Assembly: GCF_014174355.1 (NCBI RefSeq)
Contig: NZ_JABEQF010000007.1
Span: 1 to 64,000 of the forward strand
From: Gluconacetobacter azotocaptans
Lineage (GTDB): Bacteria; Pseudomonadota; Alphaproteobacteria; Acetobacterales; Acetobacteraceae
Direction of reading: 5' to 3'
DNA length: 64,000 bases
A model generated the notes under the pieces. It was not told where the DNA came from. It saw nothing but the letters and a program-made list of their open reading frames with translations, and ran no database searches. The position numbers were made by a program, and so were the translations under genes. The number at the start of each line of letters is the position of its first letter. The stretch's first letter is position 1. Of this stretch, positions 1 through 64,000 are shown one piece after another.

Positions 1-170
1 GCCGCCCACGCCTGCGCCCCGCCCCAGGCCAGAACCCCGATCAACCCGCCCATCAGGACAAGGATCAGCCACCCCGACAGCCGCACTACGCCCGAAAATA
101 CCGCGTCCCCGGAACGTCCGGGCACGCGGCGCGCGGCCAGCGGCGCGGCCGGTGGTACTGAATTATTCAT
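1..170 (-). CDS. pstC: Phosphate ABC transporter permease PstC-like, N-terminal part only
   Basis: The reverse strand opens with ATG at 170-168 and runs off the left edge of the window, giving 56 residues. They show a proline/alanine-rich cytoplasmic start, then GDAVFSGVVRLSGW and a hydrophobic segment LILVLMGGLIGVLAW. This follows the usual PstC pattern (GD-x-x-F before the first membrane helix). PstC is an inner-membrane channel subunit of the high-affinity phosphate importer PstSCAB. No pstS lies directly upstream in this window. Only the first helix is visible, so another permease of the same superfamily remains possible. Confidence 0.5.
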   Translation of the reverse strand, partial: MNNSVPPAAPLAARRVPGRSGDAVFSGVVRLSGWLILVLMGGLIGVLAWGGAQAWA

Positions 171-336
171 GCGGGACACGATCCATGCGGGCTCCGGCCA
201 GATATGGCGCTTCGTCAACCATCCCGGGTCGCGCCCGGCCTGTGCGGCCCGGGCGGCAATCAGACCCGCGTCGGCAGTCTCCTACTGGACCGCCCTGCCC
301 CCCTGCAACCTTCGATCGCCACATGCAGGCCGCTGG

Positions 337-1284
337 TCACGCCGGACGAAGGCGCGACAGCCTGTCGATCACCAGATTGAAATAGCCCTCGGCATCCACC
401 CTGTTCAACACCAGTGCGTTGGGCTGCCGCTCGGTCACGCCCCACCAGTCGATGACCGTCATGCCCCGCGTCAGCTCCCCATGGCATTCGATCCCGACAT
501 GGGCTAGGCGGCCGCTGAACAGATGGGGCTGCAGCAGGGCCGCGATAACAGTGGGGTCGTGCAGCGGGCCGCCGTCGGTGCCCCACTGGCGTTCGTTGAA
601 GGTCTTGTTGAAACGCAGCAGATGATAGAACGCCTCGGCGACCGGCGTGCCGATCGCGCGCAGGCGCGCCATCCGCGCCGCCGTCGTCAGTGCGCGGTGC
701 GTGCAATCCAGCGGGATCATGGTGATCGGCACGCCCGAGGCGAACACGCGGGCCGCGGCTTCGGGGTCCACGTGGATGTTGTATTCGGCGGCGGGAGTGA
801 TGTTCCCGCCTTCGGAGCGCGAACCGCCCATCAGCACGATGCCGTGCAGATGACCGGCCAGCCGGGGCTCGCGGATCATCGCCAGTGCGACATTGGTCAA
901 CGGCGCGAGGCAGCAGAGCGTCACGCTGCCGGCCGGCCGGGCCATCACCAGTTCGACGATCCGGTCGGGGGCGAAGCCCTCGGCGGCGCGCAGGGCGGGT
1001 TCGGGCAGATCGTAGCCGTCGAATCCGGTGACGCCATGCACATGTTCGGCCGTCCGCAACGCCCCCGCCAGCGGTCCGGCCGCCCCGGCATAGACCGGCA
1101 CGTCGCCCCGCCCTCCCAGCTCCAGCGCCATCAGCGCGTTGCGGGTGGTCAGATGCAGGGGCACGTTCCCGCCGACGGTCGTCAGTGCCAGCACCTCCAG
1201 CTCACCAGGCGACGCCAGGGCCATCAGGAACGCCACCGCGTCGTCCGGCGAAGGATCGGTATCTATGATGATGGGGCGGATCAT
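337..1284 (-). CDS. Inosine-uridine preferring nucleoside hydrolase family protein
   Basis: This 315-residue protein starts MIRPIIIDTDPSPDDAVAF, the calcium-binding DTDPxxDDA signature of nucleoside hydrolases; the usual glycine is serine here. It also carries the family block EYNIHVDPEAAARVF (residues about 166-180) and a late LNRVDAEGYFNLV. Family members split the N-glycosidic bond of ribonucleosides to give base and ribose in the cytoplasm. It is the last gene of a minus-strand operon, 53 bases behind an ABC permease, which suggests the transporter brings in a nucleoside or a related base-containing compound. The exact substrate cannot be read from sequence. Confidence 0.85.
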   Translation of the reverse strand: MIRPIIIDTDPSPDDAVAFLMALASPGELEVLALTTVGGNVPLHLTTRNALMALELGGRGDVPVYAGAAGPLAGALRTAEHVHGVTGFDGYDLPEPALRAAEGFAPDRIVELVMARPAGSVTLCCLAPLTNVALAMIREPRLAGHLHGIVLMGGSRSEGGNITPAAEYNIHVDPEAAARVFASGVPITMIPLDCTHRALTTAARMARLRAIGTPVAEAFYHLLRFNKTFNERQWGTDGGPLHDPTVIAALLQPHLFSGRLAHVGIECHGELTRGMTVIDWWGVTERQPNALVLNRVDAEGYFNLVIDRLSRLRPA

Positions 1285-1337
1285 GACGCGGCCTTCCTCG
1301 ATCGTTGCGGGGCCCTGTCGTCCCCCACCACATCTTC

Positions 1338-2108
1338 TCAGTCAACCACGCTGTCGGGCACCCAGTACAGCAGCCGCGCCAGCAGCCGGTCCACGCCCCA
1401 CCACAGCAGTATCGTCATCGTCGCCAGCACCAGCAGGGCGGCGAACATCAGGTCGGTCTCGAATCGCGTATTGGCCGTCTGCATCAGGAACCCCAGGCCC
1501 GACGAGGCGCCGACCCATTCCCCGACCACCGCCCCGATCGGCGCGATCGCCGTCGCCACCCGCAGGCCCGACCCGAAGGCCGGCAGGGCCGCCGGCAGGC
1601 GGACATGCACCAGCACCCGCCACGGCGCGGCCCCCATCGTGCGCGCCAGATCCAGCCAGTCCGGCGGCGTCCGCCGCAGGCCGTCGAAGAACGACGAGGT
1701 GATCGGAAAGAAGATCACCAGCACCGCCATCACCACCTTCGACGCGATTCCGAACCCGAACCACAGCACCAGCAGCGGCGCCAGCGCGAAGACCGGCACT
1801 GCCTGGCTGAGCAGCACCAGCGGCATCATCCAGCGCCGGATGACCCCCGAGGCGGTCATCGCCAGCGCCAGCGCAGCCCCGCCGAGCATGCCCAGGCCCA
1901 GCCCCAGGACGGTTTCCAGCAATGTCGTGCCGGCCGCATCCGCCAGAAGCCCCCGCTGCATCCACATCGTGCGCACCACCGCGTCCGGTGCCGGCAGCAG
2001 GTAAGGCGGCACACCACCCAGGCGCGCTACCCCCCACCACAGGGCCGCCAGCCCGGCCAGCGTGACCAGCGGACGCACCGTCCGGGCCGCGACCCGCCGC
2101 GCGGTCAC
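1338..2108 (-). CDS. ABC transporter permease, SsuC/ThiX/TauC-like
   Basis: This 256-residue membrane protein has about six hydrophobic segments and the binding-protein-dependent permease loop in LRRTPPDWLDLARTMGAAPWRVLVHVRLPAALP, corresponding to the EAA motif. It starts with GTG at 2108, and this GTG overlaps the TGA of the ATPase gene (GTGA), so the two are translationally coupled. The family (BPD_transp_1, nitrate/sulfonate/thiamine-precursor type) moves small organic molecules into the cytoplasm. No periplasmic binding protein is encoded in this operon. Nucleoside hydrolase downstream hints at a nucleoside or pyrimidine-type substrate. Confidence 0.85.
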   Translation of the reverse strand: MTARRVAARTVRPLVTLAGLAALWWGVARLGGVPPYLLPAPDAVVRTMWMQRGLLADAAGTTLLETVLGLGLGMLGGAALALAMTASGVIRRWMMPLVLLSQAVPVFALAPLLVLWFGFGIASKVVMAVLVIFFPITSSFFDGLRRTPPDWLDLARTMGAAPWRVLVHVRLPAALPAFGSGLRVATAIAPIGAVVGEWVGASSGLGFLMQTANTRFETDLMFAALLVLATMTILLWWGVDRLLARLLYWVPDSVVD

Positions 2109-2854
2109 GCGGCGACCCCGTCCAGCAACCGCCGCATCAGGTGCCCCTGCCCGCGCAACACGCCGGGATCGTCCGCCGGGCGCGGCGTGGCGCCATCGGG
2201 CGCCGGGACCGACGACAGGCGGGCCGGCGATCCCGCCAGCAGCAGGATCACCTGCCCCAGCCGGCAGGCCTCCAGCGGATCATGGGTAATCAGCACCACG
2301 GTCCGGCCCCGCAGCATGTCGGCGGCCAGGTCCTGCATGCGGGCCCGCGTCACGCTGTCCAGCGCGGAAAAGGGTTCGTCCATCAGCACGACGGGACGAT
2401 CCTCGTACAGCGTGCGGGCCAGGGCCACCCGCTGGCGCATGCCGCCCGACAGTTCCGACGGCAGGGCCGCGAGGCGGTCGCCCAGCCCCACCCGGCGCAG
2501 CAGGGCCTCGGCCCGGCCGCGCGCAATGGGCTCGCCGCGCAGGCGCGCACCCATCGTCACATTGTCGATGACCCGCGCCCACGGCAGCAGCAGATCCTGC
2601 TGCCCCATCCAGGCGATGCGCCCGGCCAGCGAGGCCCCGTCGTCTGCCATCACACGCCCCGCCGTGGGCCGGTCCAGCAGCGCGATCGAGCGCAGCAGGC
2701 TGGTCTTGCCCACGCCGCTGGGGCCGAGCAGGACGCTGAACGTCCCGGCGGAAAAGGTGAAATCCAGCCCCTCGAACACCGGGCTTCCCGCATAGGACAG
2801 ACCCAGCCCCTCCAGCCGGATCGCCGGGGGGGCCGCCGGGCGGGCCTGGGTCAC
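2105..2854 (-). CDS. ABC transporter ATP-binding protein
   Basis: The 249-residue ATPase has Walker [10 protein letters not shown] (about residues 40-48), signature [15 protein letters not shown], Walker [13 protein letters not shown] and the switch histidine in LITHDP. The family is the SsuB/TauB/ThiZ type that powers import by the permease encoded next. The start is GTG at 2854, chosen because it overlaps the TGA of rnhA (GTGA) and because the protein then begins just before its first beta strand. The reading frame continues open upstream, but that part is the antisense-free shifted frame of rnhA. Substrate unknown. Confidence 0.88.
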
Positions 2855-3357
2855 CGGCCGCGAACCGGGTAGGCGATCCCCAGTGCATCGCGCGCGGCGG
2901 TGGCAAGCCGGTCGACACGCTCGTTGTTCTCGTCGCCCGAATGGCCGCGCACCCACCGCCAGCTTACCTCGTGCCGGGCGCTGACATCCAGCAGGCGCCG
3001 CCACAGGTCCATGTTGGCGACCGGATCGCCCGAGGCATTGCGCCAGTTCCGGCGCACCCAGCCGGTATGCCAGCGCGTGATGCCGTTGCGGACATATTCG
3101 CTGTCGGTATGCAGCACCACGCGGCACGGGCGCTTCAGCGCCTCCAGCGCCTCGGCGGCCGCCGTCAGTTCCATGCGGTTGTTGGTCGTCTCGGCCGCCC
3201 CGCCCGAGATCTCGCGTTCCTGCCCGCGAAAGACCAGCAGGGCCGCCCAGCCGCCCGGCCCCGGGTTGGGCTTGCAACCACCGTCGGTCCAGATTTCGAC
3301 AAGCCCGAGATCCGTTTCCGCATCGGCCTCGACCGGCCGGTCAGGATCAGAGGCCAT
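2851..3357 (-). CDS. rnhA: Ribonuclease HI
   Basis: This 168-residue enzyme degrades the RNA strand of RNA-DNA hybrids. The acidic active site is visible: Asp in [16 protein letters not shown], Glu in [13 protein letters not shown], Asp in [12 protein letters not shown], and the late [12 protein letters not shown] aspartate; the substrate-binding [15 protein letters not shown] is also present. It overlaps the end of thrB by 11 bases and its own stop overlaps the following ABC ATPase start. thrB-rnhA is a common alphaproteobacterial neighbourhood; the attached transporter genes are not. Confidence 0.95.
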
Positions 3358-4324
3358 AAGCCGCCCCCCCGTCCCGCACCGCGCGGTGGAACCGCAGGCG
3401 GCGCAGATAATCCAGCGGGTCCTTGCGGGTGACCATCGCCCCCGCCGGCGTATTCAGCCAGTCGTACAGCCGGGTCAGCAGGAAACGCAGCGCGGCCCCC
3501 GAGGCCAGCACCGGCAGCGCCCGGCGTTCGGCCGCGGACAGGGGACGCACGCTTTCGTATCCGGCGATCAGCGCACGCGACTTCGCGACGTCGAACGACC
3601 CGTCGGCATCGAAGCACCAGGCATTCAGGCAGATCGCGATGTCGTAGGCCAGGAGATCGGTGCAGGCGAAATAGAAATCGATGATCCCCGAGACCCCGCC
3701 ATCCAGGAAGAAAACATTGTCCGGGAACAGATCGGCATGGATCTGCCCGCGCGGCAGGTCGGCATGCCCGCCCTGCCCCGGCCATGCCGGTAGGATGTCG
3801 GCCAGCGCCGCGTCCAGTTCCGCCATCAGCCCGGGCTGGAACGAGTCCCCGTCGGCCCGGCAGGCCGCCACCAGCGCGGGCCACGCAGCAGGCCCCAGCG
3901 CGTTGGGACGCACCGCGTCATAGCCCCGTCCCGCGGCGTGCAGCGTCGCCAGGGCCGCCCCCACGGGCGCACAATGGGCAGGCAGGACCTGCCGGGGCCA
4001 GACGCCCGACAGGAAGGTCGTCACCGCCGCCGGACGGCCGGCCAGGGTACGCAGCGCCGCCCCGTCGCGCGCCGGCACCGGACGCGGGCAGGACAGGCCA
4101 TGATCCGACAGATAGCCCATCAGCCCCAGGAACCACGGCAGGTCGCCGGGATCGACCCGACGCTCGTACAGCGTCAGGATAAAATCGCCGCCCGTCGTGC
4201 GCAGGACGAAATTGCTGTTTTCCACCCCTTCGGCGATCCCCCGGAACGCCGTGAGGTCACCGATCTGGTACTCGGACAGGAACGCGCGCAGCGCCCCGTC
4301 CGAAACATCCGTGTAGACGGCCAT
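3347..4324 (-). CDS. thrB: Homoserine kinase (APH-fold ThrB)
   Basis: The 325-residue protein is the kinase of threonine biosynthesis that phosphorylates homoserine. It belongs to the aminoglycoside-phosphotransferase-like ThrB class of proteobacteria, not the GHMP class. Visible features are [16 protein letters not shown] at the start, [12 protein letters not shown] (nucleotide loop), the catalytic loop [14 protein letters not shown] with Asp and Asn, and the metal Asp in [17 protein letters not shown]. It lies 15 bases after ispH and overlaps rnhA, so all three are probably cotranscribed. Confidence 0.95.
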
Positions 4325-4339
4325 CGATAAGGGGTCGGC

Positions 4340-5338
4340 TCAGCCCAGGGGGGCCGGCAGGCGGAACGTCACGTTTTCTTCCTTGACGGTCCGTTCCTCG
4401 ATTTCAAGCGTGTAGCGCTTGGCCAGGGCCGCCACCATTTCCTGCACCAGCGCCTCGGGCGCCGAGGCGCCGGCGGTGATGCCCAGCGTGTTCACGCCGT
4501 CCAGCACGGACCAGTCCAGGTCGCTCAGGCGCGGCACCAGCAGGGCGCGCGGCGCACCGGAACGTTCCGCCACCTCGCGCAGGCGCTGCGAGTTCGAGGA
4601 ATTGGGCGAACCGATCACGATCACCAGGTCGCATCCCGGGGCGATGGCCTTCACCGCTTCCTGCCGGTTGGTGGTGGCGTAGCAGATGTCCTCGCGCTTC
4701 GGCCCCTCGATCAGGGGGAAACGGCTGCGCAGGATGTCCACGATCTCGGCCGTGTCGTCGACCGACAGCGTGGTCTGGGTGATGAAGGCCAGGCGCGACG
4801 GGTCCGCCGGCTGGACGGTGCGGGCCTCCTCGGCATCGTTGATCAGGGTCACCGCGCCGGCCGGAAGCTGGCCCATCGTGCCGACGACCTCGGGGTGGCC
4901 GGCATGGCCGATCATCAGGATGTGGCGGCTGTCGGGCCCGCCATCGGCGAAATGACGCTCGGCCTCGCGATGGACCTTGGACACCAGCGGGCAGGTCGCA
5001 TCCAGATACAGAAGGTTGCGGCGCTCGGCCTCGGCCGGGACGGTCTTGGGCACGCCATGCGCGGAAAAGACCACATGGCCGTCGGGCGGAACCTCGTCCA
5101 GTTCCTCGACGAAGATGGCGCCCTGGGCCTCCAGTTCCTCGACGACGGTGCGGTTATGCACGATCTCGTGCCGGACGTAGACCGGCGCGCCATAGCGGCG
5201 GATGGCTTCCTCGACCACCCGGATGGCGCGGTCCACGCCGGCGCAGAACCCGCGCGGGCCGGCCAGCAGGACCTTCAGCGAGCGGATCGACGCATCGACA
5301 GGGACGGAATCGGGTGTCTGAATCATCTGGTCGGGCAT
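4340..5338 (-). CDS. ispH: 4-hydroxy-3-methylbut-2-enyl diphosphate reductase
   Basis: IspH (LytB) is the last enzyme of the MEP isoprenoid pathway and makes IPP and DMAPP. All three iron-sulfur cysteines are visible, in [22 protein letters not shown] and [10 protein letters not shown], as are the substrate-binding [10 protein letters not shown], the QTTLS threonine and the SSNSQR loop. I place the start at ATG 5338 (332 residues) because a GGGGA ribosome-binding stretch precedes it by about five bases; an in-frame TTG at 5350 would add four residues. It heads the ispH-thrB-rnhA-transporter operon. Confidence 0.96.
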
Positions 5339-5541
5339 GGTGTTCCCCAAACGTCCGGCGGGCGGTATAGGATACGAGCCGGGGGCAGCTTACCGGCCGG
5401 CCGCGCATCCTGGTGCTGGTCCGGCCCTACGCAAACCGGGACCATGGCGCAAGCCATTTTCCTGCGACCCTGGTGCATTTGGACTTACCCGTCCGGCCGG
5501 AGCCACACAAGAAATCCGTCCATCGGCGGAGCCGCGCCACC

Positions 5542-6189
5542 ATGACCGAGAACGAGACCCCGGAACCCAGCATGACCATCGCCATCCCGAACGGCCTGCG
5601 CCGCCTCTGCCGTCCCGTCGCCTTTCGTGGAGTGGCGCTCCGATTGGCGCTCCTGTCGCTCGCCCTCCTGCCCTCGGCCTGCCAGATGGACGATCCGAAC
5701 GCGTTCGCGCCGGCCTGCCCGGTCGTCGAGGTCCCGGGCGAGGCCGCGGACCTGGTGGCCTATGCCGGCGATGCGCACGACATCGCCCACATGACGACGC
5801 GCGTCGGCCTGACCCGCGTCACCGGCAACTGCCAGCAGGGCAGCCGCGGCGGCAAGGGCCGGGCGCGGTCGATCACCACCAATATCAGCATGGGCATGGA
5901 CGTCACGCGCGGCCCGGCGACGAAGGGCCGGAGCGTCGAAATCCCGTATTTCATCGCCGTCGTCTATGATGGCGAGATCAAGAGCAAGAAGCAGTTCGTG
6001 GAAACCGTTACATTTCCGCCGAACGTGACGCACATGCTGACGCACACGCGCATCGTCCCCATCGACCTGCCGGTGTCCCATCGCGTCACGATCGACGGCT
6101 ACCATATCGAGGTCGGATTCCAGCTGACGCCGGACCAGCTGGCCTACAATCGCAGCCACCTGATCACGCCGTCGTTCCACCCGCTCTGA
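5542..6189 (+). CDS. Putative exported lipoprotein of unknown function
   Basis: About 215 residues. After a basic N-terminus comes a hydrophobic segment GVALRLALLSLALLPSAC; the cysteine could be lipidated, although proline at the -3 position is not ideal for a lipobox. The remaining part is hydrophilic and rich in beta-type alternation, with IPYFIAVVYDGEIKSKKQF in the middle. I do not recognise a domain of known function; similar secreted proteins are typical acetobacterial hypotheticals. Start uncertain: ATG 5542 or ATG 5572 both keep the signal region. It stands alone, divergent from ispH and convergent with the sulfate-binding protein gene. Confidence 0.6.
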   Translation: MTENETPEPSMTIAIPNGLRRLCRPVAFRGVALRLALLSLALLPSACQMDDPNAFAPACPVVEVPGEAADLVAYAGDAHDIAHMTTRVGLTRVTGNCQQGSRGGKGRARSITTNISMGMDVTRGPATKGRSVEIPYFIAVVYDGEIKSKKQFVETVTFPPNVTHMLTHTRIVPIDLPVSHRVTIDGYHIEVGFQLTPDQLAYNRSHLITPSFHPL

Positions 6190-6199
6190 CGGGTTCGCC

Positions 6200-6217
6200 C
6201 GGCCCCCTCCGGGGCCG
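6200..6217. terminator. GC-rich hairpin between convergent genes
   Basis: A 7-bp stem CGGCCCC/GGGGCCG with a CTCC loop sits between the ends of the putative lipoprotein gene and the sulfate-binding protein gene. It has no clear T-tract, so terminator function is inferred from position and stem strength. Confidence 0.4.
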
Positions 6218-6261
6218 CCGCGGGGGGCCGGCCTGTTATCCGGCCCCGTTATTCGACGCCG

Positions 6262-7296
6262 TTATTTGACGTAAATGCTGTCGAATACCCCGCCGTCGGC
6301 AAAATGGGCCTTCTGCACCACCGTCCATCCCCCCAGGCTGGCGATGTCGAACGTCTTGACCTTGGGGAACAGGTCGCCGGTCCCGGCCAGGATCGCCGGG
6401 TCCACAGGCCGGAAATAATGCTTCGCCCCGATCCGCTGGCCTTCGGGGGTGAACAGGAATTCCAGATAGGCACGCGCCACCTCGGTGGTGCCGTGGGCAG
6501 TGGCGTTGCGGTCCACCACCGCCACCGGCGGTTCGGCCAGGATGGTCTGGGGCGGCACGACGATATCGAACGAATCCGGCCCGATATCCCGCGCCGCCAG
6601 CAGGGCCTCGTCCTCCCATGCCAGTAGCACGTCACCCAGGCCGCGCTGCACGAAACTGTTGGTCGCGCCGCGCGCGCCGGTGTCCAGCACCGGCACATGG
6701 GCGAACAGCGATTTCAGATAGGCGCGGGCCGAGGTCTCGGACCCGCCAGGCTGGTTCACCGCCCAGCCCCACGCCGCCAGATAGTTCCAGCGCGCGCCGC
6801 CCGAAGTCTTGGGGTTGGGGGTGATGACCTGCACCCCGTCGCGGATCAGGTCGGGCCAGTCATGAATCCCCTTGGGGTTGCCCTTGCGGACCAGGAAGAC
6901 GATCGTGCTGGTATAGGGCGTGGAATTATGCGGCAGGCGCTTCTGCCAGTCCGCCGCCAGAAGCCCGTGCGTGGCCAGCACGTCGATGTCATAGGCCAGC
7001 CCCAGCGTGACCACATCCGCCGGCGCCCCCTCCAGCACCGCGCGCGACTGGGCGCCGGACCCGCCGTTCGACGTCCGGACCGCAACCGCGGCGCCATTGT
7101 GGCTTTTCGCCCATGACGCGGCGAAGGCGCGGTTGATGTCGGCATAAAGCTCGCGCGTCGGATCGTACGACACGTTCAGCAGCGTGTCCGCCGCCTGGGC
7201 CGCCCGGGGCCGCAACCCCACGATGGAGGCCGCACCCGCGACCGCGGCGCCGGCAAGAAACGTCCGGCGCGACGAAGAGAAAGGCGTGTTGGTCAT
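6262..7296 (-). CDS. Sulfate/thiosulfate-family periplasmic binding protein, Tat-exported
   Basis: The 344-residue product begins with a twin-arginine signal (SSRRTFLAGAAVAG) and an AxA cleavage site before ADTLLNVSYDPTRELY. That motif, with GGSGAQSRAVLEGAPADVVTL and later PNPKTSGGARWNYLAAWGW, is typical of the Sbp/CysP sulfate-binding family. These proteins capture sulfate in the periplasm for the CysTWA permease. No cysT, cysW or cysA is nearby. Start ATG 7296 was preferred over an upstream in-frame GTG/ATG at 7368 because the Tat motif then sits at the usual distance. The porin gene lies 141 bases upstream on the same strand. Confidence 0.9.
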   Translation of the reverse strand: MTNTPFSSSRRTFLAGAAVAGAASIVGLRPRAAQAADTLLNVSYDPTRELYADINRAFAASWAKSHNGAAVAVRTSNGGSGAQSRAVLEGAPADVVTLGLAYDIDVLATHGLLAADWQKRLPHNSTPYTSTIVFLVRKGNPKGIHDWPDLIRDGVQVITPNPKTSGGARWNYLAAWGWAVNQPGGSETSARAYLKSLFAHVPVLDTGARGATNSFVQRGLGDVLLAWEDEALLAARDIGPDSFDIVVPPQTILAEPPVAVVDRNATAHGTTEVARAYLEFLFTPEGQRIGAKHYFRPVDPAILAGTGDLFPKVKTFDIASLGGWTVVQKAHFADGGVFDSIYVK

Positions 7297-7383
7297 GATA
7301 CCACCCTGTTGCAAGCCGATCGCGATGCGGCAGGAGACTCGATCGCGAAACGAGGTGCGTTGAGACAAAGGCTCGGCACGTGC

Positions 7384-7400
7384 GTGACCGGTCCGGTCAC
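7384..7400. repeat. Perfect 8-bp inverted repeat between porin and binding-protein genes
   Basis: GTGACCGG, one T, then CCGGTCAC. It lies in the 141-base gap between the porin and sulfate-binding protein genes, close to the latter's start. It could be a dimeric repressor/activator site or an RNA hairpin tuning expression of the second gene; sequence alone does not decide. Confidence 0.5.
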
Positions 7401-7437
7401 ACCACGCCCGAGGGTCCGGTTGAAGACGCCGGAAAGA

Positions 7438-9114
7438 TCAGAAGGCCGCCTGGATCCGGCCCGCGACGGCATTGCCGGTCCGCCCGAAGACATTGACGCC
7501 GCCCGAGACGCCTTTCGAACGGCTGACGATGAAATGGTCGTAATCCAGCATGAACTTCACATGCGGGTTCGGGTACCAGTTCAGCCCGCCCTGCCAGACC
7601 GTCTGCTGGTTGCCGTTGATTCCCGTTCCACCCTGGCCCGCGACATCGTCCAGGTCCGTCACGCTCCAGCGGCCGTTGAGTTCCAACGCGCCCCAATGAT
7701 CGTGCAGCGGATCGAAATCGTACTCGACGCCGGGCGTCGTGAAGGCGGCGATCTTGGAGTTATAGACGCGCGGCTTGCCGAACAGGGTATAGTTGGCCGC
7801 GACATACCAGCCGTCGAAACCCAGAGACGGCAGCGGGGAAGCGCCGGCATCATGACTGCGCTGCACGCCGATATGGTAATATTCGCCCTTCAGCAGGAAG
7901 CGCCGCCACCGGAAGCCCAGCTGCGGACCGGCGGCCCAGATCTGCGAGACGTTGGTCAGGGCGCCCGATGTCAGCAGCGACGTCTCGCCCAGCGGGATTT
8001 CGACATTGTCGCTGAAGGTATAGCTGCGCCCCTTCGAATTCTCGTTGACCTTGAAGGCGCTTGTCGCGCCCGCGCCGACATGGACGTCGATGTCTTTGCT
8101 GACATAGGGGCGCCCGGCGACGCGCACCACCCCGCCGGTCTGGCTGTCGGTGATCGTCGTGTCCTTCGACCGGTCGCCGAACTTCTGTCCGGTGAAATAG
8201 GCCGCCGCGAGCCAGCGCTTTTCGTAATGCTCGCCCCCGACGCTGAAGCGCGCGACGCCGCCGGCCAGATTGCGCACCAGGTCGACGATCGTCGGACGTT
8301 CGAGGAATTCGAACGCGCCGGAACGCTCGGCGCTTTCCTCTTCCATGCGCGGCTGGAAATAACCGGCGGTCAGCGTCGTGTTGCGCAGCCCGGTATAGTT
8401 CAGGTTGGCCTCGAACAGTCCCACCGACCCGTCGACCGAACTGGAGCCGAAATCGGGGGTGACGTTGGCCACCCAGTCCTTGTACCGCCAGGTGAAGTAC
8501 AGACGCAGCCGGCGCGCATTCTGGGTAAAGTTGTTGAAATTACCCCTGGCCTCGCCGGCTTTCGGGCCGGCCCCCATAAAGCCGCCGATATCCTCCTGCG
8601 CCAGCAGGCCGACCGAGAAGCTGTATACCCCGTCATCCGACGAGATGGTGGGGCGGCCGGACGGGAAACCGATGCGGATGCCGCCGATATGAACGCTTTC
8701 GTCCTTCTTGGTCGCGGCCTTGAATTCCTCCCACGAGGCTATCGATCCTTCCAGCGCGGCCAGGCGTGAGTCGGCGTCGGATCGCAGACGGTGCGGGCCG
8801 GCGCCCTGGGGCTCGCCGATCGTGGGCAGGGGGCCGGTCCAGGGCTGGTGCTGGGGCCGGGCCTGGGCGTGACGCACGTCCTGCGCGGCGGGCGTGTGCG
8901 CATGCGCCGTGCGGGCATTGCCCTCGGCCCGGGCGACGCGCGCGCGCAACTGCCCGATCTCGCCCAGCATGTCGCGCCGCATCTCGGCCATTTCGCGGCG
9001 CAATGCGCGGATCTCGTCATCCTGCGGCGATGCCATGGCCGCTTCGGGCACGGCAACACTGCTCATAATGGTTGTCAGAAGCATGGCATCCCGCAACCGC
9101 GCACGAAAACGCAT
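7438..9114 (-). CDS. Phosphate-selective porin OprO/OprP-like outer-membrane protein
   Basis: The 558-residue protein has a signal peptide ending near AAMASPQDD, a coiled-coil segment (about residues 30-65, IRALRREMAEMRRDMLGEI), a linker with many histidines and prolines, then a long beta-barrel region ending in the outer-membrane C-terminal phenylalanine (GRIQAAF). This layout is that of the OprO/OprP porin family, whose members pass anions such as phosphate. Pairing with a sulfate-binding protein makes an oxyanion substrate plausible. The gene is divergent from the OPT transporter across a 319-base AT-richer gap. Confidence 0.85.
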   Translation of the reverse strand: MRFRARLRDAMLLTTIMSSVAVPEAAMASPQDDEIRALRREMAEMRRDMLGEIGQLRARVARAEGNARTAHAHTPAAQDVRHAQARPQHQPWTGPLPTIGEPQGAGPHRLRSDADSRLAALEGSIASWEEFKAATKKDESVHIGGIRIGFPSGRPTISSDDGVYSFSVGLLAQEDIGGFMGAGPKAGEARGNFNNFTQNARRLRLYFTWRYKDWVANVTPDFGSSSVDGSVGLFEANLNYTGLRNTTLTAGYFQPRMEEESAERSGAFEFLERPTIVDLVRNLAGGVARFSVGGEHYEKRWLAAAYFTGQKFGDRSKDTTITDSQTGGVVRVAGRPYVSKDIDVHVGAGATSAFKVNENSKGRSYTFSDNVEIPLGETSLLTSGALTNVSQIWAAGPQLGFRWRRFLLKGEYYHIGVQRSHDAGASPLPSLGFDGWYVAANYTLFGKPRVYNSKIAAFTTPGVEYDFDPLHDHWGALELNGRWSVTDLDDVAGQGGTGINGNQQTVWQGGLNWYPNPHVKFMLDYDHFIVSRSKGVSGGVNVFGRTGNAVAGRIQAAF

Positions 9115-9433
9115 CCCAAACCGATCCCTTCAGGCCGACGCATGACTGGTGAAACCGCCCACCCTACCCACGCCGGCTCGGTGATATGATATTTCACCGT
9201 ATAAAAAGTTTATTTTTGAAATCAACACCACATCGAATCGGTTGTCAATTGCACCATCAAAATGCGCAACATAAATTGAACATTTGTTGTACGTGATTTA
9301 GTCGCTCCGGTTCCCCGCCCGCTGGCACAACCGGTCGACAGGCAGAAAACAATCACGTCTCGGGGCCGGAACGACGACCGCTGACCGACGTCCAACGATG
9401 GTCTAGGGTACCGGCGAACGATACGGCGACATC
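9115..9433. other. Divergent promoter region without a gene
   Basis: This gap of about 320 bases between the divergent porin and OPT transporter genes is clearly AT-richer than the flanks, especially 9190-9300. It holds a CAACA/TGTTG inverted pair around 9270-9290. No open frame, tRNA or known riboswitch was recognised. It must contain the promoters of both genes. Confidence 0.5.
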
Positions 9434-11404
9434 ATGACGAATATGACATCCACCTCTCCCTCCTCCCCTGCATCCCAGCGGGAAATGACGATTCGGGGCC
9501 TGATCCTGGGCGCCCTCATCACCGTGGTCTTCACGGCCTCGAACATCTATCTGGGCCTGAAGATCGGCCTGACGGTCGCATCCTCGATCCCGGCGGCGGT
9601 GATTTCGATGTCCGTCCTGCGCATGATGGGCGGCGCGACGATCTTGGAAAACAATCTGGTCCAGACCCAGGCCTCGGCGGCGGGCACGCTGTCATGCGTG
9701 TTCATCTCGTTCCCGTGCCTGGTCATGATCGGCTACTGGCAGCATTTCCCGTATCTGGAGACGATGCTGCTTTCGATGGCCGGAGGAATGACGGGGGTCC
9801 TGTTCACGGTCCCGCTGCGCCGCGCGATGGTGACGCACAGTTCCCTGCCCTACCCCGAGGGCGTGGCGGCGGCCGAAATCCTCAAGGCCGGGTCCGAGAC
9901 CGGCGACCCCGACAGCCTGAAGGCCCTGCTGACCGGCGGCCTGGTGTCTGCGGTGGTGACGCTGGCCACGGGCGGGTTGCGCCTGCTGGCCGACGGGGCC
10001 GCCATGACGGCGACATGGGGCGGCGCCATCTTCAGGGCCTCGACCGGTTTTTCGCTGGCGCTGCTGGGGGCGGGCTATCTGGTCGGCATCGCCGGCGGCA
10101 TCGCCATGCTGCTGGGCGCCATCATCGCATGGGGTGTGGCCGTCCCGGTCCTCACCACCATCCTGCCCAACCCCTCGCACCTGGCGCCGGCGGATTTCGC
10201 CACCGCGCTGTGGGCGCAGAAGGTCCGCTTCCTGGGCGCGGGCACGATCTCGATCGCGGCCGTCTGGACGCTGGCGGTGCTGGCCCGCCCGGTGGCTGCC
10301 GGTATCCGCGACATGCTTCGCGCCGGGGCGGCGATCGGCGACGCAGGCGACGACCGCGACCTGGCGCCCCGCACGCTGGGCCTGCTGGCGGGGGTGCTGT
10401 TGCTGGTGCTGTTTGGCCTGTTCATCGTCTTCCAGATGCCGGCGGCGACGAACGGCCATGCCATCGTCACGGCGGCGCTGGCCGCCGTCGCGTTCTGCGC
10501 GCTGTTCGGCTTCCTGGTGGCGGCCGCCTGCGGCTACATGGCCGGGATCGTGGGGTCGTCCTCGTCGCCGCTGTCGGGTATCGCCATCATCGCGACGGTC
10601 ATGATCGCCTCGTTCCTGCTGCTGCTGGAGGGGCTAGGCCTGCTGCCGGCCGAAATGGCGGCGAACAACCATCACCTGGCCATCGCCTTCGCCCTGTTCC
10701 TGCTGTCGGCGATCGTCGCATCGACAGCCATTTCCAATGACAATCTGCAGGATCTGAAGACCGGGCAACTGGTGGGCGCGTCCCCCTGGCGGCAGCAGGC
10801 CGCCCTGCTGGTCGGCTGCGCCAGCGGCGCCATCGTCATCCCGCCGGTGCTGGAACTGCTGTACCAGGCCTACGGCTTCGTCGGCGCGATGCCGCGCCCC
10901 GGCATGGATGCCAGCCACGCCCTGGCCGCGCCGCAGCCCGCCCTGCTGGTGACGCTGACGACCGGCATCTTCCTGCATCACCTGGACTGGACGATGATCC
11001 TGCTGGGGGTCGGGCTGGGCATTGCCCTGATCGCGACCGACCTGCTGCTGCGCCGGCGCGGGGGTGCCCTGCCGCCGCTGGCGGTCGGCATCGGCCTGTA
11101 CCTGCCCCCCGCCGTCAGCGTGACGCTGGCGATCGGCGCCGTGCTGGGATGGGCCTGCACCCGGCAGCCGCAAGGCGGCCGCAGCACCCATGCCGAAACC
11201 GGAGCCGGCACCATGCTGGCCTCGGGCTTCATCGTCGGCGAAAGCCTGACCGGCGTGCTGCTGGCCGCGATCGCCGGGGCGACGGGACGGGACGACACGC
11301 TGTCCATCCTGCCGGCGGAAGCCGGCATGATGCCTGCACTGCTGGGCTTCGGAGTGTTCGTTGCCATATGTATCTGGTTCGGCCGCAGCATACGGCGCGG
11401 GTGA
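9434..11404 (+). CDS. OPT family oligopeptide (or metal-chelate) transporter
   Basis: The 656-residue membrane protein has some 14-16 hydrophobic segments. Early family marks are TIRGLILGALITVVFTASNIYLGLKIGLT and EGVAAAEILKAG; later ones are CGYMAGIVGSSSSPLSG and ISNDNLQDLKTGQLVGASPW. These are characteristic of bacterial OPT transporters, proton-coupled carriers for small peptides and, in some relatives, siderophore-like chelates. The gene stands alone with its own upstream region and is followed 42 bases later by the flavin oxidoreductase gene. Substrate unknown. Confidence 0.9.
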   Translation: MTNMTSTSPSSPASQREMTIRGLILGALITVVFTASNIYLGLKIGLTVASSIPAAVISMSVLRMMGGATILENNLVQTQASAAGTLSCVFISFPCLVMIGYWQHFPYLETMLLSMAGGMTGVLFTVPLRRAMVTHSSLPYPEGVAAAEILKAGSETGDPDSLKALLTGGLVSAVVTLATGGLRLLADGAAMTATWGGAIFRASTGFSLALLGAGYLVGIAGGIAMLLGAIIAWGVAVPVLTTILPNPSHLAPADFATALWAQKVRFLGAGTISIAAVWTLAVLARPVAAGIRDMLRAGAAIGDAGDDRDLAPRTLGLLAGVLLLVLFGLFIVFQMPAATNGHAIVTAALAAVAFCALFGFLVAAACGYMAGIVGSSSSPLSGIAIIATVMIASFLLLLEGLGLLPAEMAANNHHLAIAFALFLLSAIVASTAISNDNLQDLKTGQLVGASPWRQQAALLVGCASGAIVIPPVLELLYQAYGFVGAMPRPGMDASHALAAPQPALLVTLTTGIFLHHLDWTMILLGVGLGIALIATDLLLRRRGGALPPLAVGIGLYLPPAVSVTLAIGAVLGWACTRQPQGGRSTHAETGAGTMLASGFIVGESLTGVLLAAIAGATGRDDTLSILPAEAGMMPALLGFGVFVAICIWFGRSIRRG

Positions 11405-11446
11405 TCGCGCAAGACATCGCGCAAGAACTGGCAAAGGACTGATCCG

Positions 11447-12430
11447 GTGATTCCCTTCTCGGTGCTCGACCTGTCGCTTATCGTCCGAGGCAGCGATGCC
11501 GCCACGGCGTTCCGCAACAGCCTGGCCCTGGCCCGGCATGCCGAGGCTCTGGGCTTCAACCGCTACTGGGTGGCGGAACATCACTCCATGCCGGCCATCG
11601 CCTCGGCCGCGACGGCGGTGCTGATCGGGCACCTTGCGGCGGGGACGCGCACCATCCGGGTGGGCTCGGGCGGGATCATGCTGCCCAACCACGCGCCGCT
11701 GGCGATCGCCGAGCAGTTCGGCACGCTGGAAAGCCTGTTCCCCGGCCGCATCGACCTGGGGCTGGGCCGCGCGCCTGGATCGGACCAGGAGACGATGCGC
11801 GCCCTGCGCCGCGACCCGGCCAGTGCCGACCGCTTTCCGCAGGACGTGGTGGAACTGCTGCATTATTTCGACCCGCCCGCCCCCGGCCAACGGGTGCGCG
11901 CGGTGCCGGGCGCCGGGCTGGATATTCCGGTCTGGCTGCTGGGGTCCTCGCTGTTCTCGGCGCACCTGGCGGCGTCGCTGGGCCTGCCCTTCTCCTTCGC
12001 CTCGCATTTCGCGCCCGACCAGATGGAGGAAGCGGTGGCCCTGTATCGCCAGCGCTTCACCCCGTCCCGGCATCTGGACGCGCCCTATGTCATGCTGGCG
12101 CTGAACGTGGTGGCGGCCGACAGCGACGACGCGGCGCGCCTGCTGTTCACCTCGCACCAGCAGCAGTTCGTGGCCCTGCGCCGGGGCATGCCGGGGCAGT
12201 TTCCGCCCCCTGTCGCCTCGATCGAAGGGTTGTGGACGCCGGCTGAACAGGCAGGCATCGACCGGGCGCTGGCGTGTTCGGTGGTGGGCGGGCCGGCGGC
12301 CGCGCGCGCGGGCATCCACGCCTTCATCGCCCGGCATCGCCCGGACGAACTGATGATCGTCGGCGCCATCCACGACCAGACGGCGCGCCTGCGCTCGTTC
12401 GAGATCGCGGCATCGGCCCGGCAGGACTGA
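11447..12430 (+). CDS. LLM-class flavin-dependent oxidoreductase (luciferase-like)
   Basis: The 327-residue product starts with GTG at 11447. It shows the bacterial luciferase family pattern: [12 protein letters not shown] at the start, [15 protein letters not shown] (about residues 36-50), [25 protein letters not shown] and [13 protein letters not shown]. This is the widely conserved alkanal-monooxygenase-like subgroup of unknown natural substrate, expected to use reduced FMN. It follows the OPT gene closely and precedes the M3 peptidase on the same strand, so a three-gene transcript is possible. Confidence 0.9.
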
Positions 12431-12493
12431 ACACCCCCTTGCGGGTCAAAGACGATGATGGACGGCCTGACCCGGCGATGCGATGATCGGGGC

Positions 12494-14170
12494 ATGTCCA
12501 TCCAGTTCGAAGACCTCGATTTCCCGTCGCCCACGGCCGACAGCCTGGCCACCGCCTTCGCCCGCGTCACGGCCCTGCTGGACGACGGCCGGCGGGGCGA
12601 TGCCCTGGCCCTGTTCGACACCCAACGCCGCGCCTACGACAGTTGGGCGTCGCTGGTCGCGCTGCGGTTCGCGCAGGATACGACCGATCCAAAGGCAAAG
12701 GCCGACCGCGACCTGGCCGACAGCCTGACGCCCCTGGTCACCGGGCACGAGGTCGCGATCAAGCGCCGCCTGCTGGACGATCCCGACCGGCCCGGCCTGA
12801 CGGCGGCCATCGGCACCCACGCCGTCAAGCTGTGGGAAACCGACATCACGACCTTCGACCCGCGCATCCGCGACGCGCTGGAGGAAGAAGCCCGGCTGGG
12901 CGGCGAATACACCGCCCTGCTGGCCTCGGCCCGCGTGACCGTCGCGGGACAGACGGTCAACCTGTCGGGGCTGGCGCCGTTCGCCGAAAGCCTGGACCGC
13001 GCCACCCGGCACGAGGCCGAACAGGCGCGCTGGGCGTTCTTCGCCCAGCACGGGGCGGAACTCGATTCGCTGTACGACCGGCTGGTCCATGTCCGCCACG
13101 GCATGGCGACGACACTGGGCTATGACAGCTATACCCCGCTGGGCTACCGGCGGATGCGCCGGGTCGATTACGGCCCGGCCGAAGTCGCCCGCTTCCGCGA
13201 CGACGTGCTGAATCATGTCGTGCCGCTGGTGCAGGCCATCCTGGAAAACCGGCGCCTGACCATGAACTGGGACCGGCTGCGCGCCTGGGACGAACCGCTG
13301 ATCGACCCGTTGGGCAACCCCAGACCCGTCGGCGATCACGATGTGCTGGTCGCGCGCGCCCAGACCATGTTCGACCGGCTGGGCGGCGATCTGGGCGGAT
13401 TCTACCGCCAGATGGCCGAGGGCGGGTTCCTCGACCTGCGCAATCGCGCGGGCAAGGCCGGCGGCGGGTTCTGCACCGCGTTCCCCAGCATGGGCATGCC
13501 GTTCATCTTCGCCAATTTCAACGGCACGCAGCACGACATCAACGTCTTCACCCACGAAATGGGGCACGCCTACCAGAACTGGAAAAGCCGGGACCTGCCG
13601 GGCATCGACCTGCTCTGGCCGACGATGGACGCGGCCGAGATCAATTCGATGGCGCTGGAATTCCTGACCTGGCCGCAGATGGACCTGATGGTCGAGGACG
13701 GGCTGGCCGACCGCTTCCGCCGCATGCACCTGATCGGGTCGCTGTCCTTCCTGCCCTACGGCGCATGCGTCGATCACTTCCAGCACGAGATCTACGCCAG
13801 GCCGGACATGACGCCGGACGAACGCCATGCGACGTGGCAACGGCTGGAAAAACTCTATCTGCCCTGGCGGGACTACGGCGACCTCGCCTGGCCGTCCAAG
13901 GGGGGCCGGTGGCAGGCGCAGGGCCATATCTACCGCTCGCCCTTCTATTACATCGACTATACGCTGGCGCTGTGCTGCGCGATGCAGTTCTGGCTGCGCA
14001 GCCGTACCGACCACGCTGGGGCGATGGCGGTCTATACCGACCTGTGCGCGCTGGGCGGCTCGCAGCCCTTCACCGGACTGGTCGCCGCCGCCGGCCTGGC
14101 CAGCCCGTTCGAGCCGGGCACCTTGGCCGACATCGTGCAGGAGGCCGAACGCGTCCTGCAGATGCGTTGA
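12494..14170 (+). CDS. M3-family oligoendopeptidase (PepF-like)
   Basis: The 558-residue zinc metallopeptidase has the catalytic HEMGH (in VFTHEMGHAYQNW, about residue 355) and a downstream glutamate in DAAEINSMALEFL, giving the H-E-H-E set of family M3. M3 oligoendopeptidases cut short peptides in the cytoplasm; no signal peptide is seen. Together with an oligopeptide-type transporter two genes upstream it may serve peptide use. The start is uncertain: ATG 12494 begins MSIQFEDLDFPSP directly at the conserved region, while ATG 12455 would add 13 residues. Confidence 0.92.
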   Translation: MSIQFEDLDFPSPTADSLATAFARVTALLDDGRRGDALALFDTQRRAYDSWASLVALRFAQDTTDPKAKADRDLADSLTPLVTGHEVAIKRRLLDDPDRPGLTAAIGTHAVKLWETDITTFDPRIRDALEEEARLGGEYTALLASARVTVAGQTVNLSGLAPFAESLDRATRHEAEQARWAFFAQHGAELDSLYDRLVHVRHGMATTLGYDSYTPLGYRRMRRVDYGPAEVARFRDDVLNHVVPLVQAILENRRLTMNWDRLRAWDEPLIDPLGNPRPVGDHDVLVARAQTMFDRLGGDLGGFYRQMAEGGFLDLRNRAGKAGGGFCTAFPSMGMPFIFANFNGTQHDINVFTHEMGHAYQNWKSRDLPGIDLLWPTMDAAEINSMALEFLTWPQMDLMVEDGLADRFRRMHLIGSLSFLPYGACVDHFQHEIYARPDMTPDERHATWQRLEKLYLPWRDYGDLAWPSKGGRWQAQGHIYRSPFYYIDYTLALCCAMQFWLRSRTDHAGAMAVYTDLCALGGSQPFTGLVAAAGLASPFEPGTLADIVQEAERVLQMR

Positions 14171-14201
14171 CGGCGAGACCCTGGCGGAGGGTGGACGCGC
14201 G

Positions 14202-14717
14202 TTATCGCGCGTCCCATTCGACCAGCAGGTCCACCACCGCCTGCGCCGACATATGCCGTGCGTCGCCCAGCGCCAGCGCCCCGTCGGGGTTCAGCAACCG
14301 GCCCTGCGGCGTGACGACCAGGACGGTCGGCACGGCCTTGATCGTCACGCCATAGCGCTGCGCGATATCCAGATTGGTGTCGATACGCCCGACATTGATC
14401 GCCACCGTGACGAAACGCGAATCGATCCACGGCGCGACCTGCGGCAGGCGCAGCACGCCGGCCATCAGGCGGCAATCGGGGCACCAGTTCCCCCCGAAAT
14501 CCAGCAGCACGTTCTTCCCGCTGGCCTGCGCAGCGCGAAAGGCGGCCGCGACCTGCGCCTGGGCGTCGGCGGGCGGGCCGTAGGGGGCGGCAACGGCGGT
14601 CGGCGTGGCCTGCCCGACCTGGGGCACCGGCATCGGCGGCACGGCGGCCCGCGCCGGCAGGGCCATGGCAAGGCCCAGCAGGGCGGACAGGGGCAGAAGG
14701 CGACGCAGGGGCATCAT
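14202..14717 (-). CDS. Secreted thioredoxin-like protein
   Basis: This 171-residue protein has a signal peptide (PLRRLLPLSALLGLAMALPARA) and a thioredoxin fold with active-site WCPDC in LLDFGGNWCPDCRLMAG and the cis-proline in IKAVPTVLVV. It is predicted to act in the periplasm as a disulfide exchange protein or thioredoxin-like chaperone. Start chosen at ATG 14717 (MMPLRR); the open frame extends further upstream but lacks a signal pattern there. It converges with the M3 peptidase gene, with a small ACCCT/AGGGT stem at 14178-14192 between them. Confidence 0.88.
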   Translation of the reverse strand: MMPLRRLLPLSALLGLAMALPARAAVPPMPVPQVGQATPTAVAAPYGPPADAQAQVAAAFRAAQASGKNVLLDFGGNWCPDCRLMAGVLRLPQVAPWIDSRFVTVAINVGRIDTNLDIAQRYGVTIKAVPTVLVVTPQGRLLNPDGALALGDARHMSAQAVVDLLVEWDAR

Positions 14718-14847
14718 GACCAGGATCCGATGACGAAGGGTGAACGAGGCATAATGTCGCGTTAACATGGACCATAGGCAAGGGTCGCCATACAGGCCCT
14801 CATTCCGGCGAACGCGCGCCCGACACGAAGAAGGATTCATCCCCCGC

Positions 14848-15147
14848 ATGACAGTGGCCCCGCAGCCCAGCGTCGCACGCACCCTGATCAAGACCCTGGC
14901 CCTTGTCACCGTGACGGGCGCGCTGATGGCCAGCCTGCGCTTCAGCGCCGCCGTGGCCGGCTGGGTCGACCGGATTGCCGGAACCCGGCTGTGGAGCAGC
15001 CTGTACAGCCTGGCCGGTGCGTCGGACGCGCTATCGCGCGAACGCCTGATCCTGATGGGCGTCGCCGTCGCCTGCTTCCTGCTGGCGCTTCCGATCGTCC
15101 AGGCCGGCGAGTGGTGCGTGGACCGCGTCCGGGACCGCCGGAGTTAG
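14848..15147 (+). CDS. Small membrane protein of unknown function
   Basis: This 99-residue product has two predicted membrane helices (around residues 14-33 and 65-85, ILMGVAVACFLLALPIV). Start ATG 14848 is preceded by AAGGA about 14 bases upstream; an earlier ATG at 14767 would add a basic, non-conserved-looking N-terminus. Its TAG stop overlaps the TAA of the convergent methyltransferase gene by three bases. No family recognised. Confidence 0.55.
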   Translation: MTVAPQPSVARTLIKTLALVTVTGALMASLRFSAAVAGWVDRIAGTRLWSSLYSLAGASDALSRERLILMGVAVACFLLALPIVQAGEWCVDRVRDRRS

Positions 15148-16118
15148 GACGGATCGCGCTCCCAGAAGAATGTCAGCTCGTGCTTGTTGTGCCACAGATG
15201 CAGCACGTGGCCGCCCGGGATCGCCGCGAACGCCTCGGCGGTCTCGTGGTCGGTTCCGCCCTGGAACTTGATGGTCATCACGATGCGACGGGCGGTCCCG
15301 GCCGCGACCCAGCGCCGCGCCAGCGCCAGCAGGCGCGGCGGATAGGCGATGATATCGGAAAACATCCAGTCGACCGGCCCCAGATCGGCCGGCTCGATCC
15401 CGAAGGCGCTGTCCCGCCGGGCCGCCACCCCCGGCATCGCGGCGACACGGGGGTCGAGGTCGGCACGATCCACCGCCGTGACCCCTGCCCCGCACTGCGC
15501 GATCGCCCATGTCCAGCCACCCGGCGACGCGCCCAGATCGACGCAGGACTCACCCGGGCATGGCCAGACGCCCAGCCGGGCGCAGGCCTCCCACAGCTTC
15601 AGATAGGCCCGTGACGGCGGCCCCACCCGGTCCTCGATGAACTGGACCGTGCCGTTGACGAAGGGCGACGTCTTGCGCGTCGACAGCAACATCATGTCGG
15701 GGGCGAGCAGTGTCCACGCCCCCAGGTGCCCCGTCGGCGCCGCCGCCGGAAACACCAGCGGCCGCGCACGCACCGGCGGCAGCCGCGCCTCGATCAGCGC
15801 CGCCCGGCGATGATGGGCGACCGCATGGCAGGCCCAGTTCCGCTGCCGGGCACGCAGCAGCGCGGCGGCGGCGCCGATCGACGGCACGGGGTGCAGTTCG
15901 GGCTCCAGCCAGGTATCCAGCGCCCAGACCGCAGCAACCGGCGAGGTCGAGGACAGCGCCAGCCGTCCGTGCCAGCCCATCGGCGCGACACCCTTGCGGC
16001 GCAATTCCTCGGTCAGGGGGGCTTCGAATCCCTCGGCCGCCAGATAGGCGGCGCGGACGGGGTGCGGCAGCACGAGCGGCGATGCGCCCGGCTGTTCCGA
16101 TGAGGGTATCGTCGTCAT
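15144..16118 (-). CDS. RlmM-like FtsJ-domain 2'-O-ribose methyltransferase
   Basis: The 324-residue protein has an RlmM-style C-terminal FtsJ domain. Visible are SRAYLKLWEA (first K), the SAM-binding CVDLGASPGGWTWAIA, the catalytic D in VDWMFSDIIAYP, K in RIVMTIKFQGG and E in NKHELTFFW, completing the K-D-K-E tetrad of ribose 2'-O-methyltransferases. RlmM modifies C2498 of 23S rRNA in E. coli; alphaproteobacterial relatives are shorter at the N-terminus, as here. The target RNA is therefore inferred. It follows the DUF423 gene by four bases. Confidence 0.83.
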   Translation of the reverse strand: MTTIPSSEQPGASPLVLPHPVRAAYLAAEGFEAPLTEELRRKGVAPMGWHGRLALSSTSPVAAVWALDTWLEPELHPVPSIGAAAALLRARQRNWACHAVAHHRRAALIEARLPPVRARPLVFPAAAPTGHLGAWTLLAPDMMLLSTRKTSPFVNGTVQFIEDRVGPPSRAYLKLWEACARLGVWPCPGESCVDLGASPGGWTWAIAQCGAGVTAVDRADLDPRVAAMPGVAARRDSAFGIEPADLGPVDWMFSDIIAYPPRLLALARRWVAAGTARRIVMTIKFQGGTDHETAEAFAAIPGGHVLHLWHNKHELTFFWERDPS

Positions 16119-16122
16119 GCGG

Positions 16123-16530
16123 TCAGGCGCGCATCGCGTCCACGGCCAGCAGCAGCCATGCCAGCATCAGCGTGCTGCCGCCGATCGGGGCCATGGGTCC
16201 GAGATGAACGCCCGTCACCCCGGTCCAGGCCACCGCCCCGCAGAACAGGACGGTCCCCGCCCCGAATCCGAACCCCGACAGCAGCAGCAGGATGCGCCGT
16301 CCGCGCTGGGCCAGCAGCACGCCCACCGCCAGCAGCGCCAGCGCGTGCCACATGCCCATCTGCACGGCCTCGCGCGCCAGGGTGCGGCCACCGGGGGCGA
16401 AGGCCGGGTCGGGCAGGTGCGCCGCCAGCGCGCCGCCGGCGGCCGACAGTAACCCGGCCAGACCGCCGGCAGCCTGGAACGACCGGGCGGACCGGGGCGG
16501 AGAAAAGGGAAAAACAGGCAGAAGCGTCAT
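16123..16530 (-). CDS. DUF423 family small membrane protein
   Basis: 135 residues with four hydrophobic segments. The block GGLAGLLSAAGGALAAHLPD, followed by AVQMGMWHALALLAVGVL and a late MAPIGGSTLMLAWLLLAV with a central FCGAVAW, is the DUF423 (YgdD) pattern. Function unknown; inner membrane. Start ATG 16530; it is just upstream of and in line with the RlmM-like gene (4-base gap), so cotranscription is likely. Divergent from the peptidase gene at 16579. Confidence 0.85.
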   Translation of the reverse strand: MTLLPVFPFSPPRSARSFQAAGGLAGLLSAAGGALAAHLPDPAFAPGGRTLAREAVQMGMWHALALLAVGVLLAQRGRRILLLLSGFGFGAGTVLFCGAVAWTGVTGVHLGPMAPIGGSTLMLAWLLLAVDAMRA

Positions 16531-16578
16531 GATGCGCCACAGTGTAGCCGCGCCGCCCGGTTGACGTATAGTCGCCCC

Positions 16579-17526
16579 ATGCCACGCCATGATCTGTTCC
16601 CCGACATCGCGCCCTACGAAAGCGGATACCTGTCCGTCGGCGATGGACATGAAGTGTACTGGGAGCAGGCAGGCAACCCCAGGGGCCGGCCCGTGCTGTT
16701 CCTGCATGGCGGGCCGGGGGCCGGGGCCGGGGCTGTGCACCGGCGCTTCTTCGACCCCGCCTTCTGGCGCGTGATCCTGTTCGACCAGCGCGGCGCGGGG
16801 CGATCGCGCCCCCACGCGTCGGTCACCGCCAACACGACCCCCCATCTGGTGGGTGACATAGAAACCCTGCGCCGTTTCCTGGGAATCGACGACTGGATGC
16901 TGTTCGGCGGGTCATGGGGGTCGACCCTTGCCCTCATGTATGCGCAGACCTACCCCCAACGGGTGCGGGCGATGGTCCTGCGCGGCATTTTCCTGGGGCG
17001 AGCGCGGGAACTCGACTGGTTTTTCCACGGGTTGGCCAATGTCTTCCCCGACGCGCACGACGCCTTCCTGTCGCACCTGCCGGTCCACGACCGGCACGAT
17101 CCGCTGGCCGCCTATATGCGCCTGCTGTTCGACCCCGACCCGCACGTCCACCTGCCGGCGGCCCGGGCCTGGTCGGCGTACGAGGGCACATGTTCCACCC
17201 TGATCCCCGCCCCGGCCGCCGTCGCGGGATTCGCCCATGACCGCGCCGTCGTCGGCCTGGCCCGGATCGAGGCCCATTATTTCCGCCACGGCCTGTTCCT
17301 GCCGCCCGAGGGGTTGCTGGCGGGCATGTCGCGGATCGCCCACATCCCCGGCCGCATCGTCCAGGGGCGGTACGATATGGTCTGCCCCAGCCAGTCGGCA
17401 TGGGAACTGGCGCGCCACTGGCCCCAGGCCAACCTGGCGATGGTGCCCGATGCGGGTCATTCGGCCCTGGAACCAGGCATCCGCCGCCGGCTGGTCACCT
17501 GCGTCGAGGAACTGCGCGACACGTGA
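16579..17526 (+). CDS. pip: Proline iminopeptidase
   Basis: The 315-residue alpha/beta hydrolase (family S33) removes N-terminal proline from peptides. Motifs are the oxyanion-hole FLHGGPGAGAG, FDQRGAGRSRPH, the nucleophile elbow FGGSWGSTLAL with catalytic serine, the acidic residue in VQGRYDMVCP and the histidine in VPDAGHSALE. No signal peptide, so cytoplasmic. Start ATG 16579 (MPRHDLFP) matches the family's usual beginning; an upstream TTG at 16561 is less likely. Confidence 0.95.
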   Translation: MPRHDLFPDIAPYESGYLSVGDGHEVYWEQAGNPRGRPVLFLHGGPGAGAGAVHRRFFDPAFWRVILFDQRGAGRSRPHASVTANTTPHLVGDIETLRRFLGIDDWMLFGGSWGSTLALMYAQTYPQRVRAMVLRGIFLGRARELDWFFHGLANVFPDAHDAFLSHLPVHDRHDPLAAYMRLLFDPDPHVHLPAARAWSAYEGTCSTLIPAPAAVAGFAHDRAVVGLARIEAHYFRHGLFLPPEGLLAGMSRIAHIPGRIVQGRYDMVCPSQSAWELARHWPQANLAMVPDAGHSALEPGIRRRLVTCVEELRDT

Positions 17527-17643
17527 CGGTTGCACGGCCGGCCCGCGCATTGCCGGGCCCGGCAAAACCAGCGATGCTCCAAAACGTTCGGTAGCGGTTC
17601 ATCCACCTCCCCCTACCGGGCCATTCTGACTGGAATCGCGTTC

Positions 17644-18207
17644 ATGAAGACATACGCACGCTGGCTCTTCGCCGCATCGGTCCTGCCCCTGGCGGCCTGC
17701 GCCGGGGCGCCGAAGGCCCCGCCCGCCCCCCCTCCGCCGCCGCCGTTCGCCCAGGCCGACGCCACGTTCGTCGAAAAGGCATCCGCCACGAACACCTTCG
17801 AAATCGCGACCGCCCGCCTGGCCGACACCCGGTCGCACAATGCGAAGGTCAAGGCGTTCGCAACCCAGTTGGTGTCCGACCATAGCGCCAACCAGGACAA
17901 GCTGAGCGCCATCGCGACGCAGCACGGCGTGACCCTGCCGACCGACCTCAGCACCGACGAGGAAAAGACCATCGACGAACTGAAGGCCGAAACCGGGCGC
18001 AAATTCGACCGCGATTTCCTGGCCGTGCAGGTACAGGGCCATACCGACGCCCTGCCCCTGTTCCAGACCGAGGCCCAGAACACCACGGACCCCGACCTGA
18101 AATCCTACGCTGCCGAGACCGCGGCGGCAGTGCAATCCCACCTGAACATCGCCAAGAACCTGAGTTCCCCCGCCCACCCCCATCGGGGCCGGCGCCACCC
18201 CCACTGA
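17644..18207 (+). CDS. DUF4142 domain lipoprotein
   Basis: The 187-residue product has a lipoprotein signal, WLFAASVLPLAACAG, with a good lipobox ending in Cys, then a proline-rich spacer and a DUF4142 domain (ATFVEKASATNTFEIATARL, KAFATQLVSDHSANQDKL). DUF4142 proteins are small exported helical bundles of ferritin-like fold and uncertain role, frequent in acetic acid bacteria. Start ATG 17644. The C-terminus is rich in histidine, arginine and proline. It precedes the cobalamin adenosyltransferase gene by 51 bases. Confidence 0.85.
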   Translation: MKTYARWLFAASVLPLAACAGAPKAPPAPPPPPPFAQADATFVEKASATNTFEIATARLADTRSHNAKVKAFATQLVSDHSANQDKLSAIATQHGVTLPTDLSTDEEKTIDELKAETGRKFDRDFLAVQVQGHTDALPLFQTEAQNTTDPDLKSYAAETAAAVQSHLNIAKNLSSPAHPHRGRRHPH

Positions 18208-18258
18208 CGGCACGGCCCACGCCGCGCCAATCGTAACGAAACGGACGACGAACGACCT

Positions 18259-18831
18259 ATGAGCATCAGAATCGACCGGATCGTCACACGCGGCGGCGAC
18301 GGCGGGCGGACATCGCTGGGCGACGGCACGCGCGTCGACAAGACCTGCCCCCGCATCGAGGCGCTGGGGGCGGTCGACGAGGCCAACGCGACGATCGGCG
18401 TTCTGCGCCTGCATGTCCGCCCACCGTCGCCCGACGCCGCGTGCCTGGCGCGCGTGCAATCCCTGCTGTTCGATATCGGCGGGGTGCTGTGCGTTCCCGA
18501 ACCGGGCGAACCGGACGCCGAGGCCGACAATTTCCGGGGTGGAGACGACGCCGTCGCCACCCTGGAAGACGCGACCGAACGCCTGCGTGCCCGCCAGGAA
18601 CCACTGCGCAGCTTCGTGCTACCCGCCGGCAGCGCGGGGGCGGCCCACGCCCACCTGGCCCGCACCGTGGTCCGCCGTGCCGAACGCCGTGTCCTGGCGC
18701 TGCGGCGCGAGGCAGCAGTCAGCCCGTCGGTCCTGCGCTGCCTGAACCGGCTGTCCGACTATCTGTTCGTGCTGGCCCGTCACCTGAACGATGACGGTCG
18801 CCAGGATGTCCTGTGGGAACCGGGCCGTTAA
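18259..18831 (+). CDS. PduO-type cob(I)alamin adenosyltransferase
   Basis: The 190-residue enzyme attaches the adenosyl group of ATP to cob(I)alamin or cobyrinic acid diamide. PduO family marks are TRGGDGGRTSLGDG at the ATP-binding N-terminus, IEALGAVDEANATIG, the basic RTVVRRAERRVLAL helix and CLNRLSDYLFVLAR. It is not near other cobalamin genes, and no cobalamin riboswitch was recognised upstream. Soluble, trimeric family. Confidence 0.93.
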   Translation: MSIRIDRIVTRGGDGGRTSLGDGTRVDKTCPRIEALGAVDEANATIGVLRLHVRPPSPDAACLARVQSLLFDIGGVLCVPEPGEPDAEADNFRGGDDAVATLEDATERLRARQEPLRSFVLPAGSAGAAHAHLARTVVRRAERRVLALRREAAVSPSVLRCLNRLSDYLFVLARHLNDDGRQDVLWEPGR

Positions 18832-18879
18832 TGCACCCCCGTGTGTCCTGACGATTTTCGGCCCGACGCCGGGCCGTTC

Positions 18880-20373
18880 ATGCCGGCCACCCGCCAGCCG
18901 CCGGCTCCGCTTCCAGCCCCGAAGACGACGCGCAACCTGTCGCCCATCCTGGTCGTTTCCGGCGCCCTGCTCGCCTATGCCATCGTCCTGTTCCACCCGG
19001 CACTGCTGAACGACGGCGACAGTTTCTGGCATATCGCGGCAGGCAACTGGATCCTGCATCACAGGGCCGTTCCGCACGCCGACCCGTTTTCCGCCACCTT
19101 CGCCCAGCACCCCTGGGTCGCGCACGAATGGCTGTCCGAGCTTCTGATGGCTGCCGCTTTCGACGTGGCCCGATGGGACGGGGTGCTGGTCCTGACCGGC
19201 CTGGCCTTTGCCCTGACCTGCGGCATGGTCGCCGCCTTCGTCGCGCGCCGGGCCGGCGGATTGGCCGCGATCGTCACCACCATGCTCGCCATGGCCTGCA
19301 CCTTCCCCAGCCTGCTGGCCCGCCCGCACCTGCTGGCGCTGCCCTGCCTGGCTGCCTGGACGATCGCTCTTCTACGCGCACGCGAGAGCGGAACGGCGCC
19401 TCCGCCGCTTTCCGTCCTGACGGTCATGCTGCTGTGGGCGAACCTGCACGGCAGCTTCGCCTTCGGGCTGGCCCTGGCCATCCCCTTTGCGATCGAGGCG
19501 GTGATCGACTCAAGAACTGATCCGGAGGCCGATCCCATCCCGACAGCCCTGCACTGGGGCCGGTTCATCCTGCTGTCAACCGCGACAAGCCTGGTGACGC
19601 CGAACGGCCGGCAAGGGCTGCTCTTTCCGTTCAGGCTGGTGCGGATGCCGCAGCTCGCCGGCATCGGGGAATGGCAGCCCATGCATTTCGCCACGATCCA
19701 GCCGCTGGAATACGCGCTGTTCGCGATACTGTACGTGTCCATGACACGCACCGTCCGGGTGCCGGCAATCCGGCTGCTGGTCCTGATGGGCCTGCTGTAT
19801 CTCGCCCTTCGTCATGAACGCGACCAGATGGTGGCCGGGGTCGTCGGTGCGTTGATCCTGGCGCGGCCCCTGGGCCGGGCCGTCACGCATGACAGCACCA
19901 CCAGTGCGGTACCCCGTGCCGCACGCCCCTGTCTTTTCGCCGGCACGATCGCCTTCGCCCTGCTGACGATGGGCCGCACGTTTCATCCGTTCGTCCTGAG
20001 GGACAGGCAGTCCGCCCCGGTTTCCGCCCTGTTGCACGTGCCCGCCGATCTGGCCCGCCAGCCGGTGTTCAATTCCTACGCCTTCGGCGGGTATCTGATC
20101 TTCAGCGGCATCCGGCCGTTCATCGACGGCCGGGCCGACATGTACGGCGCCGCTTTCATGACCGCCTACCAGGCGGCGATGGATATGTCGGACCGGGACG
20201 CCTTCGCGCGGATCGTCGCCCGCCATGGCATTCGCTGGACGATCCTGCCGCCCGGCGCGCCCCTTGTCGGCCTGCTGGATACGCTGCCGGGCTGGCGCCG
20301 CATGTATGCCGACAAAATCGCCGTCATCCACGTCCACGCCGAGGCCGCGCCATTGCCCGGCGCGGCGCCCTGA
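18880..20373 (+). CDS. Multi-pass membrane protein of unknown function, glycosyltransferase-like topology
   Basis: About 497 residues (start ATG 18880; a GTG at 18841 would add 13). It has roughly ten hydrophobic segments. An early NDGDSFWHIAAGNWIL resembles the acidic first loop of GT-C type lipid-linked sugar transferases. The soluble C-terminal part has VFNSYAFGGYLIFSG followed by FIDGRADMYG, a combination found in a recurrent bacterial family of unassigned membrane proteins. A role in envelope glycan transfer is only an inference. It converges with gluconokinase with six bases between the stops. Confidence 0.65.
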   Translation: MPATRQPPAPLPAPKTTRNLSPILVVSGALLAYAIVLFHPALLNDGDSFWHIAAGNWILHHRAVPHADPFSATFAQHPWVAHEWLSELLMAAAFDVARWDGVLVLTGLAFALTCGMVAAFVARRAGGLAAIVTTMLAMACTFPSLLARPHLLALPCLAAWTIALLRARESGTAPPPLSVLTVMLLWANLHGSFAFGLALAIPFAIEAVIDSRTDPEADPIPTALHWGRFILLSTATSLVTPNGRQGLLFPFRLVRMPQLAGIGEWQPMHFATIQPLEYALFAILYVSMTRTVRVPAIRLLVLMGLLYLALRHERDQMVAGVVGALILARPLGRAVTHDSTTSAVPRAARPCLFAGTIAFALLTMGRTFHPFVLRDRQSAPVSALLHVPADLARQPVFNSYAFGGYLIFSGIRPFIDGRADMYGAAFMTAYQAAMDMSDRDAFARIVARHGIRWTILPPGAPLVGLLDTLPGWRRMYADKIAVIHVHAEAAPLPGAAP

Positions 20374-20379
20374 CGCCGG

Positions 20380-21015
20380 TCAGGCCCGCGTCAGCGGATG
20401 GCCCTCGGGCGCCAGATCGCGCAGGGCCTCGTAGGCTGCGTCAACCAGCCGGCTGCGGCCGGCCGTCACGTCGAGTTCCAGCAGCACCTCGCCGTCGTCC
20501 GGTTCCTCCAGCGCGTCGAACTGGCTGTCCAGCATCGTCGACGGCATGAAATGGCCCGTCCGCTGCCCCAGGCGCGGCGCGATGTCTTCTTTCCGGCCCT
20601 TGAGATAGACGAAGCCGACCTCGGGATTCCCGCCCGATATGACTTCGCGATAATGCCGCTTCAGGGAAGAACAGGTCACGATCCCATACCCGCCCGAGGA
20701 CAGCCACACCCGTGCCACCTCGGCGATCTTTTCCAGCCACGGGGCACGGTCGTCGTCGGTCAGGGGGATGCCGGCGCTCATCTTGGCGATATTCGTCTCG
20801 GGGTGCAGTTCGTCGCCCTCGACGATCGGCCAGCCCAGCCGGCGGGCCAGAAGCTGCGCCAGGGTGGATTTGCCCGACCCCGAAACCCCCATCACGACCA
20901 GAACGCGCGGTGCGCCGACCTGCTTCATGCGAGTCGACGGTTTCGCGAGTGGAACAGGTGGCGCCGCGAACGAGGGCGCGACAGTAGGCGCGGTAAGGGG
21001 GGCATGTTGTGCCAT
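20380..21015 (-). CDS. gntK: Gluconokinase
   Basis: The 211-residue kinase phosphorylates gluconate to 6-phosphogluconate, feeding the pentose phosphate pathway, the central route in acetic acid bacteria. Motifs: P-loop VMGVSGSGKSTLAQLLA, EGDELHPETNIAKMSAGIPLTDDDR, WLEKIAEV, CSSLKRHYRE and the ligand-closing GHFMPSTMLDSQFDALEEP. It has about 35 extra N-terminal residues rich in Pro/Ala before the core; ATG 21015 has an AAGGA stretch upstream, but an internal start at MKQVGAPRV is possible. Confidence 0.95.
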   Translation of the reverse strand: MAQHAPLTAPTVAPSFAAPPVPLAKPSTRMKQVGAPRVLVVMGVSGSGKSTLAQLLARRLGWPIVEGDELHPETNIAKMSAGIPLTDDDRAPWLEKIAEVARVWLSSGGYGIVTCSSLKRHYREVISGGNPEVGFVYLKGRKEDIAPRLGQRTGHFMPSTMLDSQFDALEEPDDGEVLLELDVTAGRSRLVDAAYEALRDLAPEGHPLTRA

Positions 21016-21704
21016 GATGAACGTTTTTCCTTTTTTAGTTTTCTTGATTATCGGCTGTCCGGTCAGAAAGCCGGCCAGAGCCGCCGTCGCGCTTTTTGTG
21101 GCGCCTATGGACGGGGCAATACCGAACTACCCCTATAGTGGTGTCCCCGCCACCCGGGCAGAGCAAGCATTCAGGCAAGATATCACATAAAAGTGAACCT
21201 GCTATATGGGTCTGCCGCGCAGCGATCGGACGCCGATCACCATATGACAACCCAGGGTCAGGAATAGAATCACGGTTAACGAAAAAGAATGACTTAGGCC
21301 GTAACATTGCCTCGATCATCCGATAACGGTTTCTTCGTTTTTCGTCATTTGCGCAATACCCGACATACGCGCGCGCCGTTCAATACACAAAGCCCACGAC
21401 GCCCAACCTGTCCAAGCTGTAATGACAGATCAGATATATCCCGTTCACATGTCAAAGACACTGCCCCGGCGGGCGCTTGGGTACGTGTTTCAACATATAA
21501 AAGCTACTGAACCAAGAATTTCCCGCACAATGGCCTTGCATTTTCTTTCCGAAAGAGGCTATGCAAAACAAAATCAATTATACATTTCGATTCTGAGCCC
21601 CCGCTGAAAGCCAGACCGACACACGCTGACATGCAAATGTAATGTTCAGTCCGGGACAAAACCCGAAGTCGTTTGTCCTTTCGTATTTTTCGAGAGTTCT
21701 TGCC
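21016..21704. other. AT-richer intergenic region, no convincing gene
   Basis: The region of about 690 bases separates divergent gluconokinase and a coiled-coil protein gene. It is visibly lower in G+C than its surroundings, especially 21180-21620. Open frames up to about 90 codons exist on both strands but look random: no ribosome site, no family resemblance, frequent rare codons. It must hold two promoters and could hide a small RNA, which I cannot demonstrate. Confidence 0.45.
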
Positions 21705-22379
21705 GTGTCCGTATATAACGAATCGCTTCCCTTTTCCGGCGAGACGGAACAGGCCGATACTGATAACCGCGACGAAGTCAGCGAACAGGCCTTGCGCCTG
21801 GCCCTGTCGCGACTGGGGTCGAAACGGGGCGCCGCCTCGCCCTCTCCCGCGCCGGCGGCCTCCACGCGCCTGCCACGCGCCCACGATCCCGCGCAGCGGC
21901 GGCGAAAGTTCGTGCAGGATGGCGAGGTTCGCGTCGAGCACCACGCCATGTCCCGCCCCACCCCCCGTACGCTGCATGTCCAGACGGACGACGGCGGGGA
22001 GGTCGAACGCCTGCGCCAGCAGATCCGCCACGAACAGAAGCTGCGCGAGGATGCCGAACGCGCCAGCCATGACGCGCACGCCAGCCTGCGTTCGCTGGAA
22101 ACGCGCATCGGTCACGCCGACATCATCCTGGCCGAAGCCAAGTCGCAGATCGAACACCGTGACGACGAAATCCACACGCTGAAGGCTGCCCTGCTGACAG
22201 CCCAGGCCGAGACGACGAGGCTGGAGGCCGAACTGGCCCAGCTCCGCAGCCGGGCGACGACGACGCCTGCGGCTCCTCCCGGCCCTGCCCCCCTCCGCCG
22301 CACGCGCAGGACCGTCGCCCGGGTCGAAGAGCCTGAGGACGAGCCCGAGCCCGTGAAATGGTGGATCAAGAAGAAATAA
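21705..22379 (+). CDS. Coiled-coil protein of unknown function
   Basis: About 224 residues from a GTG start at 21705, preceded by GAGAG at an 8-base spacing; an ATG at 21642 without ribosome site is the alternative. The N-terminal third is Pro/Ala-rich and probably disordered. Residues about 100-190 form a long coiled coil (EVERLRQQIRHEQKLREDAER, AETTRLEAELAQLRSR). The tail is basic, then acidic, ending PVKWWIKKK. No family recognised. The following small membrane protein gene is 31 bases downstream. Confidence 0.65.
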   Translation: MSVYNESLPFSGETEQADTDNRDEVSEQALRLALSRLGSKRGAASPSPAPAASTRLPRAHDPAQRRRKFVQDGEVRVEHHAMSRPTPRTLHVQTDDGGEVERLRQQIRHEQKLREDAERASHDAHASLRSLETRIGHADIILAEAKSQIEHRDDEIHTLKAALLTAQAETTRLEAELAQLRSRATTTPAAPPGPAPLRRTRRTVARVEEPEDEPEPVKWWIKKK

Positions 22380-22410
22380 TCGGCGAAACATCCGGCCTGG
22401 TTCCGGCACC

Positions 22411-22863
22411 ATGTTCGACCTGCCCGTCTCCACGGGCCGGATTGCGCAGGCGATCGTCATCGCCAGCATGGGCTGCGCCATCGCGGTCCTGATGACGGCG
22501 CCGCTGATCGGTGGGTTGTTCGTCCTGTTACGCGACGTCTTCGGCGCGCTGACCCTGCCGTTCTCGCTCCTGTTCGGCATGGCGGGCCGCGACGACCATG
22601 CGGCGGCGCTGGGCCATGTGGTCGGCGCGATGGGATCGGACCTGCTGCGTCATCCGGTGCGTGCGCTTTGCGCGGCTGCCTTGTGCGGCGCCAGCGCGGT
22701 GCTGTTCATTCTGGCCCGCGGCCGGGGGGCGCGGGCCATGCTGGTCGGTGCGGCGACGGCCAGCGTCGGGGCCGCGTGGCTGGGCGGTTATCCGGTGGCG
22801 CTGGTCCTCGCGCCCGGATTCGTCACCGAATGCCTGTGCGCCGTCCGGCCGGCCGCACGCTGA
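22411..22863 (+). CDS. Small integral membrane protein of unknown function
   Basis: 150 residues with three to four hydrophobic segments (about residues 10-45, 80-100, 105-140). Start ATG 22411. No domain recognised. Codon use is normal for the region. Close same-strand spacing to the coiled-coil gene upstream suggests a two-gene unit. Confidence 0.6.
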   Translation: MFDLPVSTGRIAQAIVIASMGCAIAVLMTAPLIGGLFVLLRDVFGALTLPFSLLFGMAGRDDHAAALGHVVGAMGSDLLRHPVRALCAAALCGASAVLFILARGRGARAMLVGAATASVGAAWLGGYPVALVLAPGFVTECLCAVRPAAR

Positions 22864-23010
22864 CCCACAGGGGCATCGGCTCCTAGGGGCTTCCAGCCGC
22901 CCGCGAAAACATGATAACGCGGCATGTACCCGCGCTCGACAGAAGCGCGTTCTCACTGACGACCATATAAAAATAACAAAAACGGCAATCACGTCAGCAG
23001 GACCCAGGAC

Positions 23011-24498
23011 ATGGCAGGAACGCAGTCTCGCCCGGCGGCTTTCGGTCGCCCCGTGGCGTTGAATCGGGCAGCCCCACACGCCCCCATCATCACCGACATT
23101 CCGGCCCGCCTCGATCGCCTGCCCTGGTCGCGTTTCCATGTGCTGGTGGTCATCGCGCTGGGCATCACCTGGATCCTGGACGGGCTGGAGGTCACGATCG
23201 TCGGGTCCGTGGCCCCCGTGCTGCAACGCAGCGACACGCTGGGCCTGTCGGCGGAAGGTGTCGGGGCGGCAGCATCATCCTATGTGGCGGGCGCCGTCAT
23301 CGGCGCGCTGCTGTTCGGGTGGATGAGCGACCGGCTGGGCAGGCGGCAGATCTTCACCGTGACGCTGGGGCTGTATATCCTGGGCGTCGGCCTGACCGCG
23401 CTGTCGTGGAACCTGGCCAGCTTCGCGCTGTTCCGCCTTATTACCGGGCTTGGGATCGGCGGCGAGTATTCGGCCATCAACTCCGCCATCGACGAACTGA
23501 TGCCCGCCCGCCTGCGCGGCCGTGTCGACCTGATCGTCAACGGCACGTTCTGGGCCGGTGCGGCGCTGGGGGCGGCAGGGTCGATGCTGCTGCTGCAGGG
23601 GACGGTCCTGCCGGTCACGCTGGCGTGGCGGCTCATCTTCGGCATCGGCGCCCTCATGGGGCTGGGGGTCATCGCCCTGCGTCGCTGGGTTCCGGAAAGC
23701 CCACGCTGGCTGATGACCCATCGGCGGGTCGAGGAAGCGACCCGGATCGTGGTGCAGATCGAAGCCCGGCATGGCGGATCGACGGTCCGGCTGACCGAGA
23801 CGCTGGATACGGTGTCCATCCACCCCGCCGGCACCTTCGGGCTGCGCGAGGCCCTGAGGGTCCTTTCCGGCCCCTATCGCGGCCGGGCAGGGTACGTCCT
23901 GGTCCTGATGATCGCGCAGGCGTTCCTGTACAATGCGGTGTTCTTCACCTACGGGCTGGTCCTGACCCGGTACGACCATGTGGCGGACGCCTCGGTCGGG
24001 CTGTATATCCTGCCGCTGGCCGTCGGCAATTTCCTGGGGCCGCTGGCGCTGGGCAAATGGTTCGACACGCTGGGCCGGCGGCGCATGATCGTGCTGACCT
24101 ATAGCCTGGCGGGTATCCTGATGTTCGTCGTGTCCGTGCTGTTCGCCGCCGGGATGCTGGATGCCCGCCTGCAGACGACGCTGTGGGTGGTGATCTTCTT
24201 CTTCGCCTCGGCGGCGGCCAGCGCCGCCTACCTGACCGCCAGCGAGATCTTTCCGCTGGAAATCCGCGCGCTGACGATCGCGCTGTTCTATGCGCTGGGC
24301 ACGCTGTTCGGCGGGGTGGCCGCGCCCTTCCTGTTCGGGTGGCTGATCGGCCGGGGCAGCCTGCTGTCGCTGGCCACCGGCTATGGCGCGGCGGCGCTGC
24401 TGATGCTGATAGCCGCCGCCGTGACCGCCCGCTGGGGCGTCGACGCCGAAGGACAGTCGCTGGAGCGGATCGCGCCCCCCCTGTCGTCGATGATGTGA
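23011..24498 (+). CDS. MFS transporter, sugar-porter-like
   Basis: The 495-residue 12-helix carrier shows the major facilitator loop motif GWMSDRLGRRQIF between helices 2 and 3, RLITGLGIGGEYSAINSAIDEL in helices 4-5 and VPESPRWLMTHRR after helix 6, together typical of the SP/AAHS (sugar or aromatic acid) branch. Its gene ends 20 bases before mtnK on the same strand. It is therefore a candidate importer of methylthioribose or a related thio-sugar, an inference from position only. Confidence 0.9.
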   Translation: MAGTQSRPAAFGRPVALNRAAPHAPIITDIPARLDRLPWSRFHVLVVIALGITWILDGLEVTIVGSVAPVLQRSDTLGLSAEGVGAAASSYVAGAVIGALLFGWMSDRLGRRQIFTVTLGLYILGVGLTALSWNLASFALFRLITGLGIGGEYSAINSAIDELMPARLRGRVDLIVNGTFWAGAALGAAGSMLLLQGTVLPVTLAWRLIFGIGALMGLGVIALRRWVPESPRWLMTHRRVEEATRIVVQIEARHGGSTVRLTETLDTVSIHPAGTFGLREALRVLSGPYRGRAGYVLVLMIAQAFLYNAVFFTYGLVLTRYDHVADASVGLYILPLAVGNFLGPLALGKWFDTLGRRRMIVLTYSLAGILMFVVSVLFAAGMLDARLQTTLWVVIFFFASAAASAAYLTASEIFPLEIRALTIALFYALGTLFGGVAAPFLFGWLIGRGSLLSLATGYGAAALLMLIAAAVTARWGVDAEGQSLERIAPPLSSMM

Positions 24499-24518
24499 TA
24501 GACTGTCCGGATTACAGC

Positions 24519-25772
24519 ATGAGCCCGCATTCCCCAGCGCCAGCGGCGTACCACACGCTCGATACCGACGGTATCCGCGCGTTCCTGGCCGGCGTGCCCG
24601 CCCTGGCCGCGCGCCTGGGCGGCCCCGCCGCGCATTGGCGCATCCGTGAGGTCAGCGACGGCAATCTGAACAACGTCTTCCTGATCGACGGCCCCCAGTG
24701 CGGCGTCTGCTTCAAGCAATCCCTGCCTCATGTGCGCGTGGACCCGGCGTGGAAGATGCCGCTGGACCGCACATTCTACGAGGCCGCCTATCTGCGCGAA
24801 ATCCGGCCCTGCGTCGGCGCGCTGACGACCGACATCCTGCATTTCGACCCGGATCTGTACGTGCTGGTGGTGGAAAGCCTGGACCGGCACGTCGTCCTGC
24901 GGCGCGGCCTGATGGCGGGCGGCGACTGGCCCGACGCCGCCCGCGCCGTCGGCGAATTCGTGGCGCACGGCACCTTCCGCACGTCGCTGCTGGCCGCCCC
25001 GTTCGAGGAGATCACGCACCGCCTTGACGTGTTTTCGGGCAATCGTACCCTGACGCGGATCACGGTCGACCTGATCCTGACCGACCCGTACCGCGACCAT
25101 CCGCGCAACCACTGGATCAGCCCCGAACTGGACAGCATCGCAGCGGAAATCCGCACCGATCCCCGTGTCCGCCGACGCGTGGGCGCGATGCAGGCCCGCT
25201 TCCTGACCTGCCGGCAGGCCCTGCTGCATGGCGACCTGCACACCGGTTCGATCATGGTGTCGGACGACGATACCCGGGTCATCGACGGCGAATTCGCATG
25301 CCCCGGCCCCATCGGCTTCGATTGCGGCCTGTTCATCGGCAATCTGCTGCTTCATCTGTTCGCCTGCCGCGATTCCGGCGGACAGGACCGTGCGGTGCGG
25401 AACATCGTCCAATTCTGGACCAGCTTCCACGACACGTTCCTGGAATTATGGCGTACCTCTGCCCGGCAGGACGGGAATGGCGACGCCTATGCCACCACCT
25501 TGTTTCGCAACGACCCGTCCGGCCTGCGGCAGGCGCAGGCGGATTTCATGCAGGACGTAACGACCGACACGATCGCCTTCGCGGCGATGGAAGTCATTCG
25601 TCGCCTCGTAGGGTACGCCCACGTGCCGGATTTCGACACGATCCCCGACCTCGCCGCCCGCGCCGGCCGACAGGGCGCGGCCCTGGCGCTGGCGCGCGAC
25701 CTGCTGGCCGACCCGGGCCTGGTGACGTCGATCGCGGATCTGGCGTCGTTGGCCCGGGATCGCACCGGTTAG
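24519..25772 (+). CDS. mtnK: S-methyl-5-thioribose kinase
   Basis: The 417-residue kinase phosphorylates methylthioribose for methionine salvage. It has an APH-like fold with REVSDGNLNNVFLIDG (nucleotide loop), CFKQSLPHVRV, catalytic HGDLHTGSIMV and the family-specific metal motif IDGEFACPGPIGFD (usually DPEFA). Start ATG 24519 (MSPHSPAPAAYHTL) follows the MFS stop by 20 bases. No mtnA, mtnB, mtnC or mtnD is in the window, so the rest of the salvage route must be elsewhere or absent. Confidence 0.9.
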   Translation: MSPHSPAPAAYHTLDTDGIRAFLAGVPALAARLGGPAAHWRIREVSDGNLNNVFLIDGPQCGVCFKQSLPHVRVDPAWKMPLDRTFYEAAYLREIRPCVGALTTDILHFDPDLYVLVVESLDRHVVLRRGLMAGGDWPDAARAVGEFVAHGTFRTSLLAAPFEEITHRLDVFSGNRTLTRITVDLILTDPYRDHPRNHWISPELDSIAAEIRTDPRVRRRVGAMQARFLTCRQALLHGDLHTGSIMVSDDDTRVIDGEFACPGPIGFDCGLFIGNLLLHLFACRDSGGQDRAVRNIVQFWTSFHDTFLELWRTSARQDGNGDAYATTLFRNDPSGLRQAQADFMQDVTTDTIAFAAMEVIRRLVGYAHVPDFDTIPDLAARAGRQGAALALARDLLADPGLVTSIADLASLARDRTG

Positions 25773-25784
25773 GAAAAAGGAAAG

Positions 25785-25875
25785 TCGGGCTCTGGCCCGA
25801 ACCCGGCAAGGGCCTCGGCCCTTGCATCCTCTTCGTTTTATAAAATCCTCTGGTGGGTCAAGGGCGAAGCCCTTG
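25785..25875. repeat. Cluster of three GC-rich hairpins (REP-like element or bidirectional terminator)
   Basis: Between the convergent mtnK and aminotransferase genes lie TCGGGC-TCTG-GCCCGA (25785-25800), GCAAGGGC-CTCG-GCCCTTGC (25806-25825) and CAAGGGC-GAA-GCCCTTG (25859-25875). The last two share the AAGGGC arm. A TTTTATAAAA palindrome at 25837-25846 sits in the middle. It fits a composite palindromic repeat and would also end transcription from both sides. Confidence 0.65.
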
Positions 25876-25878
25876 CCT

Positions 25879-27093
25879 TCAGGCCAGCCCATCCACGAAC
25901 GCCGCGATGCGGGCGCAGGCTTCGCGCAGGGTCTCGTCATCCGTGGCGCAGGACAGCCGCAGATAGGGCCCTTTGCCGAAGGCGCTGCCGTGGACGCAGG
26001 CGACATGCTGTTCGTCCAGCAGGGCGAAGGCGAAATCCTCGTCCGTTTCCAGCATGCGGCCGCCCCGGCTGGTCCGGCCCAAGCAGGCCGCAATGCCGGG
26101 ATAGGCGTAGAATGCCCCCTGCGGCATCGCGCAGGTCACGCCGGGAATGGCGCGCAATGCCTCGACCACCATAGTGCGGCGGCGGGCGTAGGTGTCGCGC
26201 ATTTCGGCGATCAGTTCTGCCGGACCGTCCAGCGCGGCGGCGGCGGCGGCCTGGCTGATGGAACACACGCCCGACGTCGCATTCCCCTGCACCCGCGTCA
26301 TCATGCGGATCAGCCGTTCCGGCCCGCCGGCATAGCCGACGCGCCAGCCGGTCATGGCGTAGGATTTCGACACGCCGTTCAGCGTCAGGACCCGCGATTT
26401 CAGGTCGGGCGCGACAGCGGCGATGGAATGGTGCCGTGCCCCGTCGAAGACCAGATGTTCGTAGATCTCGTCGGACAGGATCCAGATCCGGGGATGCCGG
26501 CGCAGCACGTCGGCGATCGCTTCCAGATCGGCCAGGGTGATCACCGCACCGGTCGGGTTGCTGGGGAAATTCAGTACGACCCAGCGCGTGCGGGGCGTGA
26601 TCGCGGCCTCCAGCGCAGCGGCGGACAGGCGGAATCCGTCCTCCTCGCGGCAATCGGCGAAGACCGGGACACCGCCGAACAACCGGGCGGCCAGCGGATA
26701 GCTGACCCAGTACGGCGCAGGGATGACGATTTCATCCCCGGCGTCGATCGTCGCCATGAAGGCGTTGAAGATCACCTGCTTGCCGCCGTTCGACACCATC
26801 AGTTCCGCCGGCGCGTAGGTCAGGCCGTTTTCGCGCGCGAATTTCCGCGCGATCGCGGCCTTCAATGCCGGGGTGCCGTCGACGGGCGGATATTTCGTCT
26901 GCCCGTCCAGCGCCGCGCGATGCGCGGCCTCGATCACCGCCGGGGGCGTGGCGAAATCGGGTTCGCCCAGCGCCAGCGACAGGACCTGATGCCCCTGGGC
27001 GCGCAACGCGCGGGCGCTGACGGCCATGGCGATGGTGGCGGGTGACGTCAGCCGCTCGGTACGGCCGGCGAAACCCGGTTCGATCCCCGTCAT
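25879..27093 (-). CDS. Pyridoxal-phosphate aminotransferase, aspartate aminotransferase-like (copy 2)
   Basis: 404 residues of fold-type I, AAT subgroup I-beta/gamma. It shows LSLALGEPDFATPP (substrate loop), the PLP-contacting [25 protein letters not shown], and the Schiff-base lysine in LNGVSKSYAMTGWRVGYAGG. It transaminates aspartate or a related amino acid with 2-oxoglutarate. Start ATG 27093 is preceded by GGTGGGG; a GTG at 27102 is the alternative. It lies 12 bases after a close paralogue, so this is a tandem duplication that has diverged. Confidence 0.92.
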   Translation of the reverse strand: MTGIEPGFAGRTERLTSPATIAMAVSARALRAQGHQVLSLALGEPDFATPPAVIEAAHRAALDGQTKYPPVDGTPALKAAIARKFARENGLTYAPAELMVSNGGKQVIFNAFMATIDAGDEIVIPAPYWVSYPLAARLFGGVPVFADCREEDGFRLSAAALEAAITPRTRWVVLNFPSNPTGAVITLADLEAIADVLRRHPRIWILSDEIYEHLVFDGARHHSIAAVAPDLKSRVLTLNGVSKSYAMTGWRVGYAGGPERLIRMMTRVQGNATSGVCSISQAAAAAALDGPAELIAEMRDTYARRRTMVVEALRAIPGVTCAMPQGAFYAYPGIAACLGRTSRGGRMLETDEDFAFALLDEQHVACVHGSAFGKGPYLRLSCATDDETLREACARIAAFVDGLA

Positions 27094-27105
27094 CGTCCCC
27101 ACCCG

Positions 27106-28344
<1,239 letters not shown>

Positions 28345-28382
28345 CTACACCGTAGTGCGAACCGGCGGGCGAGGAAACCGCA

Positions 28383-28414
28383 GATCGGCGTGCGGCGCAA
28401 ACGGCACGCCGATC
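28383..28414 (-). terminator. Strong hairpin after gluQ
   Basis: A perfect 11-bp inverted repeat GATCGGCGTGC/GCACGCCGATC with a 10-base loop lies directly against the stop codon of gluQ and before the aminotransferase gene. On the minus strand it is followed by GGTTTCC rather than a long T-run. Strength and place favour a terminator. Confidence 0.65.
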
Positions 28415-29317
28415 CTACGCTGATTGAGGCGCAGGCCGGCCCAGCGCCGCGTCCCGGACCGCGTCCGGCGTCATGCCCGCCGCGCGCATCGCGCGCAGCG
28501 TCAGGGCGCGGTCGCGCTTGGCCAGGCGCCGCCCCTCGCCGTCCAGCAGCAGCGCGTGATGAACGTATTCGGGTTCGGGCCAGCCCATCAGGATCTGCAA
28601 CAGGCGATGGATCGCCGTGGCCGGCCGCAGATCCTCGCCCCGGCTGACCAGGGTGACGTCCTGCGCCGCATCGTCATGGGTGACGCAGAGGTGATAGGAG
28701 GCCGGGATATCCTTGCGGGCCAGCACCACGTCGCCGAACAGGCCCGGCCGTCCGGTCTGCACGCCCTGGCCGCGCTCGCGCCACGTTACGCAGTCGCCCC
28801 CCGCGATGTGCAGCGCCCGTGCCATGTCCAGGCGCAGCACGTACGGCCGGCCCTCCCGTATCCACTCCGCGCGCTGCCCGGGCGACAGGGCGCGGCAGGT
28901 ACCGGCGTAGGCCAGCGTGCCGTCCGGCGCGCGATGCGGCGCATGCGCGGCCTCCTGCGCCTCTCGGGCGATGGCGGCGCGCGTGCAGAAACACGGATAC
29001 AGCAGGCCGCGCGCCGACAGCGCGTCCAGAACCCGGCGATAGTCGGGCAGATGCGCGGACTGGCGGCGGACGGGGCCGTCGGATGTAACGCCGATCCAGG
29101 CCAGATCCTCGACGATCGCGTCGATGTAGTCGGGGCGGCAGCGCACCGGGTCGATATCCTCGATCCGCAGCAGGAACCGCCCACCCGACTCGCGCGCCAG
29201 ACGCCAGCCCGCCAGGGCCGACGCAGCGTGGCCCAGATGCAGATACCCCGTGGGACTGGGGGCAAAGCGGGTGACGATTCCATCCTTTATGCCCTGAAAA
29301 CAGGATGATGCCGCCAT
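28415..29317 (-). CDS. gluQ: Glutamyl-Q tRNA(Asp) synthetase
   Basis: The 300-residue enzyme is a glutamyl-tRNA synthetase paralogue lacking the anticodon-binding domain; it glutamylates queuosine in tRNA-Asp. Visible are TRFAPSPTGYLHLGHAASA (HIGH-type), RIEDIDPVRC, zinc-type cysteines in YPCFCTRAA with a distant CRAL, and the KMSKS-like RRLAKRDRA. Start ATG 29317 (MAASSCFQG) sits close before the first strand; the frame is open upstream to 29422 but without resemblance. Divergent from the HNH gene. Confidence 0.93.
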   Translation of the reverse strand: MAASSCFQGIKDGIVTRFAPSPTGYLHLGHAASALAGWRLARESGGRFLLRIEDIDPVRCRPDYIDAIVEDLAWIGVTSDGPVRRQSAHLPDYRRVLDALSARGLLYPCFCTRAAIAREAQEAAHAPHRAPDGTLAYAGTCRALSPGQRAEWIREGRPYVLRLDMARALHIAGGDCVTWRERGQGVQTGRPGLFGDVVLARKDIPASYHLCVTHDDAAQDVTLVSRGEDLRPATAIHRLLQILMGWPEPEYVHHALLLDGEGRRLAKRDRALTLRAMRAAGMTPDAVRDAALGRPAPQSA

Positions 29318-29464
29318 TACCTGGCCTCCCTTGGCTGCGCCCCGCCGCACGAAGGCGACCACGCGACGGTCACGCCCTTGCGAGAACGGGGAATGTTTGC
29401 GATATAGGCGGCAGGTTCTCAACGGCGCATATCATTCGGCGTTCGGTTCTGAGTACAACGCCAA

Positions 29465-30061
29465 ATGATGGTGTGGCGGCATCGCGAAAGGATGCGCCCC
29501 TTGCTTGCTGGCAGTCCGCACTATCCGGCCCTGGTCCTTAATGCCGATTTCAGGCCACTATCCTATTTCCCGCTGTCGCTGTGGTCCTGGCAGGACGCGA
29601 TCAAGGCGGTCTTCCTCGACCGCGTCTCGGTCCTGAGCGAGTATGACGAGGAAGTCCGCTCGCCCAGCCGGGCGCTTCGCCTGCCCAGCGTCATCGCCCT
29701 GAAGGACTACATCCCCACCGCCCGGCGGCCGGCCTTTACCCGCTTCAACGTCTTCCTGCGCGACAATTTTTCCTGCCAGTACTGCCACGACCGGCTGCCC
29801 ACCCACGACCTGACGTTCGATCACGTCATTCCGCGCTGCAAGGGCGGCCGCACCACCTGGGAAAATGTCGTCACCGCCTGTAGCCCGTGCAACCTCATCA
29901 AGGGGTCGCGCATGCCGCACGAACTGCACATGTATCCCCGCCGCCCCCCGTCCCAGCCCTCGACATGGGAATTGCAGGAAAACGGCCGGTCTTTCCCGCC
30001 CAACTACCTGCATGAAAGCTGGCGGGACTACCTCTACTGGGACAGCGAACTGGATACCTGA
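29465..30061 (+). CDS. HNH endonuclease family protein
   Basis: 198 residues (or 189 from ATG 29492). The core is the well-conserved alphaproteobacterial HNH protein: PALVLNADFRPLSYFPLSLW, FTRFNVFLRDNFSCQYC, then HNH motif LTFDHVIPRCKGGRTTWENVV and zinc-type CSPCN. Both CxxC pairs are present. Its role is unknown; near-universal conservation in alphaproteobacteria suggests a housekeeping DNA function rather than a mobile homing nuclease. The C-terminal PPNYLHESWRDYLYW is also family-typical. Confidence 0.92.
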   Translation: MMVWRHRERMRPLLAGSPHYPALVLNADFRPLSYFPLSLWSWQDAIKAVFLDRVSVLSEYDEEVRSPSRALRLPSVIALKDYIPTARRPAFTRFNVFLRDNFSCQYCHDRLPTHDLTFDHVIPRCKGGRTTWENVVTACSPCNLIKGSRMPHELHMYPRRPPSQPSTWELQENGRSFPPNYLHESWRDYLYWDSELDT

Positions 30062-30070
30062 GACCCCGTC

Positions 30071-30367
30071 CTACTGCCGGTAGCTGTAGCCGTACTGGTC
30101 GGCCAGCTTCTGCAGATCCGGCGCACCGCGCAGATTCAACGGGATCGGCTGCGGGTTCTTCGATCCGATGACCACACCATGATCGGTCATCCTCTGGCAG
30201 GTGTTCGCCGCCAGCGGGAAACTCAGCTTCAGATCGGCCCCCATCTGGGCGCGCAGGCACGAGACGTCGCTGTCCCACGGACGCCGCCCCATTTCCGACG
30301 AACACCCCGTCAACAGGACCGCGCCACACGCGATCATACCCAGGCCCGCCCAGTTCTTCCGCTTCAT
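30071..30367 (-). CDS. Small lipoprotein of unknown function
   Basis: A 98-residue product from ATG 30367. It has a clear lipoprotein signal MKRKNWAGLGMIACGAVLLTGCSS with LLTGC lipobox, then RRPWDSDVSCLRAQMGADLKLSFPLAANTC; the three remaining cysteines could pair. The same frame is open far upstream, but that part is antisense to copA and not coding. Convergent with the HNH gene (nine bases between stops) and divergent from copA. No family recognised. Confidence 0.65.
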   Translation of the reverse strand: MKRKNWAGLGMIACGAVLLTGCSSEMGRRPWDSDVSCLRAQMGADLKLSFPLAANTCQRMTDHGVVIGSKNPQPIPLNLRGAPDLQKLADQYGYSYRQ

Positions 30368-30634
30368 CTCGACCGCCGTCAGGGTTCCCCGCAAAGCGAG
30401 GCCGCCCACCACATCACCGAATCCGGATGCGGCGCCCTGTTGCCGGGGCGCCACCCGCTCTACCGGCGCAACCTGCCATGGATCGCCACCTGACGATAGA
30501 CCGCCGCCCCCGGGTGCCCATCCCGCCCGGTGCATGACAGGGTACACTCGCCCCGGGACCATCCGGCCACGGCGGTTGACGGCACCCTGCCCCGGTCGCA
30601 TTTTTCCAACGGTTCCATAGCCGGAGGGCGCGTC

Positions 30635-33046
<2,412 letters not shown>

Positions 33047-33096
33047 AGGAACGGACGACCATCCGAACCGGCGACAGGAACAGGAACGGGAAAACG

Positions 33097-33309
33097 ATGA
33101 TGGAAACGGCAACGCTGAAGATCGAGGGCATGACCTGCAACGGCTGCGTCAGCGCGGTGAAGAAGGCATTGGAACGTACGGACGGCGTCTCATCCGCCGA
33201 TGTCGCGCTGGACACGGGGAATGCCCGCGTCACCTACGATGCCACCCGCACCACGCCGGCGCGCCTGCGCGCGGCGGTCGAGGACGCGGGCTACGACGTC
33301 GCCGCCTGA
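33097..33309 (+). CDS. copZ: Copper chaperone, HMA domain
   Basis: The 70-residue protein is a single heavy-metal-associated domain with metal-binding MTCNGC and the family's GYDV ending. It would carry Cu(I) to CopA, encoded 50 bases upstream. Starts at ATG 33097 or 33100; GGAACGGGAAAACG upstream provides a modest ribosome site. A strong hairpin follows the stop codon. Confidence 0.92.
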   Translation: MMETATLKIEGMTCNGCVSAVKKALERTDGVSSADVALDTGNARVTYDATRTTPARLRAAVEDAGYDVAA

Positions 33310-33322
33310 ATATGGCCCCCCG

Positions 33323-33341
33323 GGGGCCGCCATGCGGCCCC
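33323..33341. terminator. Bidirectional hairpin between copZ and ArsC-like gene
   Basis: GGGGCCGC-CAT-GCGGCCCC, an 8-bp stem with a 3-base loop, sits between two convergent stop codons. An overlapping palindrome GGCCCC/GGGGCC (33314-33328) offers an alternative fold. Confidence 0.65.
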
Positions 33342-33695
33342 TCAGCCGAATACCGCCGCATAAATCTCGGGTTTGAAGCCCACGGTCAGCGCGCCGTCCA
33401 CATCCAGCACCGGCCGCTTGATCATCGACGGCTGGGCCAGCATCAGCGTCACGGCCCGCCCCTCATCCACGTCGGTCTTGTCCGCATCGGGCAATTTGCG
33501 AAATGTCGTGCCGGCGCGGTTCAACAGCGTGGGCCACCCGACCTGGCGCACCCAGCCCTCCAGCACGTCCCGCGCGATGCCCTGGGTCTTGTAGTCGTGA
33601 AAAGCGTAGACCACACCATGCGCGTCCAGCCATGCACGGGCCTTCTTCATGGTATCGCAGGCCTTGATGCCATGGATCGTAACCAAACGCGGCAT
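33342..33695 (-). CDS. ArsC/Spx-family (YffB-like) thioredoxin-fold protein
   Basis: 117 residues. The N-terminus LVTIHGIKACDTMKKARAWLDAHGV carries one active-site-like cysteine; the later FRKLPDADK and SMIKRPVLD follow the ArsC family, where Arg of the KRP/IKRP segment binds substrate. YffB proteins are probably glutathione-dependent reductases rather than true arsenate reductases, and no ars genes are near. Start ATG 33695. Confidence 0.88.
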   Translation of the reverse strand: MPRLVTIHGIKACDTMKKARAWLDAHGVVYAFHDYKTQGIARDVLEGWVRQVGWPTLLNRAGTTFRKLPDADKTDVDEGRAVTLMLAQPSMIKRPVLDVDGALTVGFKPEIYAAVFG

Positions 33696-33881
33696 AGGCT
33701 CGCCTGCTCCTGCTTCATGATCGACGCGAAATCGCGCCATGTGCCGATTTTGACATCAAGGCGATGCTACCTTGATAGCGAAAAAACAAACATAATTCAA
33801 GCCTTGAAATGACGCGCCCAACAAAATATCTTTGTGCAAATAAAATATATTATGAATTTCTTCTCATTGTTATTCCGTTTC

Positions 33882-33887
33882 AGGAGA
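33882..33887 (+). promoter_or_regulatory. Ribosome-binding site that fixes a TTG start
   Basis: AGGAGA lies five bases before the TTG at 33893, in an otherwise very AT-rich leader. It makes TTG 33893 a far better start for the HAD gene than the ATG at 33809, which would add 28 residues encoded by AT-rich, unlike sequence. Confidence 0.75.
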
Positions 33888-33892
33888 ATATA

Positions 33893-34618
33893 TTGACTTA
33901 TCCGACACTTACACCCTCATCCTCATCCCCCATCCCGTGTGCTGACGGAAAGATTAGTCTCGTTATATTTGATTGTGATGGCGTCCTTATTGACGGAGAA
34001 CGCCAGTCCACAGCCCTCATGGCGCAGGAAGCTCGGAAATACGGCTGGGACCTGACGGACGGCCAGGCCCACCGGATTTTTACCGGCGGCGAACTGGCAA
34101 AGATCGGCGAACTGATCGGCCAGAAGACCGGGAAGGACATTCCTGCCGACTGGGACATGATGATGCAGAACCGCATCGTCGACATGATGAAGACCGACGC
34201 CGAGACCGTCGACGGGGCCGAAGCCATGCTGGAGTCCGTCATTCAGCTCGGCCTGCCCATCCGCGTCGGGTCCAACTCGTCGGGCGCTGAAATGGACGCC
34301 AAATTCCAGAATACGGGCCTGGACGAGGTTCTGGAAAAGGAACGCATCCATTCCGGACGCGACCTCGACATGCCCAAGCCGCGCCCCGACATCTATCTCC
34401 ATGCCGCGCAGGCCGAGGGTGTGGCGCCGGAAGAATGCATCGTCCTGGAAGATTCCGATGCCGGTGTCGAAGCTGCCCGCCGGGCGGGAATGGCCTGCGT
34501 GCTGCTGCGCGCGCCCGACAAACCGGGGCCGGAATGGCCGGGCCTGTTCCGCATCGCGCACCTGTCCGAGTTTCCCCCGCTGCTGGAAACGCTCATGGAT
34601 CAGAAGCAGGCAGCCTGA
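33893..34618 (+). CDS. HAD-superfamily sugar-phosphatase-like hydrolase
   Basis: 241 residues from a TTG start. HAD motif I is VIFDCDGVLIDGE (nucleophile and acid/base Asp), motif II lies in RVGSNSSG, motif III lysine in MPKPRPDIYL, and motif IV is IVLEDSDAGVEAA. The cap domain after motif I places it in the beta-phosphoglucomutase/2-deoxyglucose-6-phosphatase subgroup (HAD-IA). It lies just upstream of a xylitol dehydrogenase gene, which makes a pentulose or polyol phosphate a reasonable but untested substrate. Confidence 0.88.
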   Translation: MTYPTLTPSSSSPIPCADGKISLVIFDCDGVLIDGERQSTALMAQEARKYGWDLTDGQAHRIFTGGELAKIGELIGQKTGKDIPADWDMMMQNRIVDMMKTDAETVDGAEAMLESVIQLGLPIRVGSNSSGAEMDAKFQNTGLDEVLEKERIHSGRDLDMPKPRPDIYLHAAQAEGVAPEECIVLEDSDAGVEAARRAGMACVLLRAPDKPGPEWPGLFRIAHLSEFPPLLETLMDQKQAA

Positions 34619-34678
34619 TCCCTTCCCTGTCCGCGACATTGTCGCAGGCAGGGCGATTTCCCAAATCATGATCCGCGT

Positions 34679-34708
34679 GGGGGGTGGCAACCCCGGTTGC
34701 CGCCCCCC
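34679..34708 (+). terminator. Long hairpin after the HAD gene
   Basis: GGGGGG-T-GGCAACC, two-base loop CC, GGTTGCC-G-CCCCCC: a 13-14-bp stem with one T-G mismatch, sitting 60 bases past the HAD stop and inside a run of 12 C (34703-34714). Probable terminator separating the HAD gene from the next transcription unit. Confidence 0.6.
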
Positions 34709-34899
34709 CCCCCCGCCACACGCCGGTGCGGGAATCGACAGGCTGGCCCGGGGTTAACCTGGCCCGTTTCCGGTCATCCGATTACGATTAATTGTGCCCC
34801 GCGACCAGCGCATCCCCCGATCCATGATGGACGTGCCGCCAATGGTCTCGGCTACACTATCGCCGGGAAATGGACCCACCACATGCGCAGGAGGCACGG

Positions 34900-35703
34900 A
34901 TGCCCCAAAATGAGGGAAGGTTCCACGGCAGAACCGCTCTGGTCACGGGTGCCGGGGGCAATATCGGCCTGGCGACGGCCCTGCGCCTGGCCAGCGAAGG
35001 GGCCGCCATTGCTCTTGTCGACATAGATCCCGACAAACTCTCGCAGGCGAAGGAAGCATTCGCCGCGCATGATGTCCGGGTAGAGGCCTATACCTGCAAT
35101 ATCGCAGATCGGGCGGCGGTAGCTGCGATCGTGGATCAGGTCATTGGCGATTTCGGCGCGGTGGACCTGCTGTTCAACAATGCGGGCTTTCAGGGCGCAT
35201 TCAGGCCCATCCATGAATATCCCGAGGACGACTTCGAAAAGGTCATGAAGATCAATGTCTTCGGGGCGTTCTATGTCCTCAAGGCCGTCTCGAAGCACAT
35301 GGTGGCGCGCCGGTTCGGCCGTATCGTCAACACGGCCAGCATGGCCGGTGTACAGGGGCCGCCGAACATGCTCGCCTACGGCGCCTCCAAATTCAGCATC
35401 GTCGGCCTCACCCAGATCGCATCCAAGGATCTTGCGCCCTACAACATTCGTGTGAATGCGATCAGCCCCGCCTTCATGGGGCCTGGCTATATGTGGGACC
35501 GCCAGGTTGAACTCCAGGCCGAAGCCGGCACGCAGTACTTTTCCTCGGACCCCGCGGAAGTGGCGAAGCAGATGATCGCCAGCGTCCCTATGCGACGCTA
35601 CGGCGACATTTCCGAAATACCCGGTGTCGTCTCATTTCTTATGAGTGACGATTCCAGCTACATGACGGGCGTCAATCTGCCGATTGCCGGCGGAATTCTC
35701 TAA
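34900..35703 (+). CDS. xdh: NAD-dependent xylitol dehydrogenase (short-chain type)
   Basis: 267 residues. It matches closely, from memory, the Gluconobacter oxydans NAD-dependent xylitol dehydrogenase: VTGAGGNIGLATALRLASEG (cofactor loop), LFNNAGFQGAF, NTASMAGVQGPPNM (catalytic Ser), YGASKFSIV (Tyr and Lys), RVNAISPAFMGPGYMWDRQ and PMRRYGDISEIPGVV. It interconverts xylitol and D-xylulose in the cytoplasm. Start ATG 34900 follows a perfect AGGAGG by six bases. MFS carrier gene downstream. Confidence 0.88.
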   Translation: MPQNEGRFHGRTALVTGAGGNIGLATALRLASEGAAIALVDIDPDKLSQAKEAFAAHDVRVEAYTCNIADRAAVAAIVDQVIGDFGAVDLLFNNAGFQGAFRPIHEYPEDDFEKVMKINVFGAFYVLKAVSKHMVARRFGRIVNTASMAGVQGPPNMLAYGASKFSIVGLTQIASKDLAPYNIRVNAISPAFMGPGYMWDRQVELQAEAGTQYFSSDPAEVAKQMIASVPMRRYGDISEIPGVVSFLMSDDSSYMTGVNLPIAGGIL

Positions 35704-35937
35704 CCGTCTGTCAAAAAACGATTTTCTCTGCACGCGCGTTGCCGAGCACCGAAACGGAGCGGCCCTGCGGCCGCCTCCCCGATACAAACAGGCCGCAGAG
35801 AAGAAAAGACTGCCGAACCTCTTGTGATCCGCCCTGTGCAACCGTGCGGGCAGGCCCCATGCTGAGCATCCGGTCCAACCCGCCCCCACGGGAAGGATCG
35901 GGCTGGCGCCCCAGAATCTCCGCAAGAGGATAGAGTC

Positions 35938-37188
35938 ATGATCGAACCCAGATGGCGCCAGATGATCGCCGGGTTGGCCTGCATGGCGGCCATATCCTCC
36001 CCGCAATATGTCTGGACCCTGTTCACACCGATGCTGAGGACGGAATTCGGCGTCAGCGCCGCCGCCCTTCAGGTCACCTTTTCGCTGCTCATCATCCTGC
36101 AGACGCTGTTTTCACCCGTACAGGGATGGATCGCGCGGCATGTTCCGTCCCGCAGCCTGATCATGGCGGGGATCGTGCTGACCGGTCTGAGCTGGGTCGC
36201 CGCGGCGCAGGCGCACAGCCTGACCATGCTCTATCTGACATATGGCGTGGCAGGCGGGATCGGCACCGGCACGGTCTATGTCGGCGTGGTGTCGCTGTTG
36301 ATGCAATGGTTTCCGCAACGCCGGGGCATGGCGGCCGGCGCGGCGGCGGCCGGGTACGGCATGGGCGCGATGCTGACCACGTTTCCGATCTCGCACATGC
36401 TGGCGGGGTCGGGGTGGCGGGGCACGATGACCGCATTCGGCGCCCTGATCGCCGTCGCCGGCATCATGGCGGCCTGGTTCCTGCGCACCCCGGATGCCTC
36501 TGAGGACATCGCCGAGAACGCTAGTGGCTATCCCACGTCGGTGGCCGTGAAAACGCCTGTGTTCTGGGTCATGTTTTTCATGATGGCGACGATGGCGACC
36601 TCGGGCCTGATGGTCACCTCGCAACTCGCGCAGATCGCCAGCGATTTCAAGGTGGCTCATCTGACCGTCGCCGGCATGGCGGCACTGCCGCTGGCCATGA
36701 CGCTGGACCGGGTCGCCAACGGCGTGACACGGCCCCTGTTCGGCTGGATATCCGATCTGATGGGGCGCGAACGGACGATGGCCCTCGCCTTCACGCTCGA
36801 GGCCGTGGCGCTGAGCTGTTGGCTGGCCCTGGCGCACCACCCGGTGGCCTTCGTGCTGCTTTCCGGGGTCGTGTTCCTGGGCTGGGGCGAGATCTTTTCC
36901 CTGTTTCCGGCGACGCTGACCGATATTTTCGGCACGCGGGACGCCGCGCGCAACTACGGGATGCTGTATATCGCCCAGGGCGTCGGCGCGGTGCTGGGCG
37001 GTCCGCTGGCCGCATGGCTGCATCAGGCCAGCGACACCTGGTTTCCAGTCTTCGCCTGCGCCATCGGCGGAGACCTGCTGACCGCGCTGCTGGCAATTGC
37101 CCTGCTGCGCCCGATGCGCCGCCGCTTCGCGCGGCGACGGGACGCGCAGGCTGTTTCAGGCGTGGGCCTGCCAATGCGTCCCGCGTGA
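35938..37188 (+). CDS. MFS transporter, OFA (oxalate/formate antiporter-like) family
   Basis: The 416-residue carrier has 12 helices. Early SSPQYVWTLFTPMLRTEFGV, then YGVAGGIGTGTVYVG, GMAAGAAAAGYGMGA and NGVTRPLFGWISDLMGRERTM, match the OFA/OxlT-type branch of MFS, often exchanging organic anions. It sits between xylitol dehydrogenase and a TonB receptor in a carbohydrate cluster, so it could equally carry a sugar acid. Start ATG 35938. Confidence 0.88.
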   Translation: MIEPRWRQMIAGLACMAAISSPQYVWTLFTPMLRTEFGVSAAALQVTFSLLIILQTLFSPVQGWIARHVPSRSLIMAGIVLTGLSWVAAAQAHSLTMLYLTYGVAGGIGTGTVYVGVVSLLMQWFPQRRGMAAGAAAAGYGMGAMLTTFPISHMLAGSGWRGTMTAFGALIAVAGIMAAWFLRTPDASEDIAENASGYPTSVAVKTPVFWVMFFMMATMATSGLMVTSQLAQIASDFKVAHLTVAGMAALPLAMTLDRVANGVTRPLFGWISDLMGRERTMALAFTLEAVALSCWLALAHHPVAFVLLSGVVFLGWGEIFSLFPATLTDIFGTRDAARNYGMLYIAQGVGAVLGGPLAAWLHQASDTWFPVFACAIGGDLLTALLAIALLRPMRRRFARRRDAQAVSGVGLPMRPA

Positions 37189-37351
37189 CGGACCAATACC
37201 TCGATCAATACAAGACAAGAAGTGTGCCACTTCAAAATGAAACGACAAAACATTCCTGGGGAATAATATCCGCCCCGATATAGACAAATGGCCGAAATCG
37301 TCTATATCCGTCTGTATATCGACAAACGGCAGGCGGCGGGAGGCGCACGAT

Positions 37352-39649
37352 ATGAACTGGAAAGAGCGCAAAAGCGGGCAGCCCTTTACTATTGCTGGAG
37401 TTGGCCTCGTCCTGCTGTCATCTGCCTCGCACGCTGCTGAAAATAAACCTGCCAACCCTTCCCGCCCGCCCGTGTCAGGTCCGCAACAGCATGCGCCTGC
37501 CTCGCAATACACGCCTACTGCCCAGCATATTCTCGTAACGGGGCGCAATGTCTCAGGCGCCGTGGCCGATTATAACAAGAAGTCGGCCTATCTCGGCCCC
37601 CTGGGCAACAAGAGTGCCCTGGATACGCCGATGTCGATTCAATCTGTACCACACGACGTCCTCGTCAATCAGCAGGCACGCAACCTGAATGACCTGATGG
37701 GTTATATGCCTTCGGTACAGTTGGAAGTCCGCGGCGACCCGAATACCAGCCGTCCTCAATCACGCGGCTTCGAGGCGGACGTCGTCGCGAATACCCGTAT
37801 CGACGGGCTGAATATGACCTCGACCACGCCGTATGCGGCGGAAATGTTCGAGGATGTGCAGGTTCTCAACGGCGTGGCCGGCGCACTATACGGGGCGCAG
37901 AACCCGGCAGGCACATTCTCCTATACGGCGAAGCGGCCGACAGACACGCCGATCAACCGCCTGGTCGTTGGCGTCGATTCAATCGGACAGTTGATGGAAA
38001 ATGCCGATGTGTCGGGCCGGATCGGCAAGAACAAATGGTTTGGATACCGGATCAATCTGCTGCATGGCGACGGCACGACCTATGTCCAGGACAGCTGGAT
38101 GCGCCGAAATCTCGTCAGCGCCGATTTCGACATCCATTTCGATTCCAAGACGGTCCTGGAGCTTGATGCCAGCCACTATACCTATGTCCAGCGCGGCACC
38201 GCTCCCGGCTTCAATATCCCCTTTGGCATGACCTACCTGCCAAAGGCGCCCGATCTCAGCAAGCCCCATCTGGGCCAGGACTACGCCGGCTACAATATGG
38301 AAACAAATATGTACCTGGCGAAGATAAAACATACCATCAACAAGGACTGGAGCTTCACCCTAGGCGGCCTTTATGAGGATTCGCTCCGGCAGAGCTTCGG
38401 CAATACGAATGCCTTGGCTGCGACCGGCCCCGTCGGCCAGTATACCCAGACCATCGCGGCCGCGACGACCGCGAATGACTTCCGGGTGGGCAGCAACCTA
38501 GCCTATATCAACGGGCATTTTCATACAGGCTTCATTTCGCACGACATCGTTATCGGTACAAACGGCTACATGATGGGGAATTACAACCCGACCTCGGGCC
38601 AGAGCTTTACCCTGGGCAAGTCCAACATGTATGCGCCCACCGTTCTGCCCGGACGGCAGCCCTATTATCATGGGCGCTATGAATCGGCTTACGTGCGCAA
38701 CCAGGCGATGATCCTGGGCGATACCCTGCATTTCGACCGGCACTGGTCCATCATGGGCACGCTGACCTGGAACTGGCTGAGCCAGGATAACCGGCTCTCG
38801 AAAGCCACCTCGGTAAAGGATGGCAACACCTCATATTCGTACACGACGCCACTTGGCTGGAGCAGCAAGCACATTGATGCCGCGTTCAGCCCCATGGCCA
38901 GCCTGCTTTACAAGCCGGTCGATAACCAGACAGCCTATTTTACCTATGGCCGCGCTATCCAGGCCGGCGTTCAGGCGCCCGTCTCGGCCACGAATGCGAA
39001 CCAGATGACCCAGCCTTTCCGCAGCGAGGAATATGAAGTCGGCTACAAGGTCAGCTACCGGAAGCTGCTGTTCACCGTCGACGGGTTTCGCATGAACCGG
39101 CCTTATGCATTCATGAACGAGGCGGGAGAATTCGGCACCTTCGGCATGCAGACCAACTATGGTGTCGAGGCTATGGTGCAGGGATATATTACCCCGCGCC
39201 TGTCGGTTCTGGCTGGCATGACCTGGCTTGACGCGCAGATCGGCGATACCGGCAATGCCGCCACCGACAACAAGCAGGTCGTAGGCGCGCCGCCCATTCA
39301 GTCGAACATTCTGCTGGATTACCGGTTGCCGATACCGCACGGTGCATTTGCTTCGGGCCTGGCGGTCAATGCAAACGTCCATTACGTGGGCCGTCGTGCC
39401 GCCACCGTGACGAATTCGGCATTCGCCGATTCTTACGTCACCCTTGATCTCGGCACGCGTTATCCCTTTTTCGTGGCACGCCACCCCTGGGCGGCCCGCT
39501 TCGGCGTGAGCAATGTCACAAACGAGCAGTACTGGTCGTCCCTCTATCCTGCGACCAACAACGGCTCGCTGAGCACCACGCAAGCAGGCAGCAGCGCTTA
39601 CGCCGGCCTGCCGCGCACGTTTCACTTCACGTTAGAAGCCGACTTCTGA
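37352..39649 (+). CDS. TonB-dependent outer-membrane receptor (siderophore-receptor-like)
   Basis: 765 residues. Signal peptide ending near SSASHAAEN, a proline-rich linker, TonB box-like QHILVTGRN (about residue 60), plug domain with ALDTPMSIQSVPHDVL and SRPQSRGFEADV, VLNGVAGALYGAQNPAGTFSYTAKRP, a 22-strand-type barrel, late LFTVDGFRMNRP and GLPRTFHFTLEADF with aromatic C-terminus. Sequence style is that of ferric-siderophore receptors, but its position in a polyol cluster allows a carbohydrate ligand. Signal region starts at ATG 37352. Confidence 0.92.
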   Translation: MNWKERKSGQPFTIAGVGLVLLSSASHAAENKPANPSRPPVSGPQQHAPASQYTPTAQHILVTGRNVSGAVADYNKKSAYLGPLGNKSALDTPMSIQSVPHDVLVNQQARNLNDLMGYMPSVQLEVRGDPNTSRPQSRGFEADVVANTRIDGLNMTSTTPYAAEMFEDVQVLNGVAGALYGAQNPAGTFSYTAKRPTDTPINRLVVGVDSIGQLMENADVSGRIGKNKWFGYRINLLHGDGTTYVQDSWMRRNLVSADFDIHFDSKTVLELDASHYTYVQRGTAPGFNIPFGMTYLPKAPDLSKPHLGQDYAGYNMETNMYLAKIKHTINKDWSFTLGGLYEDSLRQSFGNTNALAATGPVGQYTQTIAAATTANDFRVGSNLAYINGHFHTGFISHDIVIGTNGYMMGNYNPTSGQSFTLGKSNMYAPTVLPGRQPYYHGRYESAYVRNQAMILGDTLHFDRHWSIMGTLTWNWLSQDNRLSKATSVKDGNTSYSYTTPLGWSSKHIDAAFSPMASLLYKPVDNQTAYFTYGRAIQAGVQAPVSATNANQMTQPFRSEEYEVGYKVSYRKLLFTVDGFRMNRPYAFMNEAGEFGTFGMQTNYGVEAMVQGYITPRLSVLAGMTWLDAQIGDTGNAATDNKQVVGAPPIQSNILLDYRLPIPHGAFASGLAVNANVHYVGRRAATVTNSAFADSYVTLDLGTRYPFFVARHPWAARFGVSNVTNEQYWSSLYPATNNGSLSTTQAGSSAYAGLPRTFHFTLEADF

Positions 39650-39885
39650 CGCCATATCCATCTGCGTCCCTCGGGAACAGCCCGACGAACTGCTGAAAAC
39701 GGGAATAAGCGCCGTCGGCACCTGACGGCATTCTGAGTAACATTTCCACGCGATGGCTTTGCGAGACCGTCCGATGAAAGAGTGCATGTCATGGATCTCG
39801 CGGTCTCGTTGATATCGTCAAAAGAGCCATCAAAGACGTCCGCTGCCTTGCCACTCCACGATGTCGGCCGCCGTTCGGACGCGCG

Positions 39886-40809
39886 TCACCATCCCTTGTA
39901 GGAGGCGACATTCTTGCGATCGACGAGTTGTGGCGCCAGCAGTGTCACAGTCTGCGCGGGTTTCTTCCCGTTCATGAGGCCGTAGCCCGTCTGAACGCCC
40001 AGGGCCCCCTGTTCGGCCGGACTTTGGCTGGCGGTGGCCTGAATCAAGGTATCGGTCTTCAGCGCGTTGACGACGTCCGGCGAGCCGTCGACCGACGTGA
40101 TGACAATACCTGTCCGCTGCAACTGGCGGGCCGCAAGATTGGAGCCGATCGCCTGCGGATCGGATACGGTAAACAAACCCTGAAAATCAGGGTAGCGCGT
40201 CAGAGACCCCATCATGACATCCATTCCCCCGTCGCGGGAGATCTTGCCGTTCTGGTTGTCGGACAGGATCTTGATATCCGGATACTTGACCAGGGATTCC
40301 TTGCATCCGCTGACGCGCTCGATCACCGACGAGGTCTGCGGGCCGTTCTGGATAATGACATTTCCCTTGCCCCCGATGGCGGAGGCAAGATAGGCGCATG
40401 ATGCCCTTCCCGCCTGCGTATTGTCGGTCTGGATCGTGGCGTCGGCGCCATCGGCCTCCACATCCACCGCCACCACGACGATCCCGGCCGCCTTCGCCCG
40501 TTTTACCGCCGCGTTGACCGCATGAGGATCGGCGGCAGCCAGCAGGATGAGATCAACGCCGGAGGCAATGAAATTGTCGAGTTGCGACGCTTGTTTGCCA
40601 AGGTCGTAATCCGACGATACCGCCGACACCCGCGCGTCCGGATTGATCTTGTGCGCGGCATCAGTTGCCCCCTTCACAAGGGACAGGAAATACGGATTAC
40701 CCAGCGAACCGACCGACACCCCTACGGTGCGCAATTCCTTGGCATTGGCCATATGCGCACCGCAGGCCAGCATCGTTCCAATCAGCGCGATTTCTTTCAG
40801 GCACTTCAT
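39886..40809 (-). CDS. Sugar-type periplasmic binding protein (RbsB family)
   Basis: 307 residues with signal peptide (ALIGTMLACGAHMANAKE). VGVSVGSLGNPYFLSLVKGA, DNFIASGVDLILLAAADP and VVAVDVEADGADATIQTDN follow the ribose/pentose-binding protein family (Peripla_BP_4). Such proteins normally deliver sugar to an ABC permease; no ABC permease or ATPase gene accompanies it here. The downstream 236-base gap holds a GCCGTC/GACGGC hairpin (about 39710-39728) and a CGAGACCG/CGGTCTCG inverted pair. Confidence 0.9.
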   Translation of the reverse strand: MKCLKEIALIGTMLACGAHMANAKELRTVGVSVGSLGNPYFLSLVKGATDAAHKINPDARVSAVSSDYDLGKQASQLDNFIASGVDLILLAAADPHAVNAAVKRAKAAGIVVVAVDVEADGADATIQTDNTQAGRASCAYLASAIGGKGNVIIQNGPQTSSVIERVSGCKESLVKYPDIKILSDNQNGKISRDGGMDVMMGSLTRYPDFQGLFTVSDPQAIGSNLAARQLQRTGIVITSVDGSPDVVNALKTDTLIQATASQSPAEQGALGVQTGYGLMNGKKPAQTVTLLAPQLVDRKNVASYKGW

Positions 40810-40872
40810 GTTTTTTCTCTTATCCTTAGCGCCGCAGAGTGCGACGCGTGATTGATGCCGCCACGCGGCAGA

Positions 40873-41664
40873 TCAGAGGGTCTTGAGCATGCCGCCATCA
40901 ACAAAATAGGTGGAGCCGACGCTGTAGCTCGCCTTCTCCGAACATTGGAACACGAAGAAATTCGCCAGTTCCTCCGGCGTGCCAAAGCGCTTGATGGGCG
41001 CGTGCTCGTTCGCAACGCCCTGGAGATAGGCTTCCCAGTCGCCACCCGATTGCGCCGTCAGCTCCTTGGCCGTCTTGATCCAATCGGGTGTCAGAATCAG
41101 GCCCGGATTTATGCAATTGACGCGGATATTGTCGCCAATAACCTCCGTAGAGAGCGTCTTGGAAAACATCTGTAATGCCGCCTTCGTGACATTGTAGATC
41201 GGCTCGTACCACAGAGGCTGCGTCGCACAGATCGACGCATTATGAAGAATGACGCCCCCGCCGCGTCTTTTCATGCCTGGTACAAGACCGCGCGCCAGAC
41301 GTACGGCAGCCATGACATGCAGGTCCCAATAGAATTGCCATTTCGCATCTTCCGCCTCCATGACCGTTTCATTGGAGCCGGTACCCGCGTTGTTGATCAG
41401 TATGTCCGTGCCGCCAAACCCGTCGTCGACGCCCCGAAGAACCGCATCGACCCCCTCCGCGGTCGCCACATCCGCCGCTATACCTATCGCCCGCACGCCG
41501 AAATCCGCAGACAATTGCCCTGCCGCCTCGTCCAGCCGGTCCTTGTGCCGCGCTACCAGCACAAGGTCGACGCCTTCAGCGGCCAACCCCTTCGCTACAG
41601 CCAGCCCGATACCGACACTGGCGCCCGTAATGACCGCAACCTTACCTTTCAGGCCCAAATCCAT
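40873..41664 (-). CDS. SDR-family oxidoreductase
   Basis: 263-residue classical short-chain dehydrogenase: cofactor loop TGASVGIGLAVAKGLA, NNAGTGS, catalytic serine in HNASICATQ, YNVTKAAL with the Tyr-x-x-x-Lys pair, and CINPGLILTPDW. The VLVARHKDRL after the second strand favours NADP(H). It lies between the AraC regulator and the sugar-binding protein on the same strand and probably oxidises or reduces a sugar, polyol or keto-acid. Exact substrate unknown. Confidence 0.9.
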   Translation of the reverse strand: MDLGLKGKVAVITGASVGIGLAVAKGLAAEGVDLVLVARHKDRLDEAAGQLSADFGVRAIGIAADVATAEGVDAVLRGVDDGFGGTDILINNAGTGSNETVMEAEDAKWQFYWDLHVMAAVRLARGLVPGMKRRGGGVILHNASICATQPLWYEPIYNVTKAALQMFSKTLSTEVIGDNIRVNCINPGLILTPDWIKTAKELTAQSGGDWEAYLQGVANEHAPIKRFGTPEELANFFVFQCSEKASYSVGSTYFVDGGMLKTL

Positions 41665-41684
41665 AATAATTCTCCTGATTTTCT

Positions 41685-42653
41685 CTATTGCAGGTGCTGG
41701 CCGTGCACGCCGGCCGACTTCTCGCCGTGGATTTCGCCTGATCCCGCCTCATGTTTCATCAGGCGACGGACGTCTCGCCTGTATCGTGAAGGGGTTGTCT
41801 GGCGAAGCTGGAGAAACTGCCTGTTAAAATTGGACAGGTTACTGAACCCGGTGGCCGCGCTGATGTCGGAAACCGATTGGTCCGTTGTCATCAGCAACTG
41901 ACATGCCCTTCCGATCCTCAGCTTTTTCATAAAAGATACGAACGTGTCGCCAGTGGCGCGCCGGAACTGCCGAGAGAACGCCGACGCGGATAGCCCCACC
42001 TCTTTCGCCATTTCGGCTTGATTATAGAAAACGACGTTATTCTCTATTATGTTCCTTATTATCAAATCTATTTTTTCTGTCTCCATGTTATCCAAAGACA
42101 GATTCAGTCCTGCGCTGCATAATGTTCGACGCGGGCACCGGGCCAGATCGAGCAACAGATCGATAAGGGCAGGAATCCGCGCGGCATCATCCATCGTGCC
42201 GATTTCGATAAGGCGCGTACCAAGGCAAGCAACCGCCGGGCCAAGGAATTCGACCCCATATCGTGACGCCGAGAGAAGATCCTGCAGGACATCAAGTTCC
42301 GGGCAGAGCGTCATAAGCCCGTCAAACCATGAACGGCTGACCTGCAGAACCACATTGCGGTCCTGCACGACCTCGCCCGGTGTCACGTCACTAAACCAGC
42401 CGTGCGGCACATTCGGCCCGATCAGAACAAGATTTCCCGGCGTGAAAAATCCGAAATAGTCGCCAACCACATACTGACCACCTCCCTTGGTGATCAGATG
42501 CAGTTCATATTCGGGGTGATAATTCCATCGGGCACATGGCGCCGGATAATCATGCGTATGCCAGACAAAGCTATTGCGCGGCTCGCGACGCACAATTTCA
42601 AATACAGGTATCTCCGCACGCGCCTTTCGGGCCGAAGAAGTGCTGTATACCAT
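41685..42653 (-). CDS. AraC-family transcriptional regulator
   Basis: 322 residues. N-terminal cupin-like sensor (HPEYELHLITKGGGQYVVGDY, GPNVPHGWF) and a C-terminal double helix-turn-helix (AEMAKEVGLSASAFSRQFRRATG and SVSDISAATGFSNLSNFNRQF). It is the likely activator of the polyol/sugar cluster, responding to a sugar. Gene order on the minus strand is zinc dehydrogenase, AraC, SDR, binding protein; spacings of 62, 20 and 63 bases allow one transcript. Confidence 0.93.
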   Translation of the reverse strand: MVYSTSSARKARAEIPVFEIVRREPRNSFVWHTHDYPAPCARWNYHPEYELHLITKGGGQYVVGDYFGFFTPGNLVLIGPNVPHGWFSDVTPGEVVQDRNVVLQVSRSWFDGLMTLCPELDVLQDLLSASRYGVEFLGPAVACLGTRLIEIGTMDDAARIPALIDLLLDLARCPRRTLCSAGLNLSLDNMETEKIDLIIRNIIENNVVFYNQAEMAKEVGLSASAFSRQFRRATGDTFVSFMKKLRIGRACQLLMTTDQSVSDISAATGFSNLSNFNRQFLQLRQTTPSRYRRDVRRLMKHEAGSGEIHGEKSAGVHGQHLQ

Positions 42654-42715
42654 TGTTTCTGTTCTTCTTCCCGAGCACAGGATAGATTTCGATGGGCGTT
42701 TTCCGGTTACGGACC

Positions 42716-43759
42716 CTACATCATCCGAATCTGCAACTTCACATCCGCAGGTCGGCCAGACGCCGCGCGCTCGAACGCCTCGATCGAGTCCGCGAAATTG
42801 TAGGTCCCTGAAATCAGCGGCTTCAGGTCGACCTTGCCCGACGCGATCAGCGCGATTGCCCGGTCATAGACATTGGCGTAGCGGAACACGGTCTCGATTG
42901 TGATTTCCTTGGCCTGGGCGGCAACGATGTCGAATGACACCTTGTCCACCGGCATCCCCACCAGCACCAGCGTACCGCCGGGATGCACGACGGCCAGTGC
43001 ATCGTCATAGACGCGCGGGCTGCCGCTGGCCTCGAACACCACGTCCGCGCCCCAGCCTTCACCACATTCCGCCCGCACGGCATCGCGCAGCGAACTTTGC
43101 GCGACATTGACGGGGATGATGCCGGCATAGCGTCCCGCGATTTCCAGCTTCGGGGCCGCAATGTCCGACACGATGACTTTGCCTGCGCCGGCGCCAAGGG
43201 CCGCCAACGCCACCATTATCCCGATCGGCCCGCAGCCCGTCACCACGCAGGTATCGCCGGGCTTGATCTTCGCCTTCACGGCGGCCTGCACGCCGATCGC
43301 AAAGGGTTCGACCATCGCACCGTCGGCAAAGCTGACATTGTCCGGCAGGCGGTAGGTGAAGGCGGCAGGGTGCACCACCAGCGGGGTGAGACATCCATGC
43401 ACCGGCGGCGTCGCCCAGAAGGTGACGGCGGGATCGACGTTATAGATACCGAGCTTCGATGCGCGCGAGGTCGGGTCGGGGATGCCCGGCTCCATGCAGA
43501 CCCGATCGCCGACCTTCAGATTTGTGACCGCCGCGCCGATCTCCACCACGACGCCCGAGCCCTCGTGGCCCAGCACCATCGGTTCCTCGACCACGAAATG
43601 GCCGATCCGGCCATGGGTGTAATAATGCACATCACTGCCGCAGATGCCCACCGTGCTGATCTGCACCCGCACGTCGCGCGGCCCTAGCGTTTCGGGAATG
43701 TCGATGTCGCGCAAGGAGAGAACGTCCTTGCGTTCGAGAACGAGAGCGACGGCCATCAT
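42716..43759 (-). CDS. Zinc-dependent polyol dehydrogenase (xylitol/sorbitol dehydrogenase family)
   Basis: 347 residues, medium-chain dehydrogenase. Catalytic-zinc ligands are visible: Cys in [14 protein letters not shown], His-Glu in [14 protein letters not shown] and Glu in [13 protein letters not shown]. The structural-zinc cysteines are absent, as in animal sorbitol and yeast xylitol dehydrogenases ([18 protein letters not shown] replaces them). NAD-binding [17 protein letters not shown] with Asp in [10 protein letters not shown] predicts NAD preference. It would oxidise xylitol or sorbitol to the 2-ketose. Confidence 0.92.
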
Positions 43760-44394
43760 CTTTCCTCCCGCGGCCTTTTCGACGGGTCTGTCGGGGCCGC
43801 TTGTTGTTGCCCCAATTTAGAGACGAGCGCCGACGCAGGCGTCTAGATCGTTTTCTTCCGACGGCTGATACTCTTTTGCGTACTCCTCAAATCGTGATCC
43901 GGAATGGAAATTCCGTTCGGTTTGACTACCGCTCCTGGCGGGATCGTCGCCGCAGATTTGGAACATCGGGAAGTAACCCGCCCCGGAATTGCCGCGGCCT
44001 GTCATCTCGAATGATGCGGCCCTGCGGACCTAATCCAACAGGGCTACAGGGAGGCACAGAAGCCTGGCGCAGGATCTCGTGGACCTGCCGCCACCCCTGA
44101 GGCGTCGAGGCATAGTTCGCGCACGCGCGAATAACAGTCCAATTGGACCGGACTTGCCGAATGCAACGGTCTCGCGCCATCCGTTCATCGGATAATCCGG
44201 CCGTCAAAGGGCATTCATATCCTGCAGGTATTCGGCAAAGTCGGCTGTTGCAACAGAGAAGCGCCCCGTCAGGAAATATGTCGGCGATCTCTTCCATCCG
44301 ATGGTCCACAAACCCCATCGGATGGATTGTCATGAGATATCAAATATTTATGCGCCGCTCCCGGACGGGACAGGGTACTCGGGGATCGGCAAGA
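43760..44394. other. Apparently gene-free, possibly decayed region
   Basis: 635 bases between the polyol dehydrogenase and the island border. Several open frames of 60-135 codons on both strands, none with family resemblance, good ribosome site or consistent codon use. It may include the dehydrogenase promoter and residue of older sequence that lay downstream of guaA before later events. I could not match any part to an insertion sequence. Confidence 0.4.
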
Positions 44395-44409
44395 ATCACT
44401 CCACTCGAT
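44395..44409. other. Candidate distal attachment site
   Basis: ATCACTCCACTCGAT, the same as ATCACTCCCACTCGAT at the guaA end except for one missing C, in the same orientation. Read on the minus strand it continues as ACCATCGAGTGGAGTGA, close to codons T-I-E-W-E-stop, the conserved end of GuaA. This suggests an att copy left by integration that later lost a base. Confidence 0.6.
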
Positions 44410-44669
44410 GGTCAATGGGTTTGAGTGCGCGTTGTAAGTATTGAGCTTTCCGCCCTCGCTCCAAACCCATACCAACTGCGATACCACCAGGGTAAGGGCG
44501 CTGGATTCGTGGATTCTATATGGTGATCCTTCCCATCATAAACGTGCGCGCATTGTAAACGAGCTTCGCGAGAATGCGGACCATAGGGCTGAGCTTCGCG
44601 GTGAGCCCGATCCGACAATGGGTTAGAACCATATCGTGGCCCCTATGACTCCAACAATGACTGTGAGGA

Positions 44670-45272
44670 TCATCCGGTAATTCCTGGTGTCGAGGCATCA
44701 GGCGGAGGGGGCCAGGGCGACCCGATTGCAGTGGTCGTCGCGGCCGTCGTGACGGTATTGGCAGCCGGTTGAGCTTGACCCGTCAACCTCGCTAATGCCT
44801 CACGCCTTTGGAGGTCTTCGATTTGACGTTGCTGTTGCAGTGCATTTGGATAGTAGACGCGACTAAAATCATCCATCCGCAACTGATCCGCTATGCCGAG
44901 ATCGATGGCCATCTCGCGGAGCAATTTACGGATGCGCTCATCCATCACATGAGGCGGAACATTGGGGGCACCCAAAGCTTGGAAAAGCTCCGCCCAGGCT
45001 TCACGCACTGCCGTAGAATGCGCAAACGCCACGTCAATCGAATTTAGAGCTCGCACCGAATCGTCAGCGTAGATTGTCGCGCGCGCCTGCATGATGGTCG
45101 TGAAGATATTGAGCTTAAAGCGGCGGACATCCTGGGCAATATCGCCCACCCGTCGCAGCGTCTCCGCCATTTTCGCGGCGGAAAGTGGGGCTCGCCAAGT
45201 GGCAATGGCTGCCGCGACGGCAGCGATGGCGCTAAGCCCCGCCGCAATGACGGCCGGATCGTTCCAGCTCAT
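44670..45272 (-). CDS. Membrane-anchored protein of unknown function
   Basis: 200 residues. N-terminal helix (AVIAAGLSAIAAVAAAIATW) probably anchors it; the remaining part is helical, with RRFKLNIFTTIMQARATIY and ALNSIDVAFAHSTAVREAW, a pattern I associate tentatively with the DUF6680 family. The C-terminus is Thr/Pro/Ala-rich and low in complexity. Its ATG follows the TAA of the preceding split gene by one base, so the two are translationally linked. Located behind hsdM in the island; an accessory or defence-associated role is only a guess. Confidence 0.65.
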   Translation of the reverse strand: MSWNDPAVIAAGLSAIAAVAAAIATWRAPLSAAKMAETLRRVGDIAQDVRRFKLNIFTTIMQARATIYADDSVRALNSIDVAFAHSTAVREAWAELFQALGAPNVPPHVMDERIRKLLREMAIDLGIADQLRMDDFSRVYYPNALQQQRQIEDLQRREALARLTGQAQPAANTVTTAATTTAIGSPWPPPPDASTPGITG

Positions 45273-45273
45273 G

Positions 45274-45635
45274 TTAGCTTTCTCGTGTTAGAGACCGCAT
45301 CTTTTTCAGCTTGACATTGACAGGACCAAGCGGCGTCTCGATTTTCAAGAAATCGAGTTGTTCAAACTCGCGCACCAGCGCAAGCGGGACTTCATAACTC
45401 ATCCCCGACGGCCCCGACGTACCCCCTGGATAACGGTGCCATTGGGCGGCACCCGCACGGTGACTTTGCCGGTTATCGGCTCCGAGTCAGCACCGGGTAA
45501 ATATTCACCGTCATAGAGCACTCCGAGCGGGTCAGCACCAACGATGATCCCACTTTGAAAAACGAACATCGCAAAGCCCTGTCCATTAGCGCCGGTCATG
45601 TAGGCCGCATACACGCCGTCAATCATTTTGGTCAT
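45274..45635 (-). pseudogene. Small conserved gene split by one-base frameshift (GrlR-like)
   Basis: From ATG 45635 the frame reads MIDGVYAAYMTGANGQGFAMF, SGIIVGADPLGVLYDGEYLPG, PPNGTVIQG and ends early at 45399. One base back at the G5 run (C5 on the plus strand, 45422-45426), the -1 frame continues GTSGPSGMSYEVPLALVREF, then LDFLKIETPLGPVNVKLKKMR, and stops at 45274. Joined it makes about 120 residues of a GrlR-like small protein. The tail is coherent and ends one base before the next gene, so it once was, or still is, part of the protein. Indel, sequencing error or -1 slippage are all possible. Confidence 0.65.
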
Positions 45636-45674
45636 GCGTGCTCTCCTGATTTCAGCCGAGACCTTAGCACCCCT

Positions 45675-47165
45675 TCATGCCACTTTCCCGAGCCCGGCTA
45701 AGACCTGCCGGAAGCTGGCCAACCCTGCTTCAAGGTTCTCGATGATCTCTTCAGCCAGCTCGTCCGGCTCGGGGAGGTTGTCGAGGTCGGTGAGGCTCTT
45801 GTCCTTGAGCCAGAAGACATCGAGGCTCGTCTTGTCGCGTGCGGTCAGTTCGTCATAGGTGAACTTACGCCAGCGGCCTTCGGGGTTCTTCACCGCATCC
45901 CATGTCGCCTTGCGCTTGTGGCGGTTCTGCGGGTTGTAGCATTTGATGAATTCCGCCAGATGCTCGAAGCGCAGCGGTTTCTTTTTCAGCGTGTGATGGA
46001 TGTTGGTGCGATAGTCGTAATACCAGACCTCCTTCGTCCAGGGGGCTTTGGCTGCCTCGCGGTTGTCGAAAAAGATCACGTTGGCCTTCACGCCGTTGGC
46101 GTAGAAGATTCCTGTCGGCAGGCGCAGGATGGTGTGCAGTTCCGTGGTCTTGAGCAGGTTCTGACGCACGGTTTCGCCCGCCCCGCCCTCGAACAGCACG
46201 TTGTCGGGCACGACAACGGCGGCGCGGCCCGTGGTTTTCAGCATCGTGCGGATGTGCTGAACGAAATTAAGCTGCTTGTTCGAAGTCGTGGCCCAGAAAT
46301 CCTGTCGGTTATAGGTGAGGTCGTCCGTCTCCTCCTCGCCAGCCTCGTTGGTGAAGCTCATGGAGCTTTTCTTGCCGAAGGGCGGATTGGCGAGCACATA
46401 GTCGAAGCTCTGCGCGCTGGGCGCGACCAGGGCATCGTTGGGCGAAATCAACACATCGCCGTCGATCTCGCCGATGTTGTGCAAAAACATGTTCATCAGG
46501 CACAGGCGGCGCGTGTTGGCGACGATCTCGTTACCGTAAAAGGTCTTGTGCTTGAGGAAAGTTTTTTGATCCCGATCCAGCCTGTAATTCGCGGGGTTGG
46601 TCAGGAAATCGTATGCGGCGAGGAAAAATCCGCCCGTGCCGCAGGCCGGATCGGCGATGGACTTACCCGGTTCCGGCCGAACGCATTCGACCATCGCCTT
46701 GATGAGCGCGCGCGGCGTGAAATATTGCCCCGCACCGGATTTGGTGTCCTCGGCATTCTTTTCGAGTAGGCCCTCGTAAATGTCGCCTTTGACATCGGCT
46801 CCCATGCTCACCCACTGCACCTCGTCGATCATGTCGATGAGGCGGTAGAGCTTCGCCGGGTCCTGAATCTTGTTCTGGGCCTTGGTGAAAATCTGCCCGA
46901 GCACATCCTTGCGCGTACCCAATTCGCGCAAAAGCGAAAGATAATGGGTTTCCAGCTCCGCCCCGCGCTTGGCCTTCAGGTTCGGCCAGGTGTATTGGGG
47001 CGGGATGCCCACATCGCGCTTGTAAGGCGGCTTGGCGTATTCATCCGCCATCTTCAGGAAGATCAGATAGGTAAGCTGCTCCAGATAGTCGCCATAGCCC
47101 ACGCCATCGTCGCGTAGCGTGTTGCAGAAGCTCCAGACCTTGGAGACGATGGGGGCGGTGCTCAT
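45675..47165 (-). CDS. hsdM: Type I restriction-modification DNA methyltransferase subunit
   Basis: 496 residues. Methyltransferase motif I is DPACGTGGFFLAAYDFL and motif IV NPPFGKKSSM, the N6-adenine signature; N-terminal HsdM_N domain (FCNTLRDDGVGYGDYLEQLTYLIFLKM) and TGAGQYFTPRALIKAMV-type region (here SGAGQYFTPRALI) are present. With HsdS it methylates adenine in the recognition site. Its ATG overlaps the TGA of hsdS (ATGA). Full-length, no disruption seen. Confidence 0.96.
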   Translation of the reverse strand: MSTAPIVSKVWSFCNTLRDDGVGYGDYLEQLTYLIFLKMADEYAKPPYKRDVGIPPQYTWPNLKAKRGAELETHYLSLLRELGTRKDVLGQIFTKAQNKIQDPAKLYRLIDMIDEVQWVSMGADVKGDIYEGLLEKNAEDTKSGAGQYFTPRALIKAMVECVRPEPGKSIADPACGTGGFFLAAYDFLTNPANYRLDRDQKTFLKHKTFYGNEIVANTRRLCLMNMFLHNIGEIDGDVLISPNDALVAPSAQSFDYVLANPPFGKKSSMSFTNEAGEEETDDLTYNRQDFWATTSNKQLNFVQHIRTMLKTTGRAAVVVPDNVLFEGGAGETVRQNLLKTTELHTILRLPTGIFYANGVKANVIFFDNREAAKAPWTKEVWYYDYRTNIHHTLKKKPLRFEHLAEFIKCYNPQNRHKRKATWDAVKNPEGRWRKFTYDELTARDKTSLDVFWLKDKSLTDLDNLPEPDELAEEIIENLEAGLASFRQVLAGLGKVA

Positions 47166-48649
47166 GCGGCCTCCTTCTTGCCGTTCTTGTTGGCAGGCTG
47201 CTTCTTCGACTTCAACCTAATAGCCTGTTCGCGTATCCGGCTCAGAAGCTCAGAGGCTGGCTCATCTCGACTATCTTGAGCGACCAACCGCCCCGAAAAC
47301 GCCCTCTTGAATATCGCCAAGCGTAGCATTTCGTCTCGTTGAAGCCCGGCCTGTACCTCATCTTCCAGCCGCTCGATAATCGAAATTTTTGCCGCTAACT
47401 CATTGACGATTTTCTGTTGCTCTTTAACGGGAGCAAGCGGAAGCGTTATGTTTGAGACGCGCTCTTTATTAAGGGCTTTCTGATTATTCCCTGAGCCTAA
47501 CGTGCGAGTGACTTGGTATTGGTATTGTAGATACCAAAATAAATATTCAGGGACGCAGTCGGTCTCAGAGATGCGGATGGCAGCGGTATTTTGGTTGTGG
47601 CACGCTGAGATGTCTAGAATAGCGGCCTGCCCACGTGTCTTACCTTCACCAATCATGGCAAGCATAACGGTACCAGGGGGGTGGACCACGGTCGATGTGT
47701 GGGCGAGGCCGAGATCGGTAATTTGCTCTTTGGTCTTTTGAATTCGCTCAAAGCGAACTTCACCACTGCTCACCCAGCTAACACTGCCGCCCCAAAACTC
47801 ACTTCGGCTGCGACTTGGCGTCGCCCCAACGTATACGTCGAAAAGCTCGCCGAGCCGAATCCAAGCCCATACATCCGGCAACGTTGTAAGCTTTTCACGT
47901 TCTTCAGTAGACAAGGCATCCGTGTCCTTCGGATTGCGCGCGGCCTTACGGGTGCTCAGGCGCTTCCCTTGTCTAGGGGCACGCTCAGCCTGTATGCGAG
48001 CCACCAGCTCTTGGGCTGTCTCGAAAGCAGAGTTCTGATGAGTCCGCCATTCTTTCGTGAGTTCTCCCTCATAAGCAGATCGTAACACTACATGCCGATA
48101 CAATTTTAGCTGCTTTTGTGCTAGCAGGAGAGCGTCGCGCGCGCTGTCCTGCTGGGTTAGAAGAGTCTCAATTCTTTCTACGATCCGACGCTGTTCATTT
48201 ATCGGAGCAATCGGGAAAGCATAATTCCACAACAAATCAGGGTCGACATGTGGTGTTCCGCTGCCCTTTGCCCTTGAATTTATCTCAAGGTATTTGGATT
48301 GAAGAAAATAATAAGCGTAATCATTGATCATTCCGTCAAATCGGATTCGCACTAACGTGCTGCCAAGCGCACCCTTTACTCCTCGTCCAACCAACCCGGA
48401 CCGGGAACCGTCCCACACCATGAGGAAGTCGCCCTCGTCGCAGAACCTGCATTCGTCACCGTCGGTCCAACTCTTCACCTTACCTTCTTCAAAGGCCGCA
48501 ATGTCGATATAGGGAAAGCGAAAGCGCTCGTTTGGTTGTTCACTTTCGCGCTTTGGCTTCTTCCCCTTTTCGCTTTGCACAAACTCGCCAAGGCGCACCG
48601 TGGCCCAGGACGTCGGGAGGAGTTTGTGCGCTCCTTGCTCGGAATTCAT
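47162..48649 (-). CDS. hsdS: Type I restriction-modification specificity subunit
   Basis: 495 residues with two target-recognition domains, each followed by a conserved helix. First: LPTSWATVRLGEFVQ ... APINEQRRIVERIETLLTQQD; second: LPDVWAWIRLGELFDVYVGATPSR ... PVKEQQKIVNELAAKISIIERLEDEV. It decides the bipartite DNA sequence. Lower G+C than neighbours is normal for hsdS. It overlaps hsdR (ATGA at 48646-48649) and hsdM. The sequence recognised cannot be told from here. Confidence 0.95.
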   Translation of the reverse strand: MNSEQGAHKLLPTSWATVRLGEFVQSEKGKKPKRESEQPNERFRFPYIDIAAFEEGKVKSWTDGDECRFCDEGDFLMVWDGSRSGLVGRGVKGALGSTLVRIRFDGMINDYAYYFLQSKYLEINSRAKGSGTPHVDPDLLWNYAFPIAPINEQRRIVERIETLLTQQDSARDALLLAQKQLKLYRHVVLRSAYEGELTKEWRTHQNSAFETAQELVARIQAERAPRQGKRLSTRKAARNPKDTDALSTEEREKLTTLPDVWAWIRLGELFDVYVGATPSRSRSEFWGGSVSWVSSGEVRFERIQKTKEQITDLGLAHTSTVVHPPGTVMLAMIGEGKTRGQAAILDISACHNQNTAAIRISETDCVPEYLFWYLQYQYQVTRTLGSGNNQKALNKERVSNITLPLAPVKEQQKIVNELAAKISIIERLEDEVQAGLQRDEMLRLAIFKRAFSGRLVAQDSRDEPASELLSRIREQAIRLKSKKQPANKNGKKEAA

Positions 48650-51405
48650 ACCGCTAACGCTTCGTTCAATTCGTCGATGACGCTATTCATGCCCGCACCG
48701 AAAAGCTGATACATTTTTCCAAGGCCGCCCTTGGCGTCGAAGGGCGACATGTCGAGGTCGTCGTGCTCGACATGGAACGATGTGGCGATGTGGTCGCGGA
48801 CCATGCGCAGCCAGTCCATCTGCTCCTCGGTGAATTTCTCGCCCGCACCGCTGTGGCGCTTCAAAATCCAGTTCTGGAAGTTGCGTCGTACCTTGTCGGC
48901 ATAGGGCGCGAGCTTGGCGTCGATCCCACAGACACGGCGGATCAGCGCCACCAGCGCGGTCAGTTCGTTCACCGGATCGCTGCCTTTGTATTCGTCGAGC
49001 AGCGCATAGGCCCGCCAGACCCGGAGCGGAGCAAGTTTGGGCCGGTCGGTTTTGAGCGCATCGAGGACAGCCTTAACCATCGCGTAGGTGACGTGCGAGC
49101 GGCGTGCCGGCTGGCTGTAGAAGATGGTCAGCGCCTCAATCGCGTCGCGATGCTCCGCAAGATAATCGGCAAATTCCTTGGCCATCGCCTCGGCGTTTTC
49201 CTTGGCGTCGCCGTCCCAGCCCTGGCCGATCACGGTATCGAGATTGTCGTGGTCGATGGTCTGTTCCTTCTCGCGGCGGATGCCGTCGATCAGGTTGATG
49301 AGCGGCCCGGTGAACACGTTTGCCGCCTGTCCAACGAGCTTGTCCCGGGCCTGTTCGCGCTGCGCGTCGGTCGGCTCACCACCCGCCGCTTTGACCGCCT
49401 CTTCCTCAATGCGGTCGGGGTCGATGGCGTCGAACAGGCGGCGCACGATTTCATGGAGGGGGACGCCGCCCGCCGTTTCCGCGATACGGGCCTGTTCCTT
49501 GTCGTCGAGCTGCTTGTCGAGCCGCGCCAGACGACCCGCCAGTGAGCTTACGGTGTCCTCGTCGCGAACGCCCATCATCACGCCGGTGGCGAGGTCTTTC
49601 AGGGGCACATGGGGCTTGGTGATGATCGGCTCGCTGGCCGTCTTGCAGGATTTGGTGACGCCGATGGCATCGACGATGACGTAGTGCGTCTTGGCGGTCT
49701 TGGCCGACGGCGTAACCTTCTTGAGGCTGTCGGCGTCAAGGGTGCGGGTGCCGCGTCCCTTCATCTGCTCGAAGTAGTTGCGACTCTTCACGTCGCGCAT
49801 GAAGAGGAGGCATTCGAGTGGCTTCACGTCCGTTCCCGTGGCGATCATGTCCACGGTCACGGCGATGCGCGGGTTGTAGTTATTGCGGAACTGCGCGAGG
49901 ACGGATTTCGGGTCTTCCGTGGCCTGGTAGGTGATCTTCTTGCAGAAGTCGTTGCCCTGCCCGAACTCCTGGCGGACGATGTTGATGATGTCGTCGGCGT
50001 GGCTGTCGGTCTTGGCGAAGATCAGGGTTTTGGGAACCTCTTCGCGGCCGGGGAAGATCACGGGCAGGCTGTCGCAGAAAGCGCGAACGACCGTGCGGAT
50101 TTGGTCGGGGTTCACCACGTCGCGGTCAAGCCGGGTGGCGCTGTATTGCTCGTCTTCGTCCTGACGCTCCCAGCGCTTCTGGCGCGTCAGGCGTTCGCGC
50201 TTTTCGACCTGCTGCTGCGCCTTGATCTGCGCGCCCTGGCGCGTGATCTGCGTATCGATGACATAGACCTCGTTGCCGACATTGACGCCATCGGCCACGG
50301 CGCGTTCGTGGCCGTATTCGCTGACAACGTTCTTGTGGAAGAAACCGTAGGTGCGGTTGTCCGGTGTGGCCGTGAGGCCGATCAGCGTGGCGTCGAAATA
50401 CTCCAGCACCTGCCGCCATAAATTGTAAATGGAGCGGTGGCACTCATCGATGACGATGAAGTCGAAGAACTCCGGCGGAATCTTCGGGTTATAGACGACC
50501 GGCAACGGTGCTTTGCCGCGCACGAGGCGTTCGGCAGGGTTGCCTTCCTCGACGCTTTCATCCAGCGGCTCGTCCTTGAGGATGGAATACATCCGCTGGA
50601 TGGTGCTGATGCACACTTGGCTGCTGCCCGCGATGAACGGCGAGCGCAGGCGCTGCACGTTGTATAGCTCGGTGAACTTCCTGTTGTCGTCGTTCGGAAG
50701 GTAGGACATGAACTCCTGCTCGGCCTGTTCGCCGAGGTTTTTCGTGTCGACCAAAAACAGAATGCGCTTGGCGTCCGCGAACTTGAGCAGGCGATAAACG
50801 GACGTGATGGCGGTGAAGGTCTTGCCCGATCCGGTCGCCATTTGCACAAGCGCACGTGGGCGGTCTTCCCGGAACGATTTCTCCAGATTCCGAATCGCCG
50901 TGATCTGGCAATCGCGCAAGCCTGCGGGATCAAGCGGCGGAATGTCGTGCAGCCGTGCCCGCAGGGATTTGGGCTTGGACAGCCATTCGGCCATTGTCTC
51001 GGGCCGGTGGAAGGTGAACACTTCGCGCGAGCGGGGCTTGGGATCGCGCCCGTCCGTGAACCGCGTGATGACGCCCGTACTTTCGTACACGTAAGGCAGC
51101 GGTTCCTTGTTGTTGACCCACTTGAGCTTGGCGGAGGCGTAACCGGACGATTGATCCTCGACTGTCGTGATCTTGTGGCCCCAATCCTTGGGCTTGGCCT
51201 CAATCACGCCGACGGCACGGCGATCCACAAAGAGCACGTAATCGGCGGGGCCGGTGTCGGTCTGGTATTCCCGGACGGCGATGCCCTGACCGACGGACCA
51301 GTCGAGGTCCTTCATGTTCTGAACATGCCAGCCCGCATCGGCCAGGTGCTTGTCGATCTGGTCGCGCGCGAGCTGTTCCGGGTTCTGGTTGGCGGCTGGC
51401 GTCAT
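48646..51405 (-). CDS. hsdR: Type I restriction endonuclease subunit R
   Basis: 919 residues. N-terminal nuclease domain with GPADYVLFVDRRAVGVIEAKPKDWG (D...ExK), then an SF2 translocase: Walker A ALVQMATGSGKTFTAI, DEAH-box variant FIVIDECHRSIYN, LIGLTATPDN, VDMIATGTDVKPLECLLF and QMKGRGTRTLD. The C-terminal helical region resembles the EcoEI-type R subunit. It cleaves unmodified DNA after translocation. Start ATG 51405 overlaps the stop of a 38-codon reading frame. Full-length. Confidence 0.95.
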   Translation of the reverse strand: MTPAANQNPEQLARDQIDKHLADAGWHVQNMKDLDWSVGQGIAVREYQTDTGPADYVLFVDRRAVGVIEAKPKDWGHKITTVEDQSSGYASAKLKWVNNKEPLPYVYESTGVITRFTDGRDPKPRSREVFTFHRPETMAEWLSKPKSLRARLHDIPPLDPAGLRDCQITAIRNLEKSFREDRPRALVQMATGSGKTFTAITSVYRLLKFADAKRILFLVDTKNLGEQAEQEFMSYLPNDDNRKFTELYNVQRLRSPFIAGSSQVCISTIQRMYSILKDEPLDESVEEGNPAERLVRGKAPLPVVYNPKIPPEFFDFIVIDECHRSIYNLWRQVLEYFDATLIGLTATPDNRTYGFFHKNVVSEYGHERAVADGVNVGNEVYVIDTQITRQGAQIKAQQQVEKRERLTRQKRWERQDEDEQYSATRLDRDVVNPDQIRTVVRAFCDSLPVIFPGREEVPKTLIFAKTDSHADDIINIVRQEFGQGNDFCKKITYQATEDPKSVLAQFRNNYNPRIAVTVDMIATGTDVKPLECLLFMRDVKSRNYFEQMKGRGTRTLDADSLKKVTPSAKTAKTHYVIVDAIGVTKSCKTASEPIITKPHVPLKDLATGVMMGVRDEDTVSSLAGRLARLDKQLDDKEQARIAETAGGVPLHEIVRRLFDAIDPDRIEEEAVKAAGGEPTDAQREQARDKLVGQAANVFTGPLINLIDGIRREKEQTIDHDNLDTVIGQGWDGDAKENAEAMAKEFADYLAEHRDAIEALTIFYSQPARRSHVTYAMVKAVLDALKTDRPKLAPLRVWRAYALLDEYKGSDPVNELTALVALIRRVCGIDAKLAPYADKVRRNFQNWILKRHSGAGEKFTEEQMDWLRMVRDHIATSFHVEHDDLDMSPFDAKGGLGKMYQLFGAGMNSVIDELNEALAV

Positions 51406-51518
51406 CGTCCCCGCAACCCGTCAAGAAGCAGGCGCACGGTGTAGCCGTCCGTAAGCGGCCGGCCGGGGTCCTTCAAAAGCTGGCCTATCTTAACGCGCGT
51501 GAACGCTTCACTGGCCAC
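51402..51518 (-). CDS. 38-codon reading frame coupled between Phd-like antitoxin and hsdR
   Basis: From GTG 51518 (overlapping the antitoxin end by 11 bases) the frame encodes VASEAFTRVKIGQLLKDPG, then RPLTDGYTVRLLLDGLRGR, and its TGA overlaps hsdR's ATG. It fills the place where a toxin gene would be expected. IGQLLKDPGRPLTDG recalls the beginning of some restriction R subunits (LLKxAGWxLTDG), so it could be a decayed start of another R gene. A functional peptide is also possible. Coding status uncertain. Confidence 0.4.
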   Translation of the reverse strand: MASEAFTRVKIGQLLKDPGRPLTDGYTVRLLLDGLRGR

Positions 51519-51714
51519 CTTTCGACGCCCCCTTGGCCCTCGTTTCCCCCTTGTCCGTGCGCCCAGAGTGCATGGAAAGCCGTTCATATTCTTCTGCCGA
51601 GACGACCACCACAACGCCGCGCCCGTGCTTCTCGATCAGCACCGGCTCCGCGCGCGCGGTGTCGATCAGCAGCCCAAAGCCGTTCTTAGCATCGCGTGCC
51701 GACATGGTTTTCAT
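51508..51714 (-). CDS. Phd/YefM-family antitoxin
   Basis: 68 residues from ATG 51714: KTMSARDAKNGFGLLIDTAR, then PVLIEKHGRGVVVVVSAEEYERL. This is the prevent-host-death fold that binds DNA by its N-terminus and neutralises a toxin by its C-terminal tail; here the tail after YERL is basic and Gly-rich. No Doc, RelE or YoeB toxin follows; instead the operon runs into hsdR. It may act as the autoregulator of the restriction operon. Upstream alternative start at 51744. Confidence 0.8.
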   Translation of the reverse strand: MKTMSARDAKNGFGLLIDTARAEPVLIEKHGRGVVVVVSAEEYERLSMHSGRTDKGETRAKGASKGGQ

Positions 51715-51990
51715 GGTCCGTCCCGCCGCAAACCGATAACGCATTTAGGCTAAAGTAGCTCTTATTGGCAATGCTGACTTTGGCGACGTGGACATAGACC
51801 GCAAAAGGATGTCGCTGCGCTACGCGGGGTTTCGTGCCGCCCTTTCGCTACCGCAGATCTGCATGGTGATGACTCGGCGAGTCGCAGCATCATATCGGAA
51901 AACCGGTCTTGAAAGCGGAGTTTTAAGGATGATCCGATGTAGGCGGTCCCTTCATTGATCTTGGAGGATGGTTTTTAGATTGTACGAAAC

Positions 51991-52007
51991 GCTAAGCGTG
52001 ACTTAGC
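51991..52007. promoter_or_regulatory. Inverted repeat upstream of abiEi (candidate operator)
   Basis: GCTAAG-CGTGA-CTTAGC, a 6-bp inverted repeat 48 bases before the AbiEi start in an AT-rich promoter-like region. AbiEi antitoxins are known to repress their own operon through inverted repeats, so this is a candidate site. The region 51745-52054 is the shared divergent promoter of the phd/hsd and abiE operons. Confidence 0.4.
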
Positions 52008-52054
52008 TAATATCGAAAAATATGAACTCGACATCGGTTTAAAAATATGCCAGA

Positions 52055-52852
52055 ATGTCAAGCATGAGTATACGTTCTGGCGGCAAACTAAACCGACTCC
52101 AGCAGGAACTCCCCGAGGGTCTCCTGGCCGACGCCGCCTGGATGGAGGCTCACGGCTACTCGTCGGCGCTGCGCAGCCAGTATGTTCGCGCGGGCTGGCT
52201 CGATAGCCCCACCCGGCGGGTCTATCGCCGCTCGCGCACACCACTCACCTGGCAGCAGGTGGTCGTCTCGCTCCAGACGGTGCTGGACCTTCCGCTCACC
52301 GTTGGCGGGCGTACCGCGCTCGAACAGCAGGGTTACGCCCATTACCTTTCGACAGCCATGCGCGAGATTCATCTTTACGGGCCGAAGCGTCCGCCGACCT
52401 GGCTGGCAAGCCTGCCGCTCAACGTGACCTTTCATTGGCACAACAACCTGCGGCTGTTTCCCGGCGACACCGGCGCACCGCCCGAGCCAAGCCCCGTCAT
52501 GGTCGGCGCCGGCGGCCTGATCCTGCCACTCCGCTATTCCAGCAAGGAGCGCGCCGTTCTCGAATTACTCGACGAACTGCCCGAGCATGAGAGCTTCCAT
52601 CAAGCCGATGCCTTGATGGAAGGGATGAGTGATCTGAGCCCGCGCCGCCTGCAAACGCTGCTGGAGGCTTGCGCCAGCGTGAAGGTGAAGCGGCTCTTTC
52701 TGTTCTTCGCCGACCGCCACCGCCATGCGTGGCGATCCCGGCTCGACATGTCCCGCGTCGATCTGGGTTCGGGCAAGCGCGTCCTCGCCAAAGGCGGCAA
52801 GCTCGATACGCACTACAACATCACCGTGCCGTCCGACCTTGGAGGCCCATGA
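52055..52852 (+). CDS. AbiEi-family type IV antitoxin
   Basis: 265 residues (or 262 from ATG 52064). Winged helix-turn-helix N-terminus (EAHGYSSALRSQYVRAGWLDS), then PTRRVYRRSRTPLTWQQVV, VGGRTALEQQGYAHYL, and a C-terminal domain with LSPRRLQTLLEACASVKVKRLFLFFAD. The pattern is the AbiEi_3/N antitoxin. It counters the AbiEii nucleotidyltransferase encoded immediately downstream (ATGA overlap), giving abortive infection against phage and element stability. Confidence 0.9.
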   Translation: MSSMSIRSGGKLNRLQQELPEGLLADAAWMEAHGYSSALRSQYVRAGWLDSPTRRVYRRSRTPLTWQQVVVSLQTVLDLPLTVGGRTALEQQGYAHYLSTAMREIHLYGPKRPPTWLASLPLNVTFHWHNNLRLFPGDTGAPPEPSPVMVGAGGLILPLRYSSKERAVLELLDELPEHESFHQADALMEGMSDLSPRRLQTLLEACASVKVKRLFLFFADRHRHAWRSRLDMSRVDLGSGKRVLAKGGKLDTHYNITVPSDLGGP

Positions 52853-53775
52853 AGTTCATGGCCTTCCTGGAGACATATCGGCAGCAGGTCGCCCTGCTCA
52901 TTCGCGTCCTTCCTTTCGTCGCGGAGGAGCGGGCTTTCGCGCTCAAGGGCGGCACCGCGATCAACCTGTTCGTGCGCGACATGCCACGCCTCTCCGTGGA
53001 CATCGACCTGACCTATCTGCCGGTTGAAGATCGAGCCACATCGCTCGTGGCAATCGACGCCGCCATGCTGCGGATCAAGGAACGGATCGAACGAGTCCTC
53101 CCCGCCGCGAGAGTCAATGCTTCGCGTTCCGCCGATGAGAAGATCGTCACCAAGCTGATCGTTCGGGCGAGCGGCGTGCAGATCAAGATCGAGGTGACGC
53201 CGGTGCTCCGCGGTGCGGTCTATGATCCCGTCGTAATGAGCGTGGTTCCCGTTGTCGAAGACGCCTTCGGCTTCGCCGAAATGCAGATCGTGTCATTCGC
53301 CGACCTCTATGCGGGCAAGATCGTGGCGGCCTTCGACCGACAGCATCCGCGCGACCTCTTCGACGTGCGCGGCCTGTTGGCGAACGAGGGCATCAATGAC
53401 GAGCTGCGCCGCGCCTTTCTGGTGTACGTCATCAGCCACAACCGTCCGATGGCCGAAGTTCTCGCCCCGACCCGCAAGCCGCTGAGCGAGGAGTTCGCGC
53501 GGGGTTTCACCGGCATGACGCAGGAGCCTGTCGCGCTTTCGGACCTTGAGACCGCGCGGGAAGCGATCATCGCCGCGATGGTCGCCGCCATGCCCGAGGA
53601 TCATCGGCGCTTCCTCGTCGGTTTCAAGCGAAGCGAGCCGGATTGGGAGCTTCTCGGGATACCCGAAGCGCGGCATCTACCCGCCGTCATGTGGAAGCAG
53701 CGTAACCTCGCCAAACTGACCGCTGCAAAGCGACGCGAGTTGATCAATGCGTTGGAGCGTGTGCTCTTTCCCTGA
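52849..53775 (+). CDS. AbiEii/AbiGii-family nucleotidyltransferase toxin
   Basis: 308 residues. The nucleotidyltransferase signature is ALKGGTAINLFVRDMPRLSVDIDLTYL (GGTAIN ... DIDL), followed by IKIEVTPVLRG with the third acidic residue and FADLYAGKIVAAFDRQHPRDLFDV. These are DUF1814 (PF08843) motifs I-IV. Such toxins modify tRNA or other targets by nucleotide transfer. Start ATG 52849 overlaps the antitoxin TGA. All key residues are present, so the system should be functional. Confidence 0.92.
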   Translation: MKFMAFLETYRQQVALLIRVLPFVAEERAFALKGGTAINLFVRDMPRLSVDIDLTYLPVEDRATSLVAIDAAMLRIKERIERVLPAARVNASRSADEKIVTKLIVRASGVQIKIEVTPVLRGAVYDPVVMSVVPVVEDAFGFAEMQIVSFADLYAGKIVAAFDRQHPRDLFDVRGLLANEGINDELRRAFLVYVISHNRPMAEVLAPTRKPLSEEFARGFTGMTQEPVALSDLETAREAIIAAMVAAMPEDHRRFLVGFKRSEPDWELLGIPEARHLPAVMWKQRNLAKLTAAKRRELINALERVLFP

Positions 53776-53820
53776 CCGTAACGCCCACCGAAGAGGCGTG
53801 TCCGTTGGCGACGCCGATGC

Positions 53821-54039
53821 TCACTTCTCCTTGAAAGCAAGTCTTCCCTTTCCGGCCCAGATTTCCCGCGCGCGTTCGCCGTCCTCGCTCTGGAGCTTAT
53901 CGGCCATCCAGAGGAGCGCGCCGTAGATCATGGCGCGGTTGTCGCCGGTCAGCTCCACGATCCCGGCCTTGACGACGAGACCGCCGAGCTCGATCAGACG
54001 GTGCGTGCGGTGGCGACGCTTGATCTGCCAGTCGCGCAT
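53821..54039 (-). CDS. TraD-like small conjugal transfer protein
   Basis: 72 residues: RRHRTHRLIELGGLVVKAGI, then ELTGDNRAMIYGALLWMADKL. This matches the small alphaproteobacterial TraD (PF06412) found beside TraC and TraA of Agrobacterium-type plasmids, not the large coupling ATPase of the same name. It is one base past the TraC-like stop. No relaxase gene is near, so it is probably a remnant. Confidence 0.75.
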   Translation of the reverse strand: MRDWQIKRRHRTHRLIELGGLVVKAGIVELTGDNRAMIYGALLWMADKLQSEDGERAREIWAGKGRLAFKEK

Positions 54040-54040
54040 G

Positions 54041-54367
54041 TCATGCCTCGCCTGCGCTGCCTGGTGTCGGTTGCACGCCGCCCGGTTGCGTTTGAGCGCT
54101 GCCAGCGTCGCGGTCAGGCGCTTGCGCCGTTCCGCGCGACCGGCGCTGAAAGAACGCGGCGCCTCGCTTCGCCCATGCCTCCCTCTTTCCGGCCTCTTTC
54201 GTTTCGGCCAGCACGATCAGCGCGCCCGCCAGTTCGTCCGCGCTGAGAGCATCGGCGCCAGTCGCGATGACCAACTCGCCAAGCTGTTCCACCTTTCGGG
54301 CTTTCAAGTCTCGCGCCTTGTCCTCCAGCGCCTTCAGGTCCGCGTCGAAGTCCCGTGGTTTGCGCAT
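54041..54367 (-). CDS. TraC-like conjugal transfer protein
   Basis: 108 residues from ATG 54367, preceded by GGAGGA at a good spacing. KPRDFDADLKALEDKARDLK, VEQLGELVIATGADALSADELAGALIVLAE and AGKREAWAKRGAAFFQRR fit the small TraC family that accompanies TraD and TraA. The tail is Gln/Gly/Pro-rich. The start overlaps the tail of the truncated integrase frame by 34 bases, a sign of deletion between the two. Confidence 0.7.
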   Translation of the reverse strand: MRKPRDFDADLKALEDKARDLKARKVEQLGELVIATGADALSADELAGALIVLAETKEAGKREAWAKRGAAFFQRRSRGTAQAPDRDAGSAQTQPGGVQPTPGSAGEA

Positions 54368-55032
54368 CCTATCCTCCATAAGCTGTCGATGGAGTAATGA
54401 TAGTTGAGCACCCGACGAAATGCTGTAAGGTCGCCGGGACAGCGTGGCACGACCCGATCCCTCCTGAGAATTTTTCGAGGGAGGGCACGCTTCTCCTTAA
54501 CCTCGTCGCACAGGCGTTTGAGACGTTGCGGCGTTACCTCCCTCAACTTGAGCTTCGACAACGCGCCCGCGATAGCGCGATCATAGACCGATCGGCGCAT
54601 CGCCAGGGTGCTGTCGGCAAGTTTCTCGGCCCCAGACTTGGGATCGGCTTTGTGCTTGAAATAAACTTCCGCCCATCCGCCAAACGTCAACGCCTCGGCT
54701 GAGGCAGTGCGCTTTTCCACCTTGGCTTTCGACGGCGACTCACCCCGCTCGACCTGACGCCGGGCGCGCGCAAGCAACGACCTTGCCTCCGCAAGCGACA
54801 CCTCCATGCCGTATTCCAGCACGTCGGGCGCCCGTGTCAGCTTGCGCGCCGCCTCGGCGCTATATCGGCCAATGGTCAATACCTCTTGCCGCCCGTTCAC
54901 CCGGTACTGATACCGGAACGAGATGACGCCGGTCGGCGTGACGGCGGCGTGCATCCCGTCGCGGTCCGTCACCTTGTAGAGCTTGGCCCTCGGCTTCAGA
55001 TTTTTCACTTCTTTATCAGTAAGATCGCCCAT
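54334..55032 (-). pseudogene. Truncated tyrosine recombinase (island integrase)
   Basis: From ATG 55032: arm-binding DUF4102-type domain (MGDLTDKEVKNLKPRAKLYKV, FRYQYRVNGRQEVLTIGRYS, LAEARSLLARARRQVERGESP) and start of the core-binding domain (FGGWAEVYFKHKADPKSGAE, LKLREVTPQRLKRLCDEVKEK). After about residue 190 similarity ends and the frame runs into 30-40 unrelated residues. The catalytic domain with the R-H-R-Y residues is missing; intact relatives have about 400 residues. It cannot recombine alone. The position beside guaA shows the integration end. Confidence 0.8.
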
Positions 55033-55252
55033 AAATCCGCATCCGGTCGGAGGGCGAACGGATACCAACAAGAGGGGATGTTGCTAGCGAAAGCCCGTTT
55101 CTCGACCATCCTGCGCCATACCAACATCGCTACCAACAAAGTGGCCAGGTCGGGGTGACATGCAGCGATACGGGGTAGGAAAAATAATCCTTACTAATCA
55201 AATGGATCGTGCGATTTCCGGCACGGAGCGGGATGGTCTGAAACGACCCTAG

Positions 55253-55268
55253 ATCACTCCCACTCGAT
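55253..55268. other. Attachment site at guaA 3' end
   Basis: ATCACTCCCACTCGAT covers the last codons and stop of guaA. The island copy at 44395-44409 differs by one base. guaA 3' ends are recurrent integration targets of tyrosine recombinases; the reading frame end is restored on insertion, as here. Confidence 0.6.
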
Positions 55269-56882
55269 CGTGCCGGGCGGCTTGGAGGTAATGTCGTAGG
55301 TCACGCGGTTCACGCCCTGAACCTCGTTGACGATGCGGCTGGCCACGCGGTTCAGGAAGCCGATATCGAAGGGGAACACGTCGGCGGTCATGCCGTCCGT
55401 GCTGGTCACGGCGCGCAGCGCACAGGCGTAGTCATAGGTGCGCCCGTCCCCCATGACGCCGACCGTGCGTACCGGCAGCAGCACCGCGAAGGCCTGCCAG
55501 ATCGCATCATACAGGCCCGCGCTACGGATTTCCTCGAGGAAGATCGTGTCCACCCGGCGCAGCAGCGCCAGCTTGTCGCGGTCCACGGCGCCGGGAATGC
55601 GGATCGCAAGACCCGGCCCGGGGAACGGATGACGCCCGACGATATGTTCGGGAATGCCCATCTCGCGGCCCAGTTCGCGGACTTCGTCCTTGAACAGTTC
55701 GCGCAGCGGCTCGACCAGTTGCATCTTCATCCGATCGGGCAGGCCGCCGACATTATGATGCGACTTGATGGTCACCGACGGGCCGCCGGTGAAGCTGACG
55801 CTCTCGATCACGTCCGGGTACAGCGTGCCCTGCGCCAGGAAGTCCGCGCCGCCCAGCTTCGCAGCCTCTTCCTCGAACACCTCGACGAACAGGCGGCCGA
55901 TGGTCTTGCGCTTGATCTCGGGGTCCGTGACGCCCTCCAGGGCCGACAGGAACAGGTCCGACGCATCGCGATGGATCAGCTTGATATTGAAGCGGCCCCG
56001 GAAGGTCTTGACCACCTCCTCGGCCTCGCCGGCGCGCAGGATGCCCGGATCGACGAAGATGCAGGTCAGCTGGTCGCCGATCGCCTCGTGGATCAGCACG
56101 GCCGCGACCGAGGAATCGACCCCGCCCGACAGGCCGCAGATCACCCGGCCCGACCCGACCTGCTCGCGGATGCGGGCGATTTCCATGTCGCGGAACCCGG
56201 CCATCGTCCACGTGCCGCGGCACCCCACGACATCATGGGTAAAGTTCCGCAGCAGGGCAGCGCCGTGGGGCGTATGCACGACCTCGGGGTGGAACTGCAC
56301 GCCATACAGGCGCCGGCCTTCGTCAGCGATGATGGCGAATGGCGCACCCTCGCTGACCGCGACGGCGCGGAAGCCGGGCGGCAGCTTCGTCACGCGGTCG
56401 CCGTGGCTCATCCACACCTGCTCGCGGCCGCCGCGCGCCCAGGTGCCGCGGAACAGGGCGCAATCCTCGATGATGTCGATATGCGCACGCCCGAATTCAC
56501 GATGCTCGTGCGTTTCCACCAGGCCGCCCAACTGGTGGCACATCGCCTGCTGTCCGTAGCAGATGCCCAGCACGGGCACCGCCAGGGCGAAGACGACATC
56601 GGGGATGGCGGGCGCGTTTTCGTCCAGCACGCTGGCCGGGCCGCCGGACAGGATGATGCCCCGGGGGGCGAAGGCGCGGATCTTCTCGGGCGCCGAGGAG
56701 AACGGCCAGATCTCGCAATACACGCCGCTTTCGCGCACGCGCCGGGCGATCAACTGCGTCACCTGGCTGCCGAAATCCAGGATCAGGACCCGGTCCCCAT
56801 GCAGCGCACCGTCCAGGGCAGCCACGTCGCCCCCCTGTGCGGTCAGATCGGATCCACCAGCTTTCATATCATCGCTCATCAT
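55254..56882 (-). CDS. guaA: GMP synthase (glutamine-hydrolysing)
   Basis: 542 residues from ATG 56882. Glutamine amidotransferase domain with [17 protein letters not shown], nucleophile Cys in [11 protein letters not shown] and catalytic [14 protein letters not shown]-pyrophosphatase domain with [15 protein letters not shown]; dimer domain ending PPGTIEWE. It makes GMP from XMP. About 20 residues longer at the N-terminus than usual, so a later start is possible. The 3' end is the island's attachment site and is intact. Confidence 0.96.
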
Positions 56883-57058
56883 CGGTCTTTCGGTCGCGGC
56901 GCTACGGTCACAGGGCTTGCTGCATGAGCCGGGCGGGCAATGCAAGCGCGGGATATGCGTCGCGGACGAGCATAGCGCAAGTTCGCACCCGGCGGGACCC
57001 TATGGCCCACGGCGACGCGCGCGCCCATATTGGGGTCCGTTCCCTTTCGTCACGGAGC

Positions 57059-57523
57059 ATGAACTTGACCCTTCCGACCGCGCCGCGCCACGGCGGACGC
57101 GCATGGGCCCTCGCCCTCGGCGTTGCCCTGTCCGTCCTGATGCCGGCCCCCATATCCCCCGCCCGGGCGGCCGGCAGCGCCGCGGACGACCCGATCGGGA
57201 TCTGGACCGGCACGCTGGTCGCCGATCGCGGGATCTGCCCCGAGACGCGCGCGCCGTCCACCTTGCAGATCGGCACCAAAAGGATCGCCTTCACCCCCGC
57301 CGACGGGGCGCAGACCCTGCATGGCACGCGCGACGGCACCCCGGGGAATTTCCACGCCCAACTGGTGTTGAGCGACATGAACCACAAGCCGTTCCCCATG
57401 GTGTTCGAGGCCCGCCCCAGCGGCGCCACGATGGCCGGAACCTACGGCACCCCCCGCTGCCGCGCGCATGTGGTGATGACACGGCCCGAAAGTCATGGCC
57501 TGTCCCATTTCCTGGGGCATTAG
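57059..57523 (+). CDS. Small secreted protein of unknown function
   Basis: 154 residues from ATG 57059 (GGAG three bases away, rather close). Signal peptide WALALGVALSVLMPAPISPARA with AxA cleavage, then IGIWTGTLVADRGICPETRAPS and CRAHVVMTRPE; two cysteines. Lipocalin-like beta pattern is suggested by the WTGTL start and alternating strands. No family recognised. Lies 111 bases upstream of the ester hydrolase gene on the same strand. Confidence 0.6.
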   Translation: MNLTLPTAPRHGGRAWALALGVALSVLMPAPISPARAAGSAADDPIGIWTGTLVADRGICPETRAPSTLQIGTKRIAFTPADGAQTLHGTRDGTPGNFHAQLVLSDMNHKPFPMVFEARPSGATMAGTYGTPRCRAHVVMTRPESHGLSHFLGH

Positions 57524-57634
57524 GACGGGGTGACAGGGCGGGGGCCGGTTGCCCGATCGTCCCGGGTGCGACATGGTCCGACACCATCGTCATCAATGGC
57601 CGCCGGGCATGGCGGACCCGCAGGAGCACACGGC

Positions 57635-59578
57635 TTGACCCTTCCTTCCCCCCGCCCGGCCGGGGCACTTGCCTTCCTTGTTGCCCTGACGCTGGCCGGC
57701 AGCATCGGCCGGGCCGCCCCCGACCCCGCGCTGACAGTCCAGACCGGCAGCGACATCCCCGCCCACGTGACCTTCCCGACCGACAATCGCGACTACATCA
57801 AGCGCGACCTCATGATCCCGATGCGCGACGGCGTGAAGCTGCACACCGTCATCGTCATCCCCAAGGGCGCGCATGATGCGCCGATCGTGCTGACCCGCAC
57901 CCCTTATCACGCGTCCGAACGCCTGAACCGCGTGGAAGACGCGCCGAGCATGCGCGCGCTGCTGCCCCAGGGCGACGACGTGTTCGTCGGCGCCGGCTAT
58001 ATCCGCGTCTTCCAGGATATCCGGGGCAAGTACGGGTCCGAAGGCGATTTCGTGATGACCCGCCCCGTTCGTGGTCCGCTGAACCCGACGAAGACGGACG
58101 AAGTCACCGATGCGTGGGACACCATCGACTGGCTGGTCAAGAATATCCATGAATCCAACGGCCGGGTCGGCATGCTGGGCTCGTCCTACGAGGGGTTCAC
58201 GGTCGTCATGGCCCTGCTGGACCCTCATCCGGCGCTGAAGGTCGCGGCCCCCGAAAGCCCGATGGTCGACGGCTGGATGGGCGACGACTGGTACCATTAC
58301 GGCGCCTTCCGCCAGGGCGGCCTGGATTATTTCACCGACCAGATGACCGTGCGCGGCGAAGGCAGCAGCATTCCGCGCGTGGATCGCGACGATTACACGA
58401 ACTTCCTGCGCGCGGGTTCGGCCGAGGATTTCGCCCGCACCGCCGGCTTGGACCAGTTCCCGTGGTGGCAGCGCATGCTGGCCCATCCGGACTACGATTC
58501 CTTCTGGCAGGAACAGGCGCTGGACAAACTGATCACCCGGCGTCCGCTGACCGTGCCGACCCTGTGGGAACAGGGCCTGTGGGATCAGGAGGACATGTGG
58601 GGCGCGATCCATGCCTGGCAGGCGCTGAAGGCGGCCGGGACCCATGTGCCGAACGTGCTGGCGATGGGCCCGTGGCGGCACAGCCAGGTGAATTACGACG
58701 GGTCGGAACTCGGCGCGCTGCACTGGAACGGCGATACCGCGCACCAGTTCCGGCGCGATGTCCTGCTGCCGTTCTTCAACCAGTATCTGCGGCCGGGGTC
58801 GCCGGCGGCCAACCTGCCCGAGGCCATCATCTACAATTCCGGCGAAAACCGCTGGGATCGCTTCGCGCACTGGCCTCTGGCCTGTGACGGCGGGGCCTGC
58901 GGCCACCCCAGCACGGCACTCTACCTCCAGCCCGGATACAGCCTGTCCTTCGACCACCCGGCGGCCGAGGGCCAGGACTCCTACGTGTCCGACCCCGCCC
59001 ACCCGGTGCCCTTCCTGCCGCGTCCGTTCAACTTCGCCACCGACGAGGCGCGCTGGAAGACCTGGCTGGTCGAAGACCAGCGCCAGGCGGAAAGCCGTCC
59101 GGACGTCCTGACCTACGAAACCCCGGTGCTGGACCATGCCGTGCGCGTCAGCGGCGTACCCGTGGCCGACCTGTTCGCCGCGACTACCGGCACCGACTCG
59201 GACTGGGTGGTGAAGCTGATCGACGTGCAGCCGGCAACGGACGGCGACCGGCCGGCGATGGGCGGATACGAACTGGCGGTGTCCATGGACATCTTCCGCG
59301 GCCGCTATCGCACGGGCTTCGCCCACCCCACCGCCGCCGTCCCCGGTGCGGTGGCGCGCTATCGCTTCACCCTGCCGGCGGTGAACCATGTGTTCCAGCC
59401 GGGACACCGGATCATGGTCCAGATCCAGTCGTCGCTGTTTCCGCTCTACGACCGCAACCCGCAGACCTATGTCCCGAACGTGCTGCGTGCGACGGCGAAG
59501 GATTATGTCGCCGCGACGCAATCCATCCATCGCGGCGGGGCGCAGGCGACGGCGGTGTGGCTGCCGGTCGTTCCCTGA
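57635..59578 (+). CDS. Alpha-amino acid ester hydrolase (CocE/NonD family)
   Basis: About 647 residues from TTG 57635, which has CAGGAG eight bases upstream; ATG 57596 is the alternative. After a signal peptide: VQTGSDIPAHVTFPT, MIPMRDGVKLHTVIVIPKGA, FQDIRGKYGSEGDF, nucleophile GSSYEGFTVVMALL, ESPMVDGWMGDDWYHYGA with the acidic patch, VMGPWRHSQVNYDG-type catalytic His (here LAMGPWRHSQVNY) and LPAVNHVFQPGHRIMVQIQSS. It matches closely, from memory, the periplasmic Acetobacter turbidans enzyme that hydrolyses and transfers alpha-amino acyl esters, including beta-lactam side chains. Confidence 0.92.
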   Translation: MTLPSPRPAGALAFLVALTLAGSIGRAAPDPALTVQTGSDIPAHVTFPTDNRDYIKRDLMIPMRDGVKLHTVIVIPKGAHDAPIVLTRTPYHASERLNRVEDAPSMRALLPQGDDVFVGAGYIRVFQDIRGKYGSEGDFVMTRPVRGPLNPTKTDEVTDAWDTIDWLVKNIHESNGRVGMLGSSYEGFTVVMALLDPHPALKVAAPESPMVDGWMGDDWYHYGAFRQGGLDYFTDQMTVRGEGSSIPRVDRDDYTNFLRAGSAEDFARTAGLDQFPWWQRMLAHPDYDSFWQEQALDKLITRRPLTVPTLWEQGLWDQEDMWGAIHAWQALKAAGTHVPNVLAMGPWRHSQVNYDGSELGALHWNGDTAHQFRRDVLLPFFNQYLRPGSPAANLPEAIIYNSGENRWDRFAHWPLACDGGACGHPSTALYLQPGYSLSFDHPAAEGQDSYVSDPAHPVPFLPRPFNFATDEARWKTWLVEDQRQAESRPDVLTYETPVLDHAVRVSGVPVADLFAATTGTDSDWVVKLIDVQPATDGDRPAMGGYELAVSMDIFRGRYRTGFAHPTAAVPGAVARYRFTLPAVNHVFQPGHRIMVQIQSSLFPLYDRNPQTYVPNVLRATAKDYVAATQSIHRGGAQATAVWLPVVP

Positions 59579-59663
59579 CGCCGACGCAGGGACTGGCGGG
59601 GCCGGTTCTTCAACTGTCCGGCACGATGGTGGTGATATGCGCGGGGCCGCGTATAATGCGGCC

Positions 59664-60182
59664 ATGTCCGCCTGTCCCCCGGTTTCCGCCGCGATCCTGT
59701 CCGTTGTCGTCCGCGCGTCGCATGTGCTGCTGATCCGGCGGGCCAATCCGCCGGATCAGGGCCTGTGGGGTTTTCCCGGCGGGCGGATCGAACGCGGCGA
59801 GACGATCATGCAGGCGGCCGAGCGCGAACTGCGCGAGGAAACCGGCTGCGACAGCCAGGCCCAGGGCGTACTGACCGCCTTCGACGTGCTGGACAGGGAC
59901 GATGCCGGCGCCATCCGGTTCCATTACGTCATCGTCGCCGTGCGCTGCGCCGACACAGAGGACCAAACGCTGTGCGCCGCCGACGACGCGCTGGACGTCG
60001 GCTGGTTCACGCTCGAACAGATCCGCGCCGCCCCCGGGCGGATGAGCCCCGGCCTGCTGGAACTGGCCACGCTGGCCCTGTCGGACCGGGGGATCGCCCC
60101 CTGGCCCACTCCGGCAGGCCGACTGCACTCCACCCACACCCCTCCTCAGATCGCCCCTGTCATAGGGAATACCGCATCGTGA
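59664..60182 (+). CDS. Nudix hydrolase
   Basis: 172 residues. Nudix box GGRIERGETIMQAAERELREETGC fits Gx5Ex7REUxEExGU completely. VVVRASHVLLIRRANPP and LWGFPGG precede it, as in the ADP-ribose pyrophosphatase/MutT-like group. It hydrolyses a nucleoside diphosphate linked to another moiety; the substrate is unknown. Its stop overlaps the GTG start of the receiver-domain gene (GTGA), so the two are translationally coupled. Start ATG 59664. Confidence 0.92.
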   Translation: MSACPPVSAAILSVVVRASHVLLIRRANPPDQGLWGFPGGRIERGETIMQAAERELREETGCDSQAQGVLTAFDVLDRDDAGAIRFHYVIVAVRCADTEDQTLCAADDALDVGWFTLEQIRAAPGRMSPGLLELATLALSDRGIAPWPTPAGRLHSTHTPPQIAPVIGNTAS

Positions 60183-60532
60183 CACCGCCACCCCGCCACA
60201 TCCTGCTGGTCGAGGACGAATCCGCCATCGCCACGCTGATCGAGACCGCGCTGGGCGCGTCGGGGTTCCGCGTCACGCTCTGCACGGGCGTGCGCGCGGC
60301 GGAACAGGCGCTGGACCACGGCACGGTCGATCTGGCCATCCTCGACCTGACCCTGCCCGACGGCCCGCCCGACCTGCTGGTGGAACGGCTGACGGGGCTG
60401 TCGGTCCCGCTGATCGCCATCAGCGGCGACCCGGCCCGGCTGGCGCGGTTCACCGCCGGCCAAACGCTGGAAAAACCATTCCGGATCCGGGCCCTGCTGG
60501 ACCGGATCAAGGCCTTGCTGCCGCCCGTCTGA
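60179..60532 (+). CDS. Single-domain response regulator receiver protein
   Basis: 117 residues from GTG 60179. Receiver fold: HILLVEDESAIATLIETAL (acidic pocket ED), phospho-acceptor Asp in LAILDLTLPDGPPDLL, Ser/Thr switch in LIAISGDPA and Lys in LEKPFRIRAL. No output domain, so it would act by protein contact (CheY-like or DivK-like). No histidine kinase is adjacent. Coupled to the Nudix gene upstream; convergent with the GT39 gene. Confidence 0.9.
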   Translation: MTPPPRHILLVEDESAIATLIETALGASGFRVTLCTGVRAAEQALDHGTVDLAILDLTLPDGPPDLLVERLTGLSVPLIAISGDPARLARFTAGQTLEKPFRIRALLDRIKALLPPV

Positions 60533-60542
60533 CCGCAAAGGC

Positions 60543-62009
60543 TCAGGGACGGCCGGACGGCAGGACCACGGCCACGCCATCCCCCGATGCCGGCGGGGCC
60601 AGGACGACGCGGAACACGGCATAGCGTTCGGCCACACGCCCCGCCCGTCCGCGCGCCACGGTGCCGACCCGCGTGATGCGGGCGAAGGCCTGGGTATCCA
60701 GGTCCCGCACCCGCCGCATGCTGCACAGGAACACGCCCTCGCCCCTCGTGGCGCGCGGCAGGTCGAACAGGGCCCAGCGCGATTCGATCCCGATCACCCG
60801 CCGGTGCGGCAGCACCAGCGCCAGTTCCGATGCCATGCCGTACTCGTCGGCCGCCACGAACCCGCCGGGCGGAGTCATGTCGTCCACCGCGCGGGCCAGA
60901 TCCGGCCAGCCCGCCATCTGCCGCAGGGTGATGTCGAGATGCGGCGACAGCGAAAACGGCGCCAGCGTGGATTGCACATAAACCACTGCCCCCAGCGCCA
61001 GCCCCAGGGCCGACGCCCCCATCCAGCCGCGCCACGCCAGCGACGCGGCCGCGATCGCCAGACCGGGATAGAGCAGCACCGGCCAGTTCGCCTGCACCCG
61101 GTCGCCCAGCGCGTGCTGCACGAACACCACGATCGGCAGGATGGTCCAGCAGGCCAGCAGTGCGGATACGGGCGCCTGCCGCGCATGGCGCACCGCCCGC
61201 CACAGCCCCCCGGCCATGAACACGAAGACCAGCGGCGTCGCCAGGCCGACCTGCCCGCCCGCCAGTTCTCCCAGGAATTGCGCCGCCCGCGCCGGACGCC
61301 AGTCTCCGGCCCGCCCGCCCTGGCGGACGAAGCTGGCCCAGTGATGCCCCGCGTTCCACAGGACAACGGGCGTGAACAACGCCAGCACCAGCAGCCCCGC
61401 GCACCACGGATAGGGCGTGCACAGCCACAGCCGCCCCTGCCGGCTGCCGAACAGCCACAGCGCCAGCCCCGCCCCGGGCAGGACGGCGGTATATTTGCTG
61501 TCGCAGGCCAGCCCCAGCGCAATGCCCACCACCAGCCACCAGGCCCCGCGCCCGGTGGCCATCAGCCGCCCCAGCGCCCACAACGCCAGCACGATGAAGA
61601 ACAGCAGCGGCGTATCCGGGGTCATGGTCACGGCGCCGACCCCCAGCGCCAGCGTGGCGTTCAGCAGCACGCCCGCACGCACCATCCGCCCGGCCGCCGC
61701 CCCGTTCCCCGTGGCTGCAGTGCCCGCCGGGCCGGCCGCCAGGTCCCGCGCGGCGGCGGCGACCAGCAGGGTCCCCATCGCCGCCGCAAGCGGCGCCAGC
61801 AGCCGGATGCCCAGCGGCGTGTCGCCCAGCAGGGCCGTGCCCGCCCTGATCCACACCGCCACCATCGGCGGATGGTCCAGATATCCGGCCGCCGGCACCC
61901 GCGACCACACCCAGTAATAGGCTTCGTCCGGCGATAGCGGGGCCTGGGCGGCCACGATGCACCGCACCAGGGTCAGGGCCAGCAGGGCAACCCCGCCCCA
62001 CACCCGCAT
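60543..62009 (-). CDS. Glycosyltransferase family 39 (PMT_2/ArnT-like) membrane protein
   Basis: 488 residues, about 11 hydrophobic segments. LSPDEAYYWVWSRVPAAGYLDHPPMVA is the acidic first periplasmic loop of the PMT_2/ArnT superfamily, which moves sugars from polyprenyl-phosphate to lipids or proteins. CDSKYTAVLPGAGL, GDRVQANWPVLLYPGL and a C-terminal soluble part are also typical. It follows the GT2-GtrA gene by 26 bases, which would supply the polyprenyl-sugar donor. Start ATG 62009. Confidence 0.9.
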   Translation of the reverse strand: MRVWGGVALLALTLVRCIVAAQAPLSPDEAYYWVWSRVPAAGYLDHPPMVAVWIRAGTALLGDTPLGIRLLAPLAAAMGTLLVAAAARDLAAGPAGTAATGNGAAAGRMVRAGVLLNATLALGVGAVTMTPDTPLLFFIVLALWALGRLMATGRGAWWLVVGIALGLACDSKYTAVLPGAGLALWLFGSRQGRLWLCTPYPWCAGLLVLALFTPVVLWNAGHHWASFVRQGGRAGDWRPARAAQFLGELAGGQVGLATPLVFVFMAGGLWRAVRHARQAPVSALLACWTILPIVVFVQHALGDRVQANWPVLLYPGLAIAAASLAWRGWMGASALGLALGAVVYVQSTLAPFSLSPHLDITLRQMAGWPDLARAVDDMTPPGGFVAADEYGMASELALVLPHRRVIGIESRWALFDLPRATRGEGVFLCSMRRVRDLDTQAFARITRVGTVARGRAGRVAERYAVFRVVLAPPASGDGVAVVLPSGRP

Positions 62010-62035
62010 GTCTACCCGCCCGCCCCAGGAATGGT

Positions 62036-64000
<1,965 letters not shown>

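Follow-up and report, generated by a model that had tools for sequence, protein, structure and literature searches.

Solo Phd-like leaders are probably a common switch that turns bacterial immunity on and off

Phd/YefM antitoxins are described as having palindromic sites in their own promoters (PMC13034048), and Makarova and colleagues proposed in 2009 that solo homologues of antitoxins could be regulators of a range of operons (PMC2701414). Among regulators of defence loci, RptR is described as a small regulator encoded by the first gene of Type I restriction and DarTG islands of Gammaproteobacteria, with short palindromic sites (TAGCTA) in its own promoter and a single four-helix domain for which its authors report no relatives in the PDB (PMC12255303); the same paper mentions the C proteins of Type II restriction as regulators. 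BrxR and CapW are reported as one family of WYL-domain regulators located next to BREX, restriction and further defence systems, with inverted repeats in the promoters (PMC9122601, PMC9122589, PMC9122588). At the pneumococcal SpnIV Type I locus, the Phd-Doc relatives TvrAT, which include a toxin homologue, are said to limit expression of a recombinase gene, and the authors state that they saw no evidence of a toxin-antitoxin function (PMC6265443).

The locus described here lies in the first 64,000 nucleotides (the window) of a contig of Gluconacetobacter azotocaptans, where five open reading frames are read from the minus strand: a solo Phd-like regulator (51508..51714), a 38-codon GTG frame that overlaps it by 11 bases (51402..51518), hsdR (48646..51405; ResIII, EcoEI_R_C and HSDR_N domains; PADLOC REase_I), hsdS (47162..48649; Methylase_S; PADLOC Specificity_I) and hsdM (45675..47165; N6_Mtase and HsdM_N; PADLOC MTase_I). 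The serial overlap of these genes claimed in the initial annotation is real and can be read directly, with a 4-base ATGA overlap at each hsd junction (38-codon frame/hsdR, hsdR/hsdS and hsdS/hsdM). Judged from its genes, this is a Type I restriction-modification system, hsdR, hsdS and hsdM sharing one operon, and the dN/dS of hsdR is 0.06 against its relative at a K. swingsii locus (L131). The Phd-like frame of 68 aa runs from an ATG at 51714 to 51508, and a longer alternative of 78 aa begins at 51744; the probable start is 51714, judging from the relatives and from where the promoter lies. The further claim that no toxin is present stands insofar as none adjoins the Phd-like gene, but an AbiEi/AbiEii pair lies nearby, divergent to the operon (52055-53775), and its toxin gene has its own antitoxin. 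The adjacent toxin gene of a type II toxin-antitoxin pair is absent here: after phd come the 38-codon stub and then hsdR.

By sequence likeness, what the 38-codon frame preserves is the truncated 5' end of a different restriction-type gene, and this remnant may be maintained as an open frame for translational coupling. It matches a stub at locus L128 at 74% (for the stretch past that stub, global-alignment percentages were gap-inflated and were left out) and the N-terminus of a 720-aa HsdR-like protein (L134) at 59% (E 3.7e-8 in a small database). That it might be a conserved small protein was rejected, since it has no family match in PADLOC, Pfam or NCBIfam and its dN/dS is 1.2 and 1.3 in two comparisons of 35 and 38 codons, a small sample.

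The Phd-like protein belongs to the PhdYeFM_antitox family (PF02604; 48.8 bits against a curated cut-off of 29.8, E 5.9e-13), and searching the 78-aa frame at E 0.1 found no other domain, neither WYL nor helix-turn-helix (XRE-like). Its AlphaFold model combines three strands with three helices, unlike the single all-helical domain described for RptR, and follows the beta-alpha-alpha-beta-beta order of the N-terminal DNA-binding fold of Phd/YefM; block pLDDT is 96-97 for residues 1-40, 87 for 41-50 and below 50 thereafter. As a PDB sequence search with the A1 profile gave no match at E 0.01, folds were compared instead. The best matches include YefM (2a6q), a prevent-host-death protein, Phd (3hs2) and Phd-operator complexes (4zm0/4zm2), with Foldseek E values of 0.004-0.02 (none at 0.001) and structure-comparison Z scores of 6-7.5; the first match outside the antitoxins scores 3.4, down from 5.0, and the model resembles Phd on its operator. 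Over eight comparisons the dN/dS of the DNA-binding core (residues 1-46 are the conserved part) is 0.05-0.17; the C-terminal tail (residues 51-68 here) is variable in A1 and A3 and has a mean pLDDT below 50. Purifying selection acts on the core and not on the tail. It is through the C-terminal tail that Phd-type antitoxins bind their toxins.

Close relatives of about 55-80 aa likewise retain the Phd DNA-binding domain with an unconserved C-terminus, and on sequence comparison they form a distinct group within Phd/YefM, although the tree, built on 52 columns, is poorly resolved. A defence gene follows directly in 55/63 relatives that score at least 85 profile bits, and a toxin gene in 0/63 (other or unidentified in 5, contig end in 3); this 85-bit line was chosen once the table had been seen, and at 80 bits the counts are 55 defence and 2 toxin. 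Below 80 bits the next gene is a toxin in 61/81, with five defence cases, four of them partial or misplaced (L108, L154, L156, L159) and the fifth L168. Fourteen of the toxin labels were assigned by resemblance to L170, which itself matches PemK at a score below the Pfam cut-off (21.2 vs 23.1 bits); for alphaproteobacteria, a PemK/MazF-like protein has been described as a partner of PHD (PMC2701414). The counts include the near-duplicates L129/L130, L152/L153, L308/L309 and L311/L312. Gene labels in the window family were assigned by hand from Pfam and, where available, PADLOC, nine strong loci (L108, L130, L131, L133, L138, L146, L148, L162, L163) being labelled by likeness to scanned genes; other labels came from Pfam and from BLAST to a reference set of scanned genes and annotated plasmid genes, and later loci were labelled separately.

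The systems behind these leaders include type I and III restriction, DISARM, BREX, Druantia-like, DarTG and others, and the first defence gene starts within 60 bp of the phd stop in 44 of 55 cases, with an overlap of exactly 4 bases in 16 (longest-ORF rule). In a second family, 11/11 new strong matches precede defence genes, as do 34/37 testable distinct proteins on IMG/VR contigs (0 toxins), 7 of the 34 resting on only about 27% identity to the gene of L168. Four named plasmids carry the leader before genes annotated as type I restriction (2), DISARM drmD (1) and BREX-3 (1), from 9 of 42 matching records examined, most of the others repeating the same organisms; phage records gave no match. 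Exceptions among the members have a glycosyltransferase next (L158), HNH proteins (L136, L139) or a fusion (L150).

Membership of the Phd/YefM family would also suit an antitoxin working in trans, on a toxin encoded elsewhere or on the restriction enzyme itself, and the genome has matches to PIN (4), ParE (1) and Fic (1, partial) toxin families, all on other contigs. However, the genes downstream of the leaders are unrelated to one another (SNF2 helicases, methyltransferases, DarT, BrxF, DruE-like) while the leaders stay alike, and the C-terminal region varies between relatives and is modelled with low confidence; we consider action in trans very unlikely. The suggestion in the initial annotation that restriction itself serves as the toxin of the pair finds no support either, because similar leaders head unrelated systems and the tail, the part that binds the toxin in Phd-type antitoxins, is unconserved and has low pLDDT.

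A palindromic site in its own promoter, as in Phd-type autoregulation, can be recognized at the window gene: the operator-like inverted repeat AGCTA-CTT-TAGCC (51748..51760, minus strand), a putative site that begins 46 bp before the ATG at 51714, agrees at 10/10 positions with the motif RGCYA-N3-TRGCY and recurs in relatives. It sits in the spacer between a candidate -35-like hexamer, TTGCCA (51766..51771, minus strand), read from the sequence and conserved in L128 and L131, and a weak candidate -10-like hexamer, CTAAAT (51743..51748, minus strand), 17 nt past TTGCCA and 3/6 to TATAAT; a consensus promoter scan missed the phd promoter, listing neither the -35-like nor the -10-like hexamer. 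Across the whole genome AGCTANNNTRGCC occurs once, in this promoter, with 27 and 36 for the reversed-pattern control; the relaxed motif RGCYANNNTRGCY has about 102 sites against 220 for its reversed control and is uninformative, and the protein may have further targets in the genome. The Phd-like gene is the sole PF02604 match (E 0.001) in this 4.13-Mb genome.

C proteins of Type II systems are helix-turn-helix (XRE-like) regulators that work by feedback with activation. A positive-feedback controller of that kind, delaying restriction until the protein accumulates, would have a timing role suited to restriction, and the window protein does head an operon in which R comes first, and its own promoter carries a repeat. 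Yet a repeat between the proposed -35 and -10 would occupy a repressor position, the protein has PF02604 alone and a Phd fold in place of a helix-turn-helix, and the leader also stands before systems for which we know of no such delay; we consider activation very unlikely.

Visual inspection of 45 promoters first gave the motif, 7 more loci being skipped for want of a clear start. Perfect 10/10 matches occur in 25/45 of these promoters (19 others score only 8 or 9, and one scores 7), in 11/15 later loci examined once the motif was fixed and in 26/41 IMG/VR promoters, against 9/63 canonical Phd promoters (Fisher 7e-6, 2e-5 and 4e-7, respectively, values that ignore kinship and overstate independence, as the loci are related). 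The best match begins between -50 and -24 in 40/45, 15/15 and 39/41, and in 33/63 canonical promoters. Scores of at least 8/10 are not exclusive to the group, being found in 15/15 later loci and also in 44/63 canonical promoters, and so perfect matches and position were used as the criterion instead. A consensus-free scan for perfect 5-bp repeats with a 3-nt spacer gave 11/45, 24/41 and 2/4 promoters, compared with 1/45, 1/41 and 0/4 further upstream; the arms are of two types only, GGCCA (30) and GGTCA (7), and both arms change together. Canonical promoters have such a repeat in the same zone in 12/62, near the 11/45 of the first set, and show no preference for the 3-nt spacer, and a spacer of 1 also scores in IMG/VR promoters (14, nested repeats).

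That similar repeats occur in canonical relatives could reflect simple inheritance, which would suit a relic of a toxin-antitoxin pair that lost its toxin and has no present function. The missing downstream toxin, the unconserved tail, the 38-codon remnant behind phd and internal stops in three strong matches (L104/L133, L118/L146, L126/L154) point the same way. Against this, the core is under the constraint given above, the repeat is perfect more often in the solo group than in canonical promoters, and the group recurs before defence genes across many genera, leaving a functionless relic with little probability.

The initial annotation took conservation of Phd/YefM genes directly upstream of hsdR in other genomes as its criterion. 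We scanned 93 relatives of this HsdR, 92 of them with 300 bp or more of upstream sequence, and a Phd leader precedes only one, that of K. swingsii (L018 and L131, each 33,461 bp, are very probably one contig and were counted once). Taken alone, 1/93 would count against conservation, but a test limited to hsdR is too narrow, the leader being conserved before many other operons. The window and L128 have phd in common (dS 0.148), yet hsdR follows in the window and a DrmD-like helicase in L128; hsdR of the window and of L131 differ by a dS of 0.657. These comparisons support an exchange of the leader between defence operons by recombination.

We suggest that the Phd-like protein is quite likely an antitoxin-derived local transcription autorepressor that travels as a promoter-operator-phd leader before varied defence operons. 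Autoregulation, already proposed in the initial annotation, is supported at the level of sequence, by purifying selection on the core, the Phd/YefM-fold model and the operator-like repeat at a near-fixed place in the promoters of the group; binding as a dimer, repression and co-transcription are our inferences, as is any release triggered by infection or by arrival in a new host. A dimer would bind RGCYA-N3-TRGCY within its own promoter (51748-51760) and hold down phd together with the co-transcribed, translationally coupled hsd operon. The group, with neither a neighbouring toxin gene nor a conserved C-terminus, would move as this leader, and recombination would have placed it ahead of many different defence operons. 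Doubtful as a whole, though possible, is a modular immune switch swapped by recombination among defence operons in Alphaproteobacteria and some other Proteobacteria, with antitoxin instability as the infection sensor: the group, site and swapping are supported, while the sensor step, in which host shut-off would deplete the labile repressor and release the defence genes, is speculation.

Among the matches listed, the open-licence PMC literature gave no earlier report of a solo Phd leader group. The group would make the 2009 idea concrete and testable: a single 68-aa protein with one predicted 13-bp operator, whose relatives stand ahead of about ten kinds of defence genes. The operator and leader profile could also serve as bait for undescribed defence systems, such as the genes behind L136, L139, L339 and L378.

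With the Phd/YefM antitoxins (PF02604) the solo group shares the DNA-binding domain and fold; unlike them, it has no adjoining toxin gene, its C-terminus is shorter and unconserved, and it heads defence operons. TvrAT, as reported, and the window protein are both Phd relatives at Type I loci, but only the window protein leads its operon without a toxin homologue. The C proteins of Type II restriction are likewise small autoregulators of a restriction operon. BrxR and CapW are larger WYL-domain proteins with a sensing domain, whereas the solo Phd proteins have 55-80 aa, no WYL and no recognised sensor domain. RptR, compared by its description, is also a small first-gene regulator with short palindromic promoter sites, but the solo Phd protein has a Phd fold of strands and helices and precedes more types of system. 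The Phd-like leader would act in the manner of BrxR or RptR, from a different fold.

The serial overlaps that the initial annotation described between phd (51508..51714, minus strand; 68 aa), the 38-codon frame (51402..51518, minus strand), hsdR, hsdS and hsdM were all found in the sequence, and its claim of a missing toxin also held: no toxin gene follows phd, but instead hsdR, hsdS and hsdM. The leading gene belongs to the Phd/YefM family (PF02604, E 5.9e-13), to which the 4.13-Mb genome has no other match. Upstream and divergent lies an AbiEi/AbiEii type IV toxin-antitoxin pair (52055-53775, plus strand) with its own antitoxin, matched at ~86% DNA identity by Acidisoma and Tistrella plasmids. 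By eye, TTAGCTAA and a nearby CTTAGC occur at 51990-52010, between the divergent operons and ~45-65 bp before abiEi, and may be an AbiEi site. An integrase matched by its Arm-DNA-binding part (PF13356; 54334-55071, minus strand) is seemingly truncated, as the frame stops after 245 aa, and a DUF6680 protein (44670-45272, minus strand; PF20385, E 5.1e-20) is encoded ~400 bp beyond hsdM.

Phd-like matches at E 1e-4 were present in 108 of 397 genomes of the window's family. Flanks were taken for the best 60 matches below the window's own; 40 next genes were scanned with Pfam, part of them also with PADLOC, and nine further strong loci were labelled by likeness. Strong matches are short proteins, mostly 62-75 aa in this family, and their next genes are of the restriction or modification type (hsdR, hsdM, type III mod, Mrr, cytosine methyltransferases) or encode DarT, a helicase (DrmD-like, PLD/SNF2, or DruE-like together with DpdE) or BREX BrxF/DUF6079. 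Weak matches, mostly 80-88 aa, precede PIN or PemK/MazF-like genes, part of the latter labels falling below the Pfam cut-off. The same division appeared when profile A1, built from 24 short proteins, was run on a class sample of 385 genomes and a phylum sample of 398, which partly overlap; two strong loci (L269, L271) belong to a different class within the phylum.

In the joint table of 146 loci, 63 scored at least 85 bits: 55 were linked to defence genes and none to toxins, five had other or unidentified neighbours (two of them at contig ends), and three at contig ends carried no label. Two toxin-linked genes scored 80-85 bits, and below 80 bits there were 61 toxin, five defence (four partial or misplaced), three other and 12 unlabelled loci. 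Outside the window's family the defence and toxin counts were 26 and 2 at 80 bits or more, and 0 and 44 below (Fisher p 1.4e-17, overstated because the loci are related). On a tree of 119 proteins (52 columns) the defence label changed 3 times, versus 40 with shuffled labels. All 11 new strong matches in a second family (208 genomes) precede defence genes, and the 11 weak matches there and in a third family (18 genomes) comprise seven whose next gene has a toxin match, none whose next gene has a defence match, and four without a label. The 51 IMG/VR loci represent 41 distinct proteins, and in 34 of the 37 testable ones the gene that follows matches a defence gene, remotely so in seven cases, while a toxin follows in none. 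Taking the longest ORF as the gene, the first defence gene starts at most 60 bp from the phd stop in 44/55 loci, with a 4-base overlap in 16.

Annotated plasmids offer examples: the leader precedes hsdM-S-R on Sinorhizobium meliloti pSymB, DISARM drmD in Methylocystis MJC1, methyltransferase, S and R genes in Ketogulonicigenium vulgare, and BREX-3 brxF in Roseomonas mucosa. Weaker plasmid matches stood before RelE/ParE or PIN toxins in four cases and before neither in one. AbiE genes also lie near the pSymB locus. On a Methylomagnum ishizawai plasmid (L191, 9010-12118) a type I locus harbours a complete toxin-antitoxin pair, a canonical Phd with a PIN toxin, flanked by hsdS and hsdR.

The expectation that Phd genes would stand upstream of hsdR elsewhere was borne out in only 1 of 93 HsdR relatives; what recurs is the leader, before other defence genes, and it is rare for any single system. 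The leaders of the window and of L128 are near-identical (phd dS 0.148; 38-codon frame 88% DNA identity), but hsdR follows in the window and a DrmD-like gene in L128, and no translated matches join the two downstream stretches beyond the frame. The window shares its hsdR with L131 (very probably the K. swingsii contig) at dS 0.657; as the K. swingsii contig falls in the window's family, the host is probably an acetic-acid bacterium or closely related to one. Like leaders with unrelated next genes also include BREX-3 versus DISARM (78-79%) and PLD-helicase versus hsdM (74%). In a close HsdR relative (L019, 89%), a Fic-like frame, seen by eye, lies directly upstream in place of phd. At L150 the Phd-like N-terminus is, by eye, fused in frame to a long secretion-adaptor-like protein ahead of a WD40-type gene, as though another gene had captured the leader. 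Solo-Phd leaders at L136, L139, L339, L378 and L158 precede HNH, unidentified or glycosyltransferase genes, which are candidates for undescribed defence operons.

The 38-codon frame resembles stubs in L128 (74%) and L139 (55%). It also matches the N-terminal 29 residues of an HsdR-like protein of 720 aa whose gene lies directly 3' of phd in L134 (59%; E 3.7e-8, small database). Its dN/dS was 1.2 and 1.3 in two comparisons, and therefore the amino-acid sequence is not kept. The frame is open, with its stop overlapping the next start, in the window, L128 and L131, which suggests that it acts as a coupler.

In phd itself, dN/dS against eight relatives was 0.05-0.17 over the first 46 codons, and at least 0.42 in the tail in the seven computable comparisons. 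A structure model from 18 sequences (mean pLDDT 82.3, pTM 0.61) had pLDDT of 96-97 for residues 1-40, 87 for 41-50 and below 50 beyond, in the order beta-alpha-alpha-beta-beta-alpha. The Foldseek top ten comprised YefM, Phd, Phd with operator, a prevent-host-death protein and the PfiAT complex (probability 1.00; E 0.004-0.02, none at 0.001), and the top 23 VIA-align rows were antitoxins, with Z from 7.5 to 5.0 before a drop to 3.4; such modest values reflect the small size of the domain.

An inverted repeat, RGCYA-N3-TRGCY, recurs upstream of the Phd-like genes in a set of 45 promoters from which 7 loci had been left out. Searched over 100 bp, its best match averaged 9.29/10, against 7.19 (sd 0.11) in mononucleotide shuffles and 8.22 in canonical Phd promoters (n=63). 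Because the motif was derived from these 45, it was checked on further promoters. It was perfect in 11 of 15 later loci (score 9 in three, 8 in one; all starting at -25 to -46) and in 26 of 41 IMG/VR promoters (9 in three, 8 in ten, 7 in two), versus 9/63 canonical promoters (Fisher 2e-5 and 4e-7), and in 0/11 weak loci of the second and third families. As 44/63 canonical promoters score at least 8, only perfect matches and position discriminate; the best match starts at -50 to -24 in 40/45, 15/15 later and 39/41 IMG/VR promoters, and in 33/63 canonical ones. Independently of the consensus, a perfect 5-bp repeat with a 3-nt spacer occurs in that zone in 11/45, 24/41 and 2/4 promoters, versus 1/45, 1/41 and 0/4 further upstream. 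Its arms are only GGCCA (30) or GGTCA (7), and changes in one arm are therefore mirrored in the other. Canonical promoters carry such a repeat in 12/62, with no preference for spacer 3 (14, and 3-13 at other spacers); a related site would be expected in the nearest canonical Phd genes if the binding mode was inherited. The members of a subgroup (L332-L337, L346, L370, L372) have AKHQFG near the N-terminus and GGTCA/TGACC instead of GGCCA/TGGCC arms, a possible co-change of protein and site. In the window the operator-like repeat AGCTACTTTAGCC (51748-51760) lies between TTGCCA and CTAAAT, a putative phd promoter assigned by inspection at which a promoter scan gave no match, and AGCTANNNTRGCC has no further copies elsewhere in the genome.

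The simplest account of these sequence patterns is that the Phd-like protein descends from an antitoxin and would act as a local autorepressor at the head of interchangeable defence operons. We found no published description of such a solo-Phd group among the open-licence papers searched. TAGCTA, the site of RptR, is contained in the window's TTAGCTAA. RptR, BrxR and CapW each do the job proposed here for the Phd-like leader, but with a different fold.
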